Assembly (NCBI GenBank): GCA_035559815.1
Contig: DATMAT010000062.1
Span: 1 to 35,464 of the forward strand
Length of the DNA: 35,464 nucleotides
Reading direction: 5' to 3'
From: Thermodesulfobacteriota bacterium
GTDB taxonomy: Bacteria; Desulfobacterota_D; UBA1144; Nemesobacterales; CSP1-2
The notes under the pieces were generated by a model. It searched no databases, was not told where the DNA came from, and saw only the letters and a list, made by a program, of their open reading frames with translations. The translations under genes were made by a program, and so were the position numbers. Shown here one piece after another: positions 1-35,464 of the stretch. Each line of letters begins with the position of its first letter. Positions within the stretch are counted from its first letter, which is position 1.

Positions 1-1
1 T

Positions 2-142
2 TTTATGGAGAAGATCGAGGTCAATTACCCCAGCCGGTCTATCCAGATATTCGGGTGGCCGGTTCATTGGCTCGTGGTATTCTTCGTCTTGTCCATTGTC
101 TTTGGATATGCGTTCAAAGGGTTCTTTAGGGTCGAGATTTAA
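2..142 (+). CDS. C-terminal end of an unidentified membrane protein (partial)
   Basis: The window opens inside a reading frame that stays open from base 2 to a TAA at 140-142, giving 46 residues. They contain one clear hydrophobic segment (around WLVVFFVLSIVFGYAF) followed by a short, partly basic tail, so this is the last membrane span of an integral membrane protein. I do not recognise the family from the tail. No glycan-related motif is visible, and the gene is followed by about 400 bases of repeat and leader sequence, so it probably marks the left edge of the polysaccharide locus rather than being part of it. Confidence 0.6.
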   Translation, partial: FMEKIEVNYPSRSIQIFGWPVHWLVVFFVLSIVFGYAFKGFFRVEI

Positions 143-211
143 CTTGAGAATGCGCTTTAGGCTAAAGAATGTATTTCTTGAGGTGTTCATTCTTCCCCCG
201 GTTAAACCGGG

Positions 212-365
212 GGACCATGCTCAGAATGAACGGTTTTTTTATCTCTTAATTCTAGCGGATGCACATCCGCTCATCCTGAGTCTGATCGAAGGATGAATTG
301 AAAACTTAAGGAGTTTCCCTTCCCCCTCGGTTTAGCCAGGGGTGGGCCTAGCTCAGGGCGAACGG
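212..365 (+). repeat. 154-bp dispersed direct repeat, copy 1
   Basis: This segment is nearly identical to 5926-6079 in the same orientation, with a handful of substitutions. It contains the small palindrome AGCGGAT-gcac-ATCCGCT (254-271) and a stretch of the common intergenic type reading 'gagtctgatcgaagg'. Just upstream, 195-213 is a GC-rich palindrome (cccccggtt/aaccggggg). The region 143-537 otherwise holds no gene; its right part is AT-rich leader DNA for the next gene. Confidence 0.85.
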
Positions 366-394
366 GATAACCCAGTTTAATCATTCCGCTAGAT

Positions 395-440
395 TACTAC
401 TTTTTTCAGTTATAGAAATATAACAAAAGTCCAGTTGATT
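395..440 (+). promoter_or_regulatory. Conserved leader block, copy 1 (upstream of the GT2 gene at 538)
   Basis: A T-rich stretch (TTACTACTTTTTTCAG) is followed about 15 bases later by TAACAAAAGTCCAGTTGATT. The same arrangement, with small changes, occurs at 10361-10405, 20321-20364 and 24453-24498, each upstream of a polysaccharide gene. Here the AAAGTC core lies 112 bases before the start codon. It could be a promoter or an operator; no match to a named site is recognised. Confidence 0.45.
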
Positions 441-537
441 GCCGGGAGTGTCGGGATAACATTTGTAGTGATATAAGATATATAGTACGTTCTAAGGAGA
501 ACTTAAAGTATTAAACGATTTCCTAGCGGGCTCTAAC

Positions 538-1503
538 ATGCAAAGAACTAATCCTAGAACCAAAGCCGAGATTTCCATCGTGGTTCCTCTATACAATGAA
601 GAAGATAATGTAGAGTTGCTTTATAACTCTATAAAGGACGTCGTTAAAGACCTGAACCGGGAAGCCGAAATTATTTTCGTAGACGATGGAAGCACCGACG
701 GGACTTTCTCAGTATTATCGAGGCTTAAAAGGTTTGACGAGAGGTTGAAGATTATTCGCTTCAGCAAAAATTTCGGACAGACAGCGGCGATGTCCGCCGG
801 GTTCAATTATGCAAGAGGGGAAGTGATAATTACGATGGATGGCGATTTGCAGAACGACCCCAAGGATATTCCATTACTTCTCCAGAAGATTGAGGAGGGA
901 TATGATGTGGTCAGCGGATGGAGGGTAAATAGGCAGGATAAAACACTCACCCGGAAAATACCCTCTATTATCGCTAATTGGTTAATTAGCCTTATAACCG
1001 GGGTCAAATTACATGACTCTGGATGTTCACTAAAAGCCTACCGGCCCGCCATAGTAAAAAACTTAAGGTTATACGGGGAAATGCATCGTTTCATCCCGGC
1101 TCTGGCCAGTTCGATGGGGGCTAGCATAGCTGAAGTTAAGGTCAACCATAACCCGAGAAGATACGGAGCCTCGAAGTATGGCATTTCCCGGACAATACGA
1201 GTAATGCTCGACCTCCTTACCGTTAAATTTTTGCTCTCATTCATAACGCGCCCGCTGCAGATATTCGGGCTTTGGGGAATCCTTTTTTCAGGAGTGGGTC
1301 TTCTGATTTGCCTATACCTTACGGTAGGCAGGCTCTTCTTAGGACAAGAATTAGCAGATCGGCCTTTACTGATGCTTGGGGTCATGTTGTTGGTTTTAGG
1401 CGTACAGTTTATAGGCTTTGGGCTGATCGGCGAGATGCAAACCAGGACTTATTACGAGGTTCAAAACAAACAGACCTACGTTATCAAGGATTTGATCGAG
1501 TAG
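538..1503 (+). CDS. GtrB/DPM1-like membrane glycosyltransferase (GT2)
   Basis: This enzyme probably transfers a sugar from a nucleotide donor to the polyprenyl-phosphate carrier at the inner face of the membrane. It is 321 residues, the usual length for bacterial DPM1/GtrB-type GT2 proteins. Visible GT-A signatures are VPLYNEE (16-22), DDGSTDG (49-55), the SKNFGQ block near 76-81 and MDGDLQNDP (100-108), where D101/D103 are the likely metal and nucleotide ligands. Two hydrophobic segments near 240-265 and 275-298 form the C-terminal membrane anchor typical of this subgroup. The start has no obvious ribosome binding site immediately upstream; AAGGAGA lies about 40 bases away, but no in-frame start codon lies closer to it. 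It is the first gene of the locus and sits behind one copy of the shared leader block. The sugar cannot be told from sequence. Confidence 0.88.
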   Translation: MQRTNPRTKAEISIVVPLYNEEDNVELLYNSIKDVVKDLNREAEIIFVDDGSTDGTFSVLSRLKRFDERLKIIRFSKNFGQTAAMSAGFNYARGEVIITMDGDLQNDPKDIPLLLQKIEEGYDVVSGWRVNRQDKTLTRKIPSIIANWLISLITGVKLHDSGCSLKAYRPAIVKNLRLYGEMHRFIPALASSMGASIAEVKVNHNPRRYGASKYGISRTIRVMLDLLTVKFLLSFITRPLQIFGLWGILFSGVGLLICLYLTVGRLFLGQELADRPLLMLGVMLLVLGVQFIGFGLIGEMQTRTYYEVQNKQTYVIKDLIE

Positions 1504-1537
1504 CATTATCCCATTCTGAGCTTTAAATCTTGGAAAC

Positions 1538-2824
1538 ATGTCTCCCGAATTAAACCGGTTAAAGGTGGTGTATCTTCTAGATTTATTTCCCGCTCTTTCT
1601 GAGACTTTCATTCTTAATGAGGTCATTGAGTTAACCAAGCAGGGTGTGGATGTTTCTGTTTTCGCTCTTTCTAAGCCCACTGAAGAAATTGTTCACCCGG
1701 AAGCTGAAGAACTGGCGAATAAAACCTATTATTTAGATGGCCTCAAAAAACTATCCAGATTCAGGAAGGTTTGTTTTTTCCTATATGTCCATATCTACTT
1801 TTTAGTCACTTCCCCGCTTAAATATTTAAAAGCCTGTAGCTTTGCCTATAGCATAGGCAGCTTTAAATACCTTCTCACCAGATTCAGGAACTCCATCTAT
1901 TACGCTTACCAGCTGAGGGGTTCAGAAAAGAGTCATATGCACGTACATTTTGCATCTACGGCTTCTGAATACGCCATGTTAATTTCTATACTTTCAGGAA
2001 TTCCCTATAGTTTCACAGTACATGCATATGATATCTTCCAAAGGTTCAGTTTAATGAGAGAGAAAATCAAAACAGCGAAGTTTGTAGTAGCCGTTTCCTT
2101 ATATAATAAAAATTATATAAAGAAAAGATGTCCGGGAATTGACGAAAATAAAATACACGTCGTACATTGCGGTGTGGACCTGCAAAAACTGGCTAACCAA
2201 GGATCTGTTATTGCCGGCGGTGGTGACAGGCCGTTTGCAATACTGTCTGTCGGCAGGTTAATAGAAAAAAAGGGTCACATATATTTATTGGATGCCTGTA
2301 GGACAATAGTTAACAGGGGTATAAGTGACTTTATCTGTCAGATAGTGGGGGATGGACCGTTAGGAAAAGAGTTGGAGGGGCGGATACTTAAACTCGATTT
2401 ATCGGATAAAGTGCATTTGACCGGTTCTCTCCCGAGTGAGAGGGTACTTCAACTTATTGGGGAGGCGGATCTTTTTATTCTCCCGTGCGTAGTAGCAAGG
2501 GATGGAGACATGGACGGCATACCGGTTTCTTTAATGGAAGCCATGGCGCTGGGGAAACCGGTTATATCTACGCATATCTCCGGAATTCCGGAATTGGTCA
2601 AAGATAGCGCCGGTATCCTGGTCCCGCCTGCGGATCCTGAAGCTCTTGCCGACGCCATCGAGGAAATCTACCAGATGGACCCCCAAAAAAGGAATGAGTT
2701 GGGTATGAAAGGGCGGGAGATTATAGAGAGCGAGTTTAACATAAAGAAAGAGGTGGAGAAACTAAAGACCCTCTTCATAAGTTATTCAAAACAAGATATC
2801 CAATCGCTGTCGACAAAGAATTGA
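1538..2824 (+). CDS. GT4 glycosyltransferase, WcaL-like
   Basis: A 428-residue retaining glycosyltransferase of the GT-B fold, probably adding a sugar to the lipid-linked repeat unit in the cytoplasm. The N-terminal half resembles colanic-acid WcaL-type enzymes: LFPALSETFILNEV near residues 11-24 and HVHFASTASEYA near 134-145. The C-terminal nucleotide-binding half shows SVGRLIEKKG, GDGPL and the family 4 acidic loop DGIPVSLMEAMALGKPV near 327-343. It begins 34 bases after the preceding gene with a weak GGAAAC before the ATG, so the two are likely co-transcribed. Donor and acceptor are unknown. The downstream spacer is a repeat array. Confidence 0.88.
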   Translation: MSPELNRLKVVYLLDLFPALSETFILNEVIELTKQGVDVSVFALSKPTEEIVHPEAEELANKTYYLDGLKKLSRFRKVCFFLYVHIYFLVTSPLKYLKACSFAYSIGSFKYLLTRFRNSIYYAYQLRGSEKSHMHVHFASTASEYAMLISILSGIPYSFTVHAYDIFQRFSLMREKIKTAKFVVAVSLYNKNYIKKRCPGIDENKIHVVHCGVDLQKLANQGSVIAGGGDRPFAILSVGRLIEKKGHIYLLDACRTIVNRGISDFICQIVGDGPLGKELEGRILKLDLSDKVHLTGSLPSERVLQLIGEADLFILPCVVARDGDMDGIPVSLMEAMALGKPVISTHISGIPELVKDSAGILVPPADPEALADAIEEIYQMDPQKRNELGMKGREIIESEFNIKKEVEKLKTLFISYSKQDIQSLSTKN

Positions 2825-2850
2825 TAAGGCCTTGCTATATTGTCATTCTG

Positions 2851-3020
2851 AGCGAATTCTCATCCGCTCATTCCTTCGTGGGAATTTACAGAGTTTATCG
2901 AAGGGTCAATCGAATCTCCCCCCGCGAGGGGGAGGAGGATTCTTAAATTCCTTCCCCCTTGACGGGGGAAGGTCAGGATGGTGTTAGGACGGGGACCTGG
3001 GTTACAGAAATTTCTTCCTT
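2851..3020 (+). repeat. Mosaic palindromic repeat block A (direct repeat of 4743-4910)
   Basis: This block recurs at 4743-4910 in the same order and orientation. It is built of short palindromes: an AGCGAAT/ATCCGCT unit, a CTCCCCC/GGGGGAG unit and CCTTCCCCC-TTGAC-GGGGGAAGG (2950-2972, nine paired bases with a five-base loop). It ends in the sequence GGACGGGGACCTGGGTTACA, which occurs four times in the first 6 kb. The arrangement resembles BIME-type mosaics of REP sequences. The whole spacer 2825-3470 holds repeats and no gene I can support. Confidence 0.85.
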
Positions 3021-3163
3021 TCCCTTGACGGGGCGTATTATTTGATGCGCAGTGTGCATCAAATGGAAATAAGCAGTCAGGATGGGGGTGAATGGAAATA
3101 GGCTCCTCCTCAAGGGGGAGGAGAATTCTTTGTTAAATTCTTTCACCTAGAGGTGGGAAGGCT
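2981..3163 (+). repeat. 183-bp direct repeat, copy 1 (second copy 5611-5795)
   Basis: The segment is repeated with few changes at 5611-5795. It includes a strong hairpin TTTGATGC-(7 nt)-GCATCAAA at 3041-3063 and a CTCCTC...GAGGAG stretch. The two copies bracket the GT2-GtrA gene and the DUF559 gene in the same orientation, so homologous recombination between them could delete about 2.6 kb. It overlaps the end of block A because the array is modular. Confidence 0.85.
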
Positions 3164-3203
3164 GCCCTGAGTAGAGTTGTACGGTTCTTTCATTAATCAT
3201 TTC

Positions 3204-3221
3204 AGCGGATGCTAATCCGCT
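3204..3221 (+). repeat. AGCGGAT palindrome
   Basis: AGCGGAT-gcta-ATCCGCT, a perfect seven-base inverted repeat. It is one of a family of small palindromes also seen at 254-271, 5967-5984, 18789-18806 and 25898-25915, with one-mismatch relatives at 2851-2868 and 4743-4760. All lie between genes. Confidence 0.75.
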
Positions 3222-3470
3222 CATGCTTGTCGAAGCATGCCAATCTTGTCATTCCGAGAGAAGCGAGGAATCTTGAGTTATTCCTAACCACTATCCACTA
3301 AACACTGCTTCACTAAGATTTTTCCCTTTCGACAAGCCTAGGGTCGAAATGATGGGAAGAACGGCCGTCATGACAGCAACGACATTTGCAATTGTCAGTC
3401 ACGAAGTTATTATTCTACTAATTATATCCTGCTTCCGGGTTGTTCATTCTACCTGCCTATAAACCTTTGA

Positions 3471-4667
3471 ATGGATCAATTATTGTTTTCTTTGATTATC
3501 CCTACCTATAACGAACGGCAAAACATCATCCCTTTGGTCCAGAGGGTTACATTAGTCCTAAGCAAAATCACAGATGATTTCGAAATAATAGTGGTCGACG
3601 ACGACAGCCCCGATAAAACCTGGGAATTGGTTGAAGACCTGTCTAAAAAAAATCCCTATCTTCGGGTTATAAGGCGTTTTGAAGAAAAAGGGCTTGCCAA
3701 ATCGGTCGTACAAGGATGGGAAGAGGCTAGGGGCGAGATATTGGGGGTCATGGATGGTGATTTACAGCATCCGCCGGAAGTACTACCTGCATTGATAAGC
3801 TCTATCCTGGATACGGATGCGGACATAGCCGTGGCCAGCCGAAATGTAACCGGAGGCGGGGTAAGCGATTGGAGCCTTGTCCGCAGGTTCATATCCTGGG
3901 GAGGGGCATGTATTGCCACCTTTATGCTTCCCGGGATACTAAAAATGGTCCGGGACCCTATGTCCGGTTATTTCCTCATTAAGCGCTCGGTAGTTCAATC
4001 CGTTAATCTAAAACCGGAAGGATATAAGATACTCTTAGAAGTTTTAGCCAAAGGAGAGTATCAAACCATAATCGAGGTTCCTTATACCTTTGAAGAACGG
4101 AAAGAAGGTGGGAGCAAGCTGGGCCCGGTTCAATATCTGCAGTTCTTCACACACATGTTCCGACTGGCGATGGAAACCGGTCAGGTCGGGCGGTTCTTGC
4201 GTTTTTGCACTGTCGGGCTTTCCGGCGTGTTTGTCAATGAAGGGGCGCTAAAGTTCTTTACCGAGGTCAGCCATCTATACTATGTTTACTCTTCGATACT
4301 GGCCGTAGAGATAGCCATAATCAGCAATTTCGTATTAAATGAGTTTTGGACATTCCGTGATCGGTCTAGACTGAGGCCGGGAATGGTCAGCCGCCTAGGT
4401 AGATTAGTCAGGTTTAACTTGATTTGTGGCGTTGGCGGTATCCTCAATGTAGTTACACTCTGGGCATTGACCGATTTGGCCGGCCTTTATTATCTATACA
4501 GTAATTTAATCGGGATTGGTATTTCCACAATCTGGAATTATGGCCTGAATAGTAACATTACCTGGGAGCCAAGGGTTACCCACAGGTTGGGAAAGATTAG
4601 CTATCGGGGTGAGGTTGAACTTAAGAAGTATGTACCCGAGCCTGGTATCGGTGAGACCGAGAAATAG
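3471..4667 (+). CDS. GT2 glycosyltransferase fused to a GtrA-like membrane domain
   Basis: Residues 1 to about 230 are a DPM1-type GT2 domain (IIPTYNERQN at 9-18, VVDDDSPDKTW at 41-51, MDGDLQHPP at 94-102, where D95/D97 are the probable metal ligands). Residues from about 239 to 370 form a GtrA-like domain with four hydrophobic segments (for example FLRFCTVGLSGVFVNEGA and FNLICGVGGILNVVTLWA). Known members of this architecture make polyprenyl-phosphate-linked sugars, and the GtrA part is thought to help move the lipid-linked sugar across the membrane. The fusion is a common bacterial arrangement and the length (398 residues) is normal. The gene is isolated between two repeat arrays of 646 and 368 bases, so it is likely transcribed on its own or by read-through. 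No clear ribosome binding site precedes the ATG. Confidence 0.88.
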   Translation: MDQLLFSLIIPTYNERQNIIPLVQRVTLVLSKITDDFEIIVVDDDSPDKTWELVEDLSKKNPYLRVIRRFEEKGLAKSVVQGWEEARGEILGVMDGDLQHPPEVLPALISSILDTDADIAVASRNVTGGGVSDWSLVRRFISWGGACIATFMLPGILKMVRDPMSGYFLIKRSVVQSVNLKPEGYKILLEVLAKGEYQTIIEVPYTFEERKEGGSKLGPVQYLQFFTHMFRLAMETGQVGRFLRFCTVGLSGVFVNEGALKFFTEVSHLYYVYSSILAVEIAIISNFVLNEFWTFRDRSRLRPGMVSRLGRLVRFNLICGVGGILNVVTLWALTDLAGLYYLYSNLIGIGISTIWNYGLNSNITWEPRVTHRLGKISYRGEVELKKYVPEPGIGETEK

Positions 4668-4742
4668 TGGATAATGTTTTCGTCTCTTTAAGTGGCTCCT
4701 GGCGAGCCTTGAGGGGCAAATAGGTTTTTCATTAATCATTTT

Positions 4743-4910
4743 AGCGAATTCTCATCCGCTCATTCCTTCATAGAATTTACACAGTTTATGGAAGGGTCAA
4801 TCGAATCTCCCCCGCAAGGGGGAGGAAAATTCTTAAATTCCTTCCCCCTTGACGGGGGAAGGTCAGGATGGTGTCAGGACGGGGACCTGGGTTACAGAAA
4901 TTTCTTCCTT
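4743..4910 (+). repeat. Mosaic palindromic repeat block A, copy 2
   Basis: Second copy of the 2851-3020 block. Two hairpins stand out: CTCCCCC-gcaa-GGGGGAG at 4807-4824 and CCTTCCCCC-ttgac-GGGGGAAGG at 4840-4862, separated by 15 AT-rich bases. It is followed by further related units, including CCTTCCCCC-tgga-GGGGGAAGG at 4995-5016, that run up to the start codon of the DUF559 gene. The spacer 4668-5035 contains no other gene. Confidence 0.85.
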
Positions 4911-5035
4911 CCCCCTTGACGGGGTCAGGATGGGGGAATGGAAGATGAACACACCTTAGTCCTACCCCGCAAGGGGGAGGAGAATTCTTAAATTCCTTCC
5001 CCCTGGAGGGGGAAGGTTGGGATGGGGGTAATGAA

Positions 5036-5383
5036 ATGAATAGAGACAGGGCGAGAGAGTTAAGGAAGAATCCAACCGATGCTGAAAGGAAATTGTGGAA
5101 ACACCTTCGGCTTCGTCAGCTTGATGGACATAAATTTCGAAGACAACACCCTATAGGACCATACATTGTTGATTTTGCATGTTTGGAAAAGAGACTGATT
5201 GTGGAAGTGGATGGAGGACAGCATAGCGAACGGGTGGTTTACGATGAAGAGCGTAGTGAGTGGCTAGAGAGTCAAGGGTTTCGAATTCTCAGATTTTGGG
5301 ATAATGAAGTTTTAACAAGTGTAGATGTGGTAAAAGAAGTTATAGCAGAGGCTTTAAATAGTGGGTCTAACCCCCACCTTTAA
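5036..5383 (+). CDS. DUF559 / Vsr-like PD-(D/E)XK endonuclease
   Basis: A 115-residue protein of the DUF559 family, predicted to be a small DNA endonuclease of the restriction-endonuclease fold related to the very-short-patch repair nuclease Vsr. Family signatures are TDAERKLW (14-21), FRRQHPIGPYIVDFAC (34-49), LIVEVDGGQH (54-63) and ILRFWDNEVL (84-93). D46, E57 and D59 are the probable catalytic and metal-binding residues, so the active site looks intact. The start codon follows directly on a G-rich repeat end (GGGATGGGGG). The last codons, for SNPHL, and the TAA stop lie in a repeat unit that recurs at 5566-5651. The gene is thus an exact passenger within a repeat array and does not look like part of the glycan pathway. 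A role in mobility of the repeats is possible but not shown. Confidence 0.87.
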   Translation: MNRDRARELRKNPTDAERKLWKHLRLRQLDGHKFRRQHPIGPYIVDFACLEKRLIVEVDGGQHSERVVYDEERSEWLESQGFRILRFWDNEVLTSVDVVKEVIAEALNSGSNPHL

Positions 5384-5453
5384 TCCTCCCCCTCAGGGGG
5401 AGGAAATGTCAGGGTGTCAGGACGGGGACCTGGGTTACAGAAATTTCTTCCTT
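5369..5453 (+). repeat. 85-bp unit overlapping the 3' end of the DUF559 gene (copy 1; copy 2 at 5566-5651)
   Basis: The unit begins AACCCCCACCTTTA, inside the final codons of the nuclease gene, and continues through a hairpin TCCTCCCCC-tca-GGGGGAGGA (5384-5404) that starts on the base after the stop codon. It ends with the GGACGGGGACC motif. A near-identical unit occurs at 5566-5651, and a shorter relative lies near 5490-5527. The hairpin could stop transcription of the nuclease gene, though no run of T follows it. Confidence 0.8.
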
Positions 5454-5610
5454 TCCCTCTTGATGGGGTCAGGATGGGGGAATGGAAAATGAACCCCTAC
5501 CTTTATCCTCCCCCTCAGGTGGGAGGAAATTTAAATTCCTTCCCCATTGGAGGGAAGCCTGCCCAAACCCCCACCTTTATCCTCCCCCCTCAGGGGGAGG
5601 AAATGTCAGG

Positions 5611-5795
5611 GTGTCAGGACGGGGACCTGGGTTACAGAAAATTTCTTCCTTCCCCCTTGATGGGGCGTATTATTTGATGCGCAGTGTGCATCAAATGGAA
5701 ATAAGCAGTCAGGATGGGGGTGAATGGAAATAGGCTCCTCCTCAAGGGGGAGTAGAATTGTTTGTTAAATTCTTTCACCTAGAGGCGGGAAGGCT
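5611..5795 (+). repeat. 183-bp direct repeat, copy 2
   Basis: Second copy of 2981-3163, in the same orientation and including the TTTGATGC/GCATCAAA hairpin at 5673-5695. The whole stretch 5384-6225 is intergenic. Open frames across it are proline- and glycine-rich translations of the repeats and are not called as genes. Confidence 0.85.
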
Positions 5796-5925
5796 TCTCT
5801 GAGGATGCCAATCTTGTCATTCCCACATGGTATCCACTTGAAATGTGTGGGTACAAGTCACCAGTTAGTCATTCTTGCGTAGCTTGTCCTCGACCATGAT
5901 CGGGAAGCGGGAATCCAGTATTTAT

Positions 5926-6079
5926 GGACCCTGCTCAGAATGAACGGTTTTTTATCTCTTAATTCTAGCGGATGCAAATCCGCTCATCCTGAGTCTGATC
6001 GAAGGATGAATTGAAAACTTAAGGAGTTTGCCCTTCCCCCTCGGTTTAGCCGGGGGTGGGCCTAGCTCAGGGCGAACGG
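5926..6079 (+). repeat. 154-bp dispersed direct repeat, copy 2
   Basis: Nearly identical to 212-365 and in the same orientation, with its AGCGGAT palindrome at 5967-5984. The pair encloses the first three glycosyltransferase genes and the DUF559 gene. Just before it, 5831-5858 shares a 28-base segment with 10094-10121, another small dispersed repeat. Confidence 0.85.
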
Positions 6080-6225
6080 TGTTATATTGAGTTTTAGCGA
6101 AGAAGCATATCCGCATACCCTAAGCGGTCGAAATACCCTGCTAATTCCCAAAATATATTCATACCCATTAAAATTCCCTCGTGATAACCTGTCGGGTATT
6201 ATGATGGCTGATTAATGTCCATAAA

Positions 6226-7725
6226 ATGAATCTGAGCCAAAAAATAAAAAGTGGGACTGCCTGGGTCTCTATAGCCCATTTCGGTTCTAATATTCTATCT
6301 CTAATCACCACGGTAATACTGGCCAGGTTACTGCTTCCCAAAGATTTTGGTATTGTGGCCATTGCCATGGTCGTATGGGAGCTCGTACGGCTGTTTGGGG
6401 ACGTGGGAATAGCCGCTAAGCTGATATATCAGCAAGAAGACGTAGACAGATATGCCTCGGCGGCCTTTTGGCTGAATATCTTAGTTGCTTTGTGCTTAAC
6501 CTTGCTCACGGTGCTCGTCTCTCCCCTTGCCGCCAGCTTCTATGATAATGACATGGTAAAACCGATCTTAATGCTGTTGGCCTTGGGATTTTTCTTGAAT
6601 TCATTCGGCAGTATCCATTCAACATTGCTCACCAAGGAGCTAGACTTCAGGAAAAGGAGCCTGGTAGAGATTGGTGTAACTACGATATCAAAAGCAATAA
6701 CCATAGCTATGGCATTTGCCGGATACGGGGTCTGGAGCCTGGTTATTCCCGAGGTTTTTTCCTCTCCCGTTCGGGTTCTGGGGTTCTGGATGGTGTGCCC
6801 CTGGCGGCCGAGCCTAAAGTTTGGCCTGCGTTACTGGAAAGAAATCTTTGGATACGGGAAATACATATTCGGCAGTAACTTACTGCGCTATTTGAATATC
6901 AATGGCGACTATATGGTAATCGGCAAGTTTTTAGGCGCAGGGGAGCTCGGTTTGTACACCTTCGCTTATAACCTGGCGGATTGGCCGGTAAAGAATATTG
7001 TGTGGATTGTGGGTAGGGTTGCCTTTCCTGCATTTTCAAAGCTGCAAAAGGATTTAGGCACGATGAAAGAAGTATTCTTAAAGATGACCAGGCTATTATC
7101 ACTCGTAACCTTTCCTTTATTCATCGGGCTCTTAGCTGTAGCAAATGAATTAATCCCGGTCGTATTCGGCGAGAAATGGAACAGGTCTATAATTCCCCTA
7201 CAGATAATAATAGGGTTTACTATGATACGCTCTTTTGTTTCACCATGCGGGCAGATTATTCTGGCACTGGGTAGACCGGATATCGATTTTAAGTTTAATG
7301 CGGTTCAGGTGCCTTTACTTTTAATTGCGGTATTAATCGGTGTTTCCTACGGGATTATTGGTGTGGCGATCGGTATGTCTTTAGTAGTCGGTCTCATGGG
7401 AATCGTATTCCTGAGACTTTCTATAGGTTTAATCAATTTAGACCTAATTAGTATATTAAAGGTACTTTTTCCAGCCTTAACCTCCTCCTTATTAATGCTT
7501 TTTTCGGTACTGGCTCTAAGATATGTTCTAATCGATTTCGGATACAAGAGTTACCAGGTTTTGTTAGCCTGTGTTCCATTTGGCGGTGTTATGTATTTTT
7601 TAGCCCTGCTCACTTTTTTTAGAGGGAGCTTTCAAATGCTTTGGGGTATGTTTATGGATGTCCTGGGGAATCGTATTGCCGGTATTAGAAAAAAGGGTGT
7701 GTCCTATTACTCTTCAGCCCCTTGA
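6226..7725 (+). CDS. Wzx/WzxC-type polysaccharide flippase (MOP superfamily)
   Basis: A 499-residue polytopic membrane protein with about twelve to fourteen hydrophobic segments. It matches the polysaccharide-transport branch of the MOP exporter superfamily, which flips lipid-linked oligosaccharide units across the cytoplasmic membrane. The N-terminus, with SGTAWVSIAHFGSNILSL followed by ARLLLPKDFGIVAIAMV and FGDVGIAAKLIYQQED, is typical of WzxC-like members, and the length is normal. It has no nearby co-directional partner within 270 bases on either side. It supports a Wzx/Wzy-type route for this locus, together with the ligase/polymerase-like protein at 17137. Confidence 0.92.
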   Translation: MNLSQKIKSGTAWVSIAHFGSNILSLITTVILARLLLPKDFGIVAIAMVVWELVRLFGDVGIAAKLIYQQEDVDRYASAAFWLNILVALCLTLLTVLVSPLAASFYDNDMVKPILMLLALGFFLNSFGSIHSTLLTKELDFRKRSLVEIGVTTISKAITIAMAFAGYGVWSLVIPEVFSSPVRVLGFWMVCPWRPSLKFGLRYWKEIFGYGKYIFGSNLLRYLNINGDYMVIGKFLGAGELGLYTFAYNLADWPVKNIVWIVGRVAFPAFSKLQKDLGTMKEVFLKMTRLLSLVTFPLFIGLLAVANELIPVVFGEKWNRSIIPLQIIIGFTMIRSFVSPCGQIILALGRPDIDFKFNAVQVPLLLIAVLIGVSYGIIGVAIGMSLVVGLMGIVFLRLSIGLINLDLISILKVLFPALTSSLLMLFSVLALRYVLIDFGYKSYQVLLACVPFGGVMYFLALLTFFRGSFQMLWGMFMDVLGNRIAGIRKKGVSYYSSAP

Positions 7726-7996
7726 TGGTTTGCCCCTTTATTTGCTGGGGATTAATTATTCTCAAATCTTATTAATTAATATAGTGAAATCAAACTTGTC
7801 CAAAATAAGGGATCGATTATCAGAGTTCACGTGATGGTAATCAGAGGGCCCGGCATACAAAGGGGGGTTGGACGGCGCTACATAGCAAATGTAAAAGAAG
7901 GGGACTGATATAAAAGGTATTTTTATCTATCTAAAGGCTTTGTTTTACGCGTGTGAACTGTTGGTTTCTAGTTACATTGGACAGCGGTGAAGCAAA

Positions 7997-9922
7997 ATGA
8001 TTAGTCAAAAAGTCAGGGAAAATCACTATATTTGGCTCCTTGGAATACTATTTGTGGGATTTGTAATCCGCTTATGGCTTTTGGATACCCGATGGATTAA
8101 CCCAGACGAAGGGGCCCACCTTTTGGATGGTGTGCTGGTTCTGGATGGTCTTGTTCCCAAGGTCGATTTCGGCTCCCGTCAACCCTTTTATGTATATGTT
8201 ATAGCTATCATTTTAAAGCTATTTGGTATCAGCTATATAAGCGTAAGGCTGTTTCTTCCACTCGTTTCGACGATGGGTGTTTGTGTACTGGTTTTCTTCA
8301 TTTCAAGAAAGCTCTTTGATCAAAGAGTTGCTTTACTGGCGACGGCTATATACACGTTTTTGCCCCTGTCGATCATCGAATCCACCATTGTTAAGACTGA
8401 ACCTCTCACCGTGTTGTTAAGTTGTACTGCCGTGTATTTCGTGATCCTCGGTGTGAAAAGCGAGAGAAGAACCGGTTTATTCCTACTTTTGTCAGGGGTC
8501 TTTCTTTCGCTTGCCTATTACGTAAGGGAATCTTCTTTAGCGATTCTTTTGGCCGTCCTCCTTTTCTTTATAGTTGCCTATTGGGATAAGATTCAAAAGC
8601 TATTCATAAGTTATGGGATTTTTTTATGCGGTTACCTTTTAGGATTTCTTTTAGTTTTTGCCTACTATAGCCGGTACATGCCCGTTAGCCAAATCCTGCT
8701 TGGCCCAATTAACCCACTGAATTTCTTTTTGAATAACCTTATCGGAATCCTCGGTCTCGCAGGAACAAGCGCGGTTGGTGCAGATATTGATAGTTTAGAA
8801 TTAGTCAGGCAGCCTTGGAGTCAGACAATCGGTTATTTGTATTTTACTCTCATCACAAACTCCTTCTTATTTGTGGGATTGATTTCTTCAGTGTTCATAG
8901 TGGCTTACGTGTTATTAAGCAAAGGGGGTAGCGAATGTCTTAAGAAAGCAGTTCTTCCACTCTCGCTTTTATATTCCTGGGTATTTAGTTTGGGAGTTGC
9001 TTACTCTTATTGGACTCTCAAGCGCGGTTTTTATATCCAGTACTTTGAAGAGTTTCTCCCTCCATTGTCTATTTTATTGGCGTTCGCAATCCTATACTCC
9101 TTATCCAAGTTAGATTTAGAGAAGAATTCGGGAAGAAACATAGCTATTGTAGCTGTCTCCCTCCCCCTAGTTTTTTTCCTCAATAGAAAGCTGCCCTATT
9201 TCCGTATAGAAAATATTCTATATTTTTTAATCCCTACTTTATTACTGTCTTTCTTTTATTTCTCCAAAGAGCTTGTGTTAAGACGCTGGTTTTATGCGTT
9301 TATATCCATTGCTATTGTTTCAGCAATTTTCCTTAAGCTGGCTTCTTATGCTCCTTATGGGGTTAAGGTTTTGTTGTATTTAATTTTGATTGCCATGGTG
9401 TATTTGTTGGTATTCAAGGTTTCGGGTCTAAGACTGAAAAGAGATTTCAAAAAAGGACTGGGGTTTATTACTTCTTCTATTCTCATCTCGTCTTTTGTCC
9501 TATCTTTTGCCCAATCTGGGCGCAGTATGGGGGTTGATTTTGATTGCGTTTGGTCCCCGGAAACGGTAAGGGAGGCTTCAGATTACATAAAGGAGAATTC
9601 TGAGGAAAAAGACGAAATCATATCCGGGGCAGCTATTTGGGAGTTTGTGTCTAACCGGAAGCCCTTCATGAATCAGACCCATCCCCTGGTTTACTTATAT
9701 GGAATACCGGAGGGGGAACTAAAGGATTTGGAGTGGAAACTCTCCGAAGACCCACCAAAGTTCATTATTCTGGATGGATATACGGAAAGGACTTACTTAA
9801 AGCAGGTCAGCAAACTTAAGGTGGTCATGGATGAGAAATACGAATTGAAGAAGGTTATCGACGGCTCTCGGTATCCGGTGAAGATATATGAGCTGGATGA
9901 ACACAACACCGGTGGACAATAA
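7997..9922 (+). CDS. ArnT/PMT-type (GT-C) membrane glycosyltransferase
   Basis: A 641-residue protein with about a dozen hydrophobic spans over residues 10-510 and a soluble C-terminal tail of about 130 residues. Residues 31-40 contain WINPDEGAH; the D37-E38 pair in the first external loop is the catalytic signature of the GT39/GT83-like dolichyl/undecaprenyl-phosphate-sugar transferases. PFYVYVIAIILKLFG then follows as in PMT_2 proteins. Such enzymes use a polyprenyl-phosphate sugar on the outer side of the inner membrane, which fits with the two polyprenyl-phosphate-sugar synthase-like GT2 genes upstream (538 and 3471) as donors' makers. The acceptor could be the polysaccharide, a lipid or a protein. 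The 270-base upstream spacer shows a 24-codon open frame (7834-7908) that I do not support as a gene. Confidence 0.85.
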   Translation: MISQKVRENHYIWLLGILFVGFVIRLWLLDTRWINPDEGAHLLDGVLVLDGLVPKVDFGSRQPFYVYVIAIILKLFGISYISVRLFLPLVSTMGVCVLVFFISRKLFDQRVALLATAIYTFLPLSIIESTIVKTEPLTVLLSCTAVYFVILGVKSERRTGLFLLLSGVFLSLAYYVRESSLAILLAVLLFFIVAYWDKIQKLFISYGIFLCGYLLGFLLVFAYYSRYMPVSQILLGPINPLNFFLNNLIGILGLAGTSAVGADIDSLELVRQPWSQTIGYLYFTLITNSFLFVGLISSVFIVAYVLLSKGGSECLKKAVLPLSLLYSWVFSLGVAYSYWTLKRGFYIQYFEEFLPPLSILLAFAILYSLSKLDLEKNSGRNIAIVAVSLPLVFFLNRKLPYFRIENILYFLIPTLLLSFFYFSKELVLRRWFYAFISIAIVSAIFLKLASYAPYGVKVLLYLILIAMVYLLVFKVSGLRLKRDFKKGLGFITSSILISSFVLSFAQSGRSMGVDFDCVWSPETVREASDYIKENSEEKDEIISGAAIWEFVSNRKPFMNQTHPLVYLYGIPEGELKDLEWKLSEDPPKFIILDGYTERTYLKQVSKLKVVMDEKYELKKVIDGSRYPVKIYELDEHNTGGQ

Positions 9923-10360
9923 CATACCTTTGAAATTGAAATCATATTGTTATTCATGCCAAGATTTCTCACTAGCTCTCTCACGTTCGTTCGGGACAAG
10001 GTTCGAAATGACACCCTTCGATTCCCCTTTTGCGAGCCTGTTCTGACCGGAGTCAAAGGTTCGAAGGATGCCGGTGCTGTTATTTACACATGTTACCCGC
10101 TTGAAACGTGTGGGTACAAGTTTACGTGGGAATCCGCCGAATCTATCATTCCGACACAGCTTATCCCCGACCGGGAATCTGTGATTCCCACATGATTTAA
10201 GTGGGAATCCAGCTTTTCAAAATATAGATTCCCGATTAAGCCTGTCCTGAGTCGAAGGGTTTCTCCCCCCTTGTGGGGATTTAAGGTGGGGCAACTTACT
10301 AATCACTATCGCGCGCTCCAGGGTTATTTATTGACCTAAAGTTTTACATATCTCCTGTAT
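9923..10360 (+). repeat. Gene-free spacer with decayed dispersed repeats
   Basis: This part of the 9923-10839 spacer holds fragments of the common intergenic repeats: the 28-base segment 10094-10121 shared with 5831-5858, a hairpin GATTCCCAC-(9 nt)-GTGGGAATC at 10183-10209, and a 'cctgtcctgagtcgaaggg' unit near 10243-10261. An open frame across 9947-10195 is a translation of these repeats and is not called. Confidence 0.6.
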
Positions 10361-10405
10361 TTAATACTTTTTTTAGTCCATAATCTAACAAAAGTCTGAT
10401 TGAAT
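10361..10405 (+). promoter_or_regulatory. Conserved leader block, copy 2 (upstream of the gene at 10840)
   Basis: TTAATACTTTTTTTAG followed by TAACAAAAGTCTGATTGAAT closely matches the block at 395-440 and the ones at 20321 and 24453. Here the AAAGTC core is 449 bases before the start codon. The insertion of two GC-rich hairpins (10692-10712 and 10768-10792) between block and gene may explain the longer distance. Confidence 0.45.
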
Positions 10406-10691
10406 CAATCGCCCGGTGACTGTTAACTATTGGATGACTGTAAGCGAGACGGCGGAGCACTAGAATTGACAAAGTGTTCTTTCTCTAGTTTGCAAAAAGA
10501 CTCCCCTGGTCATTATTTTGTCTCAAATTACCGTGAGGAATCTTTAGTAGATAAGATGTTTCCCTTTGCAATGTCGAGAGAGAGAAAGCCGAAGCATTTT
10601 TGAAGGCGCTTGAGATGACTGGACAGGCGGTCTAAATGTTTTACCGGCCCATTATCATAATATTATTTGGTACCATGGTATCCGAAAATTT

Positions 10692-10792
10692 CCCCTCCCT
10701 CGATGGGAGGGGATGAAGGGGAGGGTGAATCACCCCCACTCCTTCGGCTTCGCTCAGGACAGGCTTAATCCTCCCCCATCGAGTGGGAGGAT
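10692..10792 (+). repeat. Pair of GC-rich palindromes before the gene at 10840
   Basis: CCCCTCCC-tcgat-GGGAGGGG at 10692-10712 and ATCCTCCC-(9 nt)-GGGAGGAT at 10768-10792 are perfect eight-base stems of the same C/G-run type as the arrays at 2.9-5.8 kb. Between them lies 'ccttcggcttcgctcagg', a common repeat fragment. Confidence 0.75.
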
Positions 10793-10839
10793 GGATAGGT
10801 GGCCACAGTGAATTCTCAAGTTAAATAAAGGAATTGTTC

Positions 10840-12861
10840 ATGAAAATTAGAGAATACTCCGAGAAGTTGGGACTGCTTACTCCCTTAGCTGTGATCTCCT
10901 TAACCTTAATGGACTTCAGTGGTACTGCCTTTGCTGTCTCAGGAAATGAACTTGAATATGAGGCTAAATATTTAATCTCTTCTATATTAACCGACCGTAT
11001 GCAGGTCTTACTGCTGATCCTGACCGGCATAGCGTCCATTTTAGCTTTTTTACCGGCTATAAAGGGCTCAAAAGGTTACCTGGCTAATCTTAAAACGGCC
11101 GCCATTTTGGCCATCTTCGTTAGTTTCGTATTGGGTATCCTGAAGAGCGTCACATTTGTTATATCTAACAAATATGTACAGTATGAGATGTACTATTTAA
11201 TTTTCCATTCGGCTTCGTCAATCCTGACCACCTACCTATTGATTGCCCTTTCCGCATTAATAGCTATTTCCCTTGCACTCATCACGGTCAACGGCTTTCT
11301 TGGTCTTTTCGGGGCTGGCAAAAGGGTTAAGGGCATTATCGGAGCAGGCCTGGTTCCCGCCCTGTTAATGTTTGTAATAGGGGGATACTGGCTGAATAAA
11401 ACATATTTTCCTGCATTTTCGGGGTTGAAGAGCATCATAGGAAATGTTATATGGGCTCTTCTTTGTTTTTTGACTGGCTTTCTTTTAGGGTGGGCAGTAA
11501 TCAAGATGTCAAAATTGAGCCTATATCTTTCCAAACTCGACAGTTTTAGGAGCCCGGCCGGAATATTGATCCTGATAATCCTGCTTAATTTAATTACCTT
11601 TTTTTATCAGCCGTCGACGAAGTCCGGTCACCCCAACATAATTCTGATCTCCATAGATACGCTGAGGGCGGACCACCTTGGTTCTTATGGATACGGCCGC
11701 GATACCACTCCAAACATCGACCGTTTTGCCAAAGACGCTGTACTATTCACAAACACAATCGCCCAGTCGTCCTGGACCTTGCCATCACATATGTCTATGC
11801 TTACCGGCCTATATCCGTCCGGCCATGGGGTTATGAGGCCCAGCAGTAAGCTTAGCGATGGGCATTTGACCATAGCGGAAATTTTACAAAACGCCGGATA
11901 CGAAACCGTAGCTTTTACGGACGGAGCTTATCTCAGCCATCGATTCGGCTATCAAGGCTTTGACCACTTTGATGATATAGGTTATGGCATCGAAGCTATC
12001 TACGCTAAGGCGGTAAATTGGCTTAAAAAAGGCCATTCAAGGCCGTTCTTTCTTTTCTTACACACCTACCAGGTCCATGCCCCCTACGATCCTCCGCCTG
12101 CTTATGATATATATAGCGACAAGAACTACGGTGGAATCGTGGAAGTATCCGGCAATAGCAACGACTATTACAAAGAAATTAAACCGTTAATGACGCTTGA
12201 GGATTATCATTACGTAATTGATAAATATGATGGAGAGATATATTATACGGATTATTACCTGGGAAAACTTTTTAATAAGCTTAAAGAGTTAAATCTATAC
12301 GACGATAGCATTATAATTCTTACCTCCGACCACGGTGAAAACTTTTTAGACCATCCTGCTTACCATATCGACCATAAGGAACTGTACGACGAAATAGTTA
12401 AGGTTCCTTTAATTATTAAGGCGCCCATGTTTCCAACCAATCAGATTATAACTACTCAAGTTGAAAGCATAGACATTATGCCTACCGTGCTCGAGAAACT
12501 CGGTATTTCACTTCCTAATTGGATTGATGGAAAGAGCGTAGTAGAGCTGGTACAAAAAGGGACTTATGGCAAGACTCATGCGTTCAGCGAAAGGAATTAT
12601 CGTTATAAGATGATTAGGAGCAACGATTGGAAGCTGATTCATAGGTCGGATACCGAGCTTGAGCTGTTTGACCTAAAGAACGACCCCGGTGAGCAAGAGA
12701 ATCTTATAGCGGAGAAATCGAGTATTGCCAAACCTCTTTATGAGAACCTAGGTTTCTGGATGGATATTCAAAAAGAAAAATCGAAGCTGTTTACCGCTGA
12801 TAAAATCGAGCTTGACGGCGAATTGACTCAAAAGCTTAAGGCCCTTGGCTATGTGAATTAA
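10840..12861 (+). CDS. Membrane-anchored alkaline-phosphatase/sulfatase-superfamily enzyme with Thr at the nucleophile position
   Basis: The N-terminal 260 residues hold about seven hydrophobic segments and the rest is an extracytoplasmic sulfatase-fold domain. Metal-site landmarks are ILISIDTLRADHLGSYGYG (D273 region), HAPYDPP, ILTSDHGENF and a later HIDHKELYDE. At the nucleophile position the sequence is W312-T-L-P-S-H317: threonine where true sulfatases need Cys or Ser for formylglycine, and His where they have Arg. Thr nucleophiles are known in phosphoethanolamine and phosphoglycerol transferases of the same superfamily. A phospho-transferase or phosphodiesterase role on the glycan is therefore more likely than sulfate-ester cleavage. 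I start at ATG 10840 because AAAGGA stands seven bases before it; a TTG two codons earlier is less likely. The C-terminus ends LKALGYVN, much like the paralogue at 29582. Confidence 0.85.
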   Translation: MKIREYSEKLGLLTPLAVISLTLMDFSGTAFAVSGNELEYEAKYLISSILTDRMQVLLLILTGIASILAFLPAIKGSKGYLANLKTAAILAIFVSFVLGILKSVTFVISNKYVQYEMYYLIFHSASSILTTYLLIALSALIAISLALITVNGFLGLFGAGKRVKGIIGAGLVPALLMFVIGGYWLNKTYFPAFSGLKSIIGNVIWALLCFLTGFLLGWAVIKMSKLSLYLSKLDSFRSPAGILILIILLNLITFFYQPSTKSGHPNIILISIDTLRADHLGSYGYGRDTTPNIDRFAKDAVLFTNTIAQSSWTLPSHMSMLTGLYPSGHGVMRPSSKLSDGHLTIAEILQNAGYETVAFTDGAYLSHRFGYQGFDHFDDIGYGIEAIYAKAVNWLKKGHSRPFFLFLHTYQVHAPYDPPPAYDIYSDKNYGGIVEVSGNSNDYYKEIKPLMTLEDYHYVIDKYDGEIYYTDYYLGKLFNKLKELNLYDDSIIILTSDHGENFLDHPAYHIDHKELYDEIVKVPLIIKAPMFPTNQIITTQVESIDIMPTVLEKLGISLPNWIDGKSVVELVQKGTYGKTHAFSERNYRYKMIRSNDWKLIHRSDTELELFDLKNDPGEQENLIAEKSSIAKPLYENLGFWMDIQKEKSKLFTADKIELDGELTQKLKALGYVN

Positions 12862-12944
12862 GTCTCAATAATTAGTAAGATGAGTTTAGGGATCCAACCT
12901 TGTTGCGATCTATAGATTATGATTAAACTTATCAAAGTAAATAA

Positions 12945-13871
12945 ATGGCCAAAGTCAGTGTAATAATTCCCACTCATAATCGCGCTGAGTATCTACGGCT
13001 TGCGATTGCGAGCGTACTGAATCAATCATACCGGGGTCTTGAGATTGTTATAGTTGACGATGCTTCTGCGGACAACACCTTTGAGGTCGTGACCAGTTTT
13101 GACGATGAAAGGATAAAATACCTGCGTCATGCATTGTGTAAGGGGGGCTCTGCGGCCCGGAATACCGGTATAATGAATTCAAGCTCCAAATATGTTGCGT
13201 TCTTAGACGATGATGACGAGTGGTTGCCAGATAAACTGAGAAAACAACTAGATTTGTTGGAAAAGGCTTCGTCAAAGATAGGTGCCGTATATACCGGTCA
13301 CATGGTCGTAGATTACAATAGTAGAAATGTGATAAGGATTTGGAGTCCCAAAAAAAGAGGAAATATCTATGAAGCTATGTTTGAAGCAAACTGGGTTAGT
13401 ACCACATCCTCCGTTCTTCTGAGAAGGGAGTGCTTTGAAAGGGTAGGACTATTTGATGAAAACCTCCCCAGCTTTCAGGATTATGATATGTGGATTCGAA
13501 TTTCAAAGGAATTTAATTTTGAGTATATTAACGAAACATTAGTTAAATACCGCATTCATGGGGATAAAATTTGGACTAACCTTGAAGCATTGGACAGAGG
13601 CATTGAATTGATGCTTAAAAAGTATGGCGAGTCTCCTGCATTCAGGAAAAACTATAGTAATTACTATCTGGGTCTTGGAGTAGGCCACTGCAATAAAGGA
13701 AATATTGAAAAAGGCAGGGAGGCTTTTATATCAGCTATCAGGCTTTATCCGTTTGATATACGTCATTACTTTAATTTATTTCTCTCATTTTTGGGAGCGG
13801 ATAACTTTAGGCGGTTAAAGGAGATTAAGAAGTTTAAGCACCAAGCTGATATCAAGAAAATCTCGATATGA
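12945..13871 (+). CDS. GT2 glycosyltransferase (GT-A), first of a tandem pair
   Basis: A 308-residue cytoplasmic glycosyltransferase with the classic GT2 landmarks: VIIPTHNRAEYL at 6-17, VDDASADNT at 37-45, an ARNTG stretch and FLDDDDEWLP near 86-95 (DXD-type metal site), and FQDYDMWIRISKEFNF near 178-193. The last 60 residues contain a helix-repeat-like stretch (LGVGHCNKGNIEKGREAFISAI) reminiscent of a single TPR unit, seen also in the next gene. The start lacks a good ribosome binding site. It lies 83 bases after the sulfatase-superfamily gene and 22 bases before its paralogue, so the three may form one transcript. Confidence 0.9.
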   Translation: MAKVSVIIPTHNRAEYLRLAIASVLNQSYRGLEIVIVDDASADNTFEVVTSFDDERIKYLRHALCKGGSAARNTGIMNSSSKYVAFLDDDDEWLPDKLRKQLDLLEKASSKIGAVYTGHMVVDYNSRNVIRIWSPKKRGNIYEAMFEANWVSTTSSVLLRRECFERVGLFDENLPSFQDYDMWIRISKEFNFEYINETLVKYRIHGDKIWTNLEALDRGIELMLKKYGESPAFRKNYSNYYLGLGVGHCNKGNIEKGREAFISAIRLYPFDIRHYFNLFLSFLGADNFRRLKEIKKFKHQADIKKISI

Positions 13872-13893
13872 AAAGATTAAAGGTAGACAATTG

Positions 13894-14814
13894 ATGCCAA
13901 AAGTAAGCGTAGTAATTCCTACATATAATCGCGCTGAACTTCTAGGTTCAGCTATTAACAGTGTCCTGAGCCAGACATTTCAGGATTTTGAAATAGTGGT
14001 GGTGGACGATGCCTCTAGGGATAATACAGCGGAGGTAATAAGAGGTTTCAATGATAAAAGGATTAAACATGTTCGACATGAGACTAATAAAGGAGAAGCA
14101 GGGGCCAGAAATACAGGGGTGATAAACTCGGATGGGAGTTATGTAGCATTCCTGGACGACGATGATGAGTGGTTACCGGAGAAACTGGAGAGACAGATCG
14201 AAATTTTTGAGAGGGATTCTGATAGGATTGGTGGCGTATATACGGGTTTCTTGAAGGTGGATAGGGCTACAGGACAGGTGGTGAAGGAAGTTATTCCAAC
14301 CAAGAGGGGAAATATATTCAATGAGCTACTCCAGTTTAACTGGATTAGAATTCCTTCAGTTCTCATGGTTAAAAAAGAATGTTTTGACAGGACGGGTTTG
14401 TTTGATGCGAGCATACCCTTTGGTCTCGATTATGATATGTGGATAAGAATTTCAAAAGAATTCCAATTTGAATATGTGGATAGGCCTCTGGTAAAGTACT
14501 ACAGTCATGCCGACAGCAGGCTGTCCACTAACTACAAACTGGTGATTAGCGGCAAAGAAGCAATGCTCAAGAAATACAGCGACGTATTTGAATCGAATAA
14601 AAAGGACCACAGTTACCGTTACCTTCAACTGGGGGTGTTATATTGTTATAGTGGAAATGCCAGAAAGGGTAGGGAGGCATTTCTCCGGGCGATCATGGCT
14701 TATCCGTTCGAGGTAAGACATTATTTTAATTTTTGTCTTTCTCTTTTAGGTGCAAGTGTTTTCAAGAAAATGAAGGTGATTAAGGAGAACGCACTTAGGT
14801 ATGGCGATGTTTAA
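13894..14814 (+). CDS. GT2 glycosyltransferase (GT-A), second of a tandem pair
   Basis: A paralogue of the preceding gene: by eye roughly half of the residues align identically over the full length, including VIPTYNRAELL, VDDASRDNT, FLDDDDEWLPEKL, FGLDYDMWIRISKEFQF and the C-terminal GNARKGREAFLRAIMAYPFEVRHYFN block. I choose ATG 13894, just after a TTG in frame, with AAAGG about ten bases upstream. A tandem duplication followed by divergence is the simplest history, and the two probably add related sugars at successive positions. The following 413 bases carry no gene until the promoter at 15166. Confidence 0.9.
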   Translation: MPKVSVVIPTYNRAELLGSAINSVLSQTFQDFEIVVVDDASRDNTAEVIRGFNDKRIKHVRHETNKGEAGARNTGVINSDGSYVAFLDDDDEWLPEKLERQIEIFERDSDRIGGVYTGFLKVDRATGQVVKEVIPTKRGNIFNELLQFNWIRIPSVLMVKKECFDRTGLFDASIPFGLDYDMWIRISKEFQFEYVDRPLVKYYSHADSRLSTNYKLVISGKEAMLKKYSDVFESNKKDHSYRYLQLGVLYCYSGNARKGREAFLRAIMAYPFEVRHYFNFCLSLLGASVFKKMKVIKENALRYGDV

Positions 14815-15165
14815 TTTTGACGACTTCGGAAATTGCTTAAGTGAGCAGTGAGGATGATACTAACTTAAGACTTAGGTATTATCCAGCTATATAGTGTTGG
14901 TATTGAGCTAAAAACTAGTTATATAACTTACTGCTTAGGTTTTTTTCTAGATGAGAAACCAGGAGCCAACCTCTGAACAGAGCAAAGGAACATGGGGAAA
15001 ATATATCTTGGATATTTGTACGGATTATGACAACCAGTGTCGAAAACAATGAAATAATAGGTGGACCTCAACTCAAGAGCAGAAAACATTTTTCAATGAT
15101 ATATTCGACTTAGATATTATATTGCCTTAAGCCTTTAGTATTAGACAACAATTTAAATAAAACTA
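14815..15165. other. Gene-free spacer
   Basis: About 350 AT-rich bases with no supported gene. A short palindrome AGTTATATAACT lies near 14917-14928 and a run of seven T follows near 14940, but no convincing stem precedes it. I see nothing else. Confidence 0.5.
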
Positions 15166-15194
15166 TTGACATATACCACCTCCTACGGTATAAG
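15166..15194 (+). promoter_or_regulatory. Sigma-70-type promoter
   Basis: TTGACA at 15166-15171 and TATAAG at 15189-15194 are separated by exactly 17 bases. This is the best housekeeping-type promoter seen in the window. It would start transcription near 15200 and produce a short leader ending in a strong ribosome binding site (AGGAGGT) before the ATG at 15228. Confidence 0.75.
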
Positions 15195-15224
15195 TAAAAA
15201 CCCAAATTTCAGTTAGGAGGTGGT
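15175..15224 (+). promoter_or_regulatory. Inverted repeat linking the promoter spacer to the ribosome binding site
   Basis: ACCACCTCCTA (15175-15185) and TAGGAGGTGGT (15214-15224) are perfect eleven-base complements. The left arm lies between the -35 and -10 boxes, so only read-through transcripts would contain both arms. In those, the hairpin would hide the ribosome binding site; transcripts from the local promoter would lack the left arm and stay open. Insertion sequences are known to use this kind of protection. The IS110-type gene at 35384 shows the same layout. Confidence 0.6.
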
Positions 15225-15227
15225 TGG

Positions 15228-16781
15228 ATGAGCAAGCATAGGATCCGTCTATGTTGGCAAGAATTCTACAATCGCAGTTGCTGTAAAGAAGGAATAAAGT
15301 TAATCAAGAACGTTTTCTTGATTAATTGTTTAGTTCTTACATTCTCTTATGCTGTTACTTCAGTTGCACAAAGCACCGATTATTATGTATCACCAAACGG
15401 CAAAGACGGCAGTTCGGGTACATCTGCATCATCGGCCTGGAAAACCTTTAAATACGCCGTCCCGAAGCTTAAACCCGGAGACACGTTGATTTTGCTGGAC
15501 GGTACTTATAGTGAACATTTGTCCATAGACTGCACCAAAAATGCCTTTAACGGCACGAAAGATAAACGGATTAGCATTATAGCGCAGAATGAGAGAAAGG
15601 CCTTTCTGAAGGGCGACGGAGGCGACCCCCCATTCAGCTTACGAAATTGCTCCTACTGGATCATAGAAGGAATAAGAGCGGAAAGTAAAGATAACGCAGA
15701 CACTACCGCTTATGGAATGAAGGGACACGTTTTCCATATAATGAATTCCTCCGACATTACGCTGGGACGATTACTGGGCGCCTTTCCCAACCGATATACC
15801 AACACCCATGTTTTTAATATAGCAAATTCTGCTAAGATATTAATCGAAGAATCCGAGGCCTACTACTTCCACAGGCATGGATTTAGCATCAGCAATTCTT
15901 CTTACGTAACTCTCAGGAGAAATTATGCAAATTCGAGAGGTTATGCTGACCTTTCTGATGGATACCGCTCAATTAATACCAAAATGGGAGACGAGGGGTT
16001 TGTTTTCTATCTTTCTACCGACTCCGTGATGGAAAACAATATAAGCGAAAATAACCTGGCCATAATCGATATTGGACAGAGGAATACAATAATGGGAAAT
16101 ATTTCTTTGAGTAATGTCCAGGGTTTTTCTCTTAGTCACCATCCCAAATGGGATTCTGAATTTAGGGATAATACCTCCATCAACAACGTCGCCTACAATA
16201 ACACCAGTAATGGATTTTTTATACGTACCCCAATGAACGTGGTTGCCGAAAATAACACGTCGATTAAAAATAAAGATTCCGGGTTTAAAATGGACAATGA
16301 AATGAGTAGGCCCAGTCGGAATGTATCCTGGACCATATATCCGTCTCTTGCAGTAAGAAACTCTTTAGCCGTGAATAATTCTAAGAATGGATTCAGAACA
16401 GATGACGTCAATGAGTTTAGTTCCCTGGCTCTTCAGTATTTACGTGCCTTTGCCAACTATAGGGATTACAGCACTCCAGGCGTTTCTCTCAGCAGCTCTT
16501 CCTCATCCGACCCCAAGATTGGAAATTGTATCGTCTATATTCCTTCTGGGAGTCCGCTAAAAAAAGCGGGCAAAGACGGCAAAGACATAGGAGCTAATAT
16601 TATTTATAGATATGAGAACGGCGAATTAACCGACAATAAGCTATGGAATCAAAGTACAGGACAATTTCCTTGCGGAGCTACTGTACCCGGCATAAATGAC
16701 GGCTCTGACTTTCCCGACTCAGCCTGTGTTAACGTGCACAAAAGGCTTAACGTTGGTGTGAATGGTTGTTCCATTCCTTGA
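15228..16781 (+). CDS. Secreted right-handed beta-helix protein (pectate-lyase-like fold)
   Basis: A 517-residue protein with a hydrophobic signal segment near residues 27-45 (NVFLINCLVLTFSYAVTSVAQS), cleaved probably near AQS. Next comes a YYVSPNGKDGSSGTSASSAWKTFKYAV opening (DUF1565-like) and then many short N-rich turns (MENNISENNL, AENNTSIKNK, VNNSKNGF) typical of parallel beta-helices. Family members are polysaccharide lyases, C5-epimerases or binding proteins, and I see no specific catalytic motif to decide. The first 26 residues before the signal segment are unusual. They carry no hydrophobic character and, read in the next frame (about 15247-15300), give VYVGKNSTIAVAVKKE, which resembles the start of IS110-family transposases. 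The promoter, leader and first codons may therefore derive from an old IS110-type end. A signal peptide start without ATG near 15300 cannot be excluded. Confidence 0.8.
   Translation: MSKHRIRLCWQEFYNRSCCKEGIKLIKNVFLINCLVLTFSYAVTSVAQSTDYYVSPNGKDGSSGTSASSAWKTFKYAVPKLKPGDTLILLDGTYSEHLSIDCTKNAFNGTKDKRISIIAQNERKAFLKGDGGDPPFSLRNCSYWIIEGIRAESKDNADTTAYGMKGHVFHIMNSSDITLGRLLGAFPNRYTNTHVFNIANSAKILIEESEAYYFHRHGFSISNSSYVTLRRNYANSRGYADLSDGYRSINTKMGDEGFVFYLSTDSVMENNISENNLAIIDIGQRNTIMGNISLSNVQGFSLSHHPKWDSEFRDNTSINNVAYNNTSNGFFIRTPMNVVAENNTSIKNKDSGFKMDNEMSRPSRNVSWTIYPSLAVRNSLAVNNSKNGFRTDDVNEFSSLALQYLRAFANYRDYSTPGVSLSSSSSSDPKIGNCIVYIPSGSPLKKAGKDGKDIGANIIYRYENGELTDNKLWNQSTGQFPCGATVPGINDGSDFPDSACVNVHKRLNVGVNGCSIP
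15300..15325 (+). repeat. Perfect hairpin within the signal-peptide codons
   Basis: TTAATCAAGAA-cgtt-TTCTTGATTAA has eleven paired bases and a four-base loop, inside the coding sequence of the beta-helix protein. It may be chance from codon choice, or the scar of an insertion junction, since it lies where the IS110-like reading frame ends and the signal peptide begins. Confidence 0.5.
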
Positions 16782-16827
16782 TGAACCCATAAACTGTTTG
16801 TTTGATCGATAATACCCTGACATCATC

Positions 16828-16860
16828 CTCAATCCTCCCCCGTTATGGGGGAGGATTGAG
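16828..16860 (+). terminator. Strong hairpin after the beta-helix gene
   Basis: CTCAATCCTCCCCC-gttat-GGGGGAGGATTGAG is a perfect fourteen-base stem located 47 bases past the stop codon. It could end transcription, but no T-run follows, and it also belongs to the C/G-run palindrome class of the repeat arrays. The rest of the 16782-17136 spacer holds two imperfect copies of a 'gaactaacatgagggagg' unit (16920-16986) and no gene. Confidence 0.5.
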
Positions 16861-17136
16861 CCGTGTGAATGACGCGTGGGAATAAACTCCTGTGAATATT
16901 TTGTCACCAAGCATTGTTCCGAACTAACATGAGGGAGGTTAACTTTGTCATTCCGTCCCCGAACCAATATGAGGGAGCTTATGAGGAATCTAATGCAATG
17001 TGTCATTCCGAGTGAATACGAGGAATCTTAAACCATAATGTAGGAACATTCCCTAAACCCAGACATCTAAACCTTAATTCACTATTGATTTACCCGTTTT
17101 GATTCAAAAAACCCATAGAGTTATAATTTAGGAGAA

Positions 17137-18546
17137 ATGCTGACTAACACTAACTATGCAACATACCGAAAAATCGGACCTGTTGTGGGCGGCCTTTTTA
17201 TATTGTTATTCACAGCTTACATGCTGGGGTGGATGACCACTGATGATAAATTGGGCCTCATGGCAATACCCTTGGTGGTTGGTCTTTGTGGTGTCTTTAT
17301 CCTTCTGAAGTATCCGAATGTCGGATTCGCTTTAATGTTTTTCTTGATTCCTCTAGGACCTATCACTCGCATAGGTGGGCCTCGCTCGATTGAGTTTTTT
17401 CTGGGGGTTTTGCTTATGGGAGTATTCGTCAGTAGGATTCTCCTACTACACGAGAAAATCAAATTTGACCGCATTTCGTTGCTTGGATGCATATTTGCGG
17501 CTTGGGCAGTGCTTAGCTCTGTTTGGGCTGAAGATACCAAACAAGCTCTATTTCATGCTATCGTCAGGTTAAGTCAGATGATAGCCTTCTACGTTCTAAT
17601 AATAAATTACTGCCGTAACGAACGTCGGCTCGATATTATTACCTTGAGCTTTATAGCAGGTGCAGTTCTTGCTGCGTTAATAACTTTGGTCAAGGGGGTT
17701 AAGGTTAGTGACACCGAAAGGACCTCATTTGCTAAGGGATTTGACCCTAATTATTTTTCTCTAATAATTAGCCTGTCCATGATATTAATGTTCTACTATT
17801 TTTACAAAACTAAGTATAAGCTCTTACAGATTATATTTATTTTATGTAGCTTAGTTATCACCTATGTAATTATAAAAGCCCAAAGCCGTGGGGTTTGGGT
17901 AGCTCTACCCATATCATTTCTTCTAACAGTTGCTATTCTTCACCGAAATTCAAAAATAGTAAAATATGTAACTCGTGTATCAGTAGTTTTGGTACTCGGA
18001 GTGGTTTCTGCGTATTATTCCGGGGTTATCAACGAATCTGTTGTGGAAAGGGTTAAAACCCTTACTTACCTTTTTTCTGATGATCCACAGGTTAGAGTAA
18101 CTGGCCGTTTTGAAATTTTGGATGTGGGAAAGGAAATGATAAAAAATACTATGCCATTTGGTGTTGGCTATGCTAACTTTAAACTTGTTTGGAATCAATA
18201 TAGACCACTTACTGATATTGAAGATCTTAGTTGGCAATCAAGGCGCGCAAAAGGAGCACACAATACATTCCTAGCTGTTTTAGCTGAATTGGGGATATTT
18301 GGGTTTATTATTTTTATAGCGATTTTTATTCATATCTTCAGGAATATAATGAGAATTGGTAATCCAACTACTCGCTTTATTTTTATTTGGCTAATTGCCT
18401 TCTTTATGATCGATAGTCTGACTTTAGTTACACACACCATGCCATGGTTTTGGTTTATGTTAGCATTGATTGTTCTAAGAGCAAAGTTTGAAAGGCAAAC
18501 TAAACAGTTAGCTGATCGAATGAATTATTCTTCTATTCCTCGCTAA
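17137..18546 (+). CDS. O-antigen ligase/polymerase-like membrane protein (Wzy_C family)
   Basis: A 469-residue polytopic membrane protein with about eleven to twelve hydrophobic segments and one large external loop between residues 290 and 385. The loop contains a probable ARG-rich stretch (RVTGRFEILDVGKEMI) and ends in GAHNTFLAVLAELG, where H375-N376 matches the conserved histidine region of the WaaL/PglL/Wzy family. Such proteins ligate polysaccharide to lipid A core or protein, or polymerise repeat units, at the outer side of the inner membrane. Sequence alone does not separate ligase from polymerase. TAGGAGA stands only two bases from the ATG, an unusually tight spacing; the chosen start still covers the first membrane segment. 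Confidence 0.87.
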   Translation: MLTNTNYATYRKIGPVVGGLFILLFTAYMLGWMTTDDKLGLMAIPLVVGLCGVFILLKYPNVGFALMFFLIPLGPITRIGGPRSIEFFLGVLLMGVFVSRILLLHEKIKFDRISLLGCIFAAWAVLSSVWAEDTKQALFHAIVRLSQMIAFYVLIINYCRNERRLDIITLSFIAGAVLAALITLVKGVKVSDTERTSFAKGFDPNYFSLIISLSMILMFYYFYKTKYKLLQIIFILCSLVITYVIIKAQSRGVWVALPISFLLTVAILHRNSKIVKYVTRVSVVLVLGVVSAYYSGVINESVVERVKTLTYLFSDDPQVRVTGRFEILDVGKEMIKNTMPFGVGYANFKLVWNQYRPLTDIEDLSWQSRRAKGAHNTFLAVLAELGIFGFIIFIAIFIHIFRNIMRIGNPTTRFIFIWLIAFFMIDSLTLVTHTMPWFWFMLALIVLRAKFERQTKQLADRMNYSSIPR

Positions 18547-18680
18547 ATTTTTAACTTGGGGATTTCCTGCAGATGCTACAGAATTATCTCTATTTGTGTT
18601 TGCGAGCAGATTTGCGGAGCCTGCGCTGAGGATATCGAACATGTTCAGTGTAAACTCCATCAAGCAATCAGACGCAAGCT

Positions 18681-18839
18681 GTCGTTCTGAATACCATGAC
18701 CAAGTCAATAATACCCCCCTTCGTTCTGAGCTCAGTCGAAGGACGAACTCCTTACGTTCTAAATTCATACTTCGACAGGCTCAATATGAGCGGATTTACA
18801 TCCGCTGGTAAAGAGAAATAAAAAATGCCCATTCATTCT
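18681..18839 (+). repeat. 159-bp dispersed direct repeat, copy 1 (copy 2 at 25792-25947)
   Basis: The two copies align through 'gaataccatgaccaagtcaa', 'cagtcgaagg', the AGCGGAT palindrome (18789-18806) and 'ggtaaagagaaataa' before diverging. Both have the same orientation, and between them lie the GT4, UDP-sulfoquinovose synthase, GT4, GT2 and sugar transferase genes. The spacer 18547-19084 contains no gene; the 71-codon frame across 18596-18811 is a translation of the repeat. Confidence 0.8.
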
Positions 18840-19084
18840 GAAGTGAAGAATCTAAAGAGATAGGTCCCTCACATTACCTCCAGGATGACAATAAGGACTA
18901 GTTGCTTTGCTCTGGACTTTGCCGAAGGGCTCTTCGTCACAACAATTTTGATGTTATAAACGTACGGCCATAGCACCTGTTGCAGCTAGTTGATTGCGTA
19001 AATCCTTATACTAACCATAATAGAACAAAGTGAAATCCAACTTTACAGTTTTGGTCTTCAAACTAACCAACATATCTTCTTACT

Positions 19085-20188
19085 GTGAGAAACATTAAAT
19101 TACACTGCTGTATCATCTCTACGGTACATCCTCCGTTTGATAACAGAATCTTCCACAAAGAGGCTAAGAGCTTAGTAAAAGCGGGCTATAGGGTAACGCT
19201 CATTGCTCAACATGATAGGCATGAAACTGTGAATGGCGTTGAGATTCTGCCCCTGCCAAAATCGCATAATAGGGCGGCTAGGATGCTTAAAGCATTTGTT
19301 GCTCTCAAATTATCCCTGGAACAGAGGGCGGATGTTTATCACTTCCATGACCCTGAGCTTATACCGTCAGGTCTTATTCTCAAGCTTTTGGGCAAGAGGG
19401 TTATTTACGATGTTCATGAAGACTATCCCAGGCAAGTATTCGTAAAATCCTGGATACCGGAGTATTTGCGTAAACCTGTATCCATGTTTGTAGATTTTTT
19501 TGAGAGAATTAGTTCAAGGCTATTTGATGGAATCATAGTGGCTAATGATTCTCATAAGGAGAGATTTCCGGAAGACAGGAGAATGGTAATAAGCAATTTC
19601 CCGTCTCTTGAATACTTTGATGAGCTGATGAAGCCAAGGGAATCTCCATCTGAGCAGCCCGTAGCTATCTATTCGGGATTATTATCCAGGAAAAGGGGGA
19701 TAGGACAGGTTGTAGAAGCTTTTTCTCTTCTTGAGGGCGTTGAGCTATGGCTCGTTGGGGGGTTTGAGGAAAGATCTTTTAGAGAGGAAATAGAAAAGAA
19801 AGCTTCTTCTAACGTAAGGATCTTGGGGATTAAGCCTTTCGAAGAGGTGGTCACACTGCTCAGGAGGGCGACCATAGGGCTAAGCTGCTTTCTTCCTCAA
19901 CCGCTTTATTTGAATTTAGTGCCGACAAAGATCTTTGAGTATATGGCCGCCGGGATTCCTCTTGTAGCATCTGATTTTCCAATTTATCGTGAGTATATAA
20001 ACGGATGTGGTTTACTGATAAATCCTCAAGACCCGGAGGAAATCGCCGGGGCCGTCAAAAAACTTTTGGGTAATCCGGAACTGATGAGAAACATGGGAAT
20101 AGAAGGACAAAGGAGGATTAAAGAAATATATAATTGGGAGCAGGAAGCCCAAAAACTCAAAGGCTTTTATCAAAAAATAATGGGTTAA
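19085..20188 (+). CDS. GT4 glycosyltransferase
   Basis: A 367-residue GT-B enzyme likely to act on the lipid-linked oligosaccharide in the cytoplasm. The N-terminus shows STVHPPFDNRIFHKEAKSLVKAGY, YHFHDPELIP near 95-104 and YDVHEDYP near 119-126, typical of WbuB/exopolysaccharide GT4 subfamilies. The C-terminal half has AIYSGLLSRKRG near 195-206 and LVPTKIFEYMAAGIPLVASD near 278-297, with the family acidic residue in KIFEYMA. The start codon is GTG, with no clear ribosome binding site upstream, and no better in-frame start is seen. It stands alone, about 300 bases before the sulfoquinovose synthase gene. It may transfer sulfoquinovose, but that is only suggested by position. Confidence 0.85.
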   Translation: MRNIKLHCCIISTVHPPFDNRIFHKEAKSLVKAGYRVTLIAQHDRHETVNGVEILPLPKSHNRAARMLKAFVALKLSLEQRADVYHFHDPELIPSGLILKLLGKRVIYDVHEDYPRQVFVKSWIPEYLRKPVSMFVDFFERISSRLFDGIIVANDSHKERFPEDRRMVISNFPSLEYFDELMKPRESPSEQPVAIYSGLLSRKRGIGQVVEAFSLLEGVELWLVGGFEERSFREEIEKKASSNVRILGIKPFEEVVTLLRRATIGLSCFLPQPLYLNLVPTKIFEYMAAGIPLVASDFPIYREYINGCGLLINPQDPEEIAGAVKKLLGNPELMRNMGIEGQRRIKEIYNWEQEAQKLKGFYQKIMG

Positions 20189-20320
20189 AATGGAGCCTGC
20201 TGTAAAAACCTTAACTATCAAAGTGGTTTGCTAAAGAAGACTATCGTTGAATTAATAATGGTGACGGCTTGCAAGAATTCATGCTCAACTAGGTCTAAGG
20301 TTATATATATGCTTTAAACT

Positions 20321-20364
20321 TAATACCTTTATTATAGGAAAATATCACCAAAGTCTAATTGAAT
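20321..20364 (+). promoter_or_regulatory. Conserved leader block, copy 3 (upstream of the sulfoquinovose synthase gene)
   Basis: TTAATACCTTTATTATAG followed about 13 bases later by CACCAAAGTCTAATTGAAT. It matches the blocks at 395, 10361 and 24453 in order and spacing. The AAAGTC core is 136 bases before the start codon. Confidence 0.45.
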
Positions 20365-20473
20365 ACGATCAACCCTGAATGTAATCATTTTACTTATAAA
20401 TCCTAGGTATTTCAGAATCTTAGTTTATGGATTCAAATACTGAGAGAAAAGGTTGTCTTACTAAAGTTTTTAA

Positions 20474-21682
<1,209 letters not shown>

Positions 21683-21857
21683 TTTATTAACTATGCATTT
21701 TTAGGATCCGAGGATGGCACATAGCAGTTAACCGGATCTTAACAAAATACCAAGCTTCCAAGTAATTATATTGATAGGATAAGGCACCCGGAAAATATTT
21801 CTTTTAATCTTCCAGGTTTCATGCGTCCGTATGATCTTATGACTTTGTTTATAACCT

Positions 21858-23057
21858 ATGAGACTAGCGATATTTTACCCTATTCGTGTATTTTATAGCA
21901 AAGGGAAATATACGGGAGAATCATATCAGTTTCACCAATTTCTTACCTTGAGAAGGTACTTTGATAAGGTTGATATAGTTGTGGTGTTAAAGGAGGACTC
22001 AAATGTTAGTTTCCCAACGGAAATTGATTTAAGTGATTATAACGTTGAGAGTTTACCTTTTTTTCGAAATGGATATGAGATGTATATAACAAAATTGCCG
22101 GAAATATCATTGGCTCTCGTAAAATTGTTTCTGAAGTACAGACGTAAATGGGATGCGGTCCTAATTTTCGAGCCTTATTTTCCAAACCATATTGCTTATT
22201 TGTTGTGCAAGATATTTAGAAAGCCGATTGTATTATTTGTTGATGGTCGTCATGAACTTTTCTGGTGGGAGAAATACAAAAGAGAGAGATTGTGGAAGAA
22301 AATCCTAGGGTGGTTCATATGCAAGTATTATGAGTTCAGTATTAAATTCATGATCAAGCACGCTACTACTATTGTCGATAGCAAGGAAGTGTATGATATG
22401 TTCGGAAACGAAAATAAACCGCATATAACCATTAGTACAACTATATCTTCTAGCGATGTCAAAAACGGGGAGATAATAAATAGACCAAATAAAGATACGG
22501 TAACCGCCATTACAGCTTGTAGAATACATCCTCAGAAAGGATTAGAGTACTTAATAAGAGCGATTGGTAGAGTAAAAGATGCGGGCGTAAATATAAAGTT
22601 AAACATAATCGGTCCCACCAGGCATCCTAATTATCTTGAGCTACTTAAGACTAGTGTGAGAGATTTAGGAATATCCACAAATGTTAACTTTATCGATGCA
22701 ATAGGTGATAGAAGAGAACTAATGAAATACTACGAAAGTGCGGATATATTTGTATTACCCTCCTTGTATGAGGGTTCTCCCAAGGTTATTCCTGAAGCTA
22801 TGGCTTGTGGTTTACCTATAATTGCCTCTAGAGTTGGAAGTATCCCAGGCCTTCTTATAGAAGACGGTGTAGAAGGCATCCTGGTTAACCCAAAAGATGT
22901 GGATGGCCTAAGCGATGCACTCATTAAACTTTCTAATGATACCAATTTAAGACTGAGAATGGGACGGGCTGCGCTTAATAAAGCAAAAGGCTTTACACTA
23001 GAGGTTCAACTGGAGAAGTTCGCGGATATAATCAAGGAGACTGCTTCAGCGGTATAA
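21858..23057 (+). CDS. GT4 glycosyltransferase
   Basis: A 399-residue GT-B enzyme. The N-terminal half is diverged (IFYPIRVFYSKGKYTGESYQF at the start, VLFVDGRHELFWW near 125-137). The C-terminal half is a clear GT4 domain: AITACRIHPQKGLEYLIRAI near 215-234, IIGPTRHPNY, SADIFVLPSLYEGSPKVIPEAMACGLPIIASRVG near 294-327 with the E-x7-E acidic pair, and a final GRAALNKAKGF. It lies 175 bases after the sulfoquinovose synthase gene with no terminator seen, so it may share its transcript. It is a reasonable candidate for the sulfoquinovosyl transferase. I do not see features that specifically tie it to SqdX. Confidence 0.85.
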   Translation: MRLAIFYPIRVFYSKGKYTGESYQFHQFLTLRRYFDKVDIVVVLKEDSNVSFPTEIDLSDYNVESLPFFRNGYEMYITKLPEISLALVKLFLKYRRKWDAVLIFEPYFPNHIAYLLCKIFRKPIVLFVDGRHELFWWEKYKRERLWKKILGWFICKYYEFSIKFMIKHATTIVDSKEVYDMFGNENKPHITISTTISSSDVKNGEIINRPNKDTVTAITACRIHPQKGLEYLIRAIGRVKDAGVNIKLNIIGPTRHPNYLELLKTSVRDLGISTNVNFIDAIGDRRELMKYYESADIFVLPSLYEGSPKVIPEAMACGLPIIASRVGSIPGLLIEDGVEGILVNPKDVDGLSDALIKLSNDTNLRLRMGRAALNKAKGFTLEVQLEKFADIIKETASAV

Positions 23058-23183
23058 TAAAGCCAACTGGAAGTTTTAATCGGTTTACTATTAAAGCTCT
23101 GGTTTTTCTTTCAATTATCTAGAACAGCGGAGGAAGTGTAATTTAACTACTGATAAGATCTTAATTTTGATGAGATCGTTATA

Positions 23184-24320
23184 ATGGCAATTATTTTATT
23201 TTGGTTTACTGCCTTTTTGTTAATCTATGCCTGGGGTGGTTATCTGCTGGTATTGCAGACTCTGGCGCTATGTAGAAAAAGGCCGGTTAATAAGAAGGAT
23301 TATTACCCAAGAGTTACTATAATATTGACGGTTTTTAATGAAGAGAAGGTTATAAGGAAAAGATTAGAGAACCTACTTTCATTAGATTACCCAAGTGATA
23401 AGCTGGAAATCTTGGTAGCTTCAGACGGTTCTAAAGATAAGACAAATGAGATTGTCAAACAATACGCAGACAGAGGAGTCATACTTTCGGTGCATGAGGG
23501 CAAAGGTAAGAGCATTACCCAGAATGCGGCAGTTAAACAGGCTAAGGGCGAGATAATAGTATTCACAGACGCTGGCACCTTATTTGACCCAGCTTTTCTC
23601 AAAAATATAGTCAGAAATTTTAATGACCCAAAAGTAGGATGCGTGACATCGGAAATATGCTTGCTTTCCGAAGGGGAAAATATATCCGAAGGGCAATCCA
23701 TATATTGGCGTTACGAAAATGCTGTTCGCAGGTATGAAAGCGAAATCGGAGTACTGGCTAAAGCTAGCGGCAACAGCTTGGCAATAAGAAAAAGACTTTT
23801 TGTTCCTCTGGATGGTAAGTACGGAGAAGATTGTATTGTTCCCCTAGACACTGTCCTTCAAGGTTACCGGGTTGTCTTCGAGCCATCGGCTATGGTATAT
23901 GATGATTTTCCCTCTTCGATTGGAGGAGAATTTAGAACCAGGATCAGAATGACTTTACGGAACCTGACCGGGATACTCAGCAGAAAACAGCTTTTAAATC
24001 CCCTAAAGTTTCCGCTGGTAGCTTTTTCTCTCATATCACATAAGATTTTGAGATGGTTTTCTTTTTTCCTTATGGTTACTGCTTTTATATCGAACCTATT
24101 TCTCTTGGATAAGCTATTTTATCAATTCACTTTTTGCTTACAGGTTGCATTCTATTCATTGGCCTTAGTTGGGTTTGCGTGTGAGAAAGGAAGGATTAAA
24201 ACACTTCCGCTTCTATCTGCTCCATTCAGCTTCTGCTTGGGGATTTTAGGTATGGCTATAGGGGTCTTAAAGGCATTCGCCGGAAAGGAGATTGTAAAGT
24301 ACAAGGTGCCTATTACTTAA
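23184..24320 (+). CDS. Membrane GT2 glycosyltransferase (cellulose-synthase/HAS-like topology)
   Basis: The order is one N-terminal hydrophobic segment (residues 3-28), a GT-A domain and three to four C-terminal hydrophobic segments (about 275-365). GT2 landmarks are VTIILTVFNEEKVI near 46-59, VASDGSKDKTNE near 76-87, VFTDAGTLFDP near 124-134 and KYGEDCIVPLDTVLQGYRVVFEP near 213-235. The RTRIRMTLRNLTG stretch near 255-267 occupies the position of the Q/RxxRW motif of processive synthases but lacks the tryptophan, so processive synthesis is doubtful. 378 residues is typical for non-cellulose members such as EpsH-like or exopolysaccharide GT2s. It follows the GT4 gene by 126 bases. Confidence 0.87.
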   Translation: MAIILFWFTAFLLIYAWGGYLLVLQTLALCRKRPVNKKDYYPRVTIILTVFNEEKVIRKRLENLLSLDYPSDKLEILVASDGSKDKTNEIVKQYADRGVILSVHEGKGKSITQNAAVKQAKGEIIVFTDAGTLFDPAFLKNIVRNFNDPKVGCVTSEICLLSEGENISEGQSIYWRYENAVRRYESEIGVLAKASGNSLAIRKRLFVPLDGKYGEDCIVPLDTVLQGYRVVFEPSAMVYDDFPSSIGGEFRTRIRMTLRNLTGILSRKQLLNPLKFPLVAFSLISHKILRWFSFFLMVTAFISNLFLLDKLFYQFTFCLQVAFYSLALVGFACEKGRIKTLPLLSAPFSFCLGILGMAIGVLKAFAGKEIVKYKVPIT

Positions 24321-24452
24321 CAACACCGTATTGACCTATAAGCATCAAAAGATCCACTTATTATTGTGTATTTTATCCTCTCTTATGAGGTTTGGAATAT
24401 CCTGCCAAAGTTAGTTCAAAATATAGGACTAAGGTTTTATCTGCGTTCTAGA

Positions 24453-24498
24453 TTTAAATTTTTTGTCAACTAACAACACAACTAAAGTCCGATTGATT
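24453..24498 (+). promoter_or_regulatory. Conserved leader block, copy 4 (upstream of the initiating sugar transferase)
   Basis: TTTAAATTTTTTGTC is followed by CAACTAAAGTCCGATTGATT, in the same order as the blocks at 395, 10361 and 20321, with the AAAGTC core 167 bases before the chosen start codon. Apart from this block, the spacer 24321-24650 shows nothing notable. Confidence 0.45.
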
Positions 24499-24650
24499 AA
24501 TTTCTATAGAAATGGATTATTTACGCTAAGTAACCTTTCTGACCTTTTGCAGTTTCGGGGTAAAAAGTATATGTTAGGTGAACCCTTTCTTTTTAAGCTA
24601 AAAAATATTTGGTTGTAAGTCCCTTAAGTTATGAACTAAACGGGGCCAAT

Positions 24651-25721
24651 ATGAGTCTGCTCAAAAACTACAAATTTGATTCTAGACATTACGTTGAAGC
24701 CCAAGAAAGACAAATGAAAATGAATACCAAAGAGTCCTACCTGAAAAGACCTTTTGATTTGCTCTTGTCTTTCATCGGTCTGGTGATCTCTTTCCCTCTC
24801 TGGGTTATCATATCCGCCGCAATATATCTTGAGGACGGAAGACCCATCTTCTATAGCCAGACCAGGCTGGGCAAAAAGGGAAGGGTGTTCAAACTGCTCA
24901 AGTTTCGGTCTATGATAAAGGATGCTGAACAGCAGACCGGCGCGGTATGGGCGAACAAGGAGGACCATCGCATTACAAAGATAGGCGGTTTCCTCAGAAG
25001 GACCGCTCTGGATGAGCTGCCGCAGTTACTAAACATATTCAAGGGCGACATGAGCTTTGTCGGCCCGCGTGCGGAAAGGCCGGAGATTGCCAGGGAGATT
25101 TTAAAAGAAATTCCTGATTTTAACGACAGGCTTCTTGTACTTCCCGGACTGACCGGGCTGGCCCAGGTTTACGGAAATTACAACACCCCGCCCAGAAAAA
25201 AATTGCGCTATGACCTACTTTACATAAAGAATCAGAGTTTTTGGCTGGACTTAAAGCTTATTTTGATATCTTTCTGGATTACCTTCACATTCAAATGGTC
25301 GGAGAGGGAGAAGAGGGCGGAAAGGCTGATAGGCCAGATTATGTTGGAAGCCGGGGTTATAACCGACCAGGAATTAAATGACGCTTTAGAACACCAAAGG
25401 GTATGGGGTGGAAAGGTAGGTGAGAATCTTATCCAATTGGGCTATATTACTCATCCGGAGCTTAGACACTTTCTAAACCTGCAGGTGGTACAGAATGGAA
25501 AGGGTAGCTGGATAATTAAGAATAACGATAATGGTAGTCATAAATTAATAGGTCAGATACTGCTGGAATCGGGAGTCATAACTGAGGAGCAGTTAATGGA
25601 CGGTCTGGAGAACCAAAGGGTGCGCGGCGGTAAAATAGGGGAAAATCTCGTCAAGAAAGGATACATTTCCGAATCCCAGGTTGCGTATTTTTTGAATAAA
25701 CAGCTTGAGATGAATAGCTAA
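24651..25721 (+). CDS. Initiating sugar-phosphate transferase (monotopic PGT) fused to two MshEN-type domains
   Basis: Residues 27 to about 215 are a bacterial sugar transferase (Bac_transf/WbaP-PglC type): YLKRPFDLLLSFIGLVISFP forms the re-entrant membrane helix, then FKLLKFRSM, LRRTALDELPQLLN with the catalytic D121-E122 dyad, GDMSFVGPRAERPE, and PGLTGLAQVYG. It should move a sugar-1-phosphate onto undecaprenyl phosphate, the first step of the glycan. Residues 224-279 and 297-353 are two copies of an MshEN domain. Each copy has two 24-residue motifs with G, G, L, L and final Q at the family spacing (226-249, 255-278, 299-322, 328-351), separated by five residues (RVWGG and RVRGG). MshEN binds cyclic di-GMP in MshE. 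The second motif of each copy starts with Lys, and the first starts with Leu preceded by Arg or Lys, so binding is plausible but not assured. The ATG at 24651 is preferred to an in-frame TTG at 24609. Confidence 0.88.
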   Translation: MSLLKNYKFDSRHYVEAQERQMKMNTKESYLKRPFDLLLSFIGLVISFPLWVIISAAIYLEDGRPIFYSQTRLGKKGRVFKLLKFRSMIKDAEQQTGAVWANKEDHRITKIGGFLRRTALDELPQLLNIFKGDMSFVGPRAERPEIAREILKEIPDFNDRLLVLPGLTGLAQVYGNYNTPPRKKLRYDLLYIKNQSFWLDLKLILISFWITFTFKWSEREKRAERLIGQIMLEAGVITDQELNDALEHQRVWGGKVGENLIQLGYITHPELRHFLNLQVVQNGKGSWIIKNNDNGSHKLIGQILLESGVITEEQLMDGLENQRVRGGKIGENLVKKGYISESQVAYFLNKQLEMNS

Positions 25722-25791
25722 GGCATACCAGAATATGAGCTTCCGGACATAGTCAAAGTAAATTATATCAGGAGAGACAACCCCCCATATT

Positions 25792-25947
25792 GTCATACTG
25801 AATATCATGACTAAGTCAATAACCCCATTCGTCCTGAGCCCAGTCGAAGGGCGAACACCTTACGTTTTGAGTTCATACTTCAATAAAACTCAGTATGAGC
25901 GGATATACATCCGCTGGTAAAGAGAAATAATAATGACCATTCATTCT
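25792..25947 (+). repeat. 159-bp dispersed direct repeat, copy 2
   Basis: Second copy of 18681-18839, with the AGCGGAT palindrome at 25898-25915. The two copies differ mainly in a small stretch near 'cttcaataaaactc'. The remaining spacer up to 26209 has no gene. Confidence 0.8.
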
Positions 25948-26209
25948 ATGTAAAAGTCTAATGGAGCGAAGGTAAAGGATCCGATTTTAAGATTTTTTAC
26001 CAAGCTTATATAATGTACTTGGGACGAGCTCTGGGGTATAGCGAAGGGTTCAGCATGACAACAAAGTTAAAGGTGACTGTCCCCAGGATATAATTAAATT
26101 TAGTGTTTGTTTGATTAAGTTCAGACTAATGCAAGTATCAGCCTATTTATAGGTTTTACCTTTGAAGCGGCTATCCACGTCGCTAAAAGAGTTTGATGGA
26201 GGGATTCGT

Positions 26210-28300
26210 ATGAGAGTGGGCATCATTGGTTGCGGGCAGATTGCTAATATACACATTCCGGTTATTAAAAAATATCCGAATGTCGAGATTGTAGGGCTTG
26301 CCGACGTCAACGTGGAGGTATTGGAAAACACCGCCTCCAAATTTCACATATCCGATAGATTCACTAATCCTCCTGACTTAATCGAGAAGAAGAAGAGACC
26401 GGAAGTAGTTCATATACTCACCCCTCCTCAATATCACTATGAACTGGCTAAAATGGCTCTAGAGGGGGGCTGCCACGTTTATGTGGAAAAACCAATGTGC
26501 ATGAATGCGGCCGAAGGGGAAAAATTGGTTAAATTGGCCAAACAAAAGAATCTTAAGCTTTGTGTCGGCCATAACCATCTTTTTGACTCGGTCATGGTAG
26601 AAGCGAGAAAGCTGGCAGAGCGTGGGGATGTAGGAACAATCTGCTCTATAGAATGTTGCTACGGGTCCGACCTTGGTTCGGACTCTAAAGGACGCTATTT
26701 CACGCAGGCTTACAGGCACTGGGTCTATCAGCTCCCCGGCGGCATTTTCCAGAACCTTCTGGACCATCCGCTTTCCGTTATAATACCGTTTATAGGCAAC
26801 CCCACTTCGGTATACTCGCTTTCGGCTGAGGCTGGAGTCGTTCCGCCAGGAATTCCCAGTGAGTTGCAGGTTATCCTCGGGGATGGCCGCATTACCGCGC
26901 ATATTAATCTTTCGTTGGCAGCCAGCCCCCGGTTCTACCACCTAACCCTTTACGGAACCAACGGAAATATATCCGTGGATTTCTTTAACAAGCGGATTAT
27001 TCAACGCTCCCATGGAAAAATGCCCAGGGCGGTTTCCAGGGCGCTTTTTAATCTGAAAGAAGGGTCCCAGATTCTGACCAGCACGTTATCCAATACGGGA
27101 AAGGTGCTCACCGGGAGATTTTTCCCCTACGAAGGCCTAGAGAGGCTAGTCACCGAGTTCTATAAATCAATCGAAACGGGTATCCCTTCTCCGGTCCCAC
27201 CGGAGAGCGGCCTGACCGCCTTACGAATCATGGATACGGTCTGGAAACAGATCGATTATCCCAGGGACAATGCGGCCCTGATGAAGAAGTATAGGGTCCA
27301 ACCGGATTCATCGGCTAAGGTAAAGATTCTTATAACCGGCGCCAGCGGGTTTGTAGGGGCAAACCTTTTGAAGAAATTAAGTGAGAATGACAACTATTAC
27401 ATAAGGGCGATGGTTCGGAATCCAAGGAAAATAGAGGGTCTGGTGAAGGATCGCCCGATAGATATATTCATAGGAGACCTATCCGATGAAAAAAGCGTTT
27501 TCTCGGCTGTCGAGGGAATAGACGTAATCTATCATATAGCGGCAACGATGGGGGGTAAATGGTCTGATTACGTCGAGGGAACTATCAAGGGTACCGAGAG
27601 ATTGGTGCAGGCTGCCTTACAACACCGAATAAAAAAATTTGTGTATATAAGCTCGATCGCTGTTTATGGAATCCCCGAAAACGGCAACAGGCCCATAATG
27701 GAAGATAGCCCTTATACCAGTAATCATCTGAATAACTACATTAAATCTAAGATTGAGGCTGAGCGGATTATTCTTGAGAATGTGAAAAACAACCAGTTGC
27801 CTGCCACCATACTGCGGGCCGGTGTAATTTACGGCCCGGGGAGAGTAAATCAACTACCCAGGATCGGGTATCAGCTTGTTGGAAAGTTTTTCGTCAAGAT
27901 TGGCCTCAATAGCGTGACCCTTCCGGTGGTTTATATAGATAACGTGGTGGATGCATTGATACTGGCGGGGAACTCGGAAAACAGCGTCGGACAGGTTTAT
28001 AATGTCGTCGACGACGAGCGATTTACCCAGATGGAATATCTCAGCAAACTCAATGAGTACGGCAAAGAGCGTATATACTACATTTCTTTTCCCTACACAT
28101 TGGCATCCGGCGTCGGCTCCATTGCCGGGAAGTTGAGCAAATACAGCCCTCACTTAGAGAGAATCTCGTCTTACCTTTCACCCTTTCATTTGCAAAGCTG
28201 TGCCAAAGAGCTCGACTATGATAACTCCAAAATTAAGAGGGAATTGGGATGGAAACCCGATTCTGATATTGACAAACATTTCAGAAGAATCTTCGGATAA
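26210..28300 (+). CDS. Fusion of a Gfo/Idh/MocA oxidoreductase with an extended-SDR nucleotide-sugar epimerase/dehydratase
   Basis: One 696-residue chain joins two NAD(P)-dependent sugar enzymes. Residues 1 to about 365 are Gfo/Idh/MocA: GIIGCGQIANIHIP (Rossmann loop, 4-17), VHILTPPQYHYELA near 67-80 and E93-K94-P95, the conserved cofactor/substrate motif. Residues from 370 are an extended SDR: ILITGASGFVGANLL at 373-387, a GDLSD stretch, YISSIAVYG and the catalytic Y510-I-K-S-K514. Gfo/Idh/MocA members oxidise sugar C3 or other positions of nucleotide sugars, and the SDR half would epimerise or dehydrate, so the pair could act in sequence on one nucleotide sugar. I start at ATG 26210 because GGAGGG lies six bases upstream; an in-frame TTG at 26162 has no such site. 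Both active sites look intact. The reading frame is continuous with no sign of a frameshift joining. Confidence 0.88.
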   Translation: MRVGIIGCGQIANIHIPVIKKYPNVEIVGLADVNVEVLENTASKFHISDRFTNPPDLIEKKKRPEVVHILTPPQYHYELAKMALEGGCHVYVEKPMCMNAAEGEKLVKLAKQKNLKLCVGHNHLFDSVMVEARKLAERGDVGTICSIECCYGSDLGSDSKGRYFTQAYRHWVYQLPGGIFQNLLDHPLSVIIPFIGNPTSVYSLSAEAGVVPPGIPSELQVILGDGRITAHINLSLAASPRFYHLTLYGTNGNISVDFFNKRIIQRSHGKMPRAVSRALFNLKEGSQILTSTLSNTGKVLTGRFFPYEGLERLVTEFYKSIETGIPSPVPPESGLTALRIMDTVWKQIDYPRDNAALMKKYRVQPDSSAKVKILITGASGFVGANLLKKLSENDNYYIRAMVRNPRKIEGLVKDRPIDIFIGDLSDEKSVFSAVEGIDVIYHIAATMGGKWSDYVEGTIKGTERLVQAALQHRIKKFVYISSIAVYGIPENGNRPIMEDSPYTSNHLNNYIKSKIEAERIILENVKNNQLPATILRAGVIYGPGRVNQLPRIGYQLVGKFFVKIGLNSVTLPVVYIDNVVDALILAGNSENSVGQVYNVVDDERFTQMEYLSKLNEYGKERIYYISFPYTLASGVGSIAGKLSKYSPHLERISSYLSPFHLQSCAKELDYDNSKIKRELGWKPDSDIDKHFRRIFG

Positions 28301-28367
28301 AGATAGAGCTCAGTTATTTGTAACCTATTAGAAGGCACATAGGGAGCGATCTGTAATTCTAAAGACG

Positions 28368-29477
28368 ATGGCTAGACTGGATCTGATACCCCATATTTTA
28401 AGGTGGCATGATTCCCTGGCGAGCTATACACCGGTTTTAAGTTCGATACCATTCATGCCGGGAAAGGCCAGGGCTCGTACGTGCAGAATCTACATAAAAT
28501 CAAAGATTGACCAAAAGGGCAGGGATGCAATAGCCAAATTCATCAATAACTTGCCGTCAAAGGCTTTAGAGTACCCGCAGGTTGTCTCAAACGTGACCGA
28601 TGAGCTATATCAGGAGTTCAGCTATGAAGAGTTATGCGAAGGCATAATTCCCCGGATAGCCGGGAGAATCGAAAATATAAGGAGCTTGAGTGAAAGTCAA
28701 AAGTTGTACATTTATCTTATGCTGGGGGCTCACCAACATGCCCGGAGATATCTCGATAATTTGCCGGTGTTAAGAAAGCCGGACTTCATAATTGCCGGTG
28801 CCCAGAAAGCCGGGACTACCTGGTTAATGGACGCTTTAAGCAATCATCCGGACATCTGGGGCACACCCACAGAATTACACTATTTCACTTCAAACCGCCG
28901 TAGATGGACCTGGGAGGAGTACCTGGCGCTGTTTTCTTTGAGCGGGAGTAGATTGAACGGAGAAAAATCGGTTACCTATCTTCAGGTCATTGACGAGGTT
29001 GTAAATAAGCTACCCGGAACCAAAGTATTCGTAATTCTCCGCGACCCGTTTGATAGGATAGTATCGCAGTATTTTCATGATATACGCAATCATAGGTTTA
29101 GAGATAGGAATGGAATTAAGAATATAAAAGATTATATTGAAAGAAATATAGGGGATTGTAGGGAACGGGGTTTATATTATTCGAATATAAGAAATAGCCT
29201 TTCTAGGATCAATATTCTTTTTTATCAGGAGATCTCTGATAATCCAGTAGCATTACTTAAGATCGTTTTAATGGCACTTGGGTTGAGAGACGTTGATCCT
29301 ACTGACCTGATTCCAAAGAGAAGGATAAACAAGTCGGACAACAAGCCAAAGATATCATATAAAGAATTTCTCAAGAGCGCAGGATTAGCCCAGACTTTAA
29401 AAGAATATTACTATGATGATATCAGTAAATTGTCCCAGGTGACCGGAAAAGATTTGTCCAGTTGGATGGATTGGTAA
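28368..29477 (+). CDS. PAPS-dependent sulfotransferase with a novel N-terminal region
   Basis: The C-terminal 230 residues are a sulfotransferase domain. The 5'-phosphosulfate loop is GAQKAGTTWL (144-153), the 3'-phosphate site is LRDPFDRIVSQYFHD (224-238), and TELHYF plus GEKSVTY (198-204) fit the acceptor-side elements. The enzyme should transfer sulfate from PAPS to a hydroxyl or amine, probably on the glycan or its precursor. The first 135 residues are not part of that domain: basic, mostly alpha-helical in appearance, with QKGRDAIAKFINNLPSKALEYP and LYIYLMLGAHQHARRYLDNLP. I do not recognise them. No signal peptide is seen, so the enzyme is cytoplasmic or peripheral. It starts 67 bases after the fusion gene and both may share a transcript. 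PAPS synthesis genes are not in the window. Confidence 0.87.
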   Translation: MARLDLIPHILRWHDSLASYTPVLSSIPFMPGKARARTCRIYIKSKIDQKGRDAIAKFINNLPSKALEYPQVVSNVTDELYQEFSYEELCEGIIPRIAGRIENIRSLSESQKLYIYLMLGAHQHARRYLDNLPVLRKPDFIIAGAQKAGTTWLMDALSNHPDIWGTPTELHYFTSNRRRWTWEEYLALFSLSGSRLNGEKSVTYLQVIDEVVNKLPGTKVFVILRDPFDRIVSQYFHDIRNHRFRDRNGIKNIKDYIERNIGDCRERGLYYSNIRNSLSRINILFYQEISDNPVALLKIVLMALGLRDVDPTDLIPKRRINKSDNKPKISYKEFLKSAGLAQTLKEYYYDDISKLSQVTGKDLSSWMDW

Positions 29478-29581
29478 AAATTTAAACAAGTTACGCTTAT
29501 CATGGATTTGAGAATAAATAAATTATATCCCTCAAGAAAACTTAAATACGGCTACACTCTATAATAAGGTTGGAATAAGTA

Positions 29582-31735
29582 ATGAATCTGCGCCATTTTT
29601 TTTATTTTGTTCTATTGGGTGGCTTATTCGGGCTTTTGATAATTTCCCTCGAACTTAGAGTAATATCTCAAGCACGTTTTGAGTGGGAAAGCAATCCTGC
29701 ACTTGGCCTCTTTTTATCCGGATTTCCATGGTACATTGTGTCGCATTTCTTTTTAGCAATGGTAGCTGCCGGAGTGTTATGCCTGGTGTTTAAATTCTTA
29801 ATAGACCACCATCCGGCGGGCTTGTTGTGGCCTGTTTGGGGACTTTATCTGCTGCTGTTTTTGGATTTATTTTTGATAAGCAGCCTTGTTTTCAGTCAAC
29901 GCTTTTTCTTCCGTTCTTCATTGTCTGGCTGGTTATTGGGGGGATTACTGCTTACCGGGGTTGTATTATGTGTGACATTAATTCCCTGTATTTTGTTGAA
30001 TTTCCTTTTTAGAACTCGGCTAAAGCTAAGGCTTGGATTACTGCTTATTTTTCTCTCCGCTATATCTTTTACTGTTATAACCTGGCTGCATCAACAAGAA
30101 GTGGAAATAACCCAGCAAGTTGCTCTGGCAGGTCAAATATTTAACCTCGGAGTACTAATATGGTTTGTGAAAGGTTTTCTTCTTGGCTGCTTAGCTCTAC
30201 TTGTAGCTTTCTTTTTTGAGTATTGTGTCGAGCGTGCAACGAGAAAAGATTTCTTATCCGGCTCAATTACAGTTTTGCTTTTCTTAATTCTGCTAACAGG
30301 TCTCGTTTGGATTTGGATATTGGCTTGGAAACCGGAACAAGCCGGGCTTACTTCGGACCGAGAACCTCATCGGGATTCCCCTAACGTGATACAGATAGTC
30401 ATTGACACCCTGGGAGGGAAGTACCTGGACCCGGGCCTGCTGGAACAATATCCAGCATTTACCGAATTGGCTAAAGATGGGTTTCAATTCGTCCGCGCAT
30501 ACTCGACTGCTTCCTGCACCTCCTGGAGTGTCCCGGCAATCCTGACTTCGAGCTTCAATTTTGTAAGCTCAGGACGTCAGTTCGATGAGTTCGGTTGGTT
30601 GGATGAGAACGAAATTACCACAGCAGAAATCTTCAAAGAAGCAGGATATGAAACGGTTGGATTCTCTGCGAACCCCGTCACGAGCGAAGCTTTTGATTAC
30701 AATCAAGGGTTTGACCATTTTAGGGGTATAAAGGGAGGCAGCCTGCTCGGAGTTTACATTTTAAAAGCCCTGGGTACGCAGAATACCAAATTTGCATACC
30801 AATATGGATTGGTTGACTCCGGATTTTATTATCAGGATATAAAAGACCTTTATTACAAACTGGAGAGTTATCTCTCTCAAAACCATGCGCGTCCTTTCTA
30901 CATTTATGTACAGACTATGGACTTGCATGCTCCTTATATGCCTCCCAAGGAATATCTGGATAGCGATTTTAGGTTTGATGACTTCCGTTCTCACTGGGAG
31001 CTTTCGGCGATGAAGAAAACCGGAAAGATCAGTGAAGTCCCGGAGGCCATCAGGAAAAACGCGCTTCAACTTTATCTCGGTGAGCTGAAGTACACTGACG
31101 AGTATTTAGCAAAGCTTATTCAGTTATTGAAGAGGTTAAATCTTTATGATAATACGATGATTGTAGTTACGTCCGACCATGGCGAAGAGTTTTGGGAGCA
31201 CGATTCATATGCGCATTGCTCAACGAAGGCATATGATGAGTTGATCCGTGTTCCGTTGTTCATAAAGCCTCCGGGCTCAGCAGAAATTGACGGTATAGGC
31301 TCGGTCATGGAAGAGAACGTATCTACGCTTGACATACTTCCTACCATGGTTGATCTTGCTAACATAAACCTTGCCCCCTCGCAAAAAGAACATTTTGAGG
31401 GTCGCAGCCTTCTTCCTTTAATTCAGGAGAAATCGGACAACATGAACCACAGGATGCTATACGGCATTGAACGGAATTTATATTTCGCCATTCAGAAGCG
31501 ATGGAAATTACTCTGGAGGGGCAAGGCAAAAAAATTCGAGCTCTATGACCTTGAACAGGACCCACTCGAAAAAGAGGATGTTTTTTTGCCGAGACAGTCG
31601 AGTGTGAAAGATGCGGTGGTGGACCTGAGCGTTTTTGCCAGTAGTTTCAATACTGAAACGGAATATGAGAAGGGAAACCAGAAATTAGACCCTAGCCTGG
31701 AGGAGAAATTGCGCAGTCTCGGTTATGTTCAGTAG
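29582..31735 (+). CDS. Membrane-anchored alkaline-phosphatase/sulfatase-superfamily enzyme (second copy type)
   Basis: A 717-residue protein with about seven hydrophobic segments in the first 255 residues and an extracytoplasmic sulfatase-fold domain after them. Metal landmarks are IQIVIDTLGGKYLDPG (D275), DLHAPYMPPKEY and VVTSDHGEEFWEHDSYAH. The nucleophile region reads C312-T-S-W-S-V-P-A-I320. The position matching the sulfatase Cys/Ser is S316, but the expected Arg two residues after Pro is Ile, so conversion to formylglycine is unlikely. It resembles the gene at 10840 in topology, domain order and the ending LRSLGYVQ, though the two are clearly diverged. It is more likely a phospho- or sulfo-transferase or hydrolase of the glycan than a canonical sulfatase. 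It follows the sulfotransferase by 104 bases. Confidence 0.85.
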   Translation: MNLRHFFYFVLLGGLFGLLIISLELRVISQARFEWESNPALGLFLSGFPWYIVSHFFLAMVAAGVLCLVFKFLIDHHPAGLLWPVWGLYLLLFLDLFLISSLVFSQRFFFRSSLSGWLLGGLLLTGVVLCVTLIPCILLNFLFRTRLKLRLGLLLIFLSAISFTVITWLHQQEVEITQQVALAGQIFNLGVLIWFVKGFLLGCLALLVAFFFEYCVERATRKDFLSGSITVLLFLILLTGLVWIWILAWKPEQAGLTSDREPHRDSPNVIQIVIDTLGGKYLDPGLLEQYPAFTELAKDGFQFVRAYSTASCTSWSVPAILTSSFNFVSSGRQFDEFGWLDENEITTAEIFKEAGYETVGFSANPVTSEAFDYNQGFDHFRGIKGGSLLGVYILKALGTQNTKFAYQYGLVDSGFYYQDIKDLYYKLESYLSQNHARPFYIYVQTMDLHAPYMPPKEYLDSDFRFDDFRSHWELSAMKKTGKISEVPEAIRKNALQLYLGELKYTDEYLAKLIQLLKRLNLYDNTMIVVTSDHGEEFWEHDSYAHCSTKAYDELIRVPLFIKPPGSAEIDGIGSVMEENVSTLDILPTMVDLANINLAPSQKEHFEGRSLLPLIQEKSDNMNHRMLYGIERNLYFAIQKRWKLLWRGKAKKFELYDLEQDPLEKEDVFLPRQSSVKDAVVDLSVFASSFNTETEYEKGNQKLDPSLEEKLRSLGYVQ

Positions 31736-31874
31736 ACTGCTTACTTTTAGAGAGAATGCGGAAGATGATAAAAACTTCATCGACAACAAAATTAGCACAA
31801 CAGAAACCGAATATTCTTCATACGAGACGGTTTCATATTGAATTTCTTAATATTTTAGATAATTATCAGACAGC

Positions 31875-31891
31875 CTCCTTGTAGCAAGGAG
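31875..31891 (+). terminator. Possible terminator hairpin
   Basis: CTCCTTG-tag-CAAGGAG is a perfect seven-base stem with a three-base loop, followed by TTTCATTATAT, about 140 bases past the sulfatase-superfamily gene and 26 bases before the insertion sequence. The T stretch is short, so termination is uncertain. Confidence 0.4.
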
Positions 31892-31917
31892 TTTCATTAT
31901 ATCGAATTCTGAATTAT

Positions 31918-33368
31918 CCTGAATCCTGCATAAAAAATTATTGAATGTTAACAAAAATGTTGCAAATAACACATAATATCAATAAATTGAAGGGAAATTC
32001 TTCTCCGAAACAAACATACCTTTTAGTTAGGTTTATTTCGGATGCCCAGGGACCGAAAAATCTTCAAATCTCATTCAGCGGAAAACGGTTAACCCACTTT
32101 GGTGGTGTCTATCTTCTATATTGCTTCTTTAAGAAAATTCAACTCAAACCAAAGCTTGGAAAGGAACTCTCATTCAGTCAACGCAACAATCGTTTCACTA
32201 TTTCAGAAGAACTATTGTCGCTCATTTATCCAATCATCCTCGGTCTTGGTCATATAGAAACATCACATCTTTTGAGACATAATGGTGTCTTTCAATATCT
32301 CACCGGGTTACCGACATATCCCAATCTAACTACACTCAGACGATTCCTGTTACGGATGGCCCCACTGGCATTACCTAAGCTCCGAGCCCTGCACGACAAA
32401 CTGTTGTCCATGATGTCTGGAAAACCAGAAAAACCGACAGCGGTCATCTTCGATTTAGATTCAACTATGCTCAAACTCTATGGCAAACAAGAGTTGGCAC
32501 GGGTTGGCTACAATCCTCTCAAACCCGGGCGAGTCTCCTATCATCCACTTCTCTGTTTCAATGGCCTTACCAAGGACTACTGGCACGGAGAACTCCGATC
32601 GGGCGATACACACACGTCTACCGGAGCAATCCAACTCCTGCAAGCATCGTTTGCCAAGCTGCCAGAATCAGTAATAAAAACCATCAAAGTACGCGCAGAC
32701 AAAGGATTTTTCGACCACGAGATCATCGAGGCGATAGAAGACAAAGCTCAATTTATCATCGTTGCCAAAGCAACAAAACCCATCAAACGAAAACTTCAAT
32801 CACTCCGATATCAAAAGCATTCCTCTGGAGCAGAGTCTTCCGAGTTTTACTATCAACCCCATCGATGGAGCAAACGGTATCGCTTTATTGCCATTCGTCG
32901 ACCACTACCGGAAGAGCAAACACAACAACTCAGTTTATTTACCCTTGGTCGTTACAGTTATCAGGTCTTCGTCACCAATATGAAACTGACCCCGCTCAAT
33001 TGCTGGAAGTTCTACAACCAGCGAGCAGCGGTCGAGCTGATTATCAAAGAACTCAAGCACGATTACCCCTTAGCCAAAATACCGACGAAATACTTCCAGG
33101 CAAACGAGGCATATTTTCATATCCTCTTATTTGCCTACAATCTATTGAATTGGTTTAAGCGATTATGTTTGCCGAAAGAATATCATCCTCTGACATTAAG
33201 CACTTTACGATATCGATTATTGCTCATCCCTGGAGAGTTCGTCAGGTCGGGGAATCGACCGATATTAAAACTTCCAGCAAATTTTTATTATAAAGAGGCA
33301 TTTCAACATGCATTGAAAAGTATTAAAATATTGAAGCTTTAACTAGTCACTTTCACGCAGGATTCAGG
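31918..33368 (+). mobile_element. Complete IS1380-family insertion sequence (1451 bp)
   Basis: The left end CCTGAATCCTGC (31918-31929) is an exact inverted copy of the right end GCAGGATTCAGG (33357-33368). Both are flanked by the five-base direct repeat ATTAT (31913-31917 and 33369-33373). With an intact transposase this looks like a recent insertion. It landed between the sulfatase-superfamily gene and the secreted hydrolase-like gene, 13 bases before the latter's ATG, and would separate that gene from any promoter further upstream. Confidence 0.88.
31945..33342 (+). CDS. IS1380-family DDE transposase
   Basis: A 465-residue transposase that moves the surrounding element by a cut-and-paste reaction. 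IS1380 features are IFDLDSTMLKLYG (D170/D172), YHPLLCFNGLTKD, VRADKGFFDHEII (D252) and YNQRAAVELIIKELKHDY (E364) followed by LLFAYNLLNWFK. D170, D252 and E364 fit the catalytic triad. The length is usual for the family and there is no internal stop. Two ATGs lie close together (31945 and 31957); neither has a good ribosome binding site, so low expression is likely. It has no functional link to the glycan genes. Confidence 0.9.
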   Translation: MLTKMLQITHNINKLKGNSSPKQTYLLVRFISDAQGPKNLQISFSGKRLTHFGGVYLLYCFFKKIQLKPKLGKELSFSQRNNRFTISEELLSLIYPIILGLGHIETSHLLRHNGVFQYLTGLPTYPNLTTLRRFLLRMAPLALPKLRALHDKLLSMMSGKPEKPTAVIFDLDSTMLKLYGKQELARVGYNPLKPGRVSYHPLLCFNGLTKDYWHGELRSGDTHTSTGAIQLLQASFAKLPESVIKTIKVRADKGFFDHEIIEAIEDKAQFIIVAKATKPIKRKLQSLRYQKHSSGAESSEFYYQPHRWSKRYRFIAIRRPLPEEQTQQLSLFTLGRYSYQVFVTNMKLTPLNCWKFYNQRAAVELIIKELKHDYPLAKIPTKYFQANEAYFHILLFAYNLLNWFKRLCLPKEYHPLTLSTLRYRLLLIPGEFVRSGNRPILKLPANFYYKEAFQHALKSIKILKL

Positions 33369-33381
33369 ATTATATATAATC

Positions 33382-35163
33382 ATGAAAAGACATAGATTAA
33401 TCATTTCAATTCTTTTGCTTATTACCTTAACACTTTGCTTGCTGATAGCTAATTTTGTGGACGTTTGCCCCAAGGTTGTTTGGAGTAAAGAAAAATCTTT
33501 TGGTGAACCAATACCAAGCCAAAACAAATTCGAAAAGCGCTATGTATTTTTTCGAGGCAATATGAATAATCAAGCCGACGTCAACAGGTTGGTTAGCATT
33601 ATGAAACGGGCATCAGCAGTCGGATATAATGGGTTTGTGATAGGAGAACGTGGTTCCTGGAGAAACATAGAAAAGCAATCCCGGACTTACTTCAGGAATT
33701 TTGCTCGTATCAGAAGTGAGGCTAGTAAGCTGGGTGTGACTATAATTCCTGTTGCGTTTGACCAATGGGCTCCAACCCGCAAAGATCGAAATCTAGCTGA
33801 GGCTTTCCCCGTAATAGGAACAAAGTTTGTGGTTAAAGGTAAGTTCGCTTACTTAGAAGCCGATCTGCCGGTAGATTTGCAGAATTCAGGATTTGAGAAA
33901 TCCATAGGGCATCAACCGACCAAGTGGATAGTTGATCAGCCAGGAAAAATTACATTTATAGACACCGTAGTAAAACACTCAGGCAGAGCTTCCATTAAAA
34001 TAAAGGATCCAGGGGTTGGTGATCCAAGACACGGGCATGCACGTATTCGTCAGAAAGTATCAGTAGCTCCTTTTCGCGCATATGAGCTATCGTTATGGAT
34101 CAAGACTCGAAATTTTAATAAGCCTAATGATGTCAAAATTTACATTTCGGGAGAGAAGGGCGATGATAAGTTGTATTCAAGGGCGCATTACGCCAGGGAA
34201 CATATTAATACGACCCAAGATTGGGAGAAATATACAATCAATTTTAACAGTTTAAGTAATAAGAAAATTACGATATGGCTGGGGGCATGGTCAAAAGAAG
34301 GACGTGGAGAAGTGTGGTTTGACGATGTTACTCTAAAGGAAGTTGGACTGAAAAAGATGGTAAGAAGATCATCAATCCCGATAACTGTAAGCTCATGGGA
34401 TGGAAAGAGAACATACGATGAGGGAAGTGACTATCTATTAGACAAACAAAAGCTTATAATTAGACCTAACTCTAGCATTCCTGAGGGACAGGCTTTAAGA
34501 GTTACCTGGTATCAACTTGCGGATGTCGTATACAATACACCAGAGGCTAGTGCATGCTATGAGAAGTTTTTTGATATTAATATGGATATTGCTAAGCGAT
34601 TGAATAACTTTCTATCGCCCCCCGGATTTATGATGAATTACGACGAGTGGCGCGTGGCAAACTGGGATCCGTCATGTAGAACTGCAACTGGTGGCGAATA
34701 CATGGCTCGAGCCATACGTATTTCTGAGCAGAGGCTGCGCAGCATAAATCCGAATTGGGATATTTATGTATGGAATGATATGTTCGACCCCTACCATAAC
34801 GCCATAAATAATTATTGGATGGTAAAAGGGACTGTTGCCAAGTCGTGGCTTGGTGTATCTTCAAACATAATTATCATGAACTGGGGAAGCGCGAGTGCTA
34901 AAGATAAAGTCGCTAGTATGAGGTTCTGGCATTCTCGTGGGAATAGACAGGTTATAGCTGGATATTATGAGAGTGTAGGCAATGTTAGAAAATGGCTTGA
35001 TGCGCTAGACGCAGTTGAAGTCCAAGGTGTAAGAGGAGTTATCGGATTTATGTATACAACTTGGCGGGGGAATTACCATGATTTGGAAGAGGTGGCAAAC
35101 TTAATACAAAAGCGAGGACGCTGGGGTTCTGACCTAGCATTTCCTAAGAATAGCAAACAATGA
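33382..35163 (+). CDS. Secreted glycoside-hydrolase-like protein with an inserted jelly-roll domain
   Basis: A 593-residue protein with an N-terminal hydrophobic segment (residues 6-24, ISILLLITLTLCLLIANF) acting as signal peptide or anchor. Residues about 52-150 look like the first strands of a TIM barrel (YVFFRGNMNNQADVNRLVSIMKRA, GYNGFVIGE, SKLGVTIIPVAFDQW). Residues about 160-330 look like a carbohydrate-binding jelly-roll (NSGFEKSI, YELSLWIKT, WEKYTINF, EVWFDDVTLKEVG). The barrel then resumes near 380-580 (FMMNYDEWRVANWDPSC, WDIYVWNDMFDPYHN, GVIGFMYTTWRGNY). D and E of NYDEWR are candidate catalytic residues. The layout resembles family GH20-like hexosaminidase relatives, but I do not recognise the family. 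It probably acts on the exported glycan. The IS1380 element sits directly upstream, and no ribosome binding site is seen. Confidence 0.7.
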   Translation: MKRHRLIISILLLITLTLCLLIANFVDVCPKVVWSKEKSFGEPIPSQNKFEKRYVFFRGNMNNQADVNRLVSIMKRASAVGYNGFVIGERGSWRNIEKQSRTYFRNFARIRSEASKLGVTIIPVAFDQWAPTRKDRNLAEAFPVIGTKFVVKGKFAYLEADLPVDLQNSGFEKSIGHQPTKWIVDQPGKITFIDTVVKHSGRASIKIKDPGVGDPRHGHARIRQKVSVAPFRAYELSLWIKTRNFNKPNDVKIYISGEKGDDKLYSRAHYAREHINTTQDWEKYTINFNSLSNKKITIWLGAWSKEGRGEVWFDDVTLKEVGLKKMVRRSSIPITVSSWDGKRTYDEGSDYLLDKQKLIIRPNSSIPEGQALRVTWYQLADVVYNTPEASACYEKFFDINMDIAKRLNNFLSPPGFMMNYDEWRVANWDPSCRTATGGEYMARAIRISEQRLRSINPNWDIYVWNDMFDPYHNAINNYWMVKGTVAKSWLGVSSNIIIMNWGSASAKDKVASMRFWHSRGNRQVIAGYYESVGNVRKWLDALDAVEVQGVRGVIGFMYTTWRGNYHDLEEVANLIQKRGRWGSDLAFPKNSKQ

Positions 35164-35327
35164 TTTCTTGTTGCATATAGGTCGGTTTATGGATTAAAAG
35201 AGGTAAAAACGCTCAGATCACGACAGGCTTACAGGGAAGATTAAAAAGGGTTCTTTCTTTTTTGCCTGTCATTTCAACCCCTTCGCTATGCTCAGAGCCT
35301 GTCCTGAGGAATTATGTTAAAAAGGGG

Positions 35328-35356
35328 TTAAGTATAAACGGTTCCCTTCTTATAAT
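35328..35356 (+). promoter_or_regulatory. Possible promoter of the IS110-type transposase
   Basis: TATAAT at 35351-35356 is preceded at 17 bases by TTAAGT (35328-35333), a weak -35. In IS110-type elements a strong promoter is often formed only when the ends join in a circle, so a poor -35 in the linear form would be expected. Confidence 0.4.
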
Positions 35357-35382
35357 TAACAAAAAACTAAGGAGGGAACCGT
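35338..35382 (+). promoter_or_regulatory. Inverted repeat covering the ribosome binding site of the IS110-type gene
   Basis: ACGGTTCCCT (35338-35347) pairs perfectly with AGGGAACCGT (35373-35382), which overlaps the second half of the AGGAGG ribosome binding site and ends one base before the ATG. The left arm lies in the promoter spacer, as at 15175-15224. Read-through transcripts would fold and hide the site. Confidence 0.55.
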
Positions 35383-35383
35383 C

Positions 35384-35464
35384 ATGAAGAAACAAGGGAT
35401 AGATTACACCAATCAAGACTTTTTTCTAGGTATAGATGTGCATCAGAAGAACTGGATAGTAACC
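35384..35464 (+). CDS. IS110-family transposase, N-terminal end (partial, runs off the window)
   Basis: The last 81 bases encode 27 residues. FFLGIDVHQKNWIVT near the end matches the RuvC-like N-terminal start of IS110-family (DEDD) recombinases, where the Asp of GIDVH is the first catalytic residue. It begins after AGGAGG with good spacing. The element's left boundary cannot be fixed here; the bases before 35338 include a common 'cagagcctgtcctgagg' intergenic repeat and a 'ttaaaaaggggttaa' stretch. Members of this family use a bridge RNA to choose targets; none can be identified from the part shown. Confidence 0.8.
   Translation, partial: MKKQGIDYTNQDFFLGIDVHQKNWIVT

Follow-up and report, generated by a model that had tools for sequence, protein, structure and literature searches.

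The polysaccharide cluster and its predicted initiating transferase

The window, meaning the whole analysed stretch of 35,464 nucleotides, is a polysaccharide cluster containing many glycosyltransferases, a Wzx-type flippase, a Wzy_C polymerase, epimerases, a sulfotransferase and two sulfatase-family proteins. The flippase candidate (Polysacc_synt_3; 6226..7725, + strand) was identified with Pfam PF13440 at 6.3e-88, and the Wzy_C/O-antigen ligase-type polymerase candidate (17137..18546, + strand) with Pfam PF04932 at 9.6e-19; the latter is 41% identical to its counterpart near the fused gene of another genome (G001) described below. We infer from this content a Wzx/Wzy pathway, whose first step would be catalysed by the fusion enzyme. 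Both sulfatase-family proteins (10834-12861 and 29582-31735) have long N-terminal regions and are 30% identical to each other over 463 residues; together with the sulfotransferase (28368-29477), they raise the idea that the polymer may be sulfated or bear phospho-group modifications. A single ORF at 26162-28300 joins a Gfo/Idh/MocA oxidoreductase to an NAD-dependent epimerase, a small DUF559 endonuclease-like protein (5036-5383) is embedded among the glycosyltransferase genes, and a DDE_Tnp_1_4 transposase with an intact ORF (31945-33342) lies close to the cluster end. The search for riboswitches in the window returned no Rfam match.

The fusion gene (24651..25721, + strand) is complete, starts with ATG and encodes 356 amino acids; an in-frame TTG at 24609, upstream of this ATG, is a possible alternative start. 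Residues 32-212 (24744..25286, + strand) constitute the Bac_transf catalytic domain of a monotopic phosphoglycosyl transferase (monoPGT), with Pfam PF02397 matching at 3.5e-63. An N-terminal membrane helix belongs to the catalytic part, and only about 28 residues precede the core. By sequence, the catalytic domain was found to match WbaP and PglC in the PDB at about 1e-31, and Foldseek with the 356-residue model ranked PglC first (8.5e-13). The catalytic dyad D121-E122 (LDELPQL; 25011..25016, + strand) is read directly from the translation and is invariant across all monoPGT rows aligned. The protein is thus the complete monoPGT with this dyad that the first-pass annotation had described. The hallmarks of large PGTs, namely an N-terminal four-helix membrane bundle and DUF, are absent ahead of the core, and the protein is therefore assigned to the small monotopic PGTs.

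The MshEN tail and its ligand positions

The catalytic domain is followed by a junction of residues 213-225 (25287..25325, + strand; local pLDDT about 67-70 in the structure model) and by a tail of two complete 53-residue MshEN units, each consisting of two 24-residue motifs and a five-residue spacer. Unit 1 (residues 226-278; 25326..25484, + strand) reads LIGQIMLEAGVITDQELNDALEHQ-RVWGG-KVGENLIQLGYITHPELRHFLNLQ and matches NF053729 with 59.6 bits, above the cut-off; key positions and fold agree with the assignment. Unit 2 (residues 299-351; 25545..25703, + strand) reads LIGQILLESGVITEEQLMDGLENQ-RVRGG-KIGENLVKKGYISESQVAYFLNKQ and also exceeds the cut-off, with 68.9 bits, its key positions again agreeing. 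The linker between them (residues 279-298; 25485..25544, + strand) is of low model confidence, with pLDDT below 50 for residues 268-296 of the full-length model. All four motifs and both spacers are thus present where the first-pass annotation had placed two MshEN domains.

Profile and fold comparisons point in the same direction. NCBIfam NF053729 ('cyclic di-GMP-binding domain, MshE-related') matches the protein in two stretches (E 5.5e-34; 115.7 bits, cut-off 38), and the NfrB profile also matches the tail (7.5e-13). With phmmer, the tail was found to match the PDB sequences of MshE (5htl, 7.7e-8) and Thermus PilF (1.1e-12). The model of the tail (pLDDT 73) has four helices, a linker and four further helices, and every one of its top ten PDB fold matches is to an MshE or PilF GSPII domain. 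The closest is MshE with c-di-GMP (5htl_B; rmsd 0.6 A over 57 columns, probability 1.00, E 0.044), the modest E value presumably being due to the shortness of an MshEN unit.

Pfam PF05157, now named MshEN, was silent on the fusion protein. On a small MshEN protein of the same genome (L003), it was observed to cover residues 77-160 only, and its silence is attributed to the model representing the C-terminal alpha/beta subdomain (MshEN_C), which is absent from the tail; since it represents another subdomain, PF05157 was dropped as a test for MshEN. The profile search that had been proposed for the tail was thus positive with the curated model and negative with PF05157, and the MshEN assignment stands on the curated profile match, the fold match and the key residues. 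In MshE, the four-helix part on its own binds c-di-GMP at 0.35 uM, and the C-terminal alpha/beta subdomain is dispensable there (PMC5013675). Weak DUF4388 and FumaraseC_C matches to the protein were under the cut-off and were read as cross-matches, the genome having proteins with MshEN-like stretches of the DUF4388 kind.

The ligand positions are well preserved. Gly at position 3 and Gln at position 24 are intact in all four motifs, and the order's other two-unit tails all share this; the hydrophobic positions keep Leu, Ile or Val in all four motifs. Position 2, with consensus Leu, is Ile or Val throughout, which counts against the preferred reading given below, and positions 17 and 21, also with consensus Leu, show a single exception, a Val at 17 in unit 2. 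At position 1, the two units agree: motif I has Leu and motif II has Lys, and the Arg of the original MshEN motif is found there in neither. The first-pass annotation had taken the Arg of motif I to be displaced by one residue; this does not hold, because Leu replaces it at the aligned position and the visible Arg/Lys precedes the motif.

The missing Arg is not disqualifying, because later work accepts Arg, Lys or Leu at this position. GSPII-B of Thermus PilF has Lys and Leu at position 1 and binds c-di-GMP at 6 nM; its K167L mutant has a KD of 2 nM; and the PilF authors widened the motif consensus to (R/K/L)LG and proposed that hydrophobic residues at position 1 predict very high affinity (PMC11731258). 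In motif I of E. coli NfrB, position 1 is Pro and position 24 is Arg, yet NfrB binds c-di-GMP at 1 uM and requires it functionally (PMC8669469). The present tail is therefore closer to the binding consensus than a proven receptor is. Each of the two MshEN units is predicted most likely to bind one c-di-GMP.

Distribution of the tail and the c-di-GMP proteins of the host

The suggested survey of genomes for the same fusion showed that it recurs. Five of 58 genomes of the phylum, all from the same order, encode a monoPGT-MshEN fusion, with two units in the window's genome, G041, G019 and G043 and one unit in G001. When a further enzyme, described below, is included, six genomes, again all of this one order, have a C-terminal MshEN tail on an initiating transferase, a narrow distribution that weighs against the preferred reading given below. 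Outside the phylum, no fusion was found among about 540 genomes at the thresholds used (1e-60 to 1e-74, and 1e-16 for the tail alone) and with only five or ten candidates scored per genome in the searches of 387 genomes, settings at which diverged fusions could be missed. The out-of-phylum match reaching furthest into the tail, to residue 270 (G137), was rejected, as it reads through a stop into another gene. Viral contigs contain PGT relatives, none with a tail, and in a single scan of genome contigs with the tail as query, PilB/MshE-type ATPases were the only returns. The opposite domain order was seen in a 470-amino acid protein (L019:694-2103, G004:C93), in which a split MshEN-like stretch and a VanZ-like membrane domain precede the monoPGT.

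The further enzyme, from G008 (L050, or L075:9697-11178; G008:C6), is a 494-residue WecA-like polytopic PGT with a two-unit MshEN tail. Its catalytic domain matches PF00953 at 2.5e-35 and TIGR02380 at 1.3e-62, the latter under its cut-off, and its tail matches NF053729 at 8.7e-29. The tails of the G008 and G019 proteins are 56% identical over 135 residues, while their catalytic domains are of different superfamilies. Between these two proteins, the first units match each other at 0.64 and the second units at 0.62, versus 0.45-0.49 for the cross pairs; because like units pair, the tail moved as one piece. Both PGT genes occupy equivalent places in the locus: each converges on Wzy_C and adjoins a conserved gene run for Wza-type export, Wzz/tyrosine-kinase, TPR and Wzy proteins, which are 55-77% identical between the two genomes. 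From these comparisons, either the catalytic domain would have been swapped under a kept tail or the tail would have been handed between enzymes. Whichever history applies, selection appears to act on the tail jointly with the role of initiating transferase at this locus, and that the enzyme changes and the tail stays argues that the tail regulates initiation. The odds are modestly in favour of a broader proposal, namely that a transplantable c-di-GMP-sensing cassette, joined at the same locus to both unrelated initiator superfamilies (monotopic and WecA-type polytopic), gates the committing, undecaprenyl-phosphate-consuming step of exopolysaccharide synthesis, so that regulation outlives replacement of the enzyme. 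The swapped enzyme under a constant tail amounts to a natural control experiment.

The age of the duplication within the tail has two parts. Because two-unit tails are found in two of the order's families and also on the WecA-type protein, the two-unit form looks old, in line with the first-pass annotation, which had regarded the duplication as old and kept. The second unit of the window protein stands apart: it resembles first units at 0.57-0.60, including its own first unit at 0.60, versus 0.43-0.51 for the second units of other genomes. It therefore looks like the product of a gene conversion or a parallel duplication in this lineage, with weak support from the tree.

The host genome (3.97 Mb, 98% complete) is rich in c-di-GMP proteins, with at least ten GGDEF domains and eleven MshEN-profile matches, one of them in a GGDEF-EAL-MshEN protein. 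It also has six PilZ domains; the earlier claim of independence from PilZ is nonetheless fair for the fusion protein itself. Several other proteins of the genome combine related parts. The GGDEF-EAL protein with a C-terminal MshEN (L005:124-1941, G000:C70) is a c-di-GMP turnover protein with a c-di-GMP receptor domain, and shortly downstream its contig has a further GGDEF match. A Wzz/tyrosine-kinase-type chain-length protein with a 1057-amino acid frame (L039, G000:C46:4196) ends in a DUF4388-like region, part of which is an MshEN-like stretch, and its module is apparently also present in a Ser/Thr kinase-like protein (L037) and a DnaJ-like protein (L036). A PilZ protein (118-amino acid frame) and a 165-amino acid MshEN protein are encoded less than 1 kb apart (G000:C19:91147-92118).

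Proposed regulation, alternatives and known systems

The fusion enzyme is predicted to be a UDP-sugar:undecaprenyl-phosphate sugar-1-phosphate transferase that initiates synthesis for a Wzx/Wzy-type cluster and has a built-in c-di-GMP receptor, most likely an activating one; this joint reading is given a probability of about two in three. That c-di-GMP directly controls the initiating step has indirect support from the GGDEF domains in the genome, from the conservation of the fusion and from the same tail being found on an unrelated initiator at the same locus. The full-length model merges the junction and helix 1 of unit 1 into one helix (residues 216-233, local confidence about 70) that begins four residues past the last helix of the catalytic domain (residues 197-212). 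Binding in MshE-type domains undoes the initial turn of helix 1, as described for PilF GSPII-B (PMC11731258). Because helix 1 is here predicted to be continuous with the junction, binding could shift the packing of the tail on the membrane-bound active-site face, and such a repositioning would serve as an intramolecular switch. By analogy with NfrB and synthases, c-di-GMP would most likely activate the transferase, and undecaprenyl phosphate would then be spent on this polymer only at high c-di-GMP.

The same tail being present on two unlike enzymes also allows recruitment, which is kept as the main rival: the tail would bind c-di-GMP and mainly recruit or position the enzyme, for example at a Wzy/Wzz/export complex or a local diguanylate cyclase, leaving catalysis unchanged. 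Docking is easier to reconcile with two structurally unrelated catalytic domains than a specific allosteric contact is, and in several relatives the gene adjoins Wzy and Wzz-kinase/export genes. However, in the NfrB precedent it is the fused enzyme that is activated (PMC8669469), and a junction of only about 13 residues to the catalytic domain suits direct coupling; recruitment is accordingly judged unlikely. The opposite sign of control, in which binding inhibits the transferase and the pathway is shut at high c-di-GMP, is permitted by the same architecture, as sequence does not show direction, but NfrB and the other synthases, the glycan enzymes known to be under c-di-GMP control, are activated by it, making inhibition quite improbable.

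The tail could also act via protein contacts instead of a ligand, its units being non-binding GSPII-like helical bundles for oligomerisation or protein contacts. Loss of ligand binding from this fold has precedents in XpsE/GspE and PilF GSPII-A. One motif of PilF GSPII-A is still nearly perfect, yet the domain fails to bind, for which other residues and an N-capped helix 1 are responsible (PMC12002112). Unlike these proteins, the window protein has every Gly3 and Gln24 in place, as do the other two-unit tails of the order, and a non-binding tail is regarded as very improbable. The presence of the same tail on an unrelated starter enzyme in a related bacterium suggests that it is a switch that can pass between enzymes and turn the first step of polymer synthesis on or off. 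If this is true, the fused MshEN tail would put a second messenger on the committing step and explain the rationing of scarce undecaprenyl phosphate.

c-di-GMP controls synthase-type polymers directly. Gating of glycan synthesis by this messenger is thus already known, and here it would be moved to the committing step; what is new is the recurrence of the fusion across an order, together with the same tail on an unrelated WecA-type initiator. Post-translational control of Wzx/Wzy pathways has been called incompletely understood, with action on the initiating PGT demonstrated or proposed for a kinase and a response regulator (PMC12802240). A passage of the same paper, citing O'Toole 2021, describes accessory-domain fusions of small monoPGTs, including receiver domains, and the main text of the MshEN paper names fusions with REC, HD-GYP, CheA, CheX, cyclases and kinases (PMC5013675). 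The searchable literature yielded no MshEN-PGT fusion, although supplements or the 2021 monoPGT survey may already list one; in that literature, MshEN is not linked to a sugar transferase and occurs with undecaprenyl only in an NfrB study.

How does the fusion compare with known systems? Like the MshEN of MshE-type ATPases, the tail has two 24-residue motifs with a five-residue spacer, a four-helix bundle and Gly/Gln ligand positions, with fold matches of 0.6-1.2 A, but it is without the C-terminal alpha/beta subdomain and lies in two copies at the C-terminus of a membrane enzyme, whereas the MshE-type domain is N-terminal on an ATPase. E. coli NfrB (GT2-MshEN) is likewise a glycan-synthesis enzyme with a C-terminal MshEN; it is a processive GT2 synthase, whereas the fusion is a predicted undecaprenyl-phosphate-charging initiator with two MshEN units. 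The catalytic core and dyad are common to the fusion enzyme and small monotopic PGTs of the PglC type. EpsZ-EpsW of Myxococcus xanthus resembles the proposed system in being an initiating monoPGT under post-translational control (PMC12802240), but there the control comes from a separate response regulator and its target is a large dimeric PGT, whereas here a second-messenger domain is fused to a small one.
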